A stretch of DNA of 64,000 nt from Alphaproteobacteria bacterium (GCA_009929265.1 SAAU01000004.1:1-64000), one strand, 5' to 3'. Shown: positions 1 through 64,000, numbered from the stretch's first letter. Numbers and translations: made by a program. Notes: generated from the letters alone by a model not told the origin.

Positions 1-112
1 ATAACTCATCCCCCTTATCCTGTCAATACTTTTTTTCCCCTTTTTTTATCTTTTTTTTATCTTTTCTCCTCCCCTCCCCCTTCTCCCTTCCTTTTCAATG
101 AGTTATTGCCTT
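1..112. repeat. Polypyrimidine tract bracketed by a 9-bp inverted repeat
   Basis: Bases from about 30 to 96 are almost entirely C and T on the + strand, with only isolated A residues. ATAACTCAT at 1-9 and its reverse complement ATGAGTTAT at 98-106 bracket the tract. On the - strand TTGACA lies at 26-21, and a -10 element starting TAT would fall at the window edge after 17 bp. The region may therefore hold the promoter of a leftward gene outside the window. No coding potential is seen. Its function is unknown. Confidence 0.45.
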
Positions 113-141
113 ATTTTACATTTAAAAAAAGGTTTACTTTC

Positions 142-170
142 TTCAAAAGCTTCTATACATTCTATATAAT
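142..170 (+). promoter_or_regulatory. Sigma-70-type promoter of the first response regulator
   Basis: A perfect -10 TATAAT is at 165-170, with TTCAAA as a -35 at 142-147 and a 17-bp spacer. The start codon lies 30 bp downstream, preceded by a GAGAG-type ribosome binding site. Confidence 0.55.
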
Positions 171-199
171 ATATAACAAAACAAACAAAGAGAGATTTA

Positions 200-841
200 A
201 TGAAAATTCTTATTGCCGACGATCATGAACTTTTCCTTGATGGACTTACATTTGCGCTATCGGCTGCCTTTTCAAATATAGAGGTGGTAAAGGCCCATGA
301 TTACATTGATTTATTAAATCTTTTAGAGACAACATCAAAAATTGATTTAGTTTTAACTGATTTAGCGATGCCTGGAAAAACATGGAATGAAGCTCTTTGT
401 GAGATGAAGCAAAAATTTCCAAACATTCCCGTCATGATTATTTCTGCCGCTTATGATAGAGAGACTGTTTTAGGGGCGATTGATTTAGGTGCAGGCGGTT
501 TTATTCCAAAAACCTCTTCAAATAAGATTATTATTCAAGCCATTCAACTTGTTTTAGCTGGAGGCATTTATCTTCCCAAAGAGCTTATTCAAAACAAAGA
601 AGGGAATCAACCGGATCTTCATTTCAAGGAAGAAAAATCTTGGGGAAGGATTCTTTCAAGACGCCAAAGAGAAGTTTTACATTTAATGACAGAAGGCAAA
701 ACAAACAAAGCCATTGCGCGCGAATTAGACTTAACAGAAGGCACTGTAAAGCTTCATGCAACGGCCATTTTTAGAGCCCTTAATGTTTTAAATAGAACAG
801 AGGCTGTCTTAAAGGCCAAAGAGTTGATTGAACAAACTTAA
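200..841 (+). CDS. LuxR/NarL-family response regulator
   Basis: This 213-residue protein has an N-terminal receiver domain (about 1-120) and a C-terminal LuxR-type helix-turn-helix (about 150-210). The receiver has the acidic pair D7-D8, the phospho-acceptor D54 in a TDLAMPG context and the conserved lysine K104. It should therefore be phosphorylatable, then bind DNA and control transcription. No histidine kinase is adjacent. A second protein of the same size and architecture is encoded at 5366-6010, and the two look like paralogues. The gene has its own promoter and is monocistronic, ending at a terminator shared with the convergent mnmG. The target genes cannot be deduced from the sequence. 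Confidence 0.9.
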   Translation: MKILIADDHELFLDGLTFALSAAFSNIEVVKAHDYIDLLNLLETTSKIDLVLTDLAMPGKTWNEALCEMKQKFPNIPVMIISAAYDRETVLGAIDLGAGGFIPKTSSNKIIIQAIQLVLAGGIYLPKELIQNKEGNQPDLHFKEEKSWGRILSRRQREVLHLMTEGKTNKAIARELDLTEGTVKLHATAIFRALNVLNRTEAVLKAKELIEQT

Positions 842-869
842 CATCTTTAAATTAAATACCCCCTCAAAA

Positions 870-902
870 CAAAAGGCCTCTTAATATAAAGAAGCCTTTT
901 TA
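870..902. terminator. Bidirectional intrinsic terminator
   Basis: AAAAGGC at 871-877 pairs with GCCTTTT at 894-900, flanked by A and T runs on both sides. It lies between the convergent response regulator and mnmG and can serve both. Confidence 0.75.
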
Positions 903-920
903 TTTTATAGCGTCCTAATT

Positions 921-2783
921 TTATTTATTATTCCTGATATAGCTGAGTAAGGCTGTGATAGAAGCGGGTGTTATCCCTTTTAAGGCTAACGCCTCCCCAA
1001 TTGTCGAAGGTCTATACTTTTCAAGGCGCATCACAATTTCATTTGAAAGACCCCCAATTTTCTTATAATCAATCTTTTCAGGAATAAAGACGCCTTCTTC
1101 CTTCAAAAACGAATCGATATCGGCTTGCTGTCTTGGTAAATACCCTTGATATTTTCCAGCGATTAAGGCTTGCTCTTGAACAGGGCCGGAAAAGTCCATA
1201 ATTTTAGGCTCCACTTTTGAAAGTGTTTCTAAATCTATATTTGGAAAGCCTAGCAATTCAAACAAAGAACGCCGTGCCCCATCTTGAATTCCGTCGATTC
1301 CTTTTTCCCTTAAAAAGGAGGGCGCATAAGAGTCTTCTTGAAGTAATTTTAACAAACCTTCAATTTCGTTTTTCTTAAGCCCCACTTTTTCAGCCCGTTC
1401 TTTTGAAATCAATCCCACTTTTGCTGCCTTTTCTGATAAACGGATATCCGCATTATCTGCCCGAATCGATAAACGGTATTCGGCCCTTGAGGTAAAGAGA
1501 CGATACGGTTCATCCACCCCTTTTGTAATAATATCATCAATCATAACGCCCAAATAGCTTTCCGTTCGATTCGTTAAAAACGATTCGTCTTTGTCTTGCG
1601 CCCGAAGCGCTGCATTAGCCCCCGCAACTAATCCTTGCCCTGCGGCCTCTTCATATCCGGTTGTGCCGTTGATTTGCCCTGCAAGGTAAAGATTTTCAAC
1701 CCGTTTTGTTTCAAGAGTCGGCTTTAATTCCTGCGGATTAACATAATCATATTCAATCGCATAAGCCGGACGCAACATTTTGGCATTTTCTAACCCTGGG
1801 ATGGTTTTAAGCATCGCCTCTTGCACATCCAAAGGTAAAGACGTTGAAATTCCATTTGGATAAATCACATCATTTTCCAAAGATTCGGGCTCTAGAAAAA
1901 TATGGTGCTCTTTTCTTGAGGCGAATCGAACAATCTTGTCTTCAATCGAAGGGCAATACCTTGGTCCAATACTATGAATTTGCCCCGAATACAAAGGCGC
2001 CCTGTCTAAATTCTGCCGAATAATTTGATGTGTTTCTTCCGTCGTATGAGTTAAAAAGCAGGGCACTTGGTGCGGATGAAAGTCTTTTGTTTCATAAGAA
2101 AAAGGCGTAAGCGTTTCGTCTCCATATTGCGGAGTCGTTTTATCCCAATCAATCGTGTCTTTTTCGATTCGACAAGGAGTCCCTGTCTTTAATCTGCCAA
2201 CAGAAAATCCTAATTTTATCAAATCTGGTGTAATTCCTGTGCAACTGATATCCCCCATTCGGCCGCCAACGGTTTTATTTTCACCGATATGCATCAACCC
2301 ATTTAAAAAAGTTCCCGCTGTTAAAATAACAGTTTTAGCAAAAAATTCTTCTTTCAAAGCGGTTGTGACACCCGTTATTTTATTTTTTCCGTCGTTTGTT
2401 TCGTAAAGCAATCCTTCAACCGCCCCTTCTTGAACGGTTAAGTTTGGATAAGACAACAGCTCTTTTTGCATTTGCCTTTTGTAGGCTTCTTTATCCGCTT
2501 GAGCCCGTGGACCACGCACAGCCATCCCTTTTGATTGATTGAGCATTTTAAATTGAATCCCGGTTTTATCAATGACTTTCCCCATCAAGCCGCCACAAGC
2601 ATCAATTTCGCGCACCAAGGTTCCCTTTCCAAGCCCTCCAATAGAAGGATTGCAAGACATATCTCCAATACTTGAAATTCGGTGCGTCAAAAGAAGAGTC
2701 TTTGCCCCCACACGCGCCGCAGCCCCTGCTGCTTCAATGCCAGCGTGTCCGCCACCGACAACAATCACATCAAATTTATTCAT
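921..2783 (-). CDS. mnmG: tRNA uridine-5-carboxymethylaminomethyl modification enzyme MnmG (GidA)
   Basis: The 620-residue length is usual for the family. The N-terminal FAD-binding motif [10 protein letters not shown] is at residues 10-19. Conserved segments for NAD and tRNA binding follow, for example [12 protein letters not shown] and the [16 protein letters not shown] block. With MnmE it installs carboxymethylaminomethyl groups on U34 of several tRNAs. The ATG is preceded by AGGA. mnmE lies immediately upstream with one base between its stop and this start, so the two partners form an operon. The gidB-parA-parB genes that often accompany mnmG near the origin are absent; a response regulator is convergent instead. 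Confidence 0.97.
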
Positions 2784-2784
2784 C

Positions 2785-4119
2785 TTATTTTCCTATACAA
2801 AAGTCTTTAAAAATAACGTCAAAAAGTTCTTCAACTTCAACAACTCCGGTTATTTTTCCAATAGAGCGCGCCGCTTGTCTTAAATTTTCGGCTTGAAGCT
2901 CTAATTCATTCTCATTTAAAAAGCGTTCTAAGGCTGCAACGGCCTTTTCAAGTTCCTGCCGATATCTTAATCGCGTTAAAGCTGGCGCCTCATTTAGTCC
3001 CATTTTTTCTTCAACTTCTTTTTCAATAAGAGTCCAAAGTTTGGAAATATTTTCCCCTGTTTTAGCAGAGATTGAAAATACCTCTTTTGGTAAAGAAGGG
3101 TTTAAGTCCTTTTTATTCCAAACAAAAAGAGCTTTTTCTTTAAGCGTCTCATTTTCTAAAATCTGCCCAATTTCCTTTGTTGTTTTGGGATAATCTGCCG
3201 CGTCCGCCAACAGTAGAATAATATCTGAAGATTCTATCTTTTGAAAAGCCCGCTTAATTCCTTCTTGTTCAATTTCTTCATTTGTTTCACGAAGCCCTGC
3301 TGTATCTTGAAAAATAACAGGATACCCTTTCACGTCAAAATAGGTTTCAATCACGTCTCGCGTTGTGCCCGCTGTTTTTGAAACAATCGCAACATCTTTT
3401 TGAACCAGTTTATTTAAAAGACTGGACTTTCCAACATTTGGGGCCCCGACAAGGGTAATATGAAACCCTTCTCTTAGATTTTCGCCCTTATGATTATCGG
3501 AGAGATGATCTTTAATTTGAGCAATTAAATCCGTAATTGTTTTTTGCACTTTTACAAGAATGGAATCGGGAATTTCCTCCTCTGGAAAATCAATATAAGC
3601 TTCCATCAAGGCCAATTCATGCACCATCGTTTTTCGCCAAGAGGTATAGATTTCTTCCAAAGCGCCTGACATTTGACGAAACGCTTGTTCCTTTTGTTTT
3701 GACGTTTGGGCGTGGATAAGATCTAGCATCCCTTCTGCTTGCGTCAAATCCATCTTCCCATTTAAAACAGCTCGACGGGAATATTCCCCTCTTTCGGCAA
3801 AGCGGCATTCTTCTATTTTTCCTAAAGCCTCCAAAATGGAAAGCATAACGGCTCGCCCCCCATGGACGTGAAATTCAGCAACATCTTCCCCCGTAAAGCT
3901 ATTGGGTCCTTCAAAGAAAATTAAAATCCCCTCATCCAAAACCTCTTGCGTCAAAGGGTGATGAAATTTTGTATAAAAAGCATACCTTGATTTTAAATTT
4001 TTAATAGAGGTCATCTTCTGGATAACATTTTTAGTTTGTTTTCCAGAAATTCGAATAATGCCCACCCCTGCAATTCCAGAGGCTGTTGCAGGGGCAAAAA
4101 TTGTATCTTGAAAAGACAT
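2785..4119 (-). CDS. mnmE: tRNA modification GTPase MnmE (TrmE)
   Basis: This 444-residue protein has an N-terminal tetrahydrofolate-binding domain (about 1-120), a helical domain and an inserted G domain. The G domain shows GAPNVGKSS (G1), DTAG (G3) and NKKD (G4). The C-terminus ends in FCIGK, the conserved catalytic cysteine motif of the family. It is the obligate partner of MnmG in wobble-uridine modification. The ATG has an AAGGA ribosome binding site. TTAACA and TATAAC spaced by 17 bp lie just upstream and could form its promoter. Confidence 0.97.
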
Positions 4120-4216
4120 ACGTCCATTCCTTCCTTTTTTCGTTGAAAAGGTTATACCTTAAAAAAGGAGATTTGTTAAGATTTTTTTATCCAACTTAAC
4201 CAATTAGCCTTTTGGA

Positions 4217-5221
4217 TTAGTTAAATGATTCAAGCTCAATTTTAAAGGGACGCGATAAAAGCTCTTTCATTACTTTTTCTAAAGGAACTTCTTCATAAAG
4301 AACGCGATAGACACTTTCACAAATTGGCATTTCAACAGAAAGCGCCTTTGCCTTATCCATAACAGCACTTGCCGTATAAACCCCTTCCACCGTCTGATCG
4401 CTTAAAGAAAGAATATCTTGACATCCATGCGCTTTTCCTATCAATTTCCCAATCGAATAATTCCTAGATTGCGCCGAGGTGCAAGACAAAACTAAATCCC
4501 CAACCCCACACAAACCTTGAAGGGTTTCTTTTTTACCCCCCATAGCTTTGGCCAAACGCGTCATCTCTGATAAGCCTCGGGTCATTAAAACAGCTTTAGC
4601 ATTATCCCCCAATCCTGCGCCATCCACAATTCCGGTGGCAATCGCAATCACGTTCTTAAGCGCTCCTCCAATTTGGGACGAAATAATATCATCACTGGCA
4701 TACGGGCGGAAATATTTATTTCCAATCGCATAACAAAGCGTCATCGCCTTTTCAATATGCGGTGAAGAAATGGTCACAGCCGTTGGCAATTTTAGAGCCA
4801 CTTCTGAAGCAAAAGCAGGCCCAGATAAAACAGCAATATCTGCAAAAGGCAATTCTTCTAATGTGATTGTGCTTAAAAGATCTCCTGATTTTCTTTCCAT
4901 CCCTTTAGCACATAAAATTAAAGGGGTTTCAGGCATAAAATAGGGTTTCATTTCACGAGCAACCGCGCGCGTATATTGCGCAGGAACACACATTAAAAGA
5001 ATATCACTTTTTGTGACAACTTCTTTTAAATTTGTCGTGGCCCGCACTCCATCTTCAATTTTGATATGACGTAAGTAAAGCTCATTTTCCTTCTTTTCGT
5101 TAATAGAACGAACCACCTCTTCTTCTCTGGCATACATCAGGACACTTTTTCCTGCTCTCGCCGCAACAAGAGTCAAAGCCGTTCCCCAAGCCCCCGATCC
5201 AATAATTCCAATTCTTTGCAT
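4217..5221 (-). CDS. gpsA: Glycerol-3-phosphate dehydrogenase [NAD(P)+]
   Basis: This 334-residue cytosolic enzyme reduces dihydroxyacetone phosphate to sn-glycerol 3-phosphate for phospholipid synthesis. The N-terminal Rossmann motif GIIGSGAWGTAL is followed by CAKGME and by the substrate-binding region GGALKNVIAIATGI, which contains the catalytic lysine, and GVGDLVLSC. Length and motifs are typical. A strong GGAGG precedes the ATG. It lies in the same orientation as mnmE with about 97 bp between them, so it may be transcribed separately or together with it. In many alphaproteobacteria gpsA follows tsaD; here the neighbour is a response regulator. Confidence 0.97.
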   Translation of the reverse strand: MQRIGIIGSGAWGTALTLVAARAGKSVLMYAREEEVVRSINEKKENELYLRHIKIEDGVRATTNLKEVVTKSDILLMCVPAQYTRAVAREMKPYFMPETPLILCAKGMERKSGDLLSTITLEELPFADIAVLSGPAFASEVALKLPTAVTISSPHIEKAMTLCYAIGNKYFRPYASDDIISSQIGGALKNVIAIATGIVDGAGLGDNAKAVLMTRGLSEMTRLAKAMGGKKETLQGLCGVGDLVLSCTSAQSRNYSIGKLIGKAHGCQDILSLSDQTVEGVYTASAVMDKAKALSVEMPICESVYRVLYEEVPLEKVMKELLSRPFKIELESFN

Positions 5222-5365
5222 AGAAACCTCCCTATTCTTTTGTCTATATGACTAAGCATTTCATATTTTATCTGACAAGAAAAGTCTTTTTTATAAAAAC
5301 AAGTCCATTTTTAACAGTTTTGTAAAAAATCAATAAAATAAAATCTTTTTATAAAGAAAAAGCCT

Positions 5366-6010
5366 TTATAAAAAACCTAAAGATTGCGCTTTGACAACAA
5401 TTTGAGTTCTGTTTGTTGTCTTTAATTGCCGCAAAAGGGCATTGATATGAAGTTTAACTGTTGCCTCTGAAATAGACAATTCATGGGCAATTTGCTTATT
5501 GGATTTTCCTTTTCCAAGTTTTTGTAAAACTTCAATTTGCCTCGGGGTTAATTTTTTCCCATTTGGCAAACAATATAAGGAAGTGTCTGAAATCTCATTT
5601 TCCTCAAACACATCTGTTGGCACATAAATTTCGCCAGAAAAAATAAGATTCAAAGCACTTTTTATCGTTTGGGAAGGCGTCGTTTTGGTAATATACCCAC
5701 GAATACCCAACTTTAAGGCTTGTAAAATCTTTTGTGGAATTTGTTTCTCGGACGTTAAAAGCACTTGGGTCGGCGTCACTTTCTCTATAATTTGAGAAAG
5801 ACGATCCTTCCAATTTTCCCCAAGCAAAGAAATATCCAACATAAAGTAGTCAACCGTTGGTTTTTCGGAAAAAGCCAATAAGGCACAATCCAAATCAAGA
5901 CATTCAGAAACTTGAACAGCAGGGCTCACCCCTTTAATAAGTTCCGCAAATGTTCTCACAAATCTAGAATTAGGGTCTGCTAGAACAACCCTAAAAACTT
6001 CATTTTTCAT
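5366..6010 (-). CDS. LuxR/NarL-family response regulator with an atypical acidic pocket
   Basis: This 214-residue protein combines a receiver (about 6-125) with a LuxR helix-turn-helix (about 150-212, containing the KLTPRQIEVL and NKQIAHELSIS segments). I chose the ATG at 6010, seven bases after GGAGAG. A GTG five codons earlier overlaps that ribosome binding site and is unlikely. The phospho-acceptor D59 and lysine K109 are present. The usual acidic pair after the first strand is reduced to one residue: ADP, with D12 followed by proline. Metal binding may therefore be weakened. It resembles the regulator at 200-841 in length and layout. It lies 27 bp after a small lipoprotein gene on the same strand. 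Confidence 0.88.
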   Translation of the reverse strand: MKNEVFRVVLADPNSRFVRTFAELIKGVSPAVQVSECLDLDCALLAFSEKPTVDYFMLDISLLGENWKDRLSQIIEKVTPTQVLLTSEKQIPQKILQALKLGIRGYITKTTPSQTIKSALNLIFSGEIYVPTDVFEENEISDTSLYCLPNGKKLTPRQIEVLQKLGKGKSNKQIAHELSISEATVKLHINALLRQLKTTNRTQIVVKAQSLGFL

Positions 6011-6037
6011 ATATAGTCTCTCCACACTTAAAAATAG

Positions 6038-6160
6038 TTATTCGACCGGATAGCTTCTAGGATACTGTCCTCCCTCAAACACAGGCTTTCCGCGCTTTCC
6101 ACACGCCGAAATGCTTAATCCAACTAAAAAAATAACAACTAAAATTTTTATTTTTTTCAT
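6038..6160 (-). CDS. lptM: Small LptM-like outer-membrane lipoprotein
   Basis: This short gene encodes 40 residues. The product starts MKKIKI, continues with a hydrophobic stretch and reaches a lipobox-like LSISAC with the cysteine at position 20. After it come GKRGKP and a tail rich in Gly, Tyr and Pro (QYPRSYP). This matches the small alphaproteobacterial lipoproteins of the LptM (YifL) type, in which a Cys-Gly-basic-Gly-Pro stretch follows the lipobox. LptM assists maturation of the LPS translocon LptD. GGAG lies seven bases before the ATG. In many relatives the gene sits between argH and lysA, which are absent here. The gene call is firm; the family name is moderately sure. Confidence 0.72.
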   Translation of the reverse strand: MKKIKILVVIFLVGLSISACGKRGKPVFEGGQYPRSYPVE

Positions 6161-6334
6161 CAAGTTCTCCGTTCTTTTCAACTTGCATTGTAGATAAGTT
6201 TTGCTAAATTTCAATACTTTTCTTTTTAATTTTAAAAAAGTGTCATAAAACTATCATTTGATTTTAGGGAATTTTTTGTGTATTTTACCAAATTAAGGAA
6301 ATCTAATTACATATCTATCTAAGAGGAGAATATA

Positions 6335-7144
6335 ATGACAGGCTTAATGGCTGGGAAAAAAGGATTAATTATGGGCGTTGCCAATAAAAACTCCATCGCT
6401 TGGGGTATTGCAAAGGCTCTCTCAGAGGCGGGCGCCGAAATTGCCTTTTCTTACCAAGGGGAAAATTTAGAAAAACGGGTTCGCCCTTTAGCGCAATCTA
6501 TCAATCAAGACTTTTTAATTCCTTGCGACGTCACGGATAAAGAAAGTATGGACGGCCTTTTTAATACTTTAAAAGGAAAATGGGGCAAGATTGACTTTGT
6601 TGTTCACGCCATTGCTTTTTCTGATAAAGAACAACTTAAAGGCGCCTATATGGACACAACGGCTGATAACTTTTCAAAAACAATGCTTATTTCTTGCTAC
6701 TCTTTTACAGATGTCTGCAAACGGGCTTCAGAAATTATGAATGATGGAGGATCTCTTCTTTCCCTGACTTATCTTGGGGCGGAAAGGTATGTTTCCAACT
6801 ATAACGTTATGGGCGTTGCAAAAGCAGCTTTAGAAGCCTCTATTCATTATCTTGCAAAAGATTTGGGAGAAAGAAATATTCGTGTAAACGCCATCTCTGC
6901 TGGGCCTGTTAAAACATTGGCAGCCGGCGGTATTGGCGATTTTAGATACATCTTTAATTGGAATAAAACACATTCTCCTTTAGGAAAAAACGTGACAATT
7001 GAAGATATCGGGGGAACAGCCGTTTATTTACTAAGCACCCTTTCTTCCGGTGTCACAGGGGAAAGAATCCATGTTGATGGAGGATACAACTTCTGCGGCA
7101 CCCCTTTCTTGGATAAAATCAAAGACGGCGATCTTGGAATCTAA
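6335..7144 (+). CDS. fabI: Enoyl-[acyl-carrier-protein] reductase (NADH) FabI
   Basis: This 269-residue short-chain dehydrogenase carries out the last step of the fatty acid elongation cycle, reducing trans-2-enoyl-ACP. It has the family's modified cofactor motif GVANKNSIAWGIA at residues 14-26 and the catalytic Y146, Y156 and K163, at the same positions as in the enterobacterial enzyme. AAGAGGAG precedes the ATG. It has its own terminator and is monocistronic. The other fatty acid genes in this window (fabG, acpP, fabF) are more than 55 kb away. Confidence 0.96.
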   Translation: MTGLMAGKKGLIMGVANKNSIAWGIAKALSEAGAEIAFSYQGENLEKRVRPLAQSINQDFLIPCDVTDKESMDGLFNTLKGKWGKIDFVVHAIAFSDKEQLKGAYMDTTADNFSKTMLISCYSFTDVCKRASEIMNDGGSLLSLTYLGAERYVSNYNVMGVAKAALEASIHYLAKDLGERNIRVNAISAGPVKTLAAGGIGDFRYIFNWNKTHSPLGKNVTIEDIGGTAVYLLSTLSSGVTGERIHVDGGYNFCGTPFLDKIKDGDLGI

Positions 7145-7171
7145 GAAAAACATAAAAAAATACTTTATAAA

Positions 7172-7209
7172 AAGCACTCTTCCTCCCATTTTGAGGAAGA
7201 GCTTTTTTT
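7172..7209 (+). terminator. Intrinsic terminator after fabI
   Basis: CTCTTCCTC at 7177-7185 pairs perfectly with GAGGAAGAG at 7193-7201 and is followed by a run of seven T. Confidence 0.85.
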
Positions 7210-7267
7210 ATGAAAAAAATTCTTGCCTGTTCATTTTATAAAAAAGAGAAAAATTTTTAAGGCATCC

Positions 7268-7296
7268 CTTGACTTTGGGATGTAAAATTCCTATTT
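7268..7296 (+). promoter_or_regulatory. Probable RpoH (heat-shock) promoter of groESL
   Basis: CTTGAC at 7268-7273 and CCTATTT at 7290-7296 are 16 bp apart. They resemble the alphaproteobacterial sigma-32 consensus CTTG-(17/18)-CYTATNT. The same bases could also form a weak sigma-70 promoter (TTGACT/TATTTA). I see no CIRCE inverted repeat between here and groES, which argues against HrcA control. Confidence 0.55.
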
Positions 7297-7336
7297 AGAG
7301 AAAGGATAAAGTTTTTTAAAAAGAAAGGAAAAATAA

Positions 7337-9285
<1,949 letters not shown>

Positions 9286-9307
9286 GTTTTATCTCAAAAG
9301 ACCAACA

Positions 9308-9340
9308 AAAAAGCTCCCTTTTATAAGGGGGCTTTTTTTT
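9308..9340 (+). terminator. Intrinsic terminator of groESL
   Basis: AAAAAGCTCCCTT pairs with AAGGGGGCTTTTT around a short loop, followed by eight T. Confidence 0.85.
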
Positions 9341-9442
9341 ATGCCTTTTAATCAGATTAGCCTTCGATTAACCTTCCCTTTATTTCCTTTAATCCTCTTT
9401 TTTTAGCCTCTTTCGTCCGGTTTTTTTATGCCTTTTTCTATT

Positions 9443-9479
9443 AAAAAAACCTTCCTCCCATAAAGGAGAAAGGCTTTTT
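9443..9479 (-). terminator. Terminator of the RND efflux operon (probably bidirectional)
   Basis: CCTTCCTCC at 9450-9458 pairs with GGAGAAAGG at 9465-9473 with one mismatch. T runs lie on both sides. It sits just after the stop of the leftward efflux permease. Confidence 0.7.
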
Positions 9480-9496
9480 CTTTTTTAGTTTTTTCT

Positions 9497-12400
9497 TTAA
9501 TCTTCCTTTTTCCAGAATCTATCCACCATTTTTTGGAAGACGACATAAAGCAGTGGAATAAAGAAAATTCCAATCGTTGAACTGACAAGCAACCCACCGA
9601 AGATAGAAGTCCCAATGGCTCGACGGGCAAGCTGGCCTGCGCCTGTAGCCCTTAACAACGGGAGAAATCCCATTAAAGAGGAAATTGCCGTCATCATAAT
9701 GGCTCGGAACCGTAAATGAGCCCCTTCAATCGCTGCTTCTTCTGTTGAGATTCCTTCTGCATGTCGTGCCTTTGAAAATTCAACCATCAAAATAGCATTT
9801 TTAGCTGCCAAGGAAATCAACACAATCATTCCGATTTGGGCGTATAAATCATCTGTGACATGTGCTAGAGATAATCCGATAAAGGACCCACAAAGCCCTA
9901 CCGTCACAGAAAGCAAAATCGGGGCAGGAACAATCCAACTTTCATAAAGAGCCACCAAGAAAAGATAGGAGAACACAATGGCCATCATTAAAACAACCAA
10001 GGTCTGTCCTGCAGCTTCTTTTTCTTGAAGAGCCGTCCCTGTCCATTCGAATTTATATCCAGAAGGAAGAACCTCTTTTGCCAATTTTTCCATCGCTGAA
10101 ATCGCTTTTCCAGAAGAATACCCATCTGCTGGATTTCCGTTAATTGTGATGGAACGATAGTTGTTATACCGATTGATTTTTTGAGGCCCTAACGTCTTTT
10201 CAATTTTAACCATTGAACGCAGCGGAATCATCTGTCCTTTTGAATTACGAACGTTAATTTTAAAGATGTCGTCAATAGAACTTCTTTCCTCAACATCCCC
10301 TTGAATCATAACCGTCCAAGACCGTCCAAGTAAGCTAAAGTCATTCACGTAATAGCCCCCAAGAATCGTTTGAAGCGTTCTAAAGATTTCCGAAACAGGA
10401 ACTCCTAAAGCAAAGGCTTTTTTCCGATCAACATCTAACTTAACACGTGGAGAATTTGTCCGATACATGGTCATCACGTTTTTAAGTTTTTTATCTTTTT
10501 GAGCCGCCCCCATCAACTGATGAGCCACCCCCAAAAGCTCTTGAGCAGATTTACCTTCCGTTGTTTGAAGAACAAACTCAAAACTATCTGTGGAACTGAC
10601 CCCCATCAAAGCTGGAAGATTAAATGGAATCACCAAAGCTTCTTTAATATCATGCGTTCTCATCCAAATTTGTTTAATAATTGAATCGGCAGAAAGATTT
10701 TCATCCACCCGCTTTTCATACGAGTCTAAATGTGACACCAAGAACGCACTATTTGATCCTTGCCCTCCTGCCATCATTCCATAGCCCACAACAGACATCA
10801 CAGAGTTAACACCCGGAATATCTTTAATCCGCAGATAGACTTTATCGGCCACTTCTTTTGTTCTATTCCAAGACGCCCCTGAAGGAAGTTGAATTTCCGT
10901 CAAAACGATTCCTCTGTCTTCTGTCGGAAGAAAGCCTGTTGGCGTCGTCTTAAAGAGGAAAACCAAAAATCCTGTGACGATCAATAAAACAGGGATAATG
11001 TAAAAAGAATGTGGAACAAACCGTCGAATTGTTGAAGAATATCCATCCCGAATCCTCATAATAAAGTTGATGAATTTTTCAACCAATTTAGGATGCTTGT
11101 CCGTTGGACGCATTAAAATTTTTGCCAAAGCAGGACTTAACGTCAACGCATTTAAAGAGGAAATAATCATAGCGCAAGAAATAGCAATAGCAAATTGTCG
11201 ATACAAAAGACCACTAATCCCCGGCACAAAAGCCACTGGAACGAACACAGCCAACATCACAAGTGTTGTTGCAATAATTGGAGCTGTAATTCTATCCATG
11301 GATTTTTTAACCGCTTTTGCCGGATTTAAATGTGGATTTTCGCGCATAACCGCTTCCACATCCTCCACCACCACAATGGCATCATCCACCACAATTCCAA
11401 TGGCCAAAACCAAAGCCAATAAGGAAATAGAGTTTGCTGTGACGCCTAAGGCTGCCATTCCAATAAAAGCCCCAATTAAGGAAACTGGAATCACCACCAT
11501 TGGAATAAGCGTTGATTTTAAATGTCCTAAAAACAAATAAATAATTAAAATAACAAGGAAAAAGCCTTCTAATAACGTTTGTGTAATTTCGGAAATAGAG
11601 GATTTTACAAACTCAGCCGAATCATACATATAGGAAAAAGAAATTCCCTCTGGCATTGTTTCCTTTAATCTATCCATCGTTTTGTAGACTTCTTCTGCTG
11701 TTGAAATTGCGTTTGATCCAGGGGTTTGGAAAATCGCAACCCCTGTCGAAGACGATCCATTATAGAAACTTTGAACTTCTTGACTTTTAGATCCAAGTTC
11801 GATTCTGGCAATATCCTTTAATAAAAGGAAGGACCCATCTGGATTGGCTCGAATAACGATATTTTCAAAATCAGAAACCGTACTAAAACGGCCTTTTGTC
11901 GTTAAAGAAATTTGAAAAACCTGATTTTCCTTTGTTGGCATTGCCCCAATTCGACCAATAGAGGCCTGAATATTTTGTGAAGAAATCGCTTGAATAACCT
12001 CTGTTGGAGAAAGCTTTAAGGCCTTTAATTTCTCATTATTCAGCCAAATCCGCATGGAATAATCCAACCCAGAGAAAATCATAACGTCCCCAACGCCATT
12101 CACACGCGCCAATTCATCTTTAACTTGAAGCAACACATAGTTTGTCAAATAAGACCCATCGTAGCGGTTATCTTTTGAATGGAACGTAATCATTTGAAGG
12201 AAGGAAGACAACCTTGGGGAAATCGAAATTCCTTGAGAAATCACTTCGCTTGGAAGTTTTGGTTCTGCTTTTTTAACCTTATTTTGAACATTAACGGCCG
12301 CGATATCAGGATCCGTTCCCATTTTAAAGGTCACCGTTAAGTTATAAGACCCATCGTCTCCAGAAGATGAGCTCATATAAAGCATATCTTTAACACCGTT

Positions 12401-12610
12401 AATAGCAGCTTCAATTGGAAGCGCAACAGCCTCTTCAACAACCTCAGAATTTGCTCCAGGATAAGTCGCTGTCACCTGCACCTGAGGAGGCGTAATGTTT
12501 GGGTATTGTTCTACTGGAATTCCAGTGATAGAAAGAAGTCCTGCTAACACCAATACAATGGAGATAACGGCGGCAAAACGAGGACGTTTAATAAAAGAAT
12601 TTGCAAACAT
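9497..12610 (-). CDS. RND-family multidrug efflux permease (AcrB/MexB type)
   Basis: This 1037-residue inner-membrane protein follows the HAE1 pattern. It has an N-terminal transmembrane helix ([13 protein letters not shown] start), two large periplasmic loops and two blocks of transmembrane helices. TM4 carries the proton-relay motif [15 protein letters not shown] with its paired aspartates. The second half has the conserved GLAAKNAIL-type motif, seen as [14 protein letters not shown]. It would export hydrophobic compounds in exchange for protons as a trimer with the adaptor encoded just upstream. No TolC-type outer-membrane gene or regulator is adjacent, so the outer-membrane partner must be encoded elsewhere. 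The substrate cannot be predicted. Confidence 0.95.
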
Positions 12611-12619
12611 ATTTTTTTC

Positions 12620-13819
12620 CTATTTTTCTTCTGCTGGAGTCTTTACGCTCCCCTTTTCAACTTCTTTTTCTTCTATAGGAGCTGTCTTATTCGAATTTTC
12701 AACCTTATTTTCTTCAGGAAGCACAGGAGAAATCTTTGACTTTGGAGAAACTTTCTGGAATCCTTCTAAAAGAATAATGTCTCCCGCCTTAACTCCATCA
12801 ATAACAATATTTTGGCCAACTTCCATTCCAGCAATAACCCTTTTTTTCAAAAGAGAGCCGTCTGATTGAATAACATAAAGGTAATTTCCTTCAACATCTT
12901 GTTGTAAAGCAAGTTGTGGCACAACATTTTTCAAAACAGGCTCTGTCTTTTTCAAAACAGCGCGTCCGAATTGCCCCGGAATTAAGATGTGATTTGGGTT
13001 TGGAAATTCGGCTCTTAATTCAAGCGTATTCATTTGTTCGTCCAACACAACGTCCACAAAGGAAATCTTACCGTTTTCAGGATAAGTTTTGCCATTAGAC
13101 CATTTGAAAGAAACTTCAGCTTTTGAATATTCGTTTAAATTATCCCCTAAAATTTCTTGAATATTTGTGATTTCATTTTCGCTTACCGAGAAGGAAGCAT
13201 AGATAGGATCTACACTGACTACGCGAGCAAGCATTCCAGATGAAGGAGAAATAAGTTCCCCGTCTGAATAAGTCGATTTTCCAATTCTTCCTGAAATAGG
13301 AGCAAAAATCTTCGTGTATTCAAGATCTTTCTTTGCCAAATCTAAAAGAGCTTCGGCCTGAGAAACTTCTGCTTTTGCAGTTTGAAACAAAGCGATAGCA
13401 TCATCTAACCGAGATTTTGCTAAATTCTTCGTTTTATAAAGATTTTTAGAACGCGTATATTGAATTTCAGCATTCTTAACATTGGCCTTGGCTTTTAAAA
13501 CATTAGCTTCGGCTTGTTGAACTTTTGATTCATATTGATCGGCTTCAATTTGGAATAAAAGATCGCCTTTTTTAACGAAAGAGCCTTCTTTAAAAAAGCG
13601 TTTTTCCAAAAATCCTTGAACACGTGCTTTTAAAGCCACATCTTCTTTTGATTCAATTTTGGCAACATAATCAAAAACAGGAAAAATATTTTCCTGACGA
13701 ACGGCAACAGCTTTGAGCTTCATCATTTGAGGGGTTGCCATTTGTCCTTTTTCTTCGTGGCAAGCCGTTAACACGCCAAACAAGAGAAGAAAACTTAATG
13801 CTTTTATAACGTTATTCAT
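12620..13819 (-). CDS. RND efflux periplasmic adaptor (AcrA/MexA type)
   Basis: This 399-residue membrane fusion protein has a lipoprotein signal ending LLLFGVLTAC, so the mature protein should be lipid-anchored at the cysteine near residue 20. A lipoyl half-motif follows. Next comes an alpha-hairpin (about 95-160, with alternating Ala, Lys and Glu), then the second lipoyl half with FAPISGRIGKSTYSDGE and beta-barrel domains. The C-terminal 40 residues are a Lys/Glu-rich extension that looks unstructured. It links the permease at 9497-12610 to an outer-membrane channel. The two genes are nine bases apart. Confidence 0.94.
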   Translation of the reverse strand: MNNVIKALSFLLLFGVLTACHEEKGQMATPQMMKLKAVAVRQENIFPVFDYVAKIESKEDVALKARVQGFLEKRFFKEGSFVKKGDLLFQIEADQYESKVQQAEANVLKAKANVKNAEIQYTRSKNLYKTKNLAKSRLDDAIALFQTAKAEVSQAEALLDLAKKDLEYTKIFAPISGRIGKSTYSDGELISPSSGMLARVVSVDPIYASFSVSENEITNIQEILGDNLNEYSKAEVSFKWSNGKTYPENGKISFVDVVLDEQMNTLELRAEFPNPNHILIPGQFGRAVLKKTEPVLKNVVPQLALQQDVEGNYLYVIQSDGSLLKKRVIAGMEVGQNIVIDGVKAGDIILLEGFQKVSPKSKISPVLPEENKVENSNKTAPIEEKEVEKGSVKTPAEEK

Positions 13820-13856
13820 TTTTTAATCCTTAAAAATTTTACAGAAATTATTAGAA

Positions 13857-13884
13857 ATTATACTCAATTTTTATTTTTATACAA
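13857..13884 (-). promoter_or_regulatory. Promoter of the efflux operon
   Basis: Read on the - strand, TTGTAT at 13884-13879 and a perfect TATAAT at 13862-13857 are separated by 16 bp, about 40 bp before the adaptor gene start. Confidence 0.6.
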
Positions 13885-13920
13885 GCATATAATTCAAAAA
13901 AAGAAAGAAAAAATAATTTC

Positions 13921-13948
13921 TTGACTTTTAAGCTTTTTTCCCCATAAT
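13921..13948 (+). promoter_or_regulatory. Promoter of rpmG
   Basis: TTGACT at 13921-13926 and CATAAT at 13943-13948 have a 16-bp spacer. The rpmG start codon follows about 38 bp downstream. Confidence 0.55.
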
Positions 13949-13986
13949 GCGTATCTAGGCTTAAATTTATATCAAGTGAGGAAAAA

Positions 13987-14154
13987 ATGGCAAAACCTAC
14001 TGTTGTTCAAGTTAAACTTGAAAGTACTGCTGGAACGGGACATTTTTATGTTGCTTCCAAAAATCCAAGAACAAAACCGGAAAAAATGAAGGTTCGCAAA
14101 TACGATCCTAGAGTTCGGAAACATGTTGAATATCAAGAAAAGAAAATGAAATAA
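13987..14154 (+). CDS. rpmG: 50S ribosomal protein L33
   Basis: This 55-residue protein starts [16 protein letters not shown] and continues with [23 protein letters not shown] in the standard L33 order. It lacks the zinc-binding CXXC pairs, which matches the zinc-independent form common in alphaproteobacteria. GTGAGG lies just upstream. It has its own promoter and is followed by tandem terminators, so it is a single-gene unit. Confidence 0.93.
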
Positions 14155-14158
14155 TAAA

Positions 14159-14185
14159 ATCCCCGTATTAACGGGGTTTTATTTT
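14159..14185 (+). terminator. Intrinsic terminator of rpmG
   Basis: CCCCGT at 14161-14166 pairs with ACGGGG at 14171-14176 across a four-base loop, followed by TTTTATTTT. Confidence 0.85.
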
Positions 14186-14192
14186 GGGTTAT

Positions 14193-14232
14193 CCCCCCTC
14201 TCTTTTAATCTAATAAAGAGAGGGATTTTTTA
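14193..14232 (+). terminator. Second hairpin downstream of rpmG
   Basis: CCCTCTCTTT pairs with AAAGAGAGGG, followed by ATTTTTT on the + strand. It backs up the first terminator. On the - strand there is no T run after it, so it is a poorer terminator for the convergent divK-like gene. Confidence 0.6.
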
Positions 14233-14235
14233 TCT

Positions 14236-14604
14236 TTAAAGAGCAAGTGTTTCTTTTATTTTTGTTAAAAAAGGTTGGATTTGAATGGGTTTAGAGATGT
14301 AATCATCACATCCTGCCTCCAAAATCTTGCTTTTATCCCCTTGCATAGCAAAAGCCGTCACAGCGATAATTTTAACATCTGCTATTTCGGCAGAAGCTCT
14401 AATTTTTTCGGTCAATTCCAGCCCTGAAATTTCTGGCATCTGGATATCCATTAAGATTAAATCTGGATGAAAATCCCGCACTTTAGCTAACGCTTCGGAA
14501 GCAATTAGACATTGGCAAACTTCATAACCTTGCATTTCGAGCAAATCATTAAAAAGTCGCATATTTAATTCGTTATCTTCTACAATTAAAATTTTTTGAA
14601 CCAT
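14236..14604 (-). CDS. divK: DivK-like single-domain response regulator
   Basis: This 122-residue protein is a receiver domain with no output domain. It has E9/D10, the phospho-acceptor D53 in LILMDIQMPEISGLE, T83 in AVTAFAMQGD and K105. The strings ILIVEDNELNMRLFNDLLE and TAFAM are close to Caulobacter DivK, which relays PleC/DivJ signals into the cell-cycle phosphorelay. I chose the ATG at 14604, which follows AGAGGA. An in-frame extension to 14700 adds 32 residues absent from the family. PleD is normally next to divK but is absent here. A PleC/DivJ-like kinase lies at 44447-45889. Confidence 0.85.
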   Translation of the reverse strand: MVQKILIVEDNELNMRLFNDLLEMQGYEVCQCLIASEALAKVRDFHPDLILMDIQMPEISGLELTEKIRASAEIADVKIIAVTAFAMQGDKSKILEAGCDDYISKPIQIQPFLTKIKETLAL

Positions 14605-14717
14605 TTTTTCCTCTTTTTTTCCTATCTTTACTTTTTTTAGAAAAAAAATCAATTGTTCTTTTGAAAAAAGTGCGTTAAAACTTAATAAATCAAAAAACAT
14701 AGATTTAAGGACTTTTT

Positions 14718-15332
14718 ATGCACTGCACCAAATGCCCCCGCTTAGCTGCTTTTTTAGAAGAAAACAGACAAAAATTTCCTGATTTTTTTAATGCGCCTGT
14801 AGCTTCTTTTGGGGATGAAGATCCTTCTTTATTGATTGTGGGGTTAGCGCCAGGACTTAAAGGCGCCAATCAAACAGGGCGCCCGTTTACAAAGGATTTT
14901 GCAGGACATCTTCTTTATGGGACCCTTTTGAAATTTGGTTGGGCAACGGGAAAATATGAAGAACGGGCAGATGATTCACTTTGCCTTATTAAAAGCAGAA
15001 TCACAAATGCCGTCAAATGTGTTCCGCCTCAAAATAAAGTGACAGGGGAAGAAATCAACACATGCAACGCCTATCTTGCCTCTGAAATTTCATCTTTTCC
15101 GCATTTAAAAGTCATTCTTTCTTTGGGGGTTGTCTCCCATAAGGCGGTTTTAAAAGCCCTTCATTTAAAGCAAAAAGACTATCCGTTTAAGCATGGTCAT
15201 TTCGTTTTGATAAAGGAAAAAAATCTTTATCTTATAGATAGTTATCATTGCTCACGCTATAACACGAGCACAAAGGTTTTAACCAAAGAAATGTTTGAAG
15301 ATGTCTTTTTGAAAATAAAAAGTGTTTTATAA
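14718..15332 (+). CDS. Family 5 uracil-DNA glycosylase (UDGb)
   Basis: This 204-residue base-excision repair enzyme removes uracil, and in some homologues hypoxanthine, from DNA. The N-terminal CTKCPRL and two later cysteines (in KCVPPQ and NTCNAY) fit the four-cysteine iron-sulfur cluster. Motif 1 is GLAPGLKGANQTGRPFT and motif 2 is SYHCSRYNTST. AAGGAC precedes the ATG. The gene diverges from the divK-like gene and converges with polA, which acts in the same repair pathway, though the two are not co-transcribed. Confidence 0.92.
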   Translation: MHCTKCPRLAAFLEENRQKFPDFFNAPVASFGDEDPSLLIVGLAPGLKGANQTGRPFTKDFAGHLLYGTLLKFGWATGKYEERADDSLCLIKSRITNAVKCVPPQNKVTGEEINTCNAYLASEISSFPHLKVILSLGVVSHKAVLKALHLKQKDYPFKHGHFVLIKEKNLYLIDSYHCSRYNTSTKVLTKEMFEDVFLKIKSVL

Positions 15333-15390
15333 AAGTGCTTAAAAGCCGTTGAAATCCATTTTGCCCTTTCCTATAAAGAGAGGACTTTTT

Positions 15391-18225
15391 TTAATGGCTT
15401 TCTTTCCAGGTTTTGCCTTCCCCAACTTCAACTTTAAGAGGGACATCAAGCTTCACGGCATTTTCCATTTTATCTTTAACCAAGGCCTTTAATTCATCTT
15501 TTTCATCCAAAGGCGCTTCAAAAATCAGCTCATCATGAACCTGAAGCATCAGTTTGGATTTCATCTTGCGCTTTTTCATTTCAAGCAATACGTCCTGCAT
15601 GGCAAGCTTCATAATATCAGCTGCCGTTCCTTGAATAGGGGCGTTAATCGCGGCACGCTCTGCAAACTTACGCGCCATTTGATTCTTGTTTAAGATGCCA
15701 CTTGTAAAGCATTTGCGCCCAAAATATGTTTTGACATACCCATTTTCTCTGGCCATTTCAATCGTGTCATCCATATAGGTTTTAATTTCTGGATACTTTT
15801 CGAAATATCGTTCAATGTAGGACGCAGCTTCTTTTCGTTCAATTCCTAAGTTTTTGGCCAATCCAAATTCAGAAATGCCGTAAATAATCCCAAAGTTAAT
15901 GGCCTTTGCATGACGGCGAATCTCGGGCGTGACATCTTCTTCTTTTAATCCAAAAACATTGGCGGCCGTCCGCGTATGAATATCTAGCCCTTTTTCAAAG
16001 TCTTCCTTTAATGCTTTGACTTTTCCGATAGAGGACATGAGACGCAATTCAACCTGCGAATAATCCGCATCAACAAGGATATGCCCTTCTTTTGCGGCAA
16101 AGCATTCTCGAACCAAACGCCCCTCTTCGGTTCGAACAGGAATATTTTGCATATTCGGTTCAATCGAAGATAAACGCCCTGTTGACGTGACCGTTTGAAG
16201 GAAGGTTGTGTGAATTCTCTCTTCTTTTTGGGCCAATTTCAATAAAGCCAAAATATACGTTGTTTTAAGCTTTGTCATCTGGCGATATTCTAAAATATCC
16301 CCTGCAATTTCGGCGCCTGCCTCCTCCAGCTTTTCAAGCTCAAGCGCTGATGTATTATATTGCGCAGATTTGCGAAGCCTTTTTCCCTTTGCCAAGTCCA
16401 ATGTTTCAAAAAGAAGCTTTCCAACTTGCATGGGGGAATTGAGGTTTATTTCTGAAGGGACGCCAGCTCTTTGATAAATCTTTTCTGTAATTTTTTCTAT
16501 TTTTTCATCAAAGATTTTATTTAACTTTTCCAAAGCCTCTTTATTGACCCAAATCCCATTCTTTTCCATTTCAAATAAAACTTGAACCAAAGGCTTATCA
16601 AACTGTTTATAAATCGTATGTGCCTTTTTTTCGGTCAATTTTGAATTTAAAACGCAATACATCTCAAAAATCAAACAGGCCCGTTCGGAAAGATACGCCT
16701 TTAGATTTTCCTCTGGCACCTCTTTTAAGCTTTTCCGCCCATCTCTAAGTTCTTTTAAAATTAAAGGGCGATATTCCAACAAATGAAGCGCCATATCTTG
16801 TAAATGATGACTTTGTGAAACCCCATAAATGGCATAATCCATCAAACAAATATCGTCAAAGGAATCAAAGCTGACCTCTTTTGAAAGAAGGGAAGACATC
16901 AAATGAAAATCCGTCTTGGCATTATGCATAATTTTCAAAATGCTTGTGTCAAAAAAGAGGGGTTCAAAAAGCGAAAACAAAGATTTTCTTCCTGATTTCT
17001 CATCTTCTTTTTTATTTGACGATTTGTCCTCTTTTTCTAATACTGTCTTTTCGTTCAAAAGATCAAGAAACGTTCCTTGAAGAGCAGGCTTAGACACAGG
17101 TTTTTCTTCTTTTTTATCTGCTATCTCTTTTGCGTTCTCTTCTAGCGTTTGTTTTTCATTAAAGGCAAGGAAATATCCTTCATCATTTGAGCAGGCAAAA
17201 GAAACCCCTAAAACCTCATCCTTTTCCGTTAGAAAAGAAAACGCCATTTTGCCTTGCGTTTTTATCTTTTGAATTAGATGAGACACCTCCTCTTTTGTTT
17301 GAAGAAGAAAATATTTCTTTTCCGCTTGAGGACAAAATTGGCAAACTGTTTCTTTTCTGTCTGAAAACCACTGTTCAACACGAGATTTTAGGCTTTTAAA
17401 CTCATGCTTTTCAATAAAAGCCATCATCTTGTCAAAATTGGGTTGCTGCGCCTTAAAGGTTTCAAGCATCCCATCAACAGGCGCATTTTTATCAAGCGTC
17501 ACAAGTTTTTTGGAAATAAAAGCAAGCTCTTTCGATTCTTTTAACAGGGTTTTTGTGCGCTCTGGTTTAATCTCATCTATATGTTCATAAACCCCCTCTA
17601 GGGATCCAAATTCATTGATAAGTTTTGCAGCTCCCTTGGGTCCAATTCCTTTTACCCCAGGGATATTATCACTTGTATCGCCTTGAATGGCTTGAACTTC
17701 TGGCACTAAAGACGGAACAACACCAAATTTTTCATCCACCTCTTTAAGCCCAATCAGCTTCTTTTTCATGGGATCATATATTTGAACCCCGTCTTGAAGA
17801 AGTTGAGTCAGATCCTTATCCGATGAGACAACCAAAACTTCCATATCTTTTTCAAGAGCTTTTTGCGTATAGGTGGCAATTAAATCATCTGCTTCATAGC
17901 CCTCCATTTCGGTTTCGGCTAAGTTAAAAGCAGGCGCAACCTCTCTGATTAAAGGAAATTGAGGCGCCAATTCAGGTGGCGTTTCTTTTCGATTCGCCTT
18001 ATAGGCATCATAGATTTCATTTCTAAAATTTTCGCGTTTGGCATCAAAAACAACCACGATATAATCTGATGTATTGTTTTTCACAAACTGCATCAACATG
18101 GCCGTAAACCCATAAAGAGCATTCACGGGCGTTTTATCAGATTTTGTCATTGGGGGAAAGGCATAAAAAGCACGAAAAATATATCCGGAGCCATCAATCA
18201 AACATAATTTTTTCTTTTGAGCCAT
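15391..18225 (-). CDS. polA: DNA polymerase I with a degenerate 3'-5' exonuclease domain
   Basis: This 944-residue enzyme has three parts. The 5' nuclease (about 1-290) shows IDGSGYIFRAFYA, DAKRENFRNE and the GIGPKGAAKL helix-hairpin-helix. A 3'-5' exonuclease-like domain (about 300-555) follows, then a polymerase domain with motifs A (VDADYSQVELR), B (RRHAKAINFGIIYG) and C (QVHDELIFE). In the middle domain the DXE motif expected at exo I is replaced by the SFLTEKDE region. Exo II keeps an aspartate in NAKTDF. The YXXXD motif of exo III reads YLSERAC. Proofreading is therefore probably lost, while nick translation should remain. A low-complexity Lys/Glu/Ser insert of about 40 residues lies within the degenerate domain. 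Confidence 0.95.
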   Translation of the reverse strand: MAQKKKLCLIDGSGYIFRAFYAFPPMTKSDKTPVNALYGFTAMLMQFVKNNTSDYIVVVFDAKRENFRNEIYDAYKANRKETPPELAPQFPLIREVAPAFNLAETEMEGYEADDLIATYTQKALEKDMEVLVVSSDKDLTQLLQDGVQIYDPMKKKLIGLKEVDEKFGVVPSLVPEVQAIQGDTSDNIPGVKGIGPKGAAKLINEFGSLEGVYEHIDEIKPERTKTLLKESKELAFISKKLVTLDKNAPVDGMLETFKAQQPNFDKMMAFIEKHEFKSLKSRVEQWFSDRKETVCQFCPQAEKKYFLLQTKEEVSHLIQKIKTQGKMAFSFLTEKDEVLGVSFACSNDEGYFLAFNEKQTLEENAKEIADKKEEKPVSKPALQGTFLDLLNEKTVLEKEDKSSNKKEDEKSGRKSLFSLFEPLFFDTSILKIMHNAKTDFHLMSSLLSKEVSFDSFDDICLMDYAIYGVSQSHHLQDMALHLLEYRPLILKELRDGRKSLKEVPEENLKAYLSERACLIFEMYCVLNSKLTEKKAHTIYKQFDKPLVQVLFEMEKNGIWVNKEALEKLNKIFDEKIEKITEKIYQRAGVPSEINLNSPMQVGKLLFETLDLAKGKRLRKSAQYNTSALELEKLEEAGAEIAGDILEYRQMTKLKTTYILALLKLAQKEERIHTTFLQTVTSTGRLSSIEPNMQNIPVRTEEGRLVRECFAAKEGHILVDADYSQVELRLMSSIGKVKALKEDFEKGLDIHTRTAANVFGLKEEDVTPEIRRHAKAINFGIIYGISEFGLAKNLGIERKEAASYIERYFEKYPEIKTYMDDTIEMARENGYVKTYFGRKCFTSGILNKNQMARKFAERAAINAPIQGTAADIMKLAMQDVLLEMKKRKMKSKLMLQVHDELIFEAPLDEKDELKALVKDKMENAVKLDVPLKVEVGEGKTWKESH

Positions 18226-18275
18226 AACCCCTCTACTTTTTTTTAAAATTCTTAAAGAAACTTCGTGCTTAAAAG

Positions 18276-18674
18276 TTATTTTTTATGCTTATGAATTCCA
18301 ACATAAGCCTTTAAGCAATGCTCTGCGCAATAAGGACGCCCCATAAAAGTTTCCTTTCCACAAAAATGGAAATCAGGATCTTTTGGATCCCCAATTGGCC
18401 AACGACAAGAATTAAAATGCAAGTCGTTTAAAACTAATTTTTCTTTTTTCTTAGGCGCCTTTTTAACAGCCGCTTTTTTCTTTGCCTTAACAGGTTTTTC
18501 TTTTGTTTTTTCTTCCCGATGAATGGGAGACGGACGACTTTCTAAGCCCAAACGATGCGCTTTTCCTACAACAGCATTTTTGGAAACGCCTAATCTTTTT
18601 CCAATTTCCCCTGTTGTCAATCCTTCATTCCACAGACGTTGAAGATCTTCGACCAATTCTGGTGTCCAAGCCAT
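18276..18674 (-). CDS. gcrA: GcrA-type cell cycle regulator
   Basis: This 132-residue protein starts MAWTPELVEDLQRLWNEGL, an N-terminal helix-turn-helix typical of GcrA, followed by GKRLGVSKNAVVGKAHRLGL. A Lys/Ala-rich linker and a C-terminal cysteine/histidine segment (CRWPIGDP, FCGK, GRPYCAEH) complete the family pattern. GcrA acts with sigma-70 at promoters containing methylated GANTC. I chose the ATG at 18674 after CGGAGGA; the in-frame extension to 18725 is not conserved. The family is essentially restricted to alphaproteobacteria and is the best taxonomic marker here. The window contains no CcrM methylase. Confidence 0.92.
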   Translation of the reverse strand: MAWTPELVEDLQRLWNEGLTTGEIGKRLGVSKNAVVGKAHRLGLESRPSPIHREEKTKEKPVKAKKKAAVKKAPKKKEKLVLNDLHFNSCRWPIGDPKDPDFHFCGKETFMGRPYCAEHCLKAYVGIHKHKK

Positions 18675-18757
18675 TTTTTCCTCCGAATAACACAATCTTT
18701 TGTATCTTTTTACTCTATTTAACAAACAAAAACAAACATAAAATTCCTTTTTCTTTT

Positions 18758-19804
18758 TTATTTCAAAAAAAGAGGAACTGATAAAAATAAAAATGAAGCC
18801 CTATTTTCTGTAAAGGCTTCAAAAAAAGGCCCTTTAAAACGCGATAGCGCTTTCACATCTGACAAAGGCGCCGTATAAAGCGACAAGAAAAGCCCCATGA
18901 GTTCCTTTTGTTTTCCTTGAGCTTTAGGGTAAATTTCTCGGCGAATTTTGCCTACCCCTATCGCCTTTTGAAGCGGAAGATGTGCCACACGATAGGCTCT
19001 TAATGTTCGATTACACAGCGGCACGAACGCCTTTCTTGACAAGTTTTGCTTTGCCAAAATCTCTGAAACTTGCTTTTGATAGCCTGCATAATCAAGAGAG
19101 CCAATCAAAACCGAACAAGAATTTTCAACCATTTTTTGCATCCCTTGAAGAAGGGTATATTCCGTCAAAGTGGCCCGTTTTTTATCAAACCCCTCTAGCT
19201 TTGAAAAGGATTTCAAACTTTGCGCGACATTCATCACAGCAGAGACTTCTTTTTCCGTTAACGGTGTTTTATCGTCTTTAGGAAAAACAAATCGCCTGAG
19301 TTTTTTCGAAATAGAGGGAATTGTATAAGTCTTTTTTTCCCTAAAAAGACGATATAAATCGACCTTTTTCTTCTTAAAGACTGTCTCTTTCTTCCCTTTA
19401 TAGAAAGACGGCCACGCCTCTGGCATTAAAGCCACATATAAAGAGGGCGGCAAATCATCCAGGTATTTTTCAGCATATTCTTGAAGTTCTGGGGCAATTC
19501 TGGTCGGTTTTTTCCCGCGCCATTTTTTAATTAAAGGGTGAGAAAGAGTCTTTTCAGAAATAAAAGGCTTTGTGAATAATGACGGAATAATATATTGCTT
19601 ATACGTTTCCGGCATTTTAAGGAAAAGCTCTCGCAAAAGCTCTTCTGTTTTATAATTTTCAGCCCAACTCTTGCCTTTATTTTGTAAAGAAAGAGACTGT
19701 ATCTTGGCATAAATTTTCTCAAAGTCTTGACTTTCATCCTTTGAAAAAGCGGCAAAGCTTCCAAAGAATAAGCAAACAAAAAGAACTTTTCCAAAAAGCT
19801 TCAT
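18758..19804 (-). CDS. Exported protein of unknown function
   Basis: I do not recognise this 348-residue protein. It starts with a signal peptide (MKLFGKVLFVCLFFGSFAAFS), and the remainder is hydrophilic and Lys-rich with no transmembrane segment. Four cysteines are visible (two in the signal peptide, then in NSCSVL and PLCNRT). It is the last of three leftward genes spaced 9-16 bp apart, after a DUF2207 membrane protein and a DUF4139 exported protein. It probably acts with them in the periplasm. GGGGAAAG precedes the ATG. Confidence 0.8.
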   Translation of the reverse strand: MKLFGKVLFVCLFFGSFAAFSKDESQDFEKIYAKIQSLSLQNKGKSWAENYKTEELLRELFLKMPETYKQYIIPSLFTKPFISEKTLSHPLIKKWRGKKPTRIAPELQEYAEKYLDDLPPSLYVALMPEAWPSFYKGKKETVFKKKKVDLYRLFREKKTYTIPSISKKLRRFVFPKDDKTPLTEKEVSAVMNVAQSLKSFSKLEGFDKKRATLTEYTLLQGMQKMVENSCSVLIGSLDYAGYQKQVSEILAKQNLSRKAFVPLCNRTLRAYRVAHLPLQKAIGVGKIRREIYPKAQGKQKELMGLFLSLYTAPLSDVKALSRFKGPFFEAFTENRASFLFLSVPLFLK

Positions 19805-19813
19805 TCTTTCCCC

Positions 19814-21217
19814 TTATTTCTTTTGTATTTCAATTTTAAAGGTCAAGGTTTTGGTTTCTTTTTTCAAAAGAGGAACCTCCCATTCAACCGTATTGGCATC
19901 CACTTTTTTAGACGTTAAACTTTCCGCGCCAATTTTCCAAGAATAGGGAATAAATTGACGAACTTCCACTTGAACAGAAGACTCTTTCGTATTATGAAGC
20001 GTTATTTCAAAAGAAAGCTCATAAAAATTTTTCCCAATTTGCTGAAACGAAGTCCTTTTGGCCTCGGCATACACATCTACAGAAGTTCCGAAATTGATTT
20101 TTCCTTCCTGTCCTAAAGCCAACGCTTGAAGCGTATCTTCTCCAATAAAAAGAGAGGTGCCTTTCTTTTTTTGATAAAGACGGAGTTTTCCTTTTGGAAG
20201 TGTAGCTTGCCCAATTTTTTCATTTTTAAAAAGAAGGACCATTTCTGGGTTTTGATTTTCTTTTTGACGGAATGTCGTTTGCGGATACGTTGAGACAAGA
20301 TTTTCATATCGATACACTTTTTGAACAGGAATTTCTTTATTTTTAAACAAAGAAATTTGTTTCTTTTCCATAGGAAGAAGGGTTTGTTCCCCTTGAAGAT
20401 GGTAGACCGTATAATCGGACATTTTTTCCAAAACGGGAGCTCGGCTTTCAAAACCACGACTTTCTTTTACATCCATTTCTCGCATAACCATTCTGCTATT
20501 TAAAGAGGGGGATGAAAAATGCACTCTTCCCGAAACCAAAGAAACTTTTGCCTTTTTAAAAGGAGTGTCGGTGTTGTTGTAAAGCGATACGTCCCCTGAC
20601 AAAATAAGAGATTTATCATCCTTTGCCAGTTGTCCCACATAATTTGTATCAAAAGATAAACCTTGCGTTAAATAGGTAATCTTAAACGGCACTCTTAAAG
20701 CTGATGTTTGTATCTCTGTTTTAAAAGAAAGGGTCGGTTTTTCTTTTAAGCCTTTTGGAATGTCATAAAAAACAATTTTATCGGATGAAGGACTTTCAAT
20801 TCTATCCTTTATCTTTACCAAAGGATGATACCTCTCACTTGAAGCAAGCAAAATTCCTTTTTCGGCAAAAACTTCTCCTGTTCGAGGGTTCGTCCTTAAA
20901 ACCCCCACGGTTTCCCCCGTCAAGTATCTTAACAAAGCCTCTCTTGAAAGAACATCATACTTATAATTTTGCTCTAAAACAGATCCTTCCTTAAAATCAA
21001 CTTGAACAGACTCTGGAATAATAAAATTCGACACCGATTCAAATTCAATTGTTTTTTCACCTTTGCTCGCATCAACCCATCTTGAATCTTCAACGAGTCC
21101 CCTATCTTGCTCATAGACCGCAAGGTGAAGTGAATCTCTTTCCGATTCTGGCAAAATAAGAGGATCTGCTAAAGCAGGTAGCGCCCCTAATAACAATCCT
21201 AAAAAAACAAATTTCAT
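19814..21217 (-). CDS. Exported DUF4139-type protein
   Basis: This 467-residue protein has a signal peptide (MKFVFLGLLLGALPALA) and a beta-rich body. It resembles proteins with the DUF4139 domain: near the N-terminus, LAVYEQDRGLVEDSRWVDASKG, and near residue 190 the LTQGLSFDTNYVGQL region. The C-terminal 100 residues resemble the conserved FEITLHNTKESSVQVEVRQ part, where the family describes an immunoglobulin-like fold. Its function is unknown. It sits between a DUF2207 membrane protein and an unknown exported protein in one operon. AGGGAG precedes the ATG. Confidence 0.78.
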   Translation of the reverse strand: MKFVFLGLLLGALPALADPLILPESERDSLHLAVYEQDRGLVEDSRWVDASKGEKTIEFESVSNFIIPESVQVDFKEGSVLEQNYKYDVLSREALLRYLTGETVGVLRTNPRTGEVFAEKGILLASSERYHPLVKIKDRIESPSSDKIVFYDIPKGLKEKPTLSFKTEIQTSALRVPFKITYLTQGLSFDTNYVGQLAKDDKSLILSGDVSLYNNTDTPFKKAKVSLVSGRVHFSSPSLNSRMVMREMDVKESRGFESRAPVLEKMSDYTVYHLQGEQTLLPMEKKQISLFKNKEIPVQKVYRYENLVSTYPQTTFRQKENQNPEMVLLFKNEKIGQATLPKGKLRLYQKKKGTSLFIGEDTLQALALGQEGKINFGTSVDVYAEAKRTSFQQIGKNFYELSFEITLHNTKESSVQVEVRQFIPYSWKIGAESLTSKKVDANTVEWEVPLLKKETKTLTFKIEIQKK

Positions 21218-21233
21218 TTTTTCTCTCCCTTTT

Positions 21234-23345
21234 TTATAAATCCTTGTTTTCTTTGCCTTCTAAAGAAGCCATAAGATCCAAAATAAACTCTTTAGAAAAA
21301 TCTTGCGTCCCGTCATACCAAGACGGTGTCGTTTTCAAATCCTTAAAACGAGCGCTCCACTGTTCTTGAACCCCTAAGGCTATCGCAAAAGGCAAATGTT
21401 TTTCAAAAACTTTTTGCTCATCAATTTTTCTTTTTGAAGAAAGATACCCCTCCAACACAGGTTGGGACAAATACGCTTTATACCCTTCTGTCATAGCTTT
21501 AACTTCTTTTTGGAAAGAAGACGGCATTCTAAATAACCAATAAGCCCCCATAATCCCGCCAGCCATTAAAGGCAAACAAAGAACAGAAACTATAAACATA
21601 GGCATTAAGGAAAACGCCTTGACTGAAAGGGCCACGATTCCCGCTTCTAAAAGCAAAAGAGCCCCCGCAAAAAAGACTTTCCTTTTCGTTTTAAGAAAGA
21701 AAGGAATGCTCTCTTCTGCCATTTTTGCGCCCCCTAAAAGGAGACTACAGCCCAACAGAGAAAATAAAAGATTTTCGTAAAAATACTCTGTTGAAAGCGC
21801 CATTCCTATCCATGTTGCAACAAACAACCCGACACCAAAGTAAAAATAGAATTGATTAAAGGCAAACCCTTTTTGATTAAGCTCATAGGTTAAATCAATC
21901 GGCGCCTTTTTCATAAAATCACTTTCAAGAGATTCTCTTTTTTCCCGAGAAAGGAATAGGGAAATTTGCTTTCTTTTAAACAAAGTTTTTTTCAAAGCCT
22001 TCTCAGCTTTGGAAAGAGAATTCTGCTCTTTTTTGCCTTTTTCTAAGAAAAGTCCTTGTGCCGTTTCCTTTATATAAAAAGTCCCTTTGGATGCCAAAGA
22101 AATCAAAGCCAAAGCAAAACTTGTTTTATCTAATTTCTTCAAAAGCGCATATTGAAGCGCAAGAGGGGAAAGTCCCCCACGCCTTAAAGAAACTTTTTTT
22201 GTTTGCTTTTTTAGATTTAAAAAGGAAGCCGCATAATAAAGGAACCCAATAAGCATTCCTAAAAGAGCAATGACAAAAGAGAGTTTCTTTTTCAAAAATA
22301 ACCCCACTTTATCTCTTAACGAAAAGGCAGGCAAAGCCCCCTTTGAAAAAGCAACATCAATCGAAAATGGCGTATGGGCAGGCAATGGGTATTCCACCAA
22401 ATAGCTTAAATTTCCATATTTATCTTGAACACGTTTAAAAAATCCTTCAATTTTTTTGCCTTTTAAATACCCATTTTGCATTAAAATTTTTGCAGGTTTT
22501 GGGAAATAAACCAAGACCATTGTGTTTTCGATTGGATACATTAAATCCTTTCCAAAAACAGTCCAAAAGAGGCGATTATACTCCGCTTCTTCTTTAATAA
22601 AGTCAGGAATAAAATATCGAATCGTATAAATATGAAGTCCCGGGGTTATTTTTTGAAAAGGATTTCCAATAGTTAAACGTTCAAAGCCGTTCACTTGCTC
22701 TCTTTGATAGGCAACATCTTGTCCATTTAATTGCACCTCAAACGCCTTTGGAAGAAGATGTTCTTCCTCTCCAAAAGGCAGCTTCAAAGAAAGGGGAATA
22801 TCCCTCACAAACTTAAAATTTTCATCTGTGACAATGGTTTGAAATTCCTCTTCCACCCAAAGACCCCGATTAGCCAAGACATGCAAGGAGGTGACAACAG
22901 AGGGAAAATGTTGAACAAAAACAGCCTGATAACTTCCTCCAACGGGGGTGAACGCCTCAATATATTTCTTTTTATCTGCTTTAAGAGGAGCGGTTGTTTT
23001 CTTATGAATGACTTGTATATTTGAAGAGGATTCTTTTCTTTTTTGATCTTTTTCAATTTCTTTTAAGGTTTGTTCCAAAGAAGAAAGCCCCTTGCCTTTT
23101 TTTACCCCTTGAACAGGGATTGTTTTTCCAACCCCAACCATAGGCTTGCCCTTAAAGGCATACTTCATAATTTCGTTAAAATTTTTGGGTTCTGGATTGG
23201 GATTGTTTCTTCTTTGTTCAACCGAAACCAAACTTGGATCTGGAGTTGCGGGAGGTTGAATTTTAAGATTTGCTTTAGCGACGTTGCCTTCAATAGCAAT
23301 AAAAACAAACACCCCAACCAAAAAAGAAAAATATCTTCTTATCAT
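21234..23345 (-). CDS. DUF2207-type membrane protein
   Basis: This 703-residue protein has a signal peptide, a Pro/Lys-rich linker and an extracytoplasmic domain (about 140-350) whose layout matches DUF2207 proteins. That domain contains FQTIVTDENFKFVRDIPLSLKLPFG and LHIYTIRYFIP. A transmembrane helix near 355-375, a cytosolic region, four closely spaced hydrophobic segments (about 495-610) and a cytosolic tail follow. Tails of this family commonly include a WYDG-type motif, seen here as PSWYDG. No enzymatic role is established. It is first in a three-gene envelope operon with the DUF4139 protein and an unknown exported protein. Confidence 0.78.
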   Translation of the reverse strand: MIRRYFSFLVGVFVFIAIEGNVAKANLKIQPPATPDPSLVSVEQRRNNPNPEPKNFNEIMKYAFKGKPMVGVGKTIPVQGVKKGKGLSSLEQTLKEIEKDQKRKESSSNIQVIHKKTTAPLKADKKKYIEAFTPVGGSYQAVFVQHFPSVVTSLHVLANRGLWVEEEFQTIVTDENFKFVRDIPLSLKLPFGEEEHLLPKAFEVQLNGQDVAYQREQVNGFERLTIGNPFQKITPGLHIYTIRYFIPDFIKEEAEYNRLFWTVFGKDLMYPIENTMVLVYFPKPAKILMQNGYLKGKKIEGFFKRVQDKYGNLSYLVEYPLPAHTPFSIDVAFSKGALPAFSLRDKVGLFLKKKLSFVIALLGMLIGFLYYAASFLNLKKQTKKVSLRRGGLSPLALQYALLKKLDKTSFALALISLASKGTFYIKETAQGLFLEKGKKEQNSLSKAEKALKKTLFKRKQISLFLSREKRESLESDFMKKAPIDLTYELNQKGFAFNQFYFYFGVGLFVATWIGMALSTEYFYENLLFSLLGCSLLLGGAKMAEESIPFFLKTKRKVFFAGALLLLEAGIVALSVKAFSLMPMFIVSVLCLPLMAGGIMGAYWLFRMPSSFQKEVKAMTEGYKAYLSQPVLEGYLSSKRKIDEQKVFEKHLPFAIALGVQEQWSARFKDLKTTPSWYDGTQDFSKEFILDLMASLEGKENKDL

Positions 23346-23473
23346 TAACTTTTCACCTTAATTTCTTTTTCTTTATTTTGTAGCACATTCTTAAAGGGGG
23401 TTCAATCTTCTTCATAAACAATCTCAAAAAAAACATTTCTTTTGGTTTTTAATATAAATAAAAAAATATCCTA

Positions 23474-23501
23474 TTGAAAAAGAAAAAGGACTTGTTATAC
23501 T
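23474..23501 (+). promoter_or_regulatory. Promoter of glgC
   Basis: TTGAAA at 23474-23479 and TATACT at 23496-23501 have a 16-bp spacer, about 30 bp before the glgC start. Confidence 0.6.
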
Positions 23502-23532
23502 GGCTTTGATAAAACTTTTAAGGGAGAAAAGT

Positions 23533-24801
23533 ATGTCTGAAGAAGTAAACATTACAACAGCTCTTAAAGAAACCCTCGTCCTTGTCTTGGCAGGGGGAAA
23601 AGGGTCTCGCTTAAAGCAGTTGACGGATCATCAATCCAAACCTGCAGTTCCCTTTGGAGGGAAATTTAGAATTATCGATTTTCCCCTCTCAAATTGTCTT
23701 AACTCCGGTTTACGTCGTATTGGTGTTTTAACACAGTATAAAGCCCATTCTTTAATCCAGCATTTACAACATGGCTGGAATTTTTTACGTCCAGAACTTA
23801 ATGAATTTATTGAAATTTGGCCCGCTCAACAGCAAACAGATGAGGCTTGCTGGTATAAAGGAACGGCCGATGCGGTTTTCCAAAATATTGAAACCATTGA
23901 AGAGCATCATCCAAAATATCTCCTGATTTTAGCAGGGGATCATGTTTATAAACAAGATTATAGCAAAATGCTTTTGGATCATATTCAAAACGGAGCTGAT
24001 GCCACAATTTCTTGCGTTGAAGTGCCTCTTAAAAAGGCAAAATCTTTTGGGGTGATGGGCATTGATGCCAAACGGCGCGTGACAAGTTTTCTTGAAAAAC
24101 CCGAAAATCCGCCTTCTATTCCAGGAGATGAGACGCATGCCTTAGCCAGTATGGGCATTTACATTTTTAATACCGATTTTTTAATCCCTCTTTTGAAAGA
24201 AGATGCATTAGATAAAACTTCCCACAATGATTTTGGGAAAAATATTATTCCTTCTTTAATTGGAAAAGCAAAACTTTTAGCACACCCCTTCTCCAAAAGC
24301 TGTATTCAAACACAGGGCTGTGATTGTTATTGGCGTGATGTGGGAACGCTTGATTCTTATTTTGAAGCCAACCAAGATTTAACAAGTGTTGTGCCAGCTT
24401 TGGATTTATATGATGATCTTTGGCCTATTTGGAGCTTTCAAGAACAACTTCCTGCCGCCAAATTTGTTTTTAATGAAGAACAACGACACGGTTATGCCAT
24501 TGACTCTCTGGTTTCTCCAGGGTGCATTATCTCTGGCGGCGCGGTAGAGCGTTCTCTTCTTTTTTCAAAAGTCTTTATTCATTCAAGGGCACAAGTTGAA
24601 GAATGCGTTATCTTACATGGGTGTGATATTCATCGAGAAGCCAAGCTTCGTCGCGTTATTTTGGATGAAAATTGCCACATTCCAGCAAAAATGGAAATTG
24701 GATTTAATTTGGAGGAAGATGCCAAATATTTTGAAGTTTCCGAAAACGGCGTTGTCCTCGTCACGCGGGATGCTTTGGAAAAACGATTGGCTAAAAATTA
24801 A
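23533..24801 (+). CDS. glgC: Glucose-1-phosphate adenylyltransferase
   Basis: This 422-residue enzyme makes ADP-glucose, the committed glycogen precursor, from ATP and glucose 1-phosphate. It shows the nucleotide-binding LVLAGGKGSRLKQLT, SKPAVPFGGKFRIIDF, the WYKGTADAV region, the ILAGDHVYKQDY motif with its catalytic aspartate, and FLEKPENPP. The C-terminal left-handed beta-helix region is present. I chose the ATG at 23533 after AGGGAG; an upstream in-frame TTG at 23506 overlaps the promoter. It stands alone, with no other glg genes in the window, and has its own promoter and terminator. Confidence 0.95.
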   Translation: MSEEVNITTALKETLVLVLAGGKGSRLKQLTDHQSKPAVPFGGKFRIIDFPLSNCLNSGLRRIGVLTQYKAHSLIQHLQHGWNFLRPELNEFIEIWPAQQQTDEACWYKGTADAVFQNIETIEEHHPKYLLILAGDHVYKQDYSKMLLDHIQNGADATISCVEVPLKKAKSFGVMGIDAKRRVTSFLEKPENPPSIPGDETHALASMGIYIFNTDFLIPLLKEDALDKTSHNDFGKNIIPSLIGKAKLLAHPFSKSCIQTQGCDCYWRDVGTLDSYFEANQDLTSVVPALDLYDDLWPIWSFQEQLPAAKFVFNEEQRHGYAIDSLVSPGCIISGGAVERSLLFSKVFIHSRAQVEECVILHGCDIHREAKLRRVILDENCHIPAKMEIGFNLEEDAKYFEVSENGVVLVTRDALEKRLAKN

Positions 24802-24823
24802 ACTTTAACTTTATTTTTAATCT

Positions 24824-24856
24824 AAGAGCTCTTTTTTATGAAGGAGCTCTTTTTAT
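24824..24856 (+). terminator. Intrinsic terminator of glgC
   Basis: AAGAGCTC at 24824-24831 pairs with GAGCTCTT at 24844-24851, followed by TTTTATTTT. Confidence 0.85.
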
Positions 24857-24863
24857 TTTCAAA

Positions 24864-24892
24864 TTGATTTCAAAGTTAAAAAAGATTATAAA
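24864..24892 (+). promoter_or_regulatory. Promoter of the Ddl-like/MurF-like module
   Basis: TTGATT at 24864-24869 and TATAAA at 24887-24892 are spaced by 17 bp, about 40 bp before the first gene of the module. It lies directly after the glgC terminator. Confidence 0.55.
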
Positions 24893-24933
24893 AAAGAATA
24901 TATTTTTAAGATAATTTAATTAAAGGAATTAAA

Positions 24934-26121
24934 ATGCAAAGAAAAAAAATTGCTGTCTTTTTTGGGGGAAAATCCTTTGAACACGATGTCAGCATTATCA
25001 CAGGAATTGATGTTGTTTTATCTCTTGATTCAACAAAATACGACCCTTTCCCGGTTTATGTTGATTTGGACGGCGTTTGGTGGACGGGACGCGCCTTACT
25101 TGACAAGAAAAACTATCATTTAACAGATGACGTCAAGAAAACCCTTTCAAAAGTTTCCCTTCATGTGGGTGAAAATTCTTTTTATTTGGAGTCAAAAGGC
25201 ACTTTTTTTAAAAAAGCTCAACAATTTCCGCTTGATTTAATTTTTCCTGCTTTTCATGGCGATTATGGCGAGGATGGAAAGTTTCAAGGCTTGTGTGAAA
25301 TGTCTGGCATTCCTTATGCCGGGGGACGCGTGTTATCTTCGGCTTTGTTTATGAATAAATCTGCAACAAAGGCTCTTTTGAAAGAAAAAGGCATTCCCGT
25401 TTTGAAAGATGAGGTTATCCAAAAACCAACCTCCTCTCTTTTTGATATTGATGTTTTGGCAAAAGAGGTTTCCCTCCCCTTTCCTTTAATTGTAAAGCCA
25501 AATACGTTAGGCAGCAGTGTCGGGGTGTTGAAAGCCGATGATATAGAAGGCTTGAAACAGGGCCTTTTAAACGTTTTTGCATTGGGAGATGACGCCCTTA
25601 TCGAACCTTTTGTTGATAATTTGGAAGAATATAATATCTCTGTGACACAAGCCTTTGGAGAAGCTCAAACCTCTGTCATTGAACGGCCTTTAAAAGATAA
25701 AAGTGCTTTCTTAGGCTTTCATGAAAAATATTTGGCCGCAGGGGGCACAAAGGGGACAAAATCCGCCTCTACAAATAAAGACGGCCTTTTGGCGTTAACC
25801 CGTGTATTTAATCCAGAGGAACTTACCAAAGAAGAAACAGCTCATATTCAAGAGTGGGCCAAAAAAGCCTTCCTTTCTCTTAATACAAAAGGGGTTGTTC
25901 GCATTGATTTTATGTGCAACAGTAAAACGCGAGAGCTCTATTTAGGCGAAGTCAACACCATTCCTGGCTCCTTTGCCTATTATTTGTGGGAAGCCTCTCA
26001 CCCTAAAAAACCTTATACAGAGCTTCTTTCTGCGTTAATTGAAGAAGGATTTAATGAAGCCAAAAAGAAGAAAAGCTTTTCTTTAAGCGCCAGTCACAGT
26101 TTAATTTTTAATCGCCCTTAA
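24934..26121 (+). CDS. D-alanine--D-alanine ligase-like ATP-grasp enzyme
   Basis: This 395-residue enzyme has the N-terminal GGKSFEHDVSIITG with the glutamate used for the first D-Ala. Further conserved blocks are FPAFHGDYGEDGKFQGLCE, KPNTLGSSVGV with the substrate-loop serines, RIDFM and the metal-binding EVNTIPGSFAYYLW. The last motif differs from the EVNTSPGMT of typical DdlA/DdlB, and the protein is longer than the usual 300-360 residues. The C-terminal substrate may therefore not be plain D-Ala; that is inference. It is first in an operon with an alpha/beta hydrolase and a membrane MurF-like ligase and lies outside any mur-fts cluster. It could be the main Ddl or a second, specialised one. 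Confidence 0.85.
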   Translation: MQRKKIAVFFGGKSFEHDVSIITGIDVVLSLDSTKYDPFPVYVDLDGVWWTGRALLDKKNYHLTDDVKKTLSKVSLHVGENSFYLESKGTFFKKAQQFPLDLIFPAFHGDYGEDGKFQGLCEMSGIPYAGGRVLSSALFMNKSATKALLKEKGIPVLKDEVIQKPTSSLFDIDVLAKEVSLPFPLIVKPNTLGSSVGVLKADDIEGLKQGLLNVFALGDDALIEPFVDNLEEYNISVTQAFGEAQTSVIERPLKDKSAFLGFHEKYLAAGGTKGTKSASTNKDGLLALTRVFNPEELTKEETAHIQEWAKKAFLSLNTKGVVRIDFMCNSKTRELYLGEVNTIPGSFAYYLWEASHPKKPYTELLSALIEEGFNEAKKKKSFSLSASHSLIFNRP

Positions 26122-26143
26122 TTCTAAAGCTTTTAAGGAAAAA

Positions 26144-26872
26144 ATGATGTATGTTCACGCTCTTCCCTCTCCTCAAAAAACAACAAAACGCCTTGTTTTT
26201 TTGCATGGATGGGACGTTTCTTCAGACACCCTTCTTCCGCTGGCCTCCCTTTTTCAAGACGAGGCAGAGGTTCTGCTTCTTGACTTACCCGGATTTGGAA
26301 AAACCCCTGCCCCTTTAAAAGTTTATGGGACAGAAGATTATGCTAAAGAAGTGGCTGATTTCATCAAAACCCTCCCTCCAAAAGATACTTTTGTTTTGGG
26401 GCATTCCTTTGGTGGGCGCGTATGCATTCAGCTGGGGGCGTTATTTCCCGACCTTATAAAAGGACTTGTCCTCATTGCAGGGGCTGGCTTGCCTTATGAT
26501 TACACCTTGGGCTTTCGGATAAAGGCCTTTTTTATAAAAACCTTAAGTAAAATTTATAAGAAAATTCCGTTTTTGCCCCCGCTTCATTTGGGAAGTGCCG
26601 ACTATCAGGCTGCCAAAGGCATTATGCGCTCGATTTTTGTTAAAACAATTAAGGAAGATTTGTCTTCAAAAGCAACACAGGTCACCCTCAACACTCTTTT
26701 AATTTATGGAAAGGAAGATACGGCGACTCCTGCCTCTTTTGGGCAAAGGTATCACCATCTTATCCCCTCTTCAAAACTTTGTTTGCTTGATTATCAAAAT
26801 CATTATACTCTTCTTTTTGAAGGCAAGCAGCAAACAGCTTTTTTTATTCGCTCTTTCTTAAATTCATTCTAA
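26144..26872 (+). CDS. Alpha/beta hydrolase in the Ddl/MurF-like module
   Basis: This 242-residue protein has an alpha/beta-hydrolase fold. It shows the oxyanion region FLHGWD, the nucleophile elbow GHSFGG with S88, an acid in LIYGKEDTATP and a histidine in NHYTLLF, so the triad looks complete. No signal peptide is present, so it should be cytosolic. The substrate is unknown. Its position between a Ddl-like ligase and a MurF-like ligase, 22 and 18 bp from each, suggests action on the same peptide or ester intermediate. AAGGAA precedes the ATG. Confidence 0.85.
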   Translation: MMYVHALPSPQKTTKRLVFLHGWDVSSDTLLPLASLFQDEAEVLLLDLPGFGKTPAPLKVYGTEDYAKEVADFIKTLPPKDTFVLGHSFGGRVCIQLGALFPDLIKGLVLIAGAGLPYDYTLGFRIKAFFIKTLSKIYKKIPFLPPLHLGSADYQAAKGIMRSIFVKTIKEDLSSKATQVTLNTLLIYGKEDTATPASFGQRYHHLIPSSKLCLLDYQNHYTLLFEGKQQTAFFIRSFLNSF

Positions 26873-26890
26873 ATAATAAGGATTTGTTTT

Positions 26891-28438
26891 ATGTCTTTTA
26901 TTGAAGTTTTTTTACTCTCCTGTTTGGTTCTTTTTTCTTTTTATAGATTAAAGTTTCTTATGCTTTTTTTCCAACAAGAAGAATACGATAACGTTCGCTT
27001 TATCAAATACGCTTTTAGGCGTTTTAAGCTGATTGATAAAAAGCTTTCCTTTATTATTTTGATTCTCTTTCCTGTGATGCTTTTGTGGAAATATGCCTCC
27101 TTACTTCTCCTTGTTTTATTTGTTCTTTTTGGAATAAAAGAATCACGCGCCCTTCAAAAAGCCAAAAAGAAATTGGTCATAACGAATCGAGTCAAACTTA
27201 TCTTTTTGGTAAGTTTTGTCTTAATTGGATTGGAGCTTTACTTCCTTCGTTTTTTACCGTTTTTATGGGAATCTTTTTTGATTATTCAAAGTTTACCCTT
27301 TATTTTACCTTTGGCAAATATGCTTCTTTTCCCTCTTCGAAAATATCGCGAGGCTCAGTTTATTTCATCAGCAAAAGCCAAACTTCAAGAGGTTAATCCA
27401 ACCATTATTGGAATAACAGGCTCCTATGGAAAAACATCTGTGAAGCATATTTTAGGGCACCTTTTGTCTTCGTTTGAAAACACGCTTTGGACAAAGGGCA
27501 GTATTAACACCGTCCTTGGTATTTGCTCTGTTTTAAACCGAGAACTTAACGCTTCTCATAAATACTTTATTTCTGAAATGGGCGCTTATAAAAAAGGATC
27601 TATTGCTCGTCTTTGCAGGTTAACCCCCCCTACAAACGGCATTATCACAGCCATTGGAACGGCGCACTATGAACGCTTTAAAACAGAACAAAGTGTGGCT
27701 GAGGCCAAGTTTGAAATGGCAGATTTTGTTGAAAAAAAGGGGGGAAAATTGATTTGCAATTTAACCCAAATCAACCCGAAATATATCCCCGAAAAGCCCT
27801 TTATTGTGCCTGTCGGCGCGGGGGGAAAATATGCCTTTGATAGCATCCAACAAACAAAAGAGGGCCTGTCTTTTCTTTTTAAAGAAGAAGGCAGCGCCCC
27901 TGTTTTGATTAAAGCGCCCCTTTTTGGCACACATCACGCAAGCAATATTTCCCTTTGCCTTGCTCTTTTGCGAGAAATGGGCTATCCGATGAGCACCTTG
28001 AAGGCGGCCCTTCATAATTTACCACAAATTACTCATCGATTGGAAGTTAAGAAACAAGGCGATATAACCTTGATTGATGACGCGTATAATTCCAATCCGA
28101 CGGGATTTAAGTCTGCTTTAGAAACCCTTAATTTATTAAAAACAATACGTTCGATTCTTGTGACGCCAGGAATGGTGGAACTTGGAAAAATTCATCAAAA
28201 AGCGCATTTAGAAGTCGGACGGGAAGCTGGAAAAACAGCGGATATTGTTTTGGCCGTTTTACCTTCAAGAATTCCTAGTTTTTGCCAAGGTGTTTTGGAA
28301 GGAAATCATGCAAAGCTCATTCAGGTCGCAAGCTTTAAAGAAGCCTATGCTTGGCTTGAAGCCCATCAACAAGCAGGCGATGTGGTTCTTTATGAAAATG
28401 ATCTTCCTGATATTTATGAAAACAAAGTCAGTCTTTAA
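26891..28438 (+). CDS. Membrane-anchored MurF-like Mur ligase
   Basis: This 515-residue protein has about five hydrophobic segments in residues 3-150. A Mur ligase core follows with the P-loop GITGSYGKTS (174-183), FISEMGAYKKG, GTAHYERF and the C-terminal DDAYNSNPTGFKSAL motif characteristic of MurF. The family normally ligates D-Ala-D-Ala to UDP-MurNAc-tripeptide and is soluble, about 450 residues, with no membrane part. The C-terminus reads LYENDLPDIY rather than the usual MurF ending. It ends the module, and its stop codon overlaps that of the convergent atpC by 4 bp. It probably acts at the inner membrane on a lipid-linked or polymeric acceptor; that is inference. Confidence 0.82.
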   Translation: MSFIEVFLLSCLVLFSFYRLKFLMLFFQQEEYDNVRFIKYAFRRFKLIDKKLSFIILILFPVMLLWKYASLLLLVLFVLFGIKESRALQKAKKKLVITNRVKLIFLVSFVLIGLELYFLRFLPFLWESFLIIQSLPFILPLANMLLFPLRKYREAQFISSAKAKLQEVNPTIIGITGSYGKTSVKHILGHLLSSFENTLWTKGSINTVLGICSVLNRELNASHKYFISEMGAYKKGSIARLCRLTPPTNGIITAIGTAHYERFKTEQSVAEAKFEMADFVEKKGGKLICNLTQINPKYIPEKPFIVPVGAGGKYAFDSIQQTKEGLSFLFKEEGSAPVLIKAPLFGTHHASNISLCLALLREMGYPMSTLKAALHNLPQITHRLEVKKQGDITLIDDAYNSNPTGFKSALETLNLLKTIRSILVTPGMVELGKIHQKAHLEVGREAGKTADIVLAVLPSRIPSFCQGVLEGNHAKLIQVASFKEAYAWLEAHQQAGDVVLYENDLPDIYENKVSL

Positions 28439-28872
28439 ATTTCTTCTTTATTTTTTAAATTATTTAAAGGCTCTTCTTCAAATAATTTTAAAAGTTGCTC
28501 TAAGTCATCAATCTTTTTTTGAAATTTGGATTGAACATAGGCCGAACTTGCCCGTTTTGAAAATTGTTTAATCACCTCTAATGAATGAAAAAGGGCTTCT
28601 TTATCATGGGCGTCTACTATATGTTGCGCTGTAATTGAAACTTTATTTTCACGCACTTCACAAACCCCTTCTGAAATAAAAAAAGACCGGAAAGTGCCTC
28701 CTTTATAAAAGCAGGTCAATTTACCTTGTTCAATTTTCTTAAAAAGAGGGGCTCTGTCGTATAAAATCATCTCCATCCCATTTTTTGTGGGAAGAAGGAT
28801 TTTTCGAACCTGCTCCTCTTTCATTAAGCTATGAAGCGGCGTGGTCATGGTAAGCGTCAAAACTTTATCCAT
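28435..28872 (-). CDS. atpC: F1 ATP synthase subunit epsilon (divergent)
   Basis: This 145-residue protein begins with the beta-sandwich typical of epsilon. The GxMeiL-type region reads NGMEMILYDRAPLFKKIEQG, and FFISEGVCEVRENKVSITAQ follows. A C-terminal helical part completes it. It couples the gamma shaft to the c-ring and can inhibit hydrolysis. Divergence is high, and the usual HAP/L motif is replaced by YDRAPLF. It is the last gene of the alpha-gamma-beta-epsilon operon, 15 bp after atpD. Its stop overlaps that of the convergent MurF-like gene. Confidence 0.85.
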   Translation of the reverse strand: MDKVLTLTMTTPLHSLMKEEQVRKILLPTKNGMEMILYDRAPLFKKIEQGKLTCFYKGGTFRSFFISEGVCEVRENKVSITAQHIVDAHDKEALFHSLEVIKQFSKRASSAYVQSKFQKKIDDLEQLLKLFEEEPLNNLKNKEEI

Positions 28873-28887
28873 TTTATTGCCTTTGCA

Positions 28888-30288
<1,401 letters not shown>

Positions 30289-30304
30289 TTACTCCCTTAA
30301 TTTC

Positions 30305-31369
30305 CTAAACCCCTGCCACAATATCTAACAGCTCATTCGTCACTTTCTCCTGACGCTTTTTTTGATATTTTTTGGAAAGGGTATGAATCATATCTTTTGT
30401 ATTAACCGAAGCTTCATCCATAGACGTCATACGTGCCAAGGCCTCACTAATTTGCTGGGCTAAAAGAACTTTATATAAAAAGGCTTCTAAATATTTAGGC
30501 AAAATATCATGCAACAAAAATTCTGAAGAAGGCTCATAATCATAAATAAACGGCGGACGCTTTGAAGAAGCCAAAATCTTTTCTATATCAAACTTTTCAA
30601 ACGGCGTTTTAACTCTTTCTTCTACCCCTAAGGTTTCTAAAAGAGCTTTTTGCCGTCTTGTTCCAACCTTTAGAGACTTTTTTTCTTCTTTTAGTAAAAA
30701 ACTCCACCTGTTTTCTAAGCTAAAAGTTTCTAAGGGAAAAATCTGTTTAATTTCAACATCTTGTATAAGGACACTTTTAAAAGAGTCATACACAAAAAGA
30801 CAGACATCAAACACATCTTCTTTCAAAAATTCCTCTAAACGGATCTCCATGTAATGAGCTTCTAAAAACAACGTTTCAGCCTCTGTTAACTCCTCTTCCT
30901 GTTTTCTGGAAAGGACTCGCATTGAAACATGAGGGGGCAACTTTTCAAAAAAATCTTTCCCCTTCTTCCCATAACATATGAACGTCACTTCTTTGCCTTG
31001 TTCTGAAAGATAGGATAAAAGCCTTTGCACTTTTTGGGAAATCAAATAATTGATGTTGCCGCATAAGCCTTCTTCGGAGAAAAAAGCCACCACAAAAAAG
31101 CGTTTTTCCTTTCCGTTTCCCTCAATCAAGAAAGGGAAATGAACTTGCCCCTCTTTTCCGCTTTTTTCATGAATTTCCTTTTGAAAAGAAGTTTGTCGAA
31201 CCAAACGCCTTGTCATCCGTTCCACTTCTTGAATGTAAGGAAGTCCTTCTAAAAGAGCTTCTTCCATTTTATGAAAAAGGCTACTTGATTTGGCCTGCAT
31301 TGCCCCTGTAATCTTGAGCAAAGTTTCCAAATTCACCTTTCTTTTTTGAAGCTCTTTTAAGCTGGACAT
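30305..31369 (-). CDS. atpG: F1 ATP synthase subunit gamma (enlarged)
   Basis: This 354-residue central-shaft protein has the N-terminal helix (LKELQKRKVNLETLLKITGAM) and the C-terminal helix (ARMTSMDEASVNTKDMI, then RQEKVTNELLDIVAG), which together form the coiled coil. The Rossmann-like middle contains GLCGNIN. It is about 60 residues longer than usual. Extra charged sequence sits in the middle domain, including GKEGQVHFPFLIEGNGKEKR and a segment near 235-275. Three bases separate it from atpA. The enlarged middle may compensate for other changes in the complex; that is inference. Confidence 0.92.
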   Translation of the reverse strand: MSSLKELQKRKVNLETLLKITGAMQAKSSSLFHKMEEALLEGLPYIQEVERMTRRLVRQTSFQKEIHEKSGKEGQVHFPFLIEGNGKEKRFFVVAFFSEEGLCGNINYLISQKVQRLLSYLSEQGKEVTFICYGKKGKDFFEKLPPHVSMRVLSRKQEEELTEAETLFLEAHYMEIRLEEFLKEDVFDVCLFVYDSFKSVLIQDVEIKQIFPLETFSLENRWSFLLKEEKKSLKVGTRRQKALLETLGVEERVKTPFEKFDIEKILASSKRPPFIYDYEPSSEFLLHDILPKYLEAFLYKVLLAQQISEALARMTSMDEASVNTKDMIHTLSKKYQKKRQEKVTNELLDIVAGV

Positions 31370-31372
31370 TTT

Positions 31373-33148
31373 TTAAGCCTCTCCCTGTTGTTTTTTAAAT
31401 TCTTCTAACAGAGTTCCTAAAAATTTTTTCAATTTTTGAGACGTCTCATCTGAAAGGTCTTTTTCCTTTTCAAGGGCTTTATAAATAGAAACGGCCCCAA
31501 TAGGAATCCTGTCTAAAATAAAGCGTTGAAAAGGCGGCACCTCCTCAAGCGAAAGAGTTTCTAAAAACCCATTCAATCCAGCAAAAAGCAAAATAACTTG
31601 GGAAGGAAAATCCAAAACATCTTCATTTTTTTGCTTTAAGATTTCCCGCAGGCGATTGCCCTTATCGATTAACTTTTTCGAAGAATCGTCCATATGGGAT
31701 GAAAATTGCGAAAACGACATCACTTCCCAATATCTGGAAAGATCTAATCTTAACGGCGCGGACAACTTTTTCATCGCAGGAATCTGAGCCGCCCCTCCCA
31801 CACGACTGACCGAAAGCCGCACATCAACCGCGGGACGAAATCCTTTTTTAAAGAGATCAGAATCAAGGAAGATTTGACCATCTGTAATGGAAATAATATT
31901 TGTTGGAATATAGGCCGAAACGTCGTTTTCTTGTGTTTCAACAACAGGAATAGCCGTCAAAGATCCGCCTTGCTTTTCTTGACAAAGCATTGCAGCCCGT
32001 TCCAATAAACGAGAATGAATAAAGAAAATATCGCCAGGATAGGCCTCCCGTCCAGGAAACCGCCTTAACAATAAAGAAATCTCACGGTATGCCACCGCAT
32101 GCTTTGATAAATCATCATAAAAAATAACAACATGGAGCCCTTTATCCCTAAAGTATTCGGCAATCGCACAGCCTGTATAAGGGGCCAAATATTGAAGAAC
32201 TGCATTTTGAGAAGCGGACGCATTTACAACAAGGGTATAATCTAAGGCGCCTTTTTCTTCCAATGCTTTAACAAACCGCGCAACCGTTCCATTTTTTTGC
32301 CCAATGGCAACATAGATACAAAATATTTTCTCTCTATCAGAGGAGGCGTTTAAATTATTCTCTTTTTGACTTAAAATCATATCCATAATCAGAGAGGTTT
32401 TTCCCGTTTGCCTATCGCCAATAATCAATTCCCGTTGACCTCGACCAATAGGAACCAACGCATCAATCATTTTAACACCCGTTTGAAATGGAATTTGAAC
32501 ACTTGCTCTGTCAATCAAAGCCGGCGCAGGCTGCTCAATTTCAACAAAGTTGACTTCCTCCAGCATTCCTTTGCCGTCAATGGGTTTTCCTAAAGAATTC
32601 AGAACACGTCCCCACATATTGGAAGAGACAGGGGTGCGCATTACTTTATCTGTCTGATAAACAAGAGAGCCTTCTTTCAAATGATCTCCCCCACTTAGGA
32701 TAAGAGCATCTACCCCTTCTCGCGTCAGGTTAAGAACAAGCCCTTCTTGTCCTCCTTCAAACTCCAACATTTCGTTAGAGCGCACTTCCTGCATTCCCAA
32801 GATGTGGGCCACTCCATCTTTAACCGATTCAATGCGACCGATTTCAAAGACAAAAGTTTTCTGCTGATAAAAATCAACAATCTTTTTTACAAAATCTGGA
32901 AATTCGTCAATATCCACCTTATCCAAAGGATAGTTTTTAAACTGTTCTTTTAGTTTTTTTAATTTTTCTTTTAACGATAAATCAATTAAAGTCGATTCAA
33001 ATTGAATCACAAGGCCGCCTAAAAGACTTTCATCAATTTGAACACGAAGAGAAACTTCTTTTTCTTTCGTCAAAAAAGAAAGTTTTTCTTTTAATCTTTC
33101 TTCTTCAGTTTTTGAAAGTGGATGAAACGTTCTAATAAGAGCCTGCAT
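31373..33148 (-). CDS. atpA: F1 ATP synthase subunit alpha with an N-terminal delta-like domain
   Basis: At 591 residues it is about 80 longer than a normal alpha subunit. Residues from about 85 align with a standard alpha: TFVFEIGRIESVKDGVAHI, Walker A GDRQTGKTS at 244-252, and VSRVGGAAQIPAMKK near the C-terminal domain. Residues 1-72 do not belong to alpha. They match the C-terminal domain of delta (AtpH/OSCP): an initial LIRTFHPLS strand, then VSLRVQIDESLLGGLVIQF and STLIDLSLKEKLKKL, corresponding to the delta pattern 'vDpsLiGGlvirvGd..iDgSvr.rL'. No atpH precedes it; the next gene upstream is divergent after 158 bp. AGGGGGG precedes the ATG. The fusion is the striking feature of this operon. 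Confidence 0.92.
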   Translation of the reverse strand: MQALIRTFHPLSKTEEERLKEKLSFLTKEKEVSLRVQIDESLLGGLVIQFESTLIDLSLKEKLKKLKEQFKNYPLDKVDIDEFPDFVKKIVDFYQQKTFVFEIGRIESVKDGVAHILGMQEVRSNEMLEFEGGQEGLVLNLTREGVDALILSGGDHLKEGSLVYQTDKVMRTPVSSNMWGRVLNSLGKPIDGKGMLEEVNFVEIEQPAPALIDRASVQIPFQTGVKMIDALVPIGRGQRELIIGDRQTGKTSLIMDMILSQKENNLNASSDREKIFCIYVAIGQKNGTVARFVKALEEKGALDYTLVVNASASQNAVLQYLAPYTGCAIAEYFRDKGLHVVIFYDDLSKHAVAYREISLLLRRFPGREAYPGDIFFIHSRLLERAAMLCQEKQGGSLTAIPVVETQENDVSAYIPTNIISITDGQIFLDSDLFKKGFRPAVDVRLSVSRVGGAAQIPAMKKLSAPLRLDLSRYWEVMSFSQFSSHMDDSSKKLIDKGNRLREILKQKNEDVLDFPSQVILLFAGLNGFLETLSLEEVPPFQRFILDRIPIGAVSIYKALEKEKDLSDETSQKLKKFLGTLLEEFKKQQGEA

Positions 33149-33306
33149 TTTGCCCCCCTAAAAATAAATAAAACAAGCTAATCAAAAAAGTAGCATTTGA
33201 AGCCCTTCTTGTAAAGAATTATGAAATAAAAAATATTTTAAATTTTCTTTTAAAAACCTGCCCTTTCCTTTATACTTCTTGATAAAGAACTTTATTTGGA
33301 ATTTTT

Positions 33307-33822
33307 ATGGAAAATTTTTTTAAATCTTTTTTTTCATATCCTCCTTTTTTTAGAAAAGGAAAAAGGAAAAACCTATCAAAGACTCTTCAAGAAGAAAAGC
33401 CTTTTTGGGAACGTAAATCTTTGGAAGAAATGACAGATGAAGAATGGGAAAGCCTGTGTGACGGATGTGGCAAATGTTGCCTGATGAAAACGAGGGCCTT
33501 TCGTATCCATTTTACAAATGTAGCCTGCCCCCTTTTGGATATTAACACGGGAAAATGCAAAAATTATGCTTTACGGCAAAAAATTGTGCCAGAGTGCTTG
33601 AAAGTCAATCTTTCCCTTTTGAAAAAACGTCCACGTTTTGTGCCTAAAACCTGTGCCTATTATCTGATTTTACATCATAAAAAGCTGCCCGATTGGCACC
33701 CTCTTATTTCGAAAGATAAAGACTCTGTTCACAGGGCCCAAATGTCCGTTAAAGGACGTGCTGTCTCTTATAATGAGGACATCGATTTAGAAAAGCATCA
33801 TATCAAATGGAAAGATTTATAA
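33307..33822 (+). CDS. YcgN-family (UPF0260) cysteine cluster protein
   Basis: This 171-residue protein carries the conserved cysteines CDGCGKCC, TNVACPLLDINTGKCKNY, VPECLKV and TCAYY, the UPF0260/YkgJ-like arrangement thought to bind metal or an Fe-S cluster. Before it lies WERKSLEEMTDEEWESLC, a family hallmark. The N-terminal 30 residues are basic and aromatic and not part of the domain. Its function is unknown. It overlaps the following metallopeptidase-like gene by 16 bp, so translation is coupled. Confidence 0.88.
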   Translation: MENFFKSFFSYPPFFRKGKRKNLSKTLQEEKPFWERKSLEEMTDEEWESLCDGCGKCCLMKTRAFRIHFTNVACPLLDINTGKCKNYALRQKIVPECLKVNLSLLKKRPRFVPKTCAYYLILHHKKLPDWHPLISKDKDSVHRAQMSVKGRAVSYNEDIDLEKHHIKWKDL

Positions 33823-34493
33823 CGCTTCAGGACTTTAAGATTAGGGTGATACGGAAAAAACGCCTAAAATCCTTACGCTTAAAACTTAACCCCAAAACAA
33901 GAGAGGTGGAGCTTCATCTGCCTTTTCTTTGCCCGTTAAAAGAAGGCGAAGTTTTTGCACAAAAAAATCTGTCCTGGATTGAAAAAACATCAAAAAGCTT
34001 TCCCAATTCACAACGCCTTAAAAATGGCGATAAAATTAACCTTTTGGGAGAAACTTATACCATCTGTCACGTTGAAAAAAGGACGCCCACTCATAGCGAA
34101 GGAAATCTGATTTTTGTTTCGGGAGACGACTCTTTCCTTCATCGACGCGTTTTGACCTTTATAAAGGCCTCTCTTTTGGAATTTCTTTATGAACAAAAGC
34201 CTTTTTTAGAAAAAGAATTCGAAAGAAACGGTCTTGTTTTTTCCGTGAAAGAAATGCAATCTAGATGGGGCAGTTGTTCGCAAAAAGGGCATATCTCCAT
34301 TTCTTGGCGTTTGGCCCTTGCCCCAAAAGAGGTGCTGGATTACGTCCTTATTCATGAAGCCTCTCACTTAAAAGAAATGAATCATTCTGAGTATTTTTGG
34401 GCGTTGGTCGGTGAAAAATACCCCTCTTTTCAAAAGCAAAGAAAGTGGCTTAAAGAAAACGGAAAATCCCTTTACGCCCTTCAAGATTGTTAA
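33807..34493 (+). CDS. YgjP-like metallopeptidase-fold protein (DUF45)
   Basis: This 228-residue protein has the zinc motif HEASHLKEMNH near residue 185 (HEXXH plus a third histidine). It is preceded by the family signature MQSRWGSCSQKGHISISWRL. The N-terminal part has the IRVIRKKRLKSLRLKLNP beta-rich start of SprT/YgjP relatives. It may be a zinc peptidase or zinc-binding protein; the substrate is unknown. The start lies within the YcgN-like gene and has no obvious ribosome binding site, which fits translational coupling. Confidence 0.88.
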   Translation: MERFITLQDFKIRVIRKKRLKSLRLKLNPKTREVELHLPFLCPLKEGEVFAQKNLSWIEKTSKSFPNSQRLKNGDKINLLGETYTICHVEKRTPTHSEGNLIFVSGDDSFLHRRVLTFIKASLLEFLYEQKPFLEKEFERNGLVFSVKEMQSRWGSCSQKGHISISWRLALAPKEVLDYVLIHEASHLKEMNHSEYFWALVGEKYPSFQKQRKWLKENGKSLYALQDC

Positions 34494-34551
34494 ATTTATC
34501 AACTTATTTTACGAAATAATCTCTCTTCTTTTTAAGGGAAAAGAATAGTTC

Positions 34552-34580
34552 TTGCTTTTTTGACATATTTTTCATAAAAT
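34552..34580 (+). promoter_or_regulatory. Possible promoter of the phosphorylase gene
   Basis: TTGCTT at 34552-34557 and TAAAAT at 34575-34580 have a 17-bp spacer, about 22 bp before the start codon. A TTGACA at 34559-34564 has no matching -10. Confidence 0.4.
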
Positions 34581-34602
34581 CTGAGAAAAGAAAGAGGTCA
34601 GT

Positions 34603-36102
34603 ATGCTCAAAATTAGAAAATTCCCTGTCTTTCAATCCAATACCCCTTTTGTCTATGTTTCAAAAGATTGCCAAATTTTTCCTGTAAAAAGGGAGGATTC
34701 CGGCCTTAAAGTTATGGTTCAAACTGACAGCACCTCTTTTTATGGAGAACTTTGCCTTGTGGAGGAAAGCGAAATGCTTTCTTTTGATGAATTGGGCATT
34801 GGAAATCCACTTTTTGAAACTTTATCCTTAAAAGAAGGGCAAGAAGTTTCCCTCTTTTACGCGGAAGCTCCTGCTAGCTTAGACATCTTAAAGACAAAAA
34901 TCTCTGGCAATATTTTAAGTCCTCAAGATCAAAAACAAATCTTAAAGGATATTAGCACAAATCACTACAGCTGTGCGGAAATTGCAAGTTTTTTGGTGGC
35001 CAATTCTAGCTTTTATTCCCTGCAGGAAGTCTTAAGTTTAACTGAAAACCTAATAGAAACATTTACGCCTTTAGCCTTTAATGCTCATGAAAAGCGTATT
35101 GTGGACGATTTTTCTATTGGAGGCGTTCTTGGAAACCGTGTGGGGCTCATTGTTCAAGCCATTTTAATGAGCGCCGGCTATTGCGTGCCAAAAGTTTTGC
35201 CCCATACCGTAAATTCGTGTTCTGGAACGCTGGATGTGATGCATATTTTTTCGCGCATTCATCTTTCCAAACGGGAAATTGAAAAAAGTATTTCTTCTTT
35301 GGGCGGGTGCCTTGCAAGCTCCTCTTTCCCCTTTGTTTTTTCAAAAACAGATGAAACCATTATTCAAACTGAACGCTTACTCGGATTAACAACCTTCCCA
35401 GAACTTGTTGCCTCTGTGATGGCCCGCAAAAAAGTGCTGGGTGTTTCTTCTCTTGTTGTGGATGTTCCTGTTGGAGAACATTGCAAAGTCAGCCTTTTGT
35501 CAGAGGCGGTTCAACTTAAAAAGCTATTCGAATATGTTGGAAAATCTTTAGATATAAAAACAAATGTCGTTTTGACAGATGGGACCGAGCCGATTGGACT
35601 TGGAATTGCTCCTTTCTTTGAAGCGCAAGATGTTTTGAAAGTCTTAAAAAATACAAAAGAAGCGCCGATTGATTTGAAAGAAAAAAGTCTTTTCCTTGCC
35701 GCACGCCTTTTTGATATGCAAGAGGATATAAAGGCAGGAGACGGCCTTGAAAAAGCCACCGCTCTTCTTTCCTCTGGAAAAGCATATGAAATTTTCAATA
35801 CCCTCACTTATATGCAGGGGCAAAAAGCCCTTAATTTTTCTAAAGATTCATTTTCCTTTGATGTTGTCGCCCCTAAAACAGGTCTTGTTAAAAAAATTGA
35901 TTCGGCTTATTTAAGAAAAATCGCAAAAAAAGCAGGCGCTCCTTATAAACCAACATCAGGGCTAAAGCTTAATAAAAAAACGGGGGATTGCGTAGAAAAA
36001 GGCGAAACCCTTTATCAGGTTTATACTTCAAGCGCCAGTGCTTATTCATATCTAAAGCGTCTCATGGAAGGGTCTTTGGGCTACGAAATTTTGGAAAACT
36101 AA
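34603..36102 (+). CDS. Thymidine/AMP phosphorylase-family protein with altered active-site motifs
   Basis: This 499-residue protein has the size and three-part layout of the archaeal-type thymidine/AMP phosphorylases: an N-terminal extension, an alpha domain, an alpha/beta domain and a C-terminal barrel (SGLKLNKKTGDCVEKGETLYQV). Several signature motifs deviate. The phosphate-binding DKHCVGGVPGNRTT of the family reads DDFSIGGVLGNRVG. SSRAITSPAGTADTME reads PHTVNSCSGTLDVMH. The GGALNWSPADD region reads GGCLASSSFPFVFS. The conserved VVDVPVG is kept. It may use a different nucleoside or have changed mechanism. AGAGGTC precedes the ATG. Confidence 0.8.
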   Translation: MLKIRKFPVFQSNTPFVYVSKDCQIFPVKREDSGLKVMVQTDSTSFYGELCLVEESEMLSFDELGIGNPLFETLSLKEGQEVSLFYAEAPASLDILKTKISGNILSPQDQKQILKDISTNHYSCAEIASFLVANSSFYSLQEVLSLTENLIETFTPLAFNAHEKRIVDDFSIGGVLGNRVGLIVQAILMSAGYCVPKVLPHTVNSCSGTLDVMHIFSRIHLSKREIEKSISSLGGCLASSSFPFVFSKTDETIIQTERLLGLTTFPELVASVMARKKVLGVSSLVVDVPVGEHCKVSLLSEAVQLKKLFEYVGKSLDIKTNVVLTDGTEPIGLGIAPFFEAQDVLKVLKNTKEAPIDLKEKSLFLAARLFDMQEDIKAGDGLEKATALLSSGKAYEIFNTLTYMQGQKALNFSKDSFSFDVVAPKTGLVKKIDSAYLRKIAKKAGAPYKPTSGLKLNKKTGDCVEKGETLYQVYTSSASAYSYLKRLMEGSLGYEILEN

Positions 36103-36143
36103 TTGCTTTACATTCACGCTAAAAATTATATTTAGGATATTTT

Positions 36144-37259
36144 TTAGCAAAGATGTTCTTCGTCTTTTTTCCCTAAAAGGTAATTTTCTAGCACGTCTTT
36201 ATGGGAAAGCGAAAACTCCTTTACAAAATCAATGAAGCCTTTATAGCCCCGACATTCTGTATCAGAGGGCAACACAATCCCCTCTTGAGGAGCAATCGGA
36301 CAAGCGCCCTTACACCAAGAATTATAGGGACACGTCCAGCATTTTTTCGTTTCATTTTTCAAATGTTGCCGTAAAATCCACCCCAAACGCCTTGGCGCAT
36401 TTTCAAAGACAGAAAATCCGTCTGAAACATTGGCATAGGGCGTTTCATAGGAAGCCCTATTCGGGCAAAGAAACACCTCCCCCTTTGGCGTGATTGTGAT
36501 AAGCTTTGCTTGACAATTCCCTCCATAAACCCCGGAGGACGTTTGATAAAGAACGCCTTTTATAACATCTGCAAAAATCCGCACAAACAAACGATACCCT
36601 TTTGTTTCAAAAAGGCTCATCACTTTTAAAAACATCTCTTTTAAAAAGGCGGCATATTCTTCATTTGTTGGCATTAAAACTAAATCCCGCTTTCCCACAT
36701 CAATATAGCGTTCAAATTGAACAAAATAAACTTCATGGGCTAAAAACGCCTCTATCATCTCATCTATCTTTTTCAAATCCGCTTTACAAGGGACGCATGT
36801 CATGGCCGCCTCTATTCCATAGGCCTTAAGATCGTCCCATTTTTTCCAAAATTTTTCTTGATATTTTTGATTGGAGCCTTGAATTGTCCTTAAGGTAAAG
36901 TCCAAACTGACTCCTAAAGAATGCGGCATATTTTCTTTTATAAAAGGGAGGTATTCTTCCTTTAAGGGAAGAAGAGAGGTTTGCATAGATTGCGAAAAAT
37001 CCCCCAAAGTTTCTTTCAAAAGAGGGATGGCCTTTTCGTAAAACGAAAGCGGGCTCATCAAAGGTTCGCCCCCATGCCAAATAATTGTTATCTTTTCCTC
37101 TTTTCCAAAAGAGCTTGCGTAAGCTTTAAGAAAACGGGCGGTTTGTCTTAAAACCTCCTCTGACATCACTTCTTTTTTTGCACGAATTTCCTCGGGTAAA
37201 TAGCAATGCTCACACCCAACAGAGCAAAAATACGAAGGAATTAAATATACGCCGACCAT
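36144..37259 (-). CDS. Radical SAM/SPASM enzyme (sulfatase-maturase-like), copy 1
   Basis: This 371-residue protein has the radical SAM motif CSVGCEHC near residue 12 and the following WHGGEPL. A C-terminal SPASM domain shows cysteines in GNCQAK, FLCPNR, CWTCPYNSWCKGACP and TECRG, enough for two auxiliary Fe-S clusters. The layout resembles anaerobic sulfatase-maturating enzymes and peptide-modifying SPASM enzymes. It overlaps the upstream radical SAM gene by 19 bp, so the two are translated together. No sulfatase and no obvious precursor peptide is encoded nearby, so the substrate is unknown. Reliance on radical SAM chemistry fits a low-oxygen lifestyle. Confidence 0.88.
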   Translation of the reverse strand: MVGVYLIPSYFCSVGCEHCYLPEEIRAKKEVMSEEVLRQTARFLKAYASSFGKEEKITIIWHGGEPLMSPLSFYEKAIPLLKETLGDFSQSMQTSLLPLKEEYLPFIKENMPHSLGVSLDFTLRTIQGSNQKYQEKFWKKWDDLKAYGIEAAMTCVPCKADLKKIDEMIEAFLAHEVYFVQFERYIDVGKRDLVLMPTNEEYAAFLKEMFLKVMSLFETKGYRLFVRIFADVIKGVLYQTSSGVYGGNCQAKLITITPKGEVFLCPNRASYETPYANVSDGFSVFENAPRRLGWILRQHLKNETKKCWTCPYNSWCKGACPIAPQEGIVLPSDTECRGYKGFIDFVKEFSLSHKDVLENYLLGKKDEEHLC

Positions 37260-38359
37260 ATCTCTTGTTCCTTTTCTTGTTCAACAACCGTTTCGTTTTC
37301 AAGCGCCTTTTTTAAATGCGTAAAGACCTTTTTCCAACTTTCGCAGTAGAAGGTGGATTCATAAAGATCCTTGCCATACAAAATCGCATCACGCGCGCAT
37401 CCGCCATGACAAATAGGGAAAAATTCGCACGAACGACACTTGGGGTCAATATGAATACGAGCGCGTTTAAGGGCCCTTGCTTGCTCTGAATTAAATAATT
37501 GCTCCACCGAATCAGTATTTAGATTCCCAAAGCGGTATTTATCCTCATTCGTATCAGAAAACGTGCAGCAATTAAAGACACTGCCATCGGCTTCAATTCC
37601 CATAAAGTGGCCAAAACACGAGCGCGTCCACGGGCATTGAATGGAACGAATATCAGGATGCGCCAACAGTTGCAACATTTGAATTTGGGGAAAAATTTGA
37701 AAAGACGTGGAGCTTTCAGCCCATTTATCAAACGTTTCTATCAGAAGATTGGCATAATTTTCAGGGCTCATCATCACCCCTTCATCTTTTGCCCGTCCCG
37801 CAGGATACCGATAGTTAAACCGTAAAGAGGGGGCATGTTGCCCCAAAGAAATGGCAAAGTCCATCATCTTTAAATGCAACCCTTGTTGATACATTTCATC
37901 ATCATAGGTCCCAATGATGGATAACCGAAATCCATCTTGATGCATTAAAGACATTTTTTCCAAAAATAAAGCCGTATAAGCCTCAGCCGACCCTCGATAA
38001 AGCCGGCCTTTCATATCAGGATCAAAACTTGTCGCAAGCGCCCCGCCTGTAATTTGCATTAACAAATCTTTCCAAGTTTTATCGTAAAGCAACAGATTAC
38101 TTTGGAAAGAAATCCGTAATTTAGGAAGTTTTTTCATCATATAGGCATAGGTTTTTTCGTAAAATTGAACCCCCATCATCAAAGGTTCCCCCCCATGCCA
38201 AATCCAAGTGGCATTTGGACTTAAATGTGGATAAAGTTTATCAAAATAAAATTTAAACTGATCAAAACTCCACTTTCCCTTTGCCGAAAGAGCTGCCCCA
38301 CAATAAGAACAGTTGGCATTACAGGTTTTTGTTGGCTTTGCAATTACAACGTCTATCAT
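37241..38359 (-). CDS. Radical SAM/SPASM enzyme (sulfatase-maturase-like), copy 2
   Basis: This 372-residue protein has the radical SAM motif CNANCSYC near residue 13, followed by WIWHGGEPLMMG. The SPASM domain has cysteines in QCPWTRSC, FNCCTF, CRSCEFFPICHGGCARD and FYCESW. The sequence is clearly related to, but distinct from, the downstream partner (CHGGCARD against CKGACP). It is first in the two-gene operon, with AAGGAG before the ATG. It is divergent from two surface-protein genes across a 207-bp gap, in which I found no short ORF with a convincing ribosome binding site. Confidence 0.88.
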   Translation of the reverse strand: MIDVVIAKPTKTCNANCSYCGAALSAKGKWSFDQFKFYFDKLYPHLSPNATWIWHGGEPLMMGVQFYEKTYAYMMKKLPKLRISFQSNLLLYDKTWKDLLMQITGGALATSFDPDMKGRLYRGSAEAYTALFLEKMSLMHQDGFRLSIIGTYDDEMYQQGLHLKMMDFAISLGQHAPSLRFNYRYPAGRAKDEGVMMSPENYANLLIETFDKWAESSTSFQIFPQIQMLQLLAHPDIRSIQCPWTRSCFGHFMGIEADGSVFNCCTFSDTNEDKYRFGNLNTDSVEQLFNSEQARALKRARIHIDPKCRSCEFFPICHGGCARDAILYGKDLYESTFYCESWKKVFTHLKKALENETVVEQEKEQEIWSAYI

Positions 38360-38506
38360 TTTATCTCCTTTTTTTAAGTTTTACCTTGAATTCATAAAAA
38401 AGGAAAGCTTTTTTCTTGATAAAACCCTCTATGACTAAAGATATACCCTTACCTTCAAAAGGGAGAGAAACCCTAAACCTATAACTTAAATCATATCATT
38501 TTTTTC

Positions 38507-38536
38507 TTGTCTTTCTAGGTGTTTTCTTTATATAGT
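38507..38536 (+). promoter_or_regulatory. Promoter of the surface-protein pair
   Basis: TTGTCT at 38507-38512 and TATAGT at 38531-38536 have an 18-bp spacer, 31 bp before the first start codon. The 38360-38506 part of the gap holds no other feature that I can support. Confidence 0.45.
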
Positions 38537-38566
38537 ATAAGGTAAGAAGAAAAGAAAGGGGCTTTT

Positions 38567-39709
38567 ATGTTTTATTGGATATATTTACTCACCTTTGTTT
38601 TGAGCATCCTTGTTTACGGGCTTTATCCTCGAACAGATAAGCTTGCTCTTGATAATTTTGAGCTTGCCAAAGCCTCCGTTTCCGAATTTTTAATTCAACA
38701 CGAGTCTTTGCGACAGCTTGTTCAAAAGGACAAAAAGCCTACTTTTACGCAGACCTTAAAATGCCTCAATACCTTTTGTTCTTCTGAAAAAGAAGATACA
38801 GGCCCAACGGCTATTCCGCCTGCCAGTATTACAAAAATTAAACGCTTTTGCGATGCTTCAGAAACAACAACTAATTCCACAGGAGATGGAAATCTTATCA
38901 CATATATCTATCCTTGTAATGAGGATACGACCGCCTGTCGAACACGCGTTGAAACAGATTTGGATGATTTAGATCCTCCTCCTTGCGCAAATAAAAGCTA
39001 TTATGCCGCAAAAATTGAAGGGGTTATTCACCCTGCAAAGCTTATCCCAACAGGAGACTTTATAAATCCCCTCACTGCAAATTTAGATATGCCTGATAAT
39101 GGCCCTGTTGGTATTGTGAAAAAAAGTGCGATTTTACAGCTCACTCCTCCTGGATTTCGCGGAAATGCTATTGATGATTCAAGCACGGCTGTTTTGGATG
39201 ATGAACATTTTCAATCCATGATTATGTGTATTAATAATAAAACGGGAAGAGCCGCCCTTTCTGGCTCCAGTCCTGTTTGTCAGCAAGAATATGTAAATGC
39301 CGACAATCCAGGAACGACGGATTTTTTAATCACCTATGGCCCGCTTCCTGATTATTGGGAAAAGAAACCTGAATATCACGCGCTTTGGAAAAAGGCTCTT
39401 TCTGCTATGACTGGAAAAACGCTTGATTGCGGATTTTTGGCCGAAGCTGATACAGCCGAAACCAGTGTTTTTACAAAGTATCAACGCGGAACAAAATATA
39501 TTATTCGAACCCCTTTTGGAGAGGCTATTCGCCTTCCTTGCCGGTTCACGCGTTTCTTAACGGACGCAAAAATTCAAAGTCAACAGTATGTTGTTTGTAT
39601 TCAAAGACTTTTTTCCACAAGAAATCCAAGTGCTGTCGCACAAATGGATGAAAATGGAAATAAACGCTATCCGGATGAACCTATTTCTACTGATTATTGC
39701 AGTAATTAA
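38567..39709 (+). CDS. Membrane-anchored cysteine-rich extracytoplasmic protein, unknown
   Basis: I do not recognise this 380-residue protein. It has one N-terminal hydrophobic segment (WIYLLTFVLSILVYGLYP) followed by an extracytoplasmic region with many cysteines, including FCSS, PCNED, CRTR, PPCANK, MCINN, VCQQEY, LDCGF and YCSN. These could form disulfides. The N-terminal segment resembles a pseudopilin stem but lacks a clear leader-peptidase site. It is co-transcribed with the prepilin-like 893-residue protein 17 bp downstream, so it is probably a partner in a surface fibre. GAAAGGGG precedes the ATG. Confidence 0.75.
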   Translation: MFYWIYLLTFVLSILVYGLYPRTDKLALDNFELAKASVSEFLIQHESLRQLVQKDKKPTFTQTLKCLNTFCSSEKEDTGPTAIPPASITKIKRFCDASETTTNSTGDGNLITYIYPCNEDTTACRTRVETDLDDLDPPPCANKSYYAAKIEGVIHPAKLIPTGDFINPLTANLDMPDNGPVGIVKKSAILQLTPPGFRGNAIDDSSTAVLDDEHFQSMIMCINNKTGRAALSGSSPVCQQEYVNADNPGTTDFLITYGPLPDYWEKKPEYHALWKKALSAMTGKTLDCGFLAEADTAETSVFTKYQRGTKYIIRTPFGEAIRLPCRFTRFLTDAKIQSQQYVVCIQRLFSTRNPSAVAQMDENGNKRYPDEPISTDYCSN

Positions 39710-39726
39710 CCTGAAAGGATTTTAAG

Positions 39727-42408
39727 ATGTTCTTAAAAGATAAACATTCCAATCAAAAAGGGGCTTTAATGCTTGAAGCGATTGCCGTTTTGGGCTTAAT
39801 GGCACTTATTTCCCCTATGTTATATCGGCAAATTTCAGATAGAAATCATGAAATTGATGATGTGACAAAGGCCTCTATTATGCGTTCTATCCGAGATGGA
39901 TTAAATGCGTATATTCAGGCCAATGAACTTGATATTAAAATCGCTTTAGGGATTGCCGATTCTAGCGGAAATGTGACCAGTTCAGGATCTTCTGCCACAA
40001 ATGCAGCACCCGTTGCAAAGAAATATTCGGATTTAACCGCAGATCAAAAAAGCAATCTTTTGGCAACAATGCCTCCTGGAATTGACGCGTCTGTTTTTGG
40101 AGATTCTGCCGATTATAACATCCAATTTTTGGGCTATAGTGTTCCGGGTGGAATTTTATATAGTGACGGCATTGCAAAAGATGCTCCTCGTCGTCCTGTT
40201 GTGACGGCCATGCTTATTTCCAATACAGATGTTGACTCTCAAAGACGAGCCGCTCGGGTGGCTTCTCTTATCGGGGCTGATGGTGGAATTGTGACAACAA
40301 AAGCAACCGAAACAAATCAAAAAGCTTACGGGACCTTAGGATCTTGGGAAATGACATTGGGATCTGGAATTACCGCGCCTGCAAACTCTGTTGTGGCCTT
40401 GGCCGCTTATGATACGACAGGGAAAAATGTTTTGAACCGATTAACAACAGATTTGGATGCCGATGGGAACAGCATTATCAATGCGAAGCTTCTTCAAGGC
40501 GATACGGTTCAAGCCAAAGAAAAATTCTGTTTAGGCGAGGATTGTGACGCCCCTGACGCTAGTATGACAGACAAAACCATCGTCTTAGGGGGAGGTACAT
40601 TTGCCGAAAAAGACGCAACCGACGGCATGGTTATCCATGTGGATTACATCAAACCTTATACCGTTGGAAAGGCCTTAACTGTTGCCCAAAAAACGACCTT
40701 CAACTCTTCTGTGACCATGAAAAAAGATTTGGAAATTGAGGGCGGATTAAGTGTTAAGAAAGGGGCAAAAGTTGCCGAAGATGCTCAAATAAGTAAAAAG
40801 CTTTTCGTCGGGACAGATTTAACTGACGGCAGCTTGTATTCGGCTAAAATCTATGGCGACAGTCTTCGGATTGGTTCCAGAACAGCTGAGGTCGGCGAAA
40901 CTGGGGTGACAGGATGTATTACAGTTGCCTCCTCAACCTTGGGGGTTGAAAATTTAGCCAGTCAATCTGTTGCTAAAATCAGTGATGTTGAAACCACAGG
41001 AAACTGTATCCCTTATTTTGAAGTGACAAGCACGGGAATTACAGCTTATAAACCTGTGACTATTAAATCTAAATTAGAGGTGACAGAAAACACTTTTTTA
41101 AGAAAAGATGCGTACGTTGATGACGCGCTTTACGCTGAAAAACGACTCGTTGTTGGCGGATTAAACCGAACAGCAACATCGACAACAGAAACGCCTCTTT
41201 TAACAACCAATAATTTGCCTTTAGCTGATTCTAATTATCCAGCAGCCAGTTCTTATAATATGAATAAAGCCAAAGTTGTTGTGGAAGACGGCGATGTTTA
41301 CTTGAAAAATGGACGTATCATGACAGGGGTTGCCGTCCCTAATCAAAGTAAAGTTTCAAATGCTTTTACCACAATGGATGGCAATGAAACCAAATATTAT
41401 CAGGTTGATCCGGCCTATACCTCTGTTATGAATGATATTCGGTTAACCTCCAGAGGGGGCGCACGATTAAGTCAGATTTTACCAAACTATATCAGTAAGG
41501 GGATGTATTATTTAACCAACAGTTATTATAAAGGAAGTTGGCCTTGCACGACAGGAACCTGTCCAAACTATCCGTTCCCGCTTTACGACAACACGTATAC
41601 AATTGTGTCCGGAACTTATTCAAACTATCCCGATAATACAGTCCCAGATACGTGTGCAACAAAGGCGTGCGTTTCCCACCCTTACATGGGGCGTGTCCCA
41701 GCTCCAGGACAAGGAACAGCTTCATCTGAAGGGAAATGCCCTCCGGGATATGCGCCTTTGATTACCTTGCTTCCAACAGCCTTTGAAATGTCAAAGATTT
41801 CCCATTTGATGATTCCAACGTCCCACACCCATGATCTTCAAATTGATCTTGTGACAGACTCTCAAGGAAACGTGATTGGGGCAACAGGGTCAACAACAAA
41901 TCCACGAACCTCTTCTGGGGAATCCGTTTTATTAAGATATGATGGTGATAAGTTGGTGCCTTATGATCCAACAACAACGGCCGAGGACACAACCCAAATT
42001 GGATACAACTTAATCGATTCCAATAGAACCTTTGCCAACAATAAAGGAACAGGTGAGTCCATTGCCATTCAAGAGACGAGCAGCCAAACAGGGGCTTTAA
42101 TCAACAGTAAAATGATTGGGCAGACAGATAATTGGCTCGTCACCTTGTTAAAACCTTATGAATCTCTTGGAGTCACGCAATACTGGGATGTGGCGATGGG
42201 ATTGATTAGCCGGGTTTATTCCGGAACAAGCGCTTCTTATGTTTGGAATCCGCAAGGGGTCGCCCCAAACACAATGACGTTGTTTGCACAAACCTATTGC
42301 GTCTTTGACCCATCAGCGTTTAACTTCCAAAATTCAACAACTTCTGGGAGCTTCCCAATTCCTCAAGTCAGAACGCCAAGTGGAACAGCGGCTAATCCTT
42401 CTTTCTAG
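39727..42408 (+). CDS. Type IV prepilin-like (PilV-like) large surface fibre protein
   Basis: This 893-residue protein starts with a class III leader, KG|ALMLEAIAVLGLMALISP: G12 before the cleavage site, the conserved E5 of the mature chain and a hydrophobic stem. This is the signature processed by prepilin peptidase. The stem and following ISPMLYRQISDRNHE resemble PilV-type minor pilins with large bodies. The body has two similar segments near residues 320-362 and 440-478, built on VT-KK-LE/VTIKSKLEV followed by a run ending in KLFVG or RLVVGG, like phage tail-fibre repeats. The C-terminal third is cysteine-containing and has HTHDLQ. Adhesive function is inferred. No shufflon recombinase is present. 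Confidence 0.78.
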   Translation: MFLKDKHSNQKGALMLEAIAVLGLMALISPMLYRQISDRNHEIDDVTKASIMRSIRDGLNAYIQANELDIKIALGIADSSGNVTSSGSSATNAAPVAKKYSDLTADQKSNLLATMPPGIDASVFGDSADYNIQFLGYSVPGGILYSDGIAKDAPRRPVVTAMLISNTDVDSQRRAARVASLIGADGGIVTTKATETNQKAYGTLGSWEMTLGSGITAPANSVVALAAYDTTGKNVLNRLTTDLDADGNSIINAKLLQGDTVQAKEKFCLGEDCDAPDASMTDKTIVLGGGTFAEKDATDGMVIHVDYIKPYTVGKALTVAQKTTFNSSVTMKKDLEIEGGLSVKKGAKVAEDAQISKKLFVGTDLTDGSLYSAKIYGDSLRIGSRTAEVGETGVTGCITVASSTLGVENLASQSVAKISDVETTGNCIPYFEVTSTGITAYKPVTIKSKLEVTENTFLRKDAYVDDALYAEKRLVVGGLNRTATSTTETPLLTTNNLPLADSNYPAASSYNMNKAKVVVEDGDVYLKNGRIMTGVAVPNQSKVSNAFTTMDGNETKYYQVDPAYTSVMNDIRLTSRGGARLSQILPNYISKGMYYLTNSYYKGSWPCTTGTCPNYPFPLYDNTYTIVSGTYSNYPDNTVPDTCATKACVSHPYMGRVPAPGQGTASSEGKCPPGYAPLITLLPTAFEMSKISHLMIPTSHTHDLQIDLVTDSQGNVIGATGSTTNPRTSSGESVLLRYDGDKLVPYDPTTTAEDTTQIGYNLIDSNRTFANNKGTGESIAIQETSSQTGALINSKMIGQTDNWLVTLLKPYESLGVTQYWDVAMGLISRVYSGTSASYVWNPQGVAPNTMTLFAQTYCVFDPSAFNFQNSTTSGSFPIPQVRTPSGTAANPSF

Positions 42409-42423
42409 AAGGAAGCTTCTTAC

Positions 42424-42458
42424 AAAAAAAGAGCCCTTTTTAAAGAGCTCTTTTTTTA
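42424..42458 (+). terminator. Intrinsic terminator of the surface-protein operon
   Basis: AAAAAGAGC pairs with GCTCTTTTT around a short loop, followed by a T run. Confidence 0.75.
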
Positions 42459-42477
42459 ATGTTTTAAAAACGCGTTC

Positions 42478-43410
42478 TTATTTAATCGTTCTTTTAGGAT
42501 AAGCCGCCCGTTTAATTCTGTCGTTAATGGCAAGGCCTAACCCCTCAAACGGAATGGGCGCAATCGCGATAGAAGTAAAGGGTTCTCTATCCAATAAATG
42601 CATCATATGAAAAAGATTGGCCGCAGCCTCTGTTAAATCAGAAGTAGCACTTAAATTCAAATCTGCTTGAAAATCACAAGGCCCAAATCCAAGATACGCT
42701 TCCCCTTCTTTTTTATCCGTAGCGTTAATTCGAACTTGACGGAAAGGCGCATAGTGACTGGAAAGTTGCCCTGGCGATCTTGGACATTCTGGATCTTTAT
42801 CTGGCCGAATAACAGGCCCTATCACCTGCTCTATTTTCTCCAAAGCAAGTCCGCCCGGTCGAAGCAAAACAGCAGGTTCATTTGTCAAAAGAAGAACCGT
42901 TGATTCCACGCCAACAGAACAAGGACCCCCATCTAAAACTAGATCAACTTTATCGCCCAAAACGGCCTCTACTTCGGGCGCTGTTGTTGTGCTAATGGTG
43001 CCGGAAGGATTGGCGCTTGGCGCAACAATGGGCACCCCTGCTTTTTCAATCAAAGAAAGCGCAATGGAATGTTTTGGCATTCTAACCGCCAAGGTATCCA
43101 ATCCCGCAGAGGCCAAATAAGACACCTTACAATTTTCTTTTCTTTTTAACACAAGCGTTAAAGAACCCGGCCAAAAGGTATCAATCAACTTTTGGGCCAT
43201 TGGCGTCACTTCAACAAAATCATGAAGCATTTCTTTTGAGGCAAAATGCGCAATCAAAGGATTAAATTGTGGTCGTCCTTTGGCTTCAAAAATACTTGCA
43301 ACCGCCTTATCATTTGTGGCATCAGCCCCCAGTCCATAAACCGTCTCTGTTGGGAAAACAACAAGCTTTCCTTCTCTAATTAAGGCAGCCCCCTTTTCTA
43401 TTAAATCCAT
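42478..43410 (-). CDS. tsaC: Threonylcarbamoyl-AMP synthase (Sua5/YrdC/YwlC)
   Basis: This 310-residue enzyme makes threonylcarbamoyl-AMP from threonine, bicarbonate and ATP for the t6A37 modification of ANN-decoding tRNAs. The YrdC domain (about 1-200) shows VVFPTETVYGLGADA, KGRPQFNPLIAH and SANPSGTIS. The C-terminal part is a Sua5 domain, making this the longer Sua5 form. It overlaps the upstream zntB-like gene by 10 bp. TsaB and RimI are encoded at 54-55 kb, so three genes tied to universal tRNA or ribosome modification share the window. Confidence 0.93.
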   Translation of the reverse strand: MDLIEKGAALIREGKLVVFPTETVYGLGADATNDKAVASIFEAKGRPQFNPLIAHFASKEMLHDFVEVTPMAQKLIDTFWPGSLTLVLKRKENCKVSYLASAGLDTLAVRMPKHSIALSLIEKAGVPIVAPSANPSGTISTTTAPEVEAVLGDKVDLVLDGGPCSVGVESTVLLLTNEPAVLLRPGGLALEKIEQVIGPVIRPDKDPECPRSPGQLSSHYAPFRQVRINATDKKEGEAYLGFGPCDFQADLNLSATSDLTEAAANLFHMMHLLDREPFTSIAIAPIPFEGLGLAINDRIKRAAYPKRTIK

Positions 43411-44378
43411 TTCATTTTCCTAAAGATAAATAACATAATCAAACAAAACACGAGTAAAATTAAGCAAATAATCAAAAACCCATACGAGGATTGAGAAAAC
43501 GGAATTCCCCCCACATTTATTCCCAAAAGTCCTGTAATAAAGCTTAATGGAACAAACAAGGCTGCTATCACGGAAAGCATATACATATTTTTTTGGGAAT
43601 CTTCCCGATACTTTGCATTCAATTCATCTGAAATAATTTGGATACGTTCTTTCAAACTATCCATATCTTCCATCACACGCATAATCCGGTTTTGATTTTC
43701 TCTTAAATTATATTTATCTTCTGACGTTAACCACCCTGCATTTTGCCGTGGGAGAAGTTCAAACACATCCCTTTCTGGAACAAGATACCGTCGAATCCCG
43801 ACTAACTTTCGCCGAATTTCTGAAATATCAGAAATTAAATCTTGATCTTCCTCTTCTTCGTCCAAAACATCTTCAAACGCGTCCACTTCATCATCCATAT
43901 CTAACAATAACGCCACGGTCTGATCCAAAATTCCAGAGCAAATTTCATCTAAAATTTCCCCCATTGTATGAGGGGCAATTCCCAAAAGAAGCTTTCTTTT
44001 AAGCTCTTGCAAAACAAAAACGGGAACATCTTGTCCTGTAATCATTCTATTTTTTTCGCAAAAAAGATGAAAGAAGATCATATCTTCGTCTTCCTCTTCA
44101 TCAGAATTCACATTGATGGCTCTTAAAACCAAGAAGATGCCGTTTTTTTGGTTAAGACACCGCGGACGATTCCCTTCTATTTCTAAGAAAGGCTCAGATT
44201 CCCAATCTGTCAATCCACTTTGATTTAAGACCCATTCCCGTGCCTTTGGATTATTTAAATCTAAATGAATCCATAAAAATCCTTGATTGAGGGTCCAATT
44301 TTTAACTTCTTCATCGGAAAGAAAACGTGTTTTTTGTTTTCCAATCAACAAAGCATGCAAAAAACAATTTGCTTCCAT
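43401..44378 (-). CDS. zntB: CorA/ZntB-family divalent metal transporter
   Basis: This 325-residue protein has a long cytosolic helical domain and two C-terminal transmembrane helices. The first ends in the pore signature as GLLGINVGG (GIN, the ZntB variant of the CorA GMN). In Enterobacteria ZntB exports zinc, so zinc rather than magnesium is favoured but not certain. AGGAGAG precedes the ATG. tsaC follows with a 10-bp overlap. Confidence 0.87.
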   Translation of the reverse strand: MEANCFLHALLIGKQKTRFLSDEEVKNWTLNQGFLWIHLDLNNPKAREWVLNQSGLTDWESEPFLEIEGNRPRCLNQKNGIFLVLRAINVNSDEEEDEDMIFFHLFCEKNRMITGQDVPVFVLQELKRKLLLGIAPHTMGEILDEICSGILDQTVALLLDMDDEVDAFEDVLDEEEEDQDLISDISEIRRKLVGIRRYLVPERDVFELLPRQNAGWLTSEDKYNLRENQNRIMRVMEDMDSLKERIQIISDELNAKYREDSQKNMYMLSVIAALFVPLSFITGLLGINVGGIPFSQSSYGFLIICLILLVFCLIMLFIFRKMKWI

Positions 44379-44446
44379 TGTTCTCTCCTTTTCTTTTTGG
44401 AAAGAATACGCACTTTTCTCATAAAAATCAATAAAACTTTAGGAAT

Positions 44447-45889
44447 TTATTTTTCTTGCGTTTTTGCTTTTTTGGAACCAATAAAAACTTCTTTGGGAAG
44501 GAAAATTGAAATTTTTGTTCCTTTATCCAACACGCTTTCAATTTTAATATCCCCTTTGTGATAGCGAACAATCTGTTTAACAAGAGACAGGCCAAGCCCT
44601 GTTCCTTGATGTTGTTTTGTCATCACGTTTTCGACCTGAGCAAAGGGTTCAAAAATATGGTCTAGTTTATCTTTTGGAATTCCAATCCCATTATCTTCTA
44701 CCCCAAAACAAAGCTCTTCATTTTTGGAAATATAAACAAAGACTCGAATAATACCTTTTTTCTCTTTTGTAAATTTAATCGAATTGGAAAGAAGGTTTAA
44801 AAGCACCTGCTTTATCATCCTTGGATCTACATATATTTTTGGCATTTCCTCTTTGCTAAAAACAAGCTTCTTTTCCAAAGCCGTAGGATACCCTTCCACA
44901 ATGGAGAGGCATTCTTTAATCAAATCATTGATATCAATCCATTCAGCCCGAATTTTTTCTTGATTGGCTTCAAGCTTTGAAAGATCCAAAATATCGTTAA
45001 TCAAAGACAATAAATGCGTTCCAGAAGTTGAAATATGGGCCGCATATTCTTTATAGATTTTATTTTCAATCGGGCCAAAGGCTTCCTCTTTCATCGCCTC
45101 TGAAAAACCAATAATGGCGTTAAGCGGCGTCCTTAATTCGTGACTCATTGAAGCCAAAAAGTTCGACTTTGTTTCATTGGCTCTTTCGGCAGATTTTAGG
45201 GCAAAGCCAAGTTCCGCTGTTCTGCAACGCACATCGTGCTCTAATTGCTTTTGGCGTTCTTTGGAAGATTCTTTATACGCCCAGATGAACGGATACACAC
45301 ATAAAAGAAGCAAGAAATAATACACCAAACGCCGGATAGAAGAAATGCGGAGCTTTTGCCTGACCGTTTTCATATCATAATCGGCACAAGCCAAGAACGG
45401 TTTTCCACGCAAAGAAACCTCTCGCACGCAGCCAACGCGCTGCATTTGTTTTCCTTCATAGGCCAAATCAAAAAAAGCTTTTTTTGCATTTTTATCCATC
45501 AATAACCGGATAAGCTCTGGCTCTGGATTTTTGTAAAGGCTGTAATATCTAGGAGAATCTTGCTGAGACAATTCACTTGAAGAGGTTTCGTAAAGGTCCT
45601 TGCCTTTTTTCAAAACCATTGTGTAAAAATACTTAAACCCATTTTCTTGGGATAATCGCGTCAGAAGGTGGGTCACTTCCCGATATTCTTTTGGAGAAAC
45701 CTTTTTATCGTGATAATCCCGGGGTAAGACATATTTGATATTTTTGATGGCAATTTCAATTTTTTCATCGACCTCTTGAATCTTTGAAAAAAGCGAGACT
45801 TGATACTCCACCCCGACAACAAAAGAAATTGTTGCAATGTAGATAAGATAGGCCAAAAACCACATTTTTTTCATCGAAAGGTATTGCAT
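44447..45889 (-). CDS. Membrane histidine kinase (PleC/DivJ-like)
   Basis: This 480-residue sensor kinase has a transmembrane helix near 6-30 and a periplasmic domain of about 140 residues with no recognised fold. A second helix (RLVYYFLLLLCVYPFIWAYK) and a coiled linker follow. The HisKA domain carries the H-box MSHELRTPLNAIIGFSEAM, and the HATPase domain has N, G1 (DNGIGIP), F (IFEPF) and G2 (GTGLGL) boxes. The H-box and GFSEAMKEEAFGPI are close to alphaproteobacterial PleC/DivJ/PdhS kinases that act on DivK. I chose the ATG at 45889 after GGAGG, not the GTG four codons earlier. No response regulator is adjacent. Confidence 0.88.
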   Translation of the reverse strand: MQYLSMKKMWFLAYLIYIATISFVVGVEYQVSLFSKIQEVDEKIEIAIKNIKYVLPRDYHDKKVSPKEYREVTHLLTRLSQENGFKYFYTMVLKKGKDLYETSSSELSQQDSPRYYSLYKNPEPELIRLLMDKNAKKAFFDLAYEGKQMQRVGCVREVSLRGKPFLACADYDMKTVRQKLRISSIRRLVYYFLLLLCVYPFIWAYKESSKERQKQLEHDVRCRTAELGFALKSAERANETKSNFLASMSHELRTPLNAIIGFSEAMKEEAFGPIENKIYKEYAAHISTSGTHLLSLINDILDLSKLEANQEKIRAEWIDINDLIKECLSIVEGYPTALEKKLVFSKEEMPKIYVDPRMIKQVLLNLLSNSIKFTKEKKGIIRVFVYISKNEELCFGVEDNGIGIPKDKLDHIFEPFAQVENVMTKQHQGTGLGLSLVKQIVRYHKGDIKIESVLDKGTKISIFLPKEVFIGSKKAKTQEK

Positions 45890-46040
45890 ATAAGCCTCCA
45901 CTTCAAGAACAATACCAAGATTTATCGCTTTGCTCCAGTAAAATTTATAAAAATTTGAAAATTAACTATCCCTTTATCCAATTTTCTATTATATTACTTA
46001 AAAAAACAAATGAAAAAATCAAACAAAGAAAGGACATCGA

Positions 46041-47585
46041 ATGTTAAAACGAAGACCTGTTATTTTATGTATTTTAGATGGCTGGGGCTATCGAGAAAAT
46101 AAGCAGGACAATGCCATTGAAATGTCGAATACCCCTTGCTGGCATAGAATTGTTAAAGAAAACCCAACAATGATGCTTCAAACCTCTGGTTTAGATGTGG
46201 GACTTCCAAATGGACAAATGGGAAATTCGGAAGTTGGCCATACAAATTTAGGAGCCGGTCGCGTCGTTATGCAAGATCTTCCTCGAATCGATAAAGCCAT
46301 TAAAACAGGGGAAATCAAGAAAAATCCCGTTCTTTTAGAGCTTATTGAAACCCTAAAACGAACCAAAGGAACATGTCATTTAATGGGCTTGATGAGCCCT
46401 GGGGGGGTTCATTCCCATCAACGTCATATGGAAGCCCTTGCTCACCTTTTAAATGAGGCAGGCATTCCTGTTTGCGTTCATGCTTATTTGGATGGAAGAG
46501 ATACGCCTCCTGATTCTGCCCTTCATTTTGTGCAAGAATTTGAACAAAACACGAAAGACTGTGCCCATGTTAAACTTTCAACTTTATGCGGCAGATTCTA
46601 CGCTATGGACAGAGATAACCGCTGGGAAAGAGTTTCAAAAGCTTATAATATGTTGACTTTAGGGGAAGGCACACACTTTTCATCTGCAAAAGAAGCGTTA
46701 GAAGAATCCTATAAAAACAAAATCTTTGATGAATTTGTGGAACCTGTCATTCTCTCTGATTATCAAGACATGAAAGACGGCGACGCTGTTTTAATGGCGA
46801 ATTTTAGATCTGATAGAGCGCGAGAAATCCTTTTAATGCTCCTTAAAAAAGACTTTGACAAAGCTCCTCGGAAAAAAGAAATTCAATTTGCATCAAGCGT
46901 CGGAATGACAGAATATTCTGAAGAACATAATACTCTTTTAAAAACCCTTTTCCCCGCCGAGTCTTTAACACATATTTATGGGGAAATTATCTCTGAAGCA
47001 GGACTAAAGCAACTTCGAATCGCAGAGACTGAAAAATACGCCCACGTCACCTTCTTTTTCAACGGGGGCGAAGAAAAGAAATTTGACGGGGAAGACAGAA
47101 TTTTAATTCCTTCTCCAAAAGTGGCCACTTACGATATGAAACCTGAAATGTCTGCTTTTGAAGTGACAGATAACTTGGTCGAAGCTATTAAAAGTGAAAA
47201 ATATGACACGATTATCGTCAATTATGCCAATGGAGATATGGTCGGACATACAGGCGTTTTATCGGCAGCCATTAAAGCTGTTGAAGCGGTGGACACATGC
47301 TTAGCACGCCTTGAATCTGTCGTAAAAGAAGTGGGCGGCGTGATGTTTATTACAGCCGATCATGGAAACTGTGAACTGATGAAGGACGAAAAAACAAACG
47401 CCCCTTATACAGCCCATACCAACACACCTGTGAAGGCTCTTTTACTCAATCCGCCTGAAGAAGTTAAGGCAATGAAAGACGGCCGATTGGCTGATGTGGC
47501 CCCAACACTTTTGGCTCTTTTAGGGCTTCCAAAACCTGTCGAAATGACAGGAGAGTCTCTTCTTGTCCTAAAAAAGGAGGACTAG
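46041..47585 (+). CDS. gpmI: 2,3-bisphosphoglycerate-independent phosphoglycerate mutase
   Basis: This 514-residue glycolytic enzyme interconverts 3- and 2-phosphoglycerate using two Mn ions. It has the metal-binding start CILDGWGYRENKQDNAIEMS, the catalytic serine in MGNSEVGHTNLGAGR, HLMGLMSPGGVHSHQRHME and the second metal site TADHGNCELM. AAAGGA precedes the ATG. It is the first of five co-oriented genes in the order gpmI, envC, ctpA, yibQ, rppH, a conserved alphaproteobacterial arrangement. Confidence 0.97.
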   Translation: MLKRRPVILCILDGWGYRENKQDNAIEMSNTPCWHRIVKENPTMMLQTSGLDVGLPNGQMGNSEVGHTNLGAGRVVMQDLPRIDKAIKTGEIKKNPVLLELIETLKRTKGTCHLMGLMSPGGVHSHQRHMEALAHLLNEAGIPVCVHAYLDGRDTPPDSALHFVQEFEQNTKDCAHVKLSTLCGRFYAMDRDNRWERVSKAYNMLTLGEGTHFSSAKEALEESYKNKIFDEFVEPVILSDYQDMKDGDAVLMANFRSDRAREILLMLLKKDFDKAPRKKEIQFASSVGMTEYSEEHNTLLKTLFPAESLTHIYGEIISEAGLKQLRIAETEKYAHVTFFFNGGEEKKFDGEDRILIPSPKVATYDMKPEMSAFEVTDNLVEAIKSEKYDTIIVNYANGDMVGHTGVLSAAIKAVEAVDTCLARLESVVKEVGGVMFITADHGNCELMKDEKTNAPYTAHTNTPVKALLLNPPEEVKAMKDGRLADVAPTLLALLGLPKPVEMTGESLLVLKKED

Positions 47586-47592
47586 TTTTTTT

Positions 47593-48810
47593 ATGAAAAA
47601 GCACGTTCTTTTCGGATTTTTAGTGGGATTGAGTCTTTTGTCTCCTATTTTGGAGACTAAGGCTCGTCCACGTGCTTCTTCAAAAGATTTAAGAAAAATC
47701 GAACAAAAAATTAAGCAAGAAAAACGCACCTCCCTTTCTATGAAGAAAAAGGCAAGTCTCGTCGCCTCTGAAATTATGGGTGTGAAAAAGAAAATGGTGG
47801 TCGCCGCTAGAACGATTCAAGATCAGGAACTTACCCTTTCCAAATTGGAAAAAAATTTGGCCTACCTCAGACGCGATCAGGCTAATGTGATTAAGGATTT
47901 AAAATCAAAAGATGGGCAGCTTGTTAAAGTTTCGACAGCCCTTCAACGCCTAGCTACACGCCCAACAGAGGTTTTACTTGCCCAACCGATGCCCCCTATT
48001 GATACGTTAAGAAGTGCCATTTTATTACGCGAAATGGTTTCTCCTTTGGAATCAACAGCAGAAAAATTACGTCACAATTTAAATATTTTAAGTTCCCTGC
48101 GTGCAGCCAGCCGTGCCCAAGTATCTCAAATAAAAATTGCCTCAGCTCGATTAGAAGATAAACATAAGCATATGAAACGCTTACTTTCTCAAAAGAAAGT
48201 TCTTCAAAATCGATTCGAAACAGAAAGTAAAGAAGCTCAAAAACGCGCCTTTTCTTTGGCTCAACAAGCGCGCAGTTTAAAAGATCTTTTAGCTAAACTT
48301 GAAATTGAAAAACGAAAACGGATGGATGCTCAGCGGCGGCAAAAATTGGCGTTGGCTTCTTTGGCTTCTCTCACCACAAAACCCCTTCAAGCTAATTCAC
48401 TCATTTCAGAACTTCCTAAAGGAATATTTGAAAAATCAAAAGGGAAACTTGCTTTCCCTGTTGTCGGCAGAATTACCTCCTTATTTAATTCTGATAATGT
48501 TTCTTCTGTTTTCTCAAAAGGCCTTACAATTAAAGCCAGAAAGAGTGCTCAAGTTATCACGCCTTTTGATGGGGTTGTGCTCTACTCTGGAAACTTTAAA
48601 AGCTATGGAAACCTTTTAATTATTGAACATGCAGAAGGATATCATTCTTTACTTTCTGGTTTGCAAGATATTGATGTTTCAACAGGACAAAACTTGCTTG
48701 CCGGAGAACCTGTCGGTATTATGTCGACAAAAGGGCCTTCTTCGTTGTATATTGAACTTAGAAAAAATAACGAACCCATCGATCCACTTCCATGGTTTTA
48801 TCGAAAATAG
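47593..48810 (+). CDS. envC: EnvC-like murein hydrolase activator (degenerate LytM/M23 domain)
   Basis: This 405-residue protein has a signal peptide, two coiled-coil blocks (about 30-110 and 150-250) and a C-terminal LytM/M23 domain (about 285-405). The metal ligands of active M23 peptidases are missing: the usual HXGXD reads FSKGLTIKA and the HXH histidine pair reads SLYIEL. As in EnvC of Escherichia coli, it probably activates an amidase during cell separation and is not a peptidase itself. It follows gpmI by 7 bp and precedes ctpA by 24 bp. Confidence 0.9.
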   Translation: MKKHVLFGFLVGLSLLSPILETKARPRASSKDLRKIEQKIKQEKRTSLSMKKKASLVASEIMGVKKKMVVAARTIQDQELTLSKLEKNLAYLRRDQANVIKDLKSKDGQLVKVSTALQRLATRPTEVLLAQPMPPIDTLRSAILLREMVSPLESTAEKLRHNLNILSSLRAASRAQVSQIKIASARLEDKHKHMKRLLSQKKVLQNRFETESKEAQKRAFSLAQQARSLKDLLAKLEIEKRKRMDAQRRQKLALASLASLTTKPLQANSLISELPKGIFEKSKGKLAFPVVGRITSLFNSDNVSSVFSKGLTIKARKSAQVITPFDGVVLYSGNFKSYGNLLIIEHAEGYHSLLSGLQDIDVSTGQNLLAGEPVGIMSTKGPSSLYIELRKNNEPIDPLPWFYRK

Positions 48811-48834
48811 ACTGTATTTAAGGGATACCTCAAC

Positions 48835-50124
48835 ATGAAAAAAATATTTTTAAGCTTCTTGCTTCTTCTTTCTTTAACGCCTTGTGTTTTTGCAAATGAA
48901 AAAATACCTGAACAAGAAAATCCCTACCTTTTGTTGGAGGCTTTTGGAACTGCTTTTCAAACGATTCGCAAAGATTACGTCGATCCTATTGAAGATAAAA
49001 AATTGGTTGAATCGGCTATCAATGGCATGCTTGCTTCCTTGGATCCCCACTCTGGATTTATGAACAAAAAAAGCTTTGAAGATATGCAAGTTCAAACGAA
49101 AGGCGAATTTGGCGGTCTTGGAGTCGAAGTGACTATGGAAAACGGATGGGTTCGAGTCGTTTCTCCGATTGATGATACGCCTGCATTTAAAGCGGGACTT
49201 AAACCAGGGGACTATTTCACACATATTGACGGAGTCGCCATTATGGGGATGACCTTGAATCAAGCGGTCGATAAAATGCGTGGAAAACCCGATACAAAAA
49301 TTACATTGACGATTTCAAGAAAAGGCGAAAAACCTTTTGATATCACACTTAAACGCGCCATTATCCATATCCAAAGTGTAAAGCACGAAGCTAAAGAAAA
49401 TATTGGCTATATTCGTATTTCATCTTTTATGGGCACAACAGCCGATGGCGTTAAAAAAGCGATAGAAGACTTAAATAAAGAAATTGGAAAAGATAAAGTT
49501 TTGGGATATCTCATTGATTTAAGAAATAATCCAGGTGGACTTTTAGACCAAGCTGTTGGGGTTGTGGATTTATTTTTGGATAAAGGCGAAATTGTCTCTA
49601 CCCGATCAAAACGCCCTGAAGAAACTTTAAAATTTACAGCTAAAAAAGGGGATATTACGAACAAAAAGCCAATTGTCGTCCTTATCAATGAAGGATCGGC
49701 CAGTGCTTCTGAAATTGTCGCAGGGGCTTTGCAGGATCATCATCGGGCGCTTATTGTGGGAAATAAGTCTTTTGGAAAAGGGTCTGTTCAAACTATTATT
49801 CCAATGCCTGGCTATGGCGCGTTAAGGATGACGACAGCACGTTATTACACGCCTTCTGGACGTTCTATCCAAGCTAAAGGAATTCAACCTGACATCTTAA
49901 TTAAACAAGCAAAAATTGAAGAGGTCTCTTCTGTTTTGGATCGTTATTCTGAAGCTGCCCTTCCAGGGGCCATCGGTGAAAAAGAAGGGCAAAAAGCCCC
50001 TCACCTTCAAAAGAAGAAAAAAGAGAATCAAGACGACTCTAAAGAAGAAGAAACAAAAACTGACTATCAGCTAGAACGAGCTTTAGACATCTTAAAAGGA
50101 ATTTCCATTTATAAAGGGAATTAA
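48835..50124 (+). CDS. ctpA: C-terminal processing protease CtpA (S41)
   Basis: This 429-residue protein has a signal peptide and a PDZ domain (about 95-175, containing GLGVEVTMENGWVRVV and AGLKPGDYF). A tail-specific serine protease domain follows, with the catalytic serine in NEGSASASEIVAG and lysine in GKGSVQT. The C-terminus is Lys/Glu-rich. It degrades or matures periplasmic proteins. The preceding envC-like gene suggests a role in cell-wall hydrolase control. A GGGA motif lies before the ATG. Confidence 0.95.
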   Translation: MKKIFLSFLLLLSLTPCVFANEKIPEQENPYLLLEAFGTAFQTIRKDYVDPIEDKKLVESAINGMLASLDPHSGFMNKKSFEDMQVQTKGEFGGLGVEVTMENGWVRVVSPIDDTPAFKAGLKPGDYFTHIDGVAIMGMTLNQAVDKMRGKPDTKITLTISRKGEKPFDITLKRAIIHIQSVKHEAKENIGYIRISSFMGTTADGVKKAIEDLNKEIGKDKVLGYLIDLRNNPGGLLDQAVGVVDLFLDKGEIVSTRSKRPEETLKFTAKKGDITNKKPIVVLINEGSASASEIVAGALQDHHRALIVGNKSFGKGSVQTIIPMPGYGALRMTTARYYTPSGRSIQAKGIQPDILIKQAKIEEVSSVLDRYSEAALPGAIGEKEGQKAPHLQKKKKENQDDSKEEETKTDYQLERALDILKGISIYKGN

Positions 50125-50145
50125 CGGAAAAGAAAGGACGTCATT

Positions 50146-50847
50146 ATGAAAAATCAGGGACATAAAAAAGAGAGTTTTGCTTTTTTCTTTATTTTGATTC
50201 TGCTTTTTATTTTTACAGGGGTTTCTCTTTACTTTTTTAAGCAAAAACAGCCTCAAAAGATTGTCATTGAAATAAATAGGCCTTCTGTGATGGCGTCTTC
50301 ACCTGCTCCTGTTTTAGAAAAGAGTGAAAATGAAAAGCGCCCCCTAGAAAAACGGCAGGTGCGTTTTATTATCAATGAGTTGGGACTTCAAGAAACCCTC
50401 ACTTGGCAAGTGATTCAAAACTTTCCGCCTTCTGTGACTTTAGCGTTTATGCCTTCCTCTTTGCTTTTAGAGCAACAAATTAAACAAGCTAAAGAAAAAG
50501 GATTTCCTGTTTTATTGGATTTTACATATTCAAAGAAAAAACCTTACCTTCAAATGGCTTTAGATATGAAACAAAAAGGGGTTGACGGAGGCTTAGACTT
50601 AAGCAAAAAAACACCTGCTCTCTTGGGAAAATATCCTGTCCTCACGTCTTTTTCAACAATACTTACCCCTCCTTTTACGCCAGCTTTAATTTCAAAAAAA
50701 CTAGAGACGTTAAAGGCTTTCCCTCTTCATGAACCTATAACCGTTTTGGTTCCTGCAGTTCCTTCTGTTTTGAATGAAGTGGGGCGCTTTATTTCAGAAA
50801 ATAAAGAACTTTTTGTATTCGAAAACATCAAAAAAGAAAGGAATTAA
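50146..50847 (+). CDS. Reduced YibQ-like divergent polysaccharide deacetylase
   Basis: This 233-residue protein has an N-terminal transmembrane helix and a core matching the first part of YibQ-like divergent polysaccharide deacetylases: FIINELGLQETLTWQVIQNFPPSVTLAFMP and GFPVLLDFTYSKKKP. In homologues the first of these strings carries an aspartate pair (IDDLG) and the second LLH-MEP. Here they read INELG and DFTYS, so metal-binding residues are changed. It is also about half to two thirds the family length. It lies between ctpA and rppH, the usual yibQ slot. It is probably not an active deacetylase. Confidence 0.78.
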   Translation: MKNQGHKKESFAFFFILILLFIFTGVSLYFFKQKQPQKIVIEINRPSVMASSPAPVLEKSENEKRPLEKRQVRFIINELGLQETLTWQVIQNFPPSVTLAFMPSSLLLEQQIKQAKEKGFPVLLDFTYSKKKPYLQMALDMKQKGVDGGLDLSKKTPALLGKYPVLTSFSTILTPPFTPALISKKLETLKAFPLHEPITVLVPAVPSVLNEVGRFISENKELFVFENIKKERN

Positions 50848-50848
50848 A

Positions 50849-51346
50849 ATGGATGCATTTCGTAAAAATGTAGGTCTTTGCATTTTTAATAAAGAAGGAA
50901 AAATTCTTTTGGCTAGACGCGCAGATCTTCCAGAGGAGGCCTTTTATCCCTGGCAAATGCCTCAAGGGGGAATTGACGAAAACGAAACCGTTACTAAGGC
51001 CGGCTTACGGGAACTTAAAGAAGAACTTGATTTAGATAAAGTTAAAATTATTGCCGAATCAAAGGAATGGATACCTTATACTTTTCCAAAAGATATTCCT
51101 CCTGTTGTGGACATTAAAACAGGGGTAAAATATATCGGGCAAAACCAAAAATGGCTCCTTATAGAGCTCATCGGGGAGGATAAAGATATTCGTTTAGATG
51201 CTTTTCCAGAGGAAATTGAATTTGTTGATTGGGGCTGGTTTGATATAAAAGAAGCTCCCGAACTTGCTGTTCAATTTAAAAAAGAGACGTATCAAAAAGT
51301 TTTAAAAGAATTTGAACCGATTATAAAAAAAGAATTAAAAAAATAA
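50849..51346 (+). CDS. rppH: RNA pyrophosphohydrolase RppH
   Basis: This 165-residue Nudix hydrolase removes pyrophosphate from the 5' end of primary transcripts and starts RNase E-dependent decay. It shows NVGLCIFNKEGKILLARR, the WQMPQGGIDENE motif and the Nudix box GGIDENETVTKAGLRELKEEL. I chose the ATG at 50849, one base after the yibQ-like stop and after AAAGGA. An in-frame extension starts at 50774 inside the upstream gene and is rejected. Confidence 0.95.
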   Translation: MDAFRKNVGLCIFNKEGKILLARRADLPEEAFYPWQMPQGGIDENETVTKAGLRELKEELDLDKVKIIAESKEWIPYTFPKDIPPVVDIKTGVKYIGQNQKWLLIELIGEDKDIRLDAFPEEIEFVDWGWFDIKEAPELAVQFKKETYQKVLKEFEPIIKKELKK

Positions 51347-51372
51347 TCCGTTAATCATTAAAAATTTTCATA

Positions 51373-51404
51373 AAAGAAGGAGGGGAAAACCCCTCCTTTT
51401 TTTT
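51373..51404 (+). terminator. Intrinsic terminator of the gpmI-rppH operon
   Basis: AAGGAGGGG at 51377-51385 pairs perfectly with CCCCTCCTT at 51390-51398, followed by a T run. The T-run faces + strand transcription. Confidence 0.9.
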
Positions 51405-51421
51405 AGACTTTGTTTTTACTT

Positions 51422-52099
51422 TTATTCTGTAAAGGCTTGTGTAAGAGCCTTTTTCGAAATATCTTTAAAGGCGTCTTTAATTTCACGATTCATATTCAAA
51501 ACAGAAGGAATATCAATAGGGAATTGATGCATTAAAGCGCCATTTGTTCTTGGTTTTCCAATTTCTTCCAAGAAATCCATCACATCTTCCCCTTCTGATT
51601 TTTCATTTAAGACCGTTCCATCTTTTTTAACTGTCACAGAAAAGGTTTGAGGATCTTCTTTTTCAAACCGGAAAACGGCTTTTCTAGAAACATCCCCCTC
51701 TTCATTCCAAGATTCGTAAATCTTACATTCGGAGCCTTCCATTAAAAGAATAAAATTTTGAACTTTTGGACGACCTGCTTCGTCAAATTTTAGGATTCTT
51801 TTAAGGTTTCTGTCTTCCTCTACACTTTGAGAAAACGAATTTGAAACGCTCATCAATTTTTGTAAAGAAGAAAAAACAACCTCTGTCGTCACAAGAGCTT
51901 GGACAGGTTTTTCGATTTTAGAAACGACTCGTTCTGAAAGCAATATATGCGTTTTAACATCATAATTTTGAGTTAAGACAACCTGTTGTGAAATTCCATT
52001 TTGACTTAAATGACCTTCGCTTGTTAATTCAATTATTTTGCGGCCATCTTCCTCAACAACAATCACTTCACTTTTTTGTCCATTTTCCTCTAAAATCAT
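51422..52099 (-). CDS. Protein of unknown function
   Basis: I do not recognise this 225-residue protein. It has no signal peptide or membrane segment and is acidic, with 'MEGSECKIYESW' and a TFSVTVKKDG segment predicted to be beta-rich. The ATG at 52099 follows AGGAG with a seven-base gap; the GTG two codons earlier is too close to that site. It lies downstream of ppiD on the same strand with about 110 bp between them and converges on the rppH terminator. Confidence 0.72.
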   Translation of the reverse strand: MILEENGQKSEVIVVEEDGRKIIELTSEGHLSQNGISQQVVLTQNYDVKTHILLSERVVSKIEKPVQALVTTEVVFSSLQKLMSVSNSFSQSVEEDRNLKRILKFDEAGRPKVQNFILLMEGSECKIYESWNEEGDVSRKAVFRFEKEDPQTFSVTVKKDGTVLNEKSEGEDVMDFLEEIGKPRTNGALMHQFPIDIPSVLNMNREIKDAFKDISKKALTQAFTE

Positions 52100-52207
52100 T
52101 GTCACACTCCTTAACTTTCATAAAATCTAATCAAAAGATAAACCCCTTTTGAAAAAAACTCAATACCTTTTTAAAAACTCCCTTTACCTTTGAAAAGGCT
52201 CTCTTTC

Positions 52208-54070
52208 CTACTCATCAACGGTTTTGAAAGTCTCTGAAATAAGCTTATAGTCTATCTTTACGCCCAATTTATTTGCGTAAAAAGAAATCATTTCATCGGT
52301 TCTTGCCAAAGAAAGTTGACGGGCAAAATTCTGCACAAAAACCTTAAAGTCTTTTTTATCCGTTTCTTTTGGAAGAAGCACGGTATCAACTTTTCCTAAG
52401 ACAACTTCACCTTCCAAACTTAACACAAAATTTTCGCCTTTTTTCGTTTTGAAAACCTTATCTAAAAGCTGGCCTTGGAAAATCCCTTTTCCAGATCTTG
52501 AAATTTCTTTTTCTGTTTGAACAGGAAGAGAAGTTTTTTGAGCTAAGTCCTTAAAAGAGGTTTTAATTTTTTCTTCAAATTGAGAGGAAAGCTCTTTCAA
52601 AGCAACCTTTTGCTTGTCCTTTTTATAGACGTCCAAAATCTCTTTTTCAGATTGTTTTAATGTCTTATAGGTCAAAGGCGTAATTTCTTCAACAGAGGCC
52701 ACAAGAAGCCCTCCATTGACGTCCATCGGTCTTAACAGCGTCCCTTTTGGCGTGATAAAAATTTCTTGCATTAAAGAAGCATTGGCAAAAAGCCCTTCCT
52801 TTTCACCTTCAATTTTCAAAGATTTCTTTTCTAAAAGAGGAAGGTTCAATTCCTTTGAAATAGAAACAATATCTTTTCCAAGAGCTAACGCATTTTCAGC
52901 TTCCACCCGTTTTGCCTCGGCTAAAGCAAAGGATTTTTCCTTTTTAAGATTAGCAAAAAGGCTTTCTTTAACTTCTTTTTCTTTCGGATAAACGGCGGCT
53001 TTAATATCCTTTACACATAAAAGATGAACCCCCAAAGACGTTTCAACTGGACCAATCACTTCCCCTTTTTTAGCCTTAAATAACGGGGTAGAAAGTTCCG
53101 TTAAAAGTTGATCTTTTGAAACCCAACCAAAGTCTGTTTCTTGTTCTGTTTGACCAGCTTTCTCTTTTGCAACCTGCTCAAAGTTCTTTGAAGTTAACCC
53201 TTTTTTAAGATCCTCTGCCTCTTTCAAGCTTGAAACTTTAATTTGTAAAACTTGACGCGTCTCAGGAATAACGAGAGAGGCTTTCCGCGTTTGATAGGCT
53301 TCATCGACTTCCTCTTGAGAAACGTTCACAAGACCTTCAACCCCTTTTGGTGTCACTAAAATATAGGAAACATCCCGAGTTTCTGGGAAAACCAAATCTT
53401 GACGCATGGAATCATAATAGGCTTGCTTTTCTTCTTTCGTTGGAAGAGAAGTGACTTTTAAATCGTCTGCTTTAACTTCAATAAAAGAAACGTTCCGTTT
53501 TTCTGCGGCATATTTATAAAAAGATTGAGTTAAAAGAAGGGGAATATCTTGCGTAATCCCCGTTGCATCAAAAAGATGTCTTTCCGCCAATTCTTGTTGT
53601 AAAGAAGCAATAAATTCTTTTTCAGAAAGATTCATTTTTCGCAAATACGCATGCAAAAGACCTCTATCAAAATGCCCTAACATATTTTGAAAATTTTCAT
53701 TGCGAAGAAGGTATTGCCGAACCGAATCATCACTTGCGATGGTTCCAAAATCTTCAACCATTTGCCTCTTCAAAGAGCTGAGCACAACACGAGCCATCGT
53801 TTGTTCCAAAAGTCCCATAGAAAGTGCTTGCTTTTGCGTGAAAGGTTGATTGCCCATTAGTGCTCGATATTTTTGAATATCTTTATCAAATTCTTGTCTT
53901 AAACGAAAAGCGTTAATTTTCTCATTTCCTACTTCAATTAAGGTATCTTTACGTCCTAAACGCGTGACCATATCCGAAACGCCCCATAACGACACCATAC
54001 TAACAGCAATACAAAGTAAAATAATTTTAAAGAAAAAACTTTCCCCTAATCGTCTAAAAAGCATAATCAT
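52208..54070 (-). CDS. PpiD-like periplasmic peptidyl-prolyl isomerase/chaperone
   Basis: This 620-residue protein has an N-terminal membrane anchor (residues 14-33) and a SurA-like N-terminal domain. A parvulin domain near 260-370 shows DFGWVSKDQLLTEL, GEVIGPVETSLGVHLL and the TRQVLQIKV strand. A second, weaker parvulin-like repeat lies toward the C-terminus. PpiD proteins assist folding of exported proteins at the inner membrane. AAGGA precedes the ATG. An ATG two codons downstream is an equally possible start. Confidence 0.88.
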   Translation of the reverse strand: MIMLFRRLGESFFFKIILLCIAVSMVSLWGVSDMVTRLGRKDTLIEVGNEKINAFRLRQEFDKDIQKYRALMGNQPFTQKQALSMGLLEQTMARVVLSSLKRQMVEDFGTIASDDSVRQYLLRNENFQNMLGHFDRGLLHAYLRKMNLSEKEFIASLQQELAERHLFDATGITQDIPLLLTQSFYKYAAEKRNVSFIEVKADDLKVTSLPTKEEKQAYYDSMRQDLVFPETRDVSYILVTPKGVEGLVNVSQEEVDEAYQTRKASLVIPETRQVLQIKVSSLKEAEDLKKGLTSKNFEQVAKEKAGQTEQETDFGWVSKDQLLTELSTPLFKAKKGEVIGPVETSLGVHLLCVKDIKAAVYPKEKEVKESLFANLKKEKSFALAEAKRVEAENALALGKDIVSISKELNLPLLEKKSLKIEGEKEGLFANASLMQEIFITPKGTLLRPMDVNGGLLVASVEEITPLTYKTLKQSEKEILDVYKKDKQKVALKELSSQFEEKIKTSFKDLAQKTSLPVQTEKEISRSGKGIFQGQLLDKVFKTKKGENFVLSLEGEVVLGKVDTVLLPKETDKKDFKVFVQNFARQLSLARTDEMISFYANKLGVKIDYKLISETFKTVDE

Positions 54071-54152
54071 AAAATAAATCCTTAAATAAATCTTAAAATA
54101 ATGGGTTTATCATACTGATGTCCCAGCGTAAGTGCAATAAAAATCTTTCCTC

Positions 54153-54614
54153 TTAAAGCTTCTTTTCAAGGACAAGAGCGTCTTCACTTTGCCCCTTTTG
54201 ATTCTGATAATACGAAGGCCGACAAGATTTTTGAATAAACCCTTCTTTTTGATAAAGATTTAAGGCTGGATGATTTTTTTCTCTTACTTCAAGAAAAAAG
54301 CGTTTTACATCTTTTTCTTTTAAAAATGCCTCGGCCATTTGAAGCAAATTTGCCGCAAGACTCTTTCTTTGATAAGCAGGCAAAACAGCTAAACTTAAAA
54401 TTTCGGCCTCTTCAAAAATAAAAGAAATGAGAAGATATCCGACCATTTTTTCGCCGTCTTTTGCAACAAAACAGGCTGTTGTTTTAAGTAAAAGAAGGGA
54501 AAGAAAATCTTGCGCTGACCACTTTTTTTCAAAACATTGATTTTGAATGAAAGAAAGCCCTTCAGCTTTTTCTTCAAAAAGGCCTTTATCTTCTATTTTT
54601 TCAAACGTGAACAT
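54153..54614 (-). CDS. rimI: GNAT acetyltransferase, RimI-like
   Basis: This 153-residue GNAT protein has the acetyl-CoA motif in VLPAYQRKSLAANLLQ and the EVREKNHPALNLYQKEGF block seen in ribosomal protein S18 alanine acetyltransferases. It overlaps tsaB by 14 bp, and tsaB-rimI adjacency is common in bacteria and supports the name. The R/Q-G-X-G-X-A loop is degenerate (QRKSLA), which is a mild caution. Confidence 0.85.
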   Translation of the reverse strand: MFTFEKIEDKGLFEEKAEGLSFIQNQCFEKKWSAQDFLSLLLLKTTACFVAKDGEKMVGYLLISFIFEEAEILSLAVLPAYQRKSLAANLLQMAEAFLKEKDVKRFFLEVREKNHPALNLYQKEGFIQKSCRPSYYQNQKGQSEDALVLEKKL

Positions 54615-55212
54615 AGGCCTCCCTTAGATAAAGTGGCTCAGCTTTAAGGGGATTATCTTTTCGCGCTAAAGCAATCTTACCAAGGGCAACAATCCTTTCC
54701 TCTGGTAAGAACGGAAGTTCTTTGACCTTGATTTCTTGCTTTAATTTTTGAACCCCATCTCCGATAAAAAAATGTTCTTGTTTATTCTTCAAATCCTCTG
54801 CCGTTAGGATTTGAGGCGTGCTTGAAGCCTGCCCTTTTTCATCAAAGAATTGAACATAAAAATCGGCGCGTTTCGTATCCAAAACAACCGCAAGAGGCCG
54901 TTTTTGTTCATAAGCCAGAACCTCAAAATTATTAACCCCATAAACAGGAAGACCAAGGGCCATAGCAAGCGCCTTTGCCGAAGAAAGCGCCACCCGAACC
55001 CCGGTAAAAGATCCAGGGCCAACAGCCACCGCAACGCTTTGAAGTTCGGCATAGGGTTTGTTTGATTTTTTCATCACTTCATCAATCATAGGCACCAAAG
55101 CTTCCGCCATCCCAATTTGATAAAACCGAGAAATAACCCCATAAACCCGTTGCTCATCTTGAAGAGAAACAGAACAGTAAAAACCAGATGTATCAATCGA
55201 AAGTATTAACAT
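54601..55212 (-). CDS. tsaB: tRNA threonylcarbamoyladenosine biosynthesis protein TsaB
   Basis: This 203-residue non-catalytic partner of TsaD starts LILSIDTSGFYCSVSL, followed by VAVGPGSFTGVRVALSSAKALA, the hallmark ASKHA-like repeat. It stabilises TsaD in transferring the threonylcarbamoyl group to A37 of tRNA. The length is slightly short but typical. Its stop overlaps the rimI start. TsaD is not encoded in this window. Confidence 0.93.
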   Translation of the reverse strand: MLILSIDTSGFYCSVSLQDEQRVYGVISRFYQIGMAEALVPMIDEVMKKSNKPYAELQSVAVAVGPGSFTGVRVALSSAKALAMALGLPVYGVNNFEVLAYEQKRPLAVVLDTKRADFYVQFFDEKGQASSTPQILTAEDLKNKQEHFFIGDGVQKLKQEIKVKELPFLPEERIVALGKIALARKDNPLKAEPLYLREAYVHV

Positions 55213-55301
55213 AATTTATTTCCTTTTTTATACGGATTCTATTGCTCTTTTCGTTTTTTTCAAGTATTTTTAAATAGAAAACCATAAAAAGGGAGAATCT
55301 T

Positions 55302-55970
55302 ATGTTTTTTTCAAAAGAAAAAACGACTAAAAAAGCATCCTTAAAAACCTATTTTTTAACGGGTGTCCTTGTGACGGCCCCTATTGCTATCACGGGATAT
55401 TTGGCCTATGTTTTGCTCACCTATATTGATTCTTGGGTCAGCCGCATTCTTCCTCCTGCTTATAATCCAGGAAATTATCTTCCTTTTTCTGTTCCGGGAC
55501 TCGGGGTTTTGCTGCTTGTTTTCTTTTTTATCTTAATCGGCATGCTAACGGCCGGGCTTTTTGGACGCCTTTTTGTTCGATTTGGGGAACTTTTAATTTC
55601 AAAAACGCCGTTTATCTCTGGCTTTTATGGCGCAATTAAAAAGCTTTTAGAAACTTTGTTAAGCCCTGATACCAACACCGCTTTTCGAAAGGCTGTTTTG
55701 GTTGAATATCCAAGGAAAGGCCTTTGGACAATCGCTTTTATCACGGGGGATGTTTATAGCTCTTTAGCCGAAAAAATAAATCAAAAAGAAGGCAAAGACG
55801 AACGCGTCAGCATTTATGTTCCAACAACGCCAAACCCAACCTCTGGCTTTTTAATTTTTGTAAAAACCTCTGATCTTATTCTCCTTGATATGAAAGTGGA
55901 AGATGCCTTTAAGCTTCTTATTTCAACGGGAATCGTAACCCCAGGGAAAAAGAAGATTAAAAAGAAATAA
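55302..55970 (+). CDS. DUF502 membrane protein
   Basis: This 222-residue protein has two hydrophobic segments, about 20-40 and 60-85. It has the DUF502 pattern: an LKTYFLTGVLVTAPIAIT start, a GLGVLLLVFFFILIGMLTAGLFGR middle and the FITGDV and YVPTTPNPTSGFLIFV segments. The family is widespread and of unknown function. AAAGGGAG precedes the ATG. It is monocistronic with its own terminator. Confidence 0.88.
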   Translation: MFFSKEKTTKKASLKTYFLTGVLVTAPIAITGYLAYVLLTYIDSWVSRILPPAYNPGNYLPFSVPGLGVLLLVFFFILIGMLTAGLFGRLFVRFGELLISKTPFISGFYGAIKKLLETLLSPDTNTAFRKAVLVEYPRKGLWTIAFITGDVYSSLAEKINQKEGKDERVSIYVPTTPNPTSGFLIFVKTSDLILLDMKVEDAFKLLISTGIVTPGKKKIKKK

Positions 55971-55999
55971 GTCTTTCTTTAACACATAAAAAACCTTAA

Positions 56000-56031
56000 A
56001 AAAGGAGCCTATAAAAGGCCCCTTTTCTTTG
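56000..56031 (+). terminator. Intrinsic terminator of the DUF502 gene
   Basis: AAAAGGAGCC at 56000-56009 pairs with GGCCCCTTTT at 56017-56026 with one mismatch, then TTTTCTTT. Confidence 0.75.
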
Positions 56032-56060
56032 TTGATTTTTAAGATTTTCGAAACTCTATT

Positions 56061-57020
56061 TTAAGCCTCCTCGTCCATTTGATGAATCTTCTTTGCAATC
56101 TCTTCTGTCATCAAAAGGCGATTCGGTTCAAACTTTTGTTCTGTTTTTAACAAAGGACGCGCCGCATCAATTGCGTAAAGCCCTTTATGGAACCGTTGAT
56201 GTTTTACAGGGATATTCATCGAATCTGTAAAGATATAAACAGGTTTTCCTGTCGCACAGGCCTCTGTGCACATGGAAATGGAATCCCCTGTGACAATAAT
56301 CTTATCGGCATGAGCTAAGAATCCAAAGTAAGGGTTTTCTGCTTTATCAGAAGGCGTATAAAAATAGCAACTTTTCCCCTTAAAGCTTTCTTTTAAGTAA
56401 TCTTCAACCTCTTTTGGGGTTCTTCTTGAGGTTGTGACAAATAAAGAAGTATACGTGCAGGCCTTTACCTTATGCACCAATGTTTTGGCCATTTCCATTG
56501 TGAAAGGACTTGTCTTTGTGCTTCCCCCAACAATAAGGGCTAAACGAGGAGAAGGATACCCCCCTAAAACATCATCAAATTTTGCGCCTTCCTCTTTTAA
56601 CTTTTTCTCTGTGATACGATGAGGGGCCCCCAACGTTCTCATTACATTTTTGGCGTTTTTATTGAAAACATCATGTTCTGGAATCAGCATTAAGAAAGCT
56701 TCATCAAATCCAGCACATCCTGGGTTCATTAAATGGATAATTTTTGTTTTGCCTTTTGATGCTTTTCGAATGGCGCGCGCAACTGGATATAAACGCCGTC
56801 CAGCAGAGACAACAAAATCAGGATAATCAGATTGAAGAGCCTCTTTCGACTTTTTGCTAATTCCAATAAAAGTTCTTCCTCTTAAACAATTAGGAAGTTT
56901 CACCCATTTTGTGTAGGAAATTTCTTTAATATCAAAAGGAAAGCCTAGAGCTTCCGCAACACCTAAAACTTGACTTTTATTTCCAGCCCTGTCATCTAAA
57001 AGAGCCCATAATGTTTTCAT
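56061..57020 (-). CDS. Mitochondrial-fission ELM1-like (DUF1022) putative glycosyltransferase
   Basis: This 319-residue protein shows the family start LWALLDDRAGNKSQVLGVAEALG, then VSAGRRLYPVARAIRK, ALIVGGSTKTSPFT, TGDSISMCTEACATGKPVYIF and HQRFHKGLY. The family is related to GT-B glycosyltransferases and in alphaproteobacteria is linked to the envelope. I chose the ATG at 57020, which overlaps the methyltransferase stop as ATGA after AAGGA. The in-frame extension to 57074 lies inside the upstream gene and is rejected. Confidence 0.87.
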   Translation of the reverse strand: MKTLWALLDDRAGNKSQVLGVAEALGFPFDIKEISYTKWVKLPNCLRGRTFIGISKKSKEALQSDYPDFVVSAGRRLYPVARAIRKASKGKTKIIHLMNPGCAGFDEAFLMLIPEHDVFNKNAKNVMRTLGAPHRITEKKLKEEGAKFDDVLGGYPSPRLALIVGGSTKTSPFTMEMAKTLVHKVKACTYTSLFVTTSRRTPKEVEDYLKESFKGKSCYFYTPSDKAENPYFGFLAHADKIIVTGDSISMCTEACATGKPVYIFTDSMNIPVKHQRFHKGLYAIDAARPLLKTEQKFEPNRLLMTEEIAKKIHQMDEEA

Positions 57021-57961
57021 TTTTTTATATCCTTTTTCTGTTTTTTCCGAAAAGCTTGTGTATTTCTTTCCCAAAAAAAGCCGTCTTCATATCCTTGAAT
57101 TGTCTTTTTTTCTTCAGCAATATCAAGCCGTTTTTGAGCAAAAGCGACATATTCTTTCTCTTGCTCTATACCAATGTAATCCCTGTTTAATTTTTTTGCA
57201 ACAACTGATGTTGTTCCAGAACCTAAAAAACAATCGAGCACAACGTCTTTTGGGTTAGAACTTGCCAAAATCAGTTTTGCAATCAGTTTTTCCGGCTTTT
57301 GCGTGGGGTGAGGCGTATTTTCTGCCATGGACCAAAAGGGCACCGAAATATCCGTCCATAAATTGGATGGAGCTGTTAGGCGAAATTTCTCCTTATCCCA
57401 ATCTTTTGGATGTCCTTTTTCATCCCTATAAGGGGCCAAAACTTTCTTCTTAAGCTTCACATTATCAAGATTAAACGTGTATTCATCCGAATTTGTAAAA
57501 AACCAAATGTCTTCAGAACAATTTTTCCAATTTTGAAGAGCCCCCCTGCCCTTCTCCCGTTCCCACGTGATTCGGTTTCGCACCTTAAAATAGGAACTTG
57601 CCACCTTTTCAACTAAAGAAGAAGCTGTCCAATCAATACAGATATAAAGAGAGGCATTTTTTTTCAAAACCCGTTTCAACAAAGAAATCCAAGAATCTAA
57701 AAACGCCTCATATTCTGCTTTATCTTGCTTATAAAAAGCACTTTTTGAATACGTTTTTGTTAAATTATACGGTGGATCTGTAATCAATAAATCGACGGAG
57801 TTTTCTGGTAATAAAGGCAAAATATCTGTAGTTTTTCCCCAAATCACTTTATTTAAAACCGCTTCCTTTGTCAGAGGAGTTGACGGCTTTTTAATGGCTT
57901 TATTTGCAAAAAAATCTATTTCTTCTGGCGTCAAAGCAAGCGTTTTATTTCGGCAAGACAT
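57017..57961 (-). CDS. Orphan DNA methyltransferase (beta-class, N4/N6)
   Basis: This 314-residue enzyme has catalytic motif IV TDPPYNL at 61-67 and the SAM-binding motif I FLGSGTT at 245-251. A target-recognition region lies between them, giving the beta-class order. The sequence from HPTQKPEKLIAKLILASSNP onward resembles M1.MboII-type adenine methylases; the recognition site is unknown. No restriction endonuclease gene is adjacent, so it is a solitary enzyme in this window. It lacks the C-terminal DNA-binding domain of CcrM and should not be taken for it. It forms an ATGA-coupled pair with the ELM1-like gene. Confidence 0.88.
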   Translation of the reverse strand: MSCRNKTLALTPEEIDFFANKAIKKPSTPLTKEAVLNKVIWGKTTDILPLLPENSVDLLITDPPYNLTKTYSKSAFYKQDKAEYEAFLDSWISLLKRVLKKNASLYICIDWTASSLVEKVASSYFKVRNRITWEREKGRGALQNWKNCSEDIWFFTNSDEYTFNLDNVKLKKKVLAPYRDEKGHPKDWDKEKFRLTAPSNLWTDISVPFWSMAENTPHPTQKPEKLIAKLILASSNPKDVVLDCFLGSGTTSVVAKKLNRDYIGIEQEKEYVAFAQKRLDIAEEKKTIQGYEDGFFWERNTQAFRKKQKKDIKK

Positions 57962-58083
57962 TCTTGTTCCTTCTTTATTTTATTAGAAAAAATATAGCAT
58001 ATTTTTTTTCATTTAAAAAGATTTAATTTTATGCTTGTGAAAATAAAAAAGTTTTTGTAGGGTGAAGGGGAATGTGAGGATCT

Positions 58084-59544
58084 ATGACAGAAAAATCTCT
58101 TGAACGCGTTTTACCGCAAAGTTTAGAAGCAGAACAGGCTCTTTTAGGGGCCCTTTTAACAAATCCACGTGCCCTTGAAAAGATTGGGGACTTCCTTTTA
58201 AGTAAGCATTTTGCCCATCCTGTTCACGGCCTGATTTTTAAGACGATTCAAACCTTAATTGAACGCGGTCGCATTGCTGATTATCTTTCTGTAAAGGAAT
58301 ATTTGGCTCAAAATGCTCTTTTTCAAGAGATGGGCGGCGATTCTTATTTAATGAAGCTTGTCACCTTATCAACAAACATTATCAATGTAGGCGATTATGG
58401 ACGTCAAATTTTTGATAGGTATTTACGGCGTGAATTGATTGGAATCGGCAATGATGTTATCAATAATGCTTTTAATATTGATTTTGAAACAGACGCCTTA
58501 AACCAAATCGGATTGTGCGAAAAAAGCCTTTATGAACTTGCCAACGAAGGGGAAATTGAAGGTGGGTTAGAATCTTTAACCCTTGGCCTTAAAGAAACCA
58601 TCAAAATGGCCGAACAGGCGTTAAACAACCCCTCTGGCCTTTCGGGACTTCCCACGGGAATTGCCGATTTAGACAAGAAAATGGGTGGCTTAAATGAAAG
58701 CAATTTGATTATCATTGCGGGGCGTCCTGCAATGGGGAAATCCGCTTTGGCCACTTGTATCGCCTATAATGTTGCCAAGAAATTGGAAGAGGATAATCAA
58801 AAATCAGGAGAAAAAAAATCTGTAGCTCTTTTTTCTCTTGAAATGTCACTGGAAGAACTTTCCACCCGTATTTTATCACTTTATACCCACATCAATGGAT
58901 GGGATATGCGTCAGGGGAAATTAACCTCCCCTCAATTTGAAGAATTGGCAGAAGCGACTAGCTTGTTAAACAAACTTCCTCTTTATATTGACCAAACTGC
59001 AGGCATCACCGTCAATGGCATTAAAACACGGGCACGACGCTTAAAACGAGATAAGGAAAAAGGCTTAGGCCTTATCGTCATTGATTACCTGCAACTTTTG
59101 TCTTTTGTAGGGCGCGCTGACAATCGGGTGCAACAACTTTCCGAAATTACACGATCTTTGAAAATGCTCGCAAAAGAGCTCAACGTTCCTGTTATTGTGC
59201 TTTCCCAGCTTAGCCGTTTGGTTGAAATGCGTGATAACAAACGTCCTCAACTGTCAGATCTTCGTGAATCGGGTTCTATTGAGCAAGATGCTGATATTGT
59301 GCTTTTTGTTTATCGAGAAATTTACTATTTAGAGCATGATATTCCGCAACAACGTGGGAATGAGACAGCCGAAAAATTCCAAATCCGTTTGAAAGAATGG
59401 GAACAAAAGAAAATTGATATGGAGAAAAAGGCCGAAGTCTTAATTGCCAAGAACCGTCACGGCTCCACAGGCACAGCGCACGTTTACTTTGATAAGCACT
59501 TTACAGAATTTGGCGATTTGGCTCTTCCTCATGAAGAGGAGTAA
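58084..59544 (+). CDS. dnaB: Replicative DNA helicase DnaB
   Basis: This 486-residue protein has an N-terminal domain starting LPQSLEAEQALLGALLTNP. A RecA-like helicase core shows Walker A GRPAMGKSALA, Walker B LIVIDYLQLL, the H4 motif QLSRLVEMRDNKRPQLSDLRESGSIEQDAD and the arginine finger. No intein is present. GTGAGGA precedes the ATG. The last 44 bp overlap the 3' end of the convergent DUF3800 gene. Confidence 0.97.
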   Translation: MTEKSLERVLPQSLEAEQALLGALLTNPRALEKIGDFLLSKHFAHPVHGLIFKTIQTLIERGRIADYLSVKEYLAQNALFQEMGGDSYLMKLVTLSTNIINVGDYGRQIFDRYLRRELIGIGNDVINNAFNIDFETDALNQIGLCEKSLYELANEGEIEGGLESLTLGLKETIKMAEQALNNPSGLSGLPTGIADLDKKMGGLNESNLIIIAGRPAMGKSALATCIAYNVAKKLEEDNQKSGEKKSVALFSLEMSLEELSTRILSLYTHINGWDMRQGKLTSPQFEELAEATSLLNKLPLYIDQTAGITVNGIKTRARRLKRDKEKGLGLIVIDYLQLLSFVGRADNRVQQLSEITRSLKMLAKELNVPVIVLSQLSRLVEMRDNKRPQLSDLRESGSIEQDADIVLFVYREIYYLEHDIPQQRGNETAEKFQIRLKEWEQKKIDMEKKAEVLIAKNRHGSTGTAHVYFDKHFTEFGDLALPHEEE

Positions 59545-60406
59545 ACTCCCCTTTTTCTTGCCTATTTTGGAACATACACATCGTGCTTTTATGCCCAACA
59601 GGATCTGAAACCGAAAGGCCTCCTTTATAAAACCCACGTTCATCCTTATAACGATATTGCAAAGATCGCAACCGTTCTCCATACCTCTCTCGCAAGAAAA
59701 TGGCGTGCTCTTGGACATGCACATTATGCACAAATTCATGACAATAGAGATAACTTGCCAAAGGAAAAAGAAGGGCAGAACACAACAAATCGCACAGCTG
59801 AATCCCCATATGATTATTGCTATGACTGAACAAAGGAAGCTCTGTCACATGCGGATAAAGAGGGTTCTCTGCTTGAAACTTTTGCGTAAAGACAGAATGA
59901 GAAACGCGCACATTTTTCATTTGATTACGGCTATCGGCGATGCAAATTCCTTCTTGATTTTTTTCTTTCAAAAAGGCTTCAAAATGTTCATAAATACTTT
60001 GCGTAGAAGAGGAATAAACCGCCTGTCCATCAAAAGGACACCCGAGCTTTTTAACCCAAACTCTGCCGACAAATTGAACGTTATATTTAATAAAAAGCAT
60101 TAAAAATTTATCAATAAATCCAATGGCGTGCCGTCGCATTTTTCGCCGCCCTCTTAAAGCATTACGCCGCACATCAGCCCCTTTAATTTCTGGCAAAATA
60201 GCATCTAAGAAAAATTCTGTCTTATAGTTTAAATGGGGATAAAACCTTTTCTTTAGAGAAATAAATTCATGAGTCATTTCATAAAGGATATCGCTATCGA
60301 TGAAAATACCAGCGATTGCAAAAACAGGTTGATTATTGCCATTTATTTCTGGGGAAAGCGGAAGTCCCCCTAAATCGCCCGACTCATCAATATAACAAAT
60401 TTGCAT
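59501..60406 (-). CDS. DUF3800 protein (RNase H-like fold)
   Basis: This 301-residue protein starts with the DUF3800 signature CYIDESGDLGG and keeps an ADSRNQ-type strand and the HMGIQLCDLLCSAL motif that supplies the last acidic residue. The family is predicted to be an RNase H-like nuclease and is common in mobile and defence contexts. The last 14 or so codons are antisense to the 3' end of dnaB, so the ancestral stop may have been lost when the gene arrived next to dnaB. GCAAAGGA precedes the ATG. It appears monocistronic. A defence role is inference only. Confidence 0.83.
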   Translation of the reverse strand: MQICYIDESGDLGGLPLSPEINGNNQPVFAIAGIFIDSDILYEMTHEFISLKKRFYPHLNYKTEFFLDAILPEIKGADVRRNALRGRRKMRRHAIGFIDKFLMLFIKYNVQFVGRVWVKKLGCPFDGQAVYSSSTQSIYEHFEAFLKEKNQEGICIADSRNQMKNVRVSHSVFTQKFQAENPLYPHVTELPLFSHSNNHMGIQLCDLLCSALLFPLASYLYCHEFVHNVHVQEHAIFLRERYGERLRSLQYRYKDERGFYKGGLSVSDPVGHKSTMCMFQNRQEKGEFTPLHEEEPNRQIL

Positions 60407-60494
60407 ATAAAAAATCCTTTGCTTTTCTTTAAATTTTTAAAGCAGATTTCAAAAATGTGCAAGCAAAGATTTTACTTAAAAAATATCTAAAATG

Positions 60495-60595
60495 AAAAAA
60501 GTCATCGAAAAGCTCTTGGGCTTTAAAAACAACTATGACCGTCCTTGCATCAGCAAGCCGGCCATAGGATAAGAAGCCCCGAAGGGTCATCCTCT
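60495..60595 (-). ncRNA. Candidate structured small RNA of about 100 nt
   Basis: This is a GC-richer island in the 300-bp gap between the DUF3800 gene and the small secreted-protein gene. Leftward elements are in order: a promoter at 60629-60602, a predicted start near 60595, a CCC-UUCG-GGG hairpin at 60586-60577, a 13-bp hairpin at 60566-60534 (UAUGG/UCAUA, CCG/CGG, CUUGC/GCAAG) and a terminator-like hairpin with a T run ending near 60495. In the last, GUCAU pairs with AUGAC and encloses AAAGC/GCUUU. GGGCUU at 60579-60574 can instead pair with AAGCCC at 60523-60518. I cannot assign it to a known family; it could also be the leader of the DUF3800 gene. Confidence 0.58.
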
Positions 60596-60601
60596 ATTTT
60601 T

Positions 60602-60629
60602 AAGATACTCTTTTTTTCTTATTTGTCAA
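60602..60629 (-). promoter_or_regulatory. Strong promoter of the candidate small RNA
   Basis: On the - strand, consensus TTGACA at 60629-60624 and TATCTT at 60607-60602 have a 16-bp spacer. Transcription would begin about seven bases later, just before the UUCG hairpin. Confidence 0.65.
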
Positions 60630-60639
60630 TAGGTTTTTA

Positions 60640-60668
60640 TTGATTCTTTTTCTCTTTTTAAGTATCCT
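60640..60668 (+). promoter_or_regulatory. Promoter of the small secreted protein
   Basis: TTGATT at 60640-60645 and TATCCT at 60663-60668 have a 17-bp spacer, 38 bp before the start codon. It is back to back with the small RNA promoter. Confidence 0.55.
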
Positions 60669-60706
60669 ATTTTCAAGGATGTTGTAAATTTTAAAGGAAA
60701 GTTCTC

Positions 60707-60979
60707 ATGAAATATTTATTTTTAGCCCTTTTATTGTGTTTTTCTTCCGCCTCTTTTGCAAGAACAAGAGGGTCTCAAAAGTTCTCAGATGTCGAAGAAT
60801 ACCGAAAAGTAAAAGCCGAAATTGCTTCAAAAAATCAAACCATTGAACAAAAAAGAGCTTATAAAGAAGAGCAAGACCGTCTCTATAAAGAACTCCAAGA
60901 GCAAAAAAGAACAAGAAAAGAAACTCAAACACGGACGCAAAGCGAGAAAAAAGGCTGGAAACCTTATTCAAGGAAGTAA
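60707..60979 (+). CDS. Small secreted, highly charged helical protein
   Basis: This 90-residue protein has a signal peptide (MKYLFLALLLCFSSASFA, then ARTRG). After it comes a chain almost entirely of Lys, Arg, Glu and Gln, with the heptad-like EQDRLYKELQEQKR stretch, so a periplasmic coiled coil is likely. No family is recognised. AAAGGAAA and a 17-bp-spaced promoter support it. An antisense ORF over nearly the same span has neither. The last 12 bp overlap the end of the convergent mltG. Confidence 0.78.
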   Translation: MKYLFLALLLCFSSASFARTRGSQKFSDVEEYRKVKAEIASKNQTIEQKRAYKEEQDRLYKELQEQKRTRKETQTRTQSEKKGWKPYSRK

Positions 60980-62050
60980 AATATCCTCTTTTTCTTTTTT
61001 GTAAACGCTTAAGGGCCCCGGTCTTGGGATAGCCTCTCTTTTAAGTCGTGCCCGAAAACGACGTTGCATTTCTTTTCTGTTTTTACGAACCTTCCGCCAA
61101 GCCAAAACATTTTTGTTATGTTCTGCTAAAGTCTTTGCAAAAACATGTGCCCCAGATCCATCGGCCACAAAGTAAAGATATTTTGTCTTTTCTGGATGAA
61201 AAACAGCCTCTAAAGATGCCTTTGAAGGATTGCAAATTGGATGAGGCGGCAATCCATAAACAAGATAGGTGTTATACGGGCTTTTATACTTTAAGTCTTT
61301 GTAATATAACCTTTTTTTCGTTTTATCTTCTCCGCGCTTAATCGCAAATAAAACGGTTGGATCCGATTGTAAGCGCATTCCTTTTTTAATACGGTTAAAA
61401 AAGACAGACGCAATAAAGCTCCGTTCATAATCAACAGAAGATTCCTTTTCTACGATGGAAGCCATTGTTAAAGCTTCCTCCAAAGTCTTGAGAGGGAAAT
61501 TCTTGTCTCTTTTTTCCCACAAATCTTTCAAAAGGGTTTGCATCGAATCTTTCATGCGATTCAAAACGCTTTCTCTGTCATCAAAAAGGGAATAATAGTA
61601 TGTTTCAGGAAGAAGTGCTCCTTCCTTTGGAATATCGGTGATTTTACCCTCTAGAGTCGGCTCATTGTTTAGAAAATCAACCACTTCTTCAGAAGTCAAC
61701 CCTTCGGTGATTGTTATTTTCCGAACAACCGTTTGCCCTTTTGTAAGGATATCCATAACAAACGACGCGCTTACCTTTGGCGGAATGATGTATTCCCCAG
61801 ATTGAATCGAACCTGATTTCCTGTGAGCTCTCACCCCGATGGAAAAAATAGATGCGCTGTTGATGACCCCTTCTCTTTTTAAGTATTTTGCAATTTCTTT
61901 TAAGCTTTTGCCCTTAGGAATATAAATGTTTCTCTGTGTTTGCAAAGGCCCCTCTGCCATAAAAAGGCTATAGGTGCTAAAAACACTTCCCCCAATGAAA
62001 GAGCTTAATAAGAAAAAGAGTAATAAAAAGAACAGAACCCGACGGCGCAT
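60968..62050 (-). CDS. mltG: Endolytic murein transglycosylase MltG (YceG)
   Basis: This 360-residue protein has an N-terminal transmembrane helix and a LysM-like region (IYIPKGKSLKEIAKYLKREGV). The YceG catalytic domain shows LTMASIVEKESSVDYE with the predicted catalytic glutamate, RLQSDPTVLFA and SPYNTYLVYGLPPHPICNP. A basic C-terminal extension follows (RKEMQRRFRARLKRE). It cuts nascent glycan strands at the inner membrane. It follows fabF by 15 bp in the order fabG-acpP-fabF-mltG. Confidence 0.95.
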   Translation of the reverse strand: MRRRVLFFLLLFFLLSSFIGGSVFSTYSLFMAEGPLQTQRNIYIPKGKSLKEIAKYLKREGVINSASIFSIGVRAHRKSGSIQSGEYIIPPKVSASFVMDILTKGQTVVRKITITEGLTSEEVVDFLNNEPTLEGKITDIPKEGALLPETYYYSLFDDRESVLNRMKDSMQTLLKDLWEKRDKNFPLKTLEEALTMASIVEKESSVDYERSFIASVFFNRIKKGMRLQSDPTVLFAIKRGEDKTKKRLYYKDLKYKSPYNTYLVYGLPPHPICNPSKASLEAVFHPEKTKYLYFVADGSGAHVFAKTLAEHNKNVLAWRKVRKNRKEMQRRFRARLKREAIPRPGPLSVYKKEKEDILLP

Positions 62051-62065
62051 CTTTTTTAATCCTTT

Positions 62066-63319
62066 TTAAATTTTCTTAAAGACCAAAGAAGCGTTTGTTC
62101 CCCCAAACCCAAAAGAGTTTGAAAGAGCGACCTCAATTTTTCTTTCCTTTGGTGTTAAAGGAACCAAATCAATTTCGGTTTCTCTAAACGGATTTTCCAA
62201 ATTAAGTGTTGCTGGCATTGTTTGATTTTTAATAGTCAATAAAGAATAGATGGCTTCAATCGCCCCTGCGGCCCCCAAAAGGTGACCTGTCGCAGATTTT
62301 GTTGAAGACATACTGACATTTTTGGCATCCATTCCACATAAATCTTCAATCGCTTGAAGTTCAACTTTATCCCCTAAAGGCGTTGAAGTTCCATGGGCAT
62401 TGACATAATCAACAGAGGACACTTCTTGCTTTGCATTTTTCAATGCATTTTGAACAGCGCGTAATGCCCCGCCCCCACCAGGAGATGTCACATGATAGGC
62501 ATCAGAACTTAAGCCATATCCGACAACTTCCCCATAGATTTTGGCTCCTCTTTTTTTGGCGTGTTCATATTCTTCTAAAACCAAAGCTCCGGCGCCTTCA
62601 CCCATAATAAAGCCGTCTCTATCCATATCCCAAGGACGGGAAGCTTTCTCTGGAGTCTCGTTGAAATTTGTAGAAAGCGCTCTTGCTTGAGCAAATCCTG
62701 CAATCCCTAAACGGCAAACGGCAGCTTCACTACCTCCTGCAACCATAACATCAGCTTGATCATCTTGAATCAGGCGGCAAGCATCTCCAATCGCATGCGT
62801 TCCTGTGGCACAAGCCGTCACAACAGAATGGTTAGGCCCTTTAAATCCAAAGCGAATGGAAATATGTCCAGAAGTTAAATTGATTAAGGCAGAGGGAATG
62901 AAGAAAGGAGAAACCCGACGGGCCCCTTTTTGAGCAATCGTTAATGCCCCTTCATAAATCGCTTGAATTCCACCAATTCCAGCCCCCATCAAGACCCCTG
63001 TTCTACAAGCATCTTCTTCTGTTTCGGGCTTCCATCCTGAATCCTCAACAGCATCTACCCCTGCTGTCACTCCGTATAAAATGAACGGATCCACATGTCT
63101 TTGTTCTTTAGGTTCCATAATACTATCTGGATCGAAAAACCCTTCTTCCTCTTTCGAAAGAGGAATTAACCCTGCAATCTTGGAAGTCAAATCACTCACA
63201 TCAAAAGAGGTGATTTTTTTAATTCCAGAAACTCCTGCCATCAGTTTCTTCCAGTTTAAGTCAACCCCTCTTCCTAAAGGAGAAAGGATGCCCATTCCTG
63301 TCACAACTACTCGACGCAT
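62066..63319 (-). CDS. fabF: 3-oxoacyl-[acyl-carrier-protein] synthase II
   Basis: This 417-residue condensing enzyme elongates acyl-ACP with malonyl-ACP. It has the Cys-His-His triad: C170 in VVTACATGTH, the histidine in NAHGTSTPLGD and the histidine in ATGHLLGAAGA. The C-terminal NSFGFGGTNASLVF is standard. AAGGAA precedes the ATG. It sits between acpP and mltG. Confidence 0.97.
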   Translation of the reverse strand: MRRVVVTGMGILSPLGRGVDLNWKKLMAGVSGIKKITSFDVSDLTSKIAGLIPLSKEEEGFFDPDSIMEPKEQRHVDPFILYGVTAGVDAVEDSGWKPETEEDACRTGVLMGAGIGGIQAIYEGALTIAQKGARRVSPFFIPSALINLTSGHISIRFGFKGPNHSVVTACATGTHAIGDACRLIQDDQADVMVAGGSEAAVCRLGIAGFAQARALSTNFNETPEKASRPWDMDRDGFIMGEGAGALVLEEYEHAKKRGAKIYGEVVGYGLSSDAYHVTSPGGGGALRAVQNALKNAKQEVSSVDYVNAHGTSTPLGDKVELQAIEDLCGMDAKNVSMSSTKSATGHLLGAAGAIEAIYSLLTIKNQTMPATLNLENPFRETEIDLVPLTPKERKIEVALSNSFGFGGTNASLVFKKI

Positions 63320-63356
63320 TTTTTATTCCTTAAAAATAAATATTTAGACAAAAATT

Positions 63357-63402
63357 AAAGCGCCTGAATTCTTAACATAATGAAAAGAAACAGAGGCGCT
63401 TT
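63357..63402 (-). terminator. Hairpin between acpP and fabF
   Basis: AAAGCGCC at 63357-63364 and GGCGCTTT at 63395-63402 are perfect complements with a 30-nt loop, and a T run follows on the - strand. It probably attenuates or terminates acpP transcription so that acpP is expressed above fabF. The long loop lowers confidence. Confidence 0.5.
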
Positions 63403-63422
63403 TATACAAACTCAAACGCAAA

Positions 63423-63656
63423 TTAATTTGATTTTTCAATAAAATCAATAGCGTCTTTTACTGTCAAAATCTTTTCTGCAGCATCATCTGGAATTTCGCA
63501 TCCAAATTCTTCTTCAAAAGCCATAACAAGTTCAACAGTATCCAAGCTATCTGCTCCAAGATCATCTACAAAGCTAGCATTTTCAACAACTTTAGCTTCT
63601 TCAACACCAAGGTGTTCAGCAACAATCTTTTTTACACGAACTGAAATATCACTCAT
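63423..63656 (-). CDS. acpP: Acyl carrier protein
   Basis: This 77-residue acidic four-helix protein carries the phosphopantetheine site DSLDTVEL with S37, and the rest has the standard ACP pattern ([22 protein letters not shown]). It shuttles acyl chains for fatty acid and lipid A synthesis. AAGAAGGA precedes the ATG. fabG lies upstream. Confidence 0.98.
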
Positions 63657-63744
63657 TTTATTTCCTTCTTATCTTAATAAAAATAACCACAATAAAGCGG
63701 CAGGCATATCTATAGCATATTTTTTCTTCTATGCCTAGTCTTTT

Positions 63745-64000
63745 TTAAATCATTGCCATTCCGCCGTTCACATGAATCGTCTGTCCTGTAATATAGGCAG
63801 CCTCATCACTTGCCAAGAATGCTACAGCATTTGCAACATCTTGAGCCGTCCCAAGACGCGAAGCTGGAATCGATGAAATCAACCGTTCTTTTGCCTCATC
63901 TGGCAAAACATCCGTCATCCGCGTTTTGATAAATCCAGGAGCAACCGTGTTCACTGTCACCCCTCTTGAAGCCACTTCTTGAGCCAAACATTTGGACATC
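63745..64000 (-). CDS. fabG: 3-oxoacyl-[acyl-carrier-protein] reductase FabG (C-terminal part, cut by the window edge)
   Basis: The last 85 or so codons are present. They read [55 protein letters not shown], the typical C-terminal half of the short-chain dehydrogenase FabG. The Ser-Tyr-Lys catalytic residues lie upstream, outside the window. It reduces 3-oxoacyl-ACP with NADPH. The order fabG-acpP-fabF-mltG is conserved in alphaproteobacteria. Confidence 0.93.

Follow-up and report, generated by a model that had tools for sequence, protein, structure and literature searches.

A membrane-embedded MurF-type ligase, linked to a Ddl-type ligase and a hydrolase, as the probable replacement of canonical ddl and murF in an alphaproteobacterium

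The window, by which we mean the whole 64,000-nucleotide stretch of DNA analysed here, lies on contig C47 of a 1.24 Mb alphaproteobacterial genome that is estimated to be 100% complete with 3.7% contamination. Between glgC on one side and the atp genes on the other, it encodes a module of three genes, the features of which are as follows.

24824-24851: terminator-like hairpin between glgC and ddl
24934..26121, plus strand: Ddl-type ATP-grasp ligase, 395 aa (PF01820, 101.9 bits; PF07478, 96.5 bits)
25948..25989, plus strand: Ddl motif EVNTIPGSFAYYLW, in which the catalytic E339, N341 and G345 are kept and the position of DdlB Ser281 is Tyr350
26144..26872, plus strand: alpha/beta hydrolase, 242 aa, cytosolic (PF00561, 79.8 bits; AlphaFold pLDDT 96.6)
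26891..28438, plus strand: membrane-embedded MurF, 515 aa (PF08245, 100 bits, with PF02875; AlphaFold, Foldseek)
26891..27400, plus strand: N-terminal membrane domain of the MurF, residues 1-170, five predicted transmembrane helices
26972..26986, plus strand: Q28-x-x-x-Y32 (FQQxxY), cytosolic and nearly invariant in an alignment of 53 homologues
27164..27190, plus strand: basic cytosolic motif K92...T98-x-R100 (KKPLVxTxRxKR), from the same alignment
27416..27439, plus strand: P-loop TGSYGKTS, residues 176-183, from the alignment
27707..27709, plus strand: K273, equivalent to the carbamylated Lys202 of E. coli MurF, invariant in 53 of 53
28394..28411, plus strand: ENDLPD, residues 502-507, which replaces the canonical KGS(R) motif in the alignment

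All three ORFs are intact at these coordinates, with the Pfam domains Dala_Dala_lig_N and Dala_Dala_lig_C in the Ddl, Abhydrolase_1 in the hydrolase, and, both above cut-off, Mur_ligase_M and Mur_ligase_C in the MurF. The intergenic gaps are only 22 and 18 bp, in agreement with the tight spacing described in an earlier note on this DNA. The glgC gene precedes the module, and the module and the atp genes meet tail to tail. A shared promoter for the three genes, also part of the earlier note, is plausible but was not borne out, promoter-like matches being at chance level (8 found, 7.8 expected).

Do the three genes belong together? Scanning named genomes gave 80 membrane MurF loci labelled as at least eight phyla (Pseudomonadota, Cyanobacteriota, Chlamydiota, Bacteroidota, Chloroflexota, Bacillota, Omnitrophota and Balneolota), where phyla are assigned by record titles and some MAG labels may be misbins; most of the genomes compared are MAGs. 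The hydrolase and the Ddl both adjoin the membrane MurF in 62 of the 66 loci with enough flanking sequence, which upholds the view of the trio as a functional module. The gene order hydrolase-MurF-Ddl is the commonest (53 loci), followed by an arrangement with a divergent Ddl (10 loci). This conserved synteny, together with the intact ORFs, rules out a fragment or misassembly. The module lies outside any mur-fts cluster in the source genome, as had been claimed, but this does not hold for about ten relatives, in which it is found within or adjoining dcw/mur clusters. In Alphaproteobacteria, for example, it lies between murB-murC and ftsA-ftsZ; in Obscuribacterales it adjoins murC-murB, and elsewhere murG-ftsW or murE. 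No description of a membrane MurF or of murF/ddl loss turned up in the open-access papers that we searched.

What kind of enzyme is the MurF-like protein? The AlphaFold model, built with 53 homologues (pLDDT 94.7, pTM 0.90), predicts with high confidence five transmembrane helices at residues 3-29, 50-65, 69-90, 99-121 and 124 to about 150, as well as an amphipathic helix at residues 34-45. The fifth helix is long (124-168), leaving the membrane to enter the central domain. The hydropathy profile agrees with five helices, matching the five hydrophobic segments that had been noticed earlier, and hydropathy and charge together indicate that the ligase domains are cytosolic, as are the loops 30-49 and 91-98. 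Within the cytosolic loops, Q28, Y32, K92, T98 and R100 are nearly invariant among the 53 homologues. The helices stand in the place of the UDP-MurNAc-binding domain, which is absent from 53 of 53 sequences with no substitute nucleotide domain visible; the protein is therefore a MurF-type ligase and not a canonical MurF.

With canonical MurF (PDB 1gg4 and 4qf5; TIGR01143) the protein nevertheless shares its central and C-terminal ligase domains and its catalytic residues. The P-loop and the equivalents of MurF K111, N136, E158, H188, K202, R316, N334 and E363 are invariant in all 53 sequences, the one from the window included, and the best Foldseek matches to the model are MurF crystal structures. 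Similarly, in a tree of the ligase domains the membrane MurF (0.995) and canonical MurF (0.868) are each monophyletic and are deep sister clades, the two forming a joint clade (0.991) with MurE outside. Apart from its membrane domain and its linkage to a Ddl and a hydrolase, it differs from canonical MurF in having TPGM for GDM and, at the C-terminus that the earlier note had correctly called non-canonical, END(LPD) in place of the K-x-S carried by 31 of 31 canonical MurFs. It misses the curated TIGR01143 cut-off of 288.6 bits, scoring 214.0 bits over profile positions 64-402 only.

The earlier note proposed synthesis of a modified dipeptide or depsipeptide, which would make the module an accessory pathway. 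A PF07478 search of the genome detected no second Ddl, the sole other match being a biotin carboxylase, and a PF08245 search detected no second MurF, the other matches being MurE, MurC, MurD and an Mpl-like protein. Likewise, the dcw cluster on contig C40 (mraZ-rsmH-ftsI-murE-mraY-ftsW-murG-murC-murB-ftsQ-ftsA-ftsZ) passes from murE to mraY without a murF and from murB to ftsQ without a ddl. An accessory or secondary pathway in the host genome is thus ruled out; the absence of any other ddl or murF, which the earlier note had itself named as the genomic half of what would count against it, is what the genome presents. Alanine racemase, two S11 D,D-carboxypeptidases and FtsI, which a D-Ala-D-Ala pathway needs, are also encoded.

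The membrane MurF is present in few relatives of the same class. In a sample of 124 class genomes (at least 90% complete, mostly one per family) it occurs in six (G000, G014, G092, G099, G150 and G152), which represent six families. Five of them are devoid of an intact canonical MurF, compared with 3 of the 118 others (Fisher p=1.5e-6, with shared ancestry not modelled); G150 alone among the six has one, as do 115 of the 118. The only Ddl in G000, G014, G099, G150 and G152 is of the module type. In module genomes the dcw clusters run from murE to mraY with no murF. Moreover, the membrane MurF is the only MurF found in seven isolate genomes from three phyla: Blastochloris sulfoviridis, Actibacterium atlanticum, Chamaesiphon polymorphus, Pseudalkalibacillus decolorationis, two Butyrivibrio strains and Bacterium 1xD42-87. 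Replacement is not universal, since about 10 of 48 module genomes keep an intact canonical MurF. Some apparent canonical MurF matches in Firmicutes turned out on checking to be MurE.

Of the evidence that the membrane MurF has taken over the function of MurF, the dead canonical copies in module genomes are the strongest. A MurE-MurF fusion occurs in some Alphaproteobacteria. No membrane MurF was detected by the class search in G142, G125 and G090, and the MurF half of their fusions retains the catalytic residues, with only minor changes elsewhere. Three other fusions, all in module genomes, carry a dead MurF half:

L159:10910-13993, minus strand: MurE fused to dead MurF in G001, catalytic residues lost
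L206:397-2670, minus strand: MurE fused to dead MurF in G022, P-loop and C-terminal domain lost
L205:654 onward, an 803-aa ORF: MurE fused to dead MurF in G092, P-loop and C-terminal domain lost

In G001 the losses comprise N136, H188, K202, R316, D330 and N334, and this copy, although intact at first sight, is catalytically dead. Judging from these sequences, canonical MurF catalysis appears to come under weaker selection once the module is present. We propose that the module represents an alternative system for adding D-Ala-D-Ala, which has very probably replaced canonical ddl and murF in the host, the catalytic core and the replacement both being supported by sequence and comparative genomics; this confidence is attached to the replacement, and the acceptor and the hydrolase are graded separately below. 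Across phyla, the textbook ddl and murF enzymes appear to have been replaced by the module repeatedly.

What does the module Ddl make? It has the ATP-grasp ligase domains of canonical Ddl (E. coli DdlB, S. aureus Ddl 2i87; NF002528, TIGR01205) and the equivalents of Glu15, Lys215, Tyr216, Arg255, Asn272 and Gly276. In an alignment of 28 module Ddls with E. coli DdlB, the window's E16, K265-Y266, R323 and N341, equivalent to Glu15, Lys215-Tyr216, Arg255 and Asn272, are conserved, and the Lys215-Tyr216 pair is invariant in module Ddls. Unlike canonical Ddl, the aligned module Ddls have Tyr or Phe at the position of Ser281, which in E. coli DdlB contacts the carboxylate of the second D-Ala, and a motif end of the FYLWE type; the altered motif EVNTIPGSFAYYLW, pointed out in the earlier note, is real and family-wide. 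Many also differ in a Gly/Lys-rich omega-loop or tail, and the window copy scores below the curated cut-offs. The Gly/Lys-rich segments are omega-loop insertions in the alphaproteobacterial module Ddls and C-terminal tails, e.g., LSGAKGVKK, in those of Firmicutes and Bacteroidota (L078, L079, L082, L101 and others). A vancomycin-type resistance ligase is rejected as a reading, as the curated Van-type NCBIfam models all score far below cut-off (for example, VanG at 162 of 495 bits).

Because the changes in Ddl (at Ser281) and in MurF (at the KGS motif) both lie near the presumed binding place of the incoming substrate, a different second residue may be conceivable. However, nine relatives combine an intact canonical MurF with only a module-type Ddl (G043, G044, G048, G050, G059, G063, G071, G077 and G150), so the product of this Ddl must be usable by canonical MurF. 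From this pairing we strongly infer ordinary D-Ala-D-Ala as the most likely product.

The best reading of these data places the module in peptidoglycan synthesis, as an alternative core system located at the membrane. The Ddl would make D-Ala-D-Ala, and the membrane MurF would join it to the stem tripeptide by acyl-phosphate ligase chemistry on the cytoplasmic side of the membrane. For addition to the stem tripeptide the evidence is indirect, consisting of the replacement pattern and the dead canonical copies.

To what is the tripeptide attached? The same replacement would be served if the acceptor were UDP-MurNAc-tripeptide and the membrane domain only a tether beside MraY, a reading that falls just short of an even chance and competes with a lipid-linked acceptor, not with the replacement claim. 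While the catalytic core is that of an unchanged MurF, canonical Mur ligases use UDP substrates and both MurF forms occur in some genomes, this reading must accommodate the absence of the UDP-MurNAc-binding domain, and of any visible substitute, from all 53 sequences. Furthermore, the near-invariance of Q28, Y32, K92, T98 and R100 suggests more than a tether, namely that the membrane domain has a binding function, perhaps for the pyrophosphate of a lipid-linked substrate. A lipid-linked acceptor would be compatible with the missing UDP-binding domain and the nearly invariant basic motifs. We tentatively propose, as a possibility somewhat on the doubtful side of even, that the membrane MurF acts after MraY and adds D-Ala-D-Ala to lipid I- or lipid II-tripeptide by means of a lipid- or pyrophosphate-binding membrane domain. 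The earlier note was right that the MurF is membrane-anchored, and the membrane-linked acceptor that it suggested is plausible.

In some lineages, the UDP-binding domain of the dead, MurE-fused MurF could present the tripeptide to the membrane MurF core as part of a split enzyme. The dead halves in G001, G022 and G092 do keep the domain-1 residues D30, R/K32, G37 and F/Y40 while having lost catalytic residues, but the host and many module-only genomes contain no such remnant, so a split enzyme would not be general and we consider it unlikely. Less probable still is the earlier note's modified dipeptide or depsipeptide, whether destined for an alternative stem terminus or for a surface polymer: the changes of Ser281 to Tyr/Phe and of KGS to END and the almost constant presence of the hydrolase would fit it, yet it conflicts with the module holding the genome's only Ddl and MurF, with the replacement and dead MurF copies in relatives, with the invariant Lys215-Tyr216 pair and the lack of any Van-type model at cut-off, and with the nine relatives in which the Ddl product must serve canonical MurF.

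The hydrolase has the fold and the Ser-Asp-His triad of the alpha/beta hydrolase superfamily. Its triad, which the earlier note had recognized as complete, is S88-D192-H220 and is invariant in 43 of 43 homologues, and a GSxDY motif in the cap is conserved as well. No equivalog model scores above cut-off, and Foldseek with the hydrolase model returns generic esterases and lipases only, which does not narrow the function. Its almost unfailing presence beside the Ddl and MurF genes points to a function in the same step as theirs; as a low-confidence guess, the hydrolase might clear mis-ligated or aberrant ester or peptide products of Ddl or MurF.

Textbooks treat MurF and Ddl as essential, and both are antibiotic targets; they are presumed to be soluble enzymes that act ahead of the membrane steps. 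Many bacteria of several phyla, among them Lachnospiraceae-type gut Firmicutes, Blastochloris and one Bacillaceae species, appear to rely instead on a membrane-embedded MurF without a UDP-substrate domain, nearly always encoded beside a hydrolase. Consequently, inhibitors modelled on the structure of canonical MurF may not fit the enzymes of such bacteria. The order of precursor assembly becomes directly testable; if the lipid-linked acceptor is correct, a broad set of bacteria would assemble the peptidoglycan precursor in a non-textbook order. A precedent of a kind is provided by MurG, the lipid II synthase, for which an alternative enzyme is reported to be able to stand in (PMC8092295). That case resembles the present one as an alternative form of a supposedly universal precursor enzyme and differs in concerning another step and another enzyme family.

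Finally, we note several additional features of the host and its relatives. The host MurE on contig C40 (L008:14172-15536, minus strand; 454 aa) is without the UDP-substrate domain at its N-terminus: its match to TIGR01085 begins only at position 66, and its P-loop is at residue 44. MurE is full-length in eight other module-bearing alphaproteobacteria, unlike the host, in which both MurE and MurF are thus without domain 1. Low-position P-loops in several other MurE ORFs are mostly an artefact of locus edges. The MurE-dead MurF fusions of G001, G022 and G092, having kept a UDP-binding domain, could be pseudoenzymes with a scaffold or regulatory role. Within the window, the ATP synthase alpha ORF (31373-33148, minus strand) starts with the C-terminal part of delta/OSCP (PF00213 positions 104-171) and is an apparent delta-alpha fusion, and 36144-38359 (minus strand) encodes two neighbouring radical SAM/SPASM-type proteins that are possibly peptide-modifying. 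Long prepilin-like proteins without a Pfam match are encoded in the window (39727-42408, plus strand) and at L043:7695-9842 and L162:12355-14175, and N-termini resembling theirs occur directly beside the module and beside mraY in G022.
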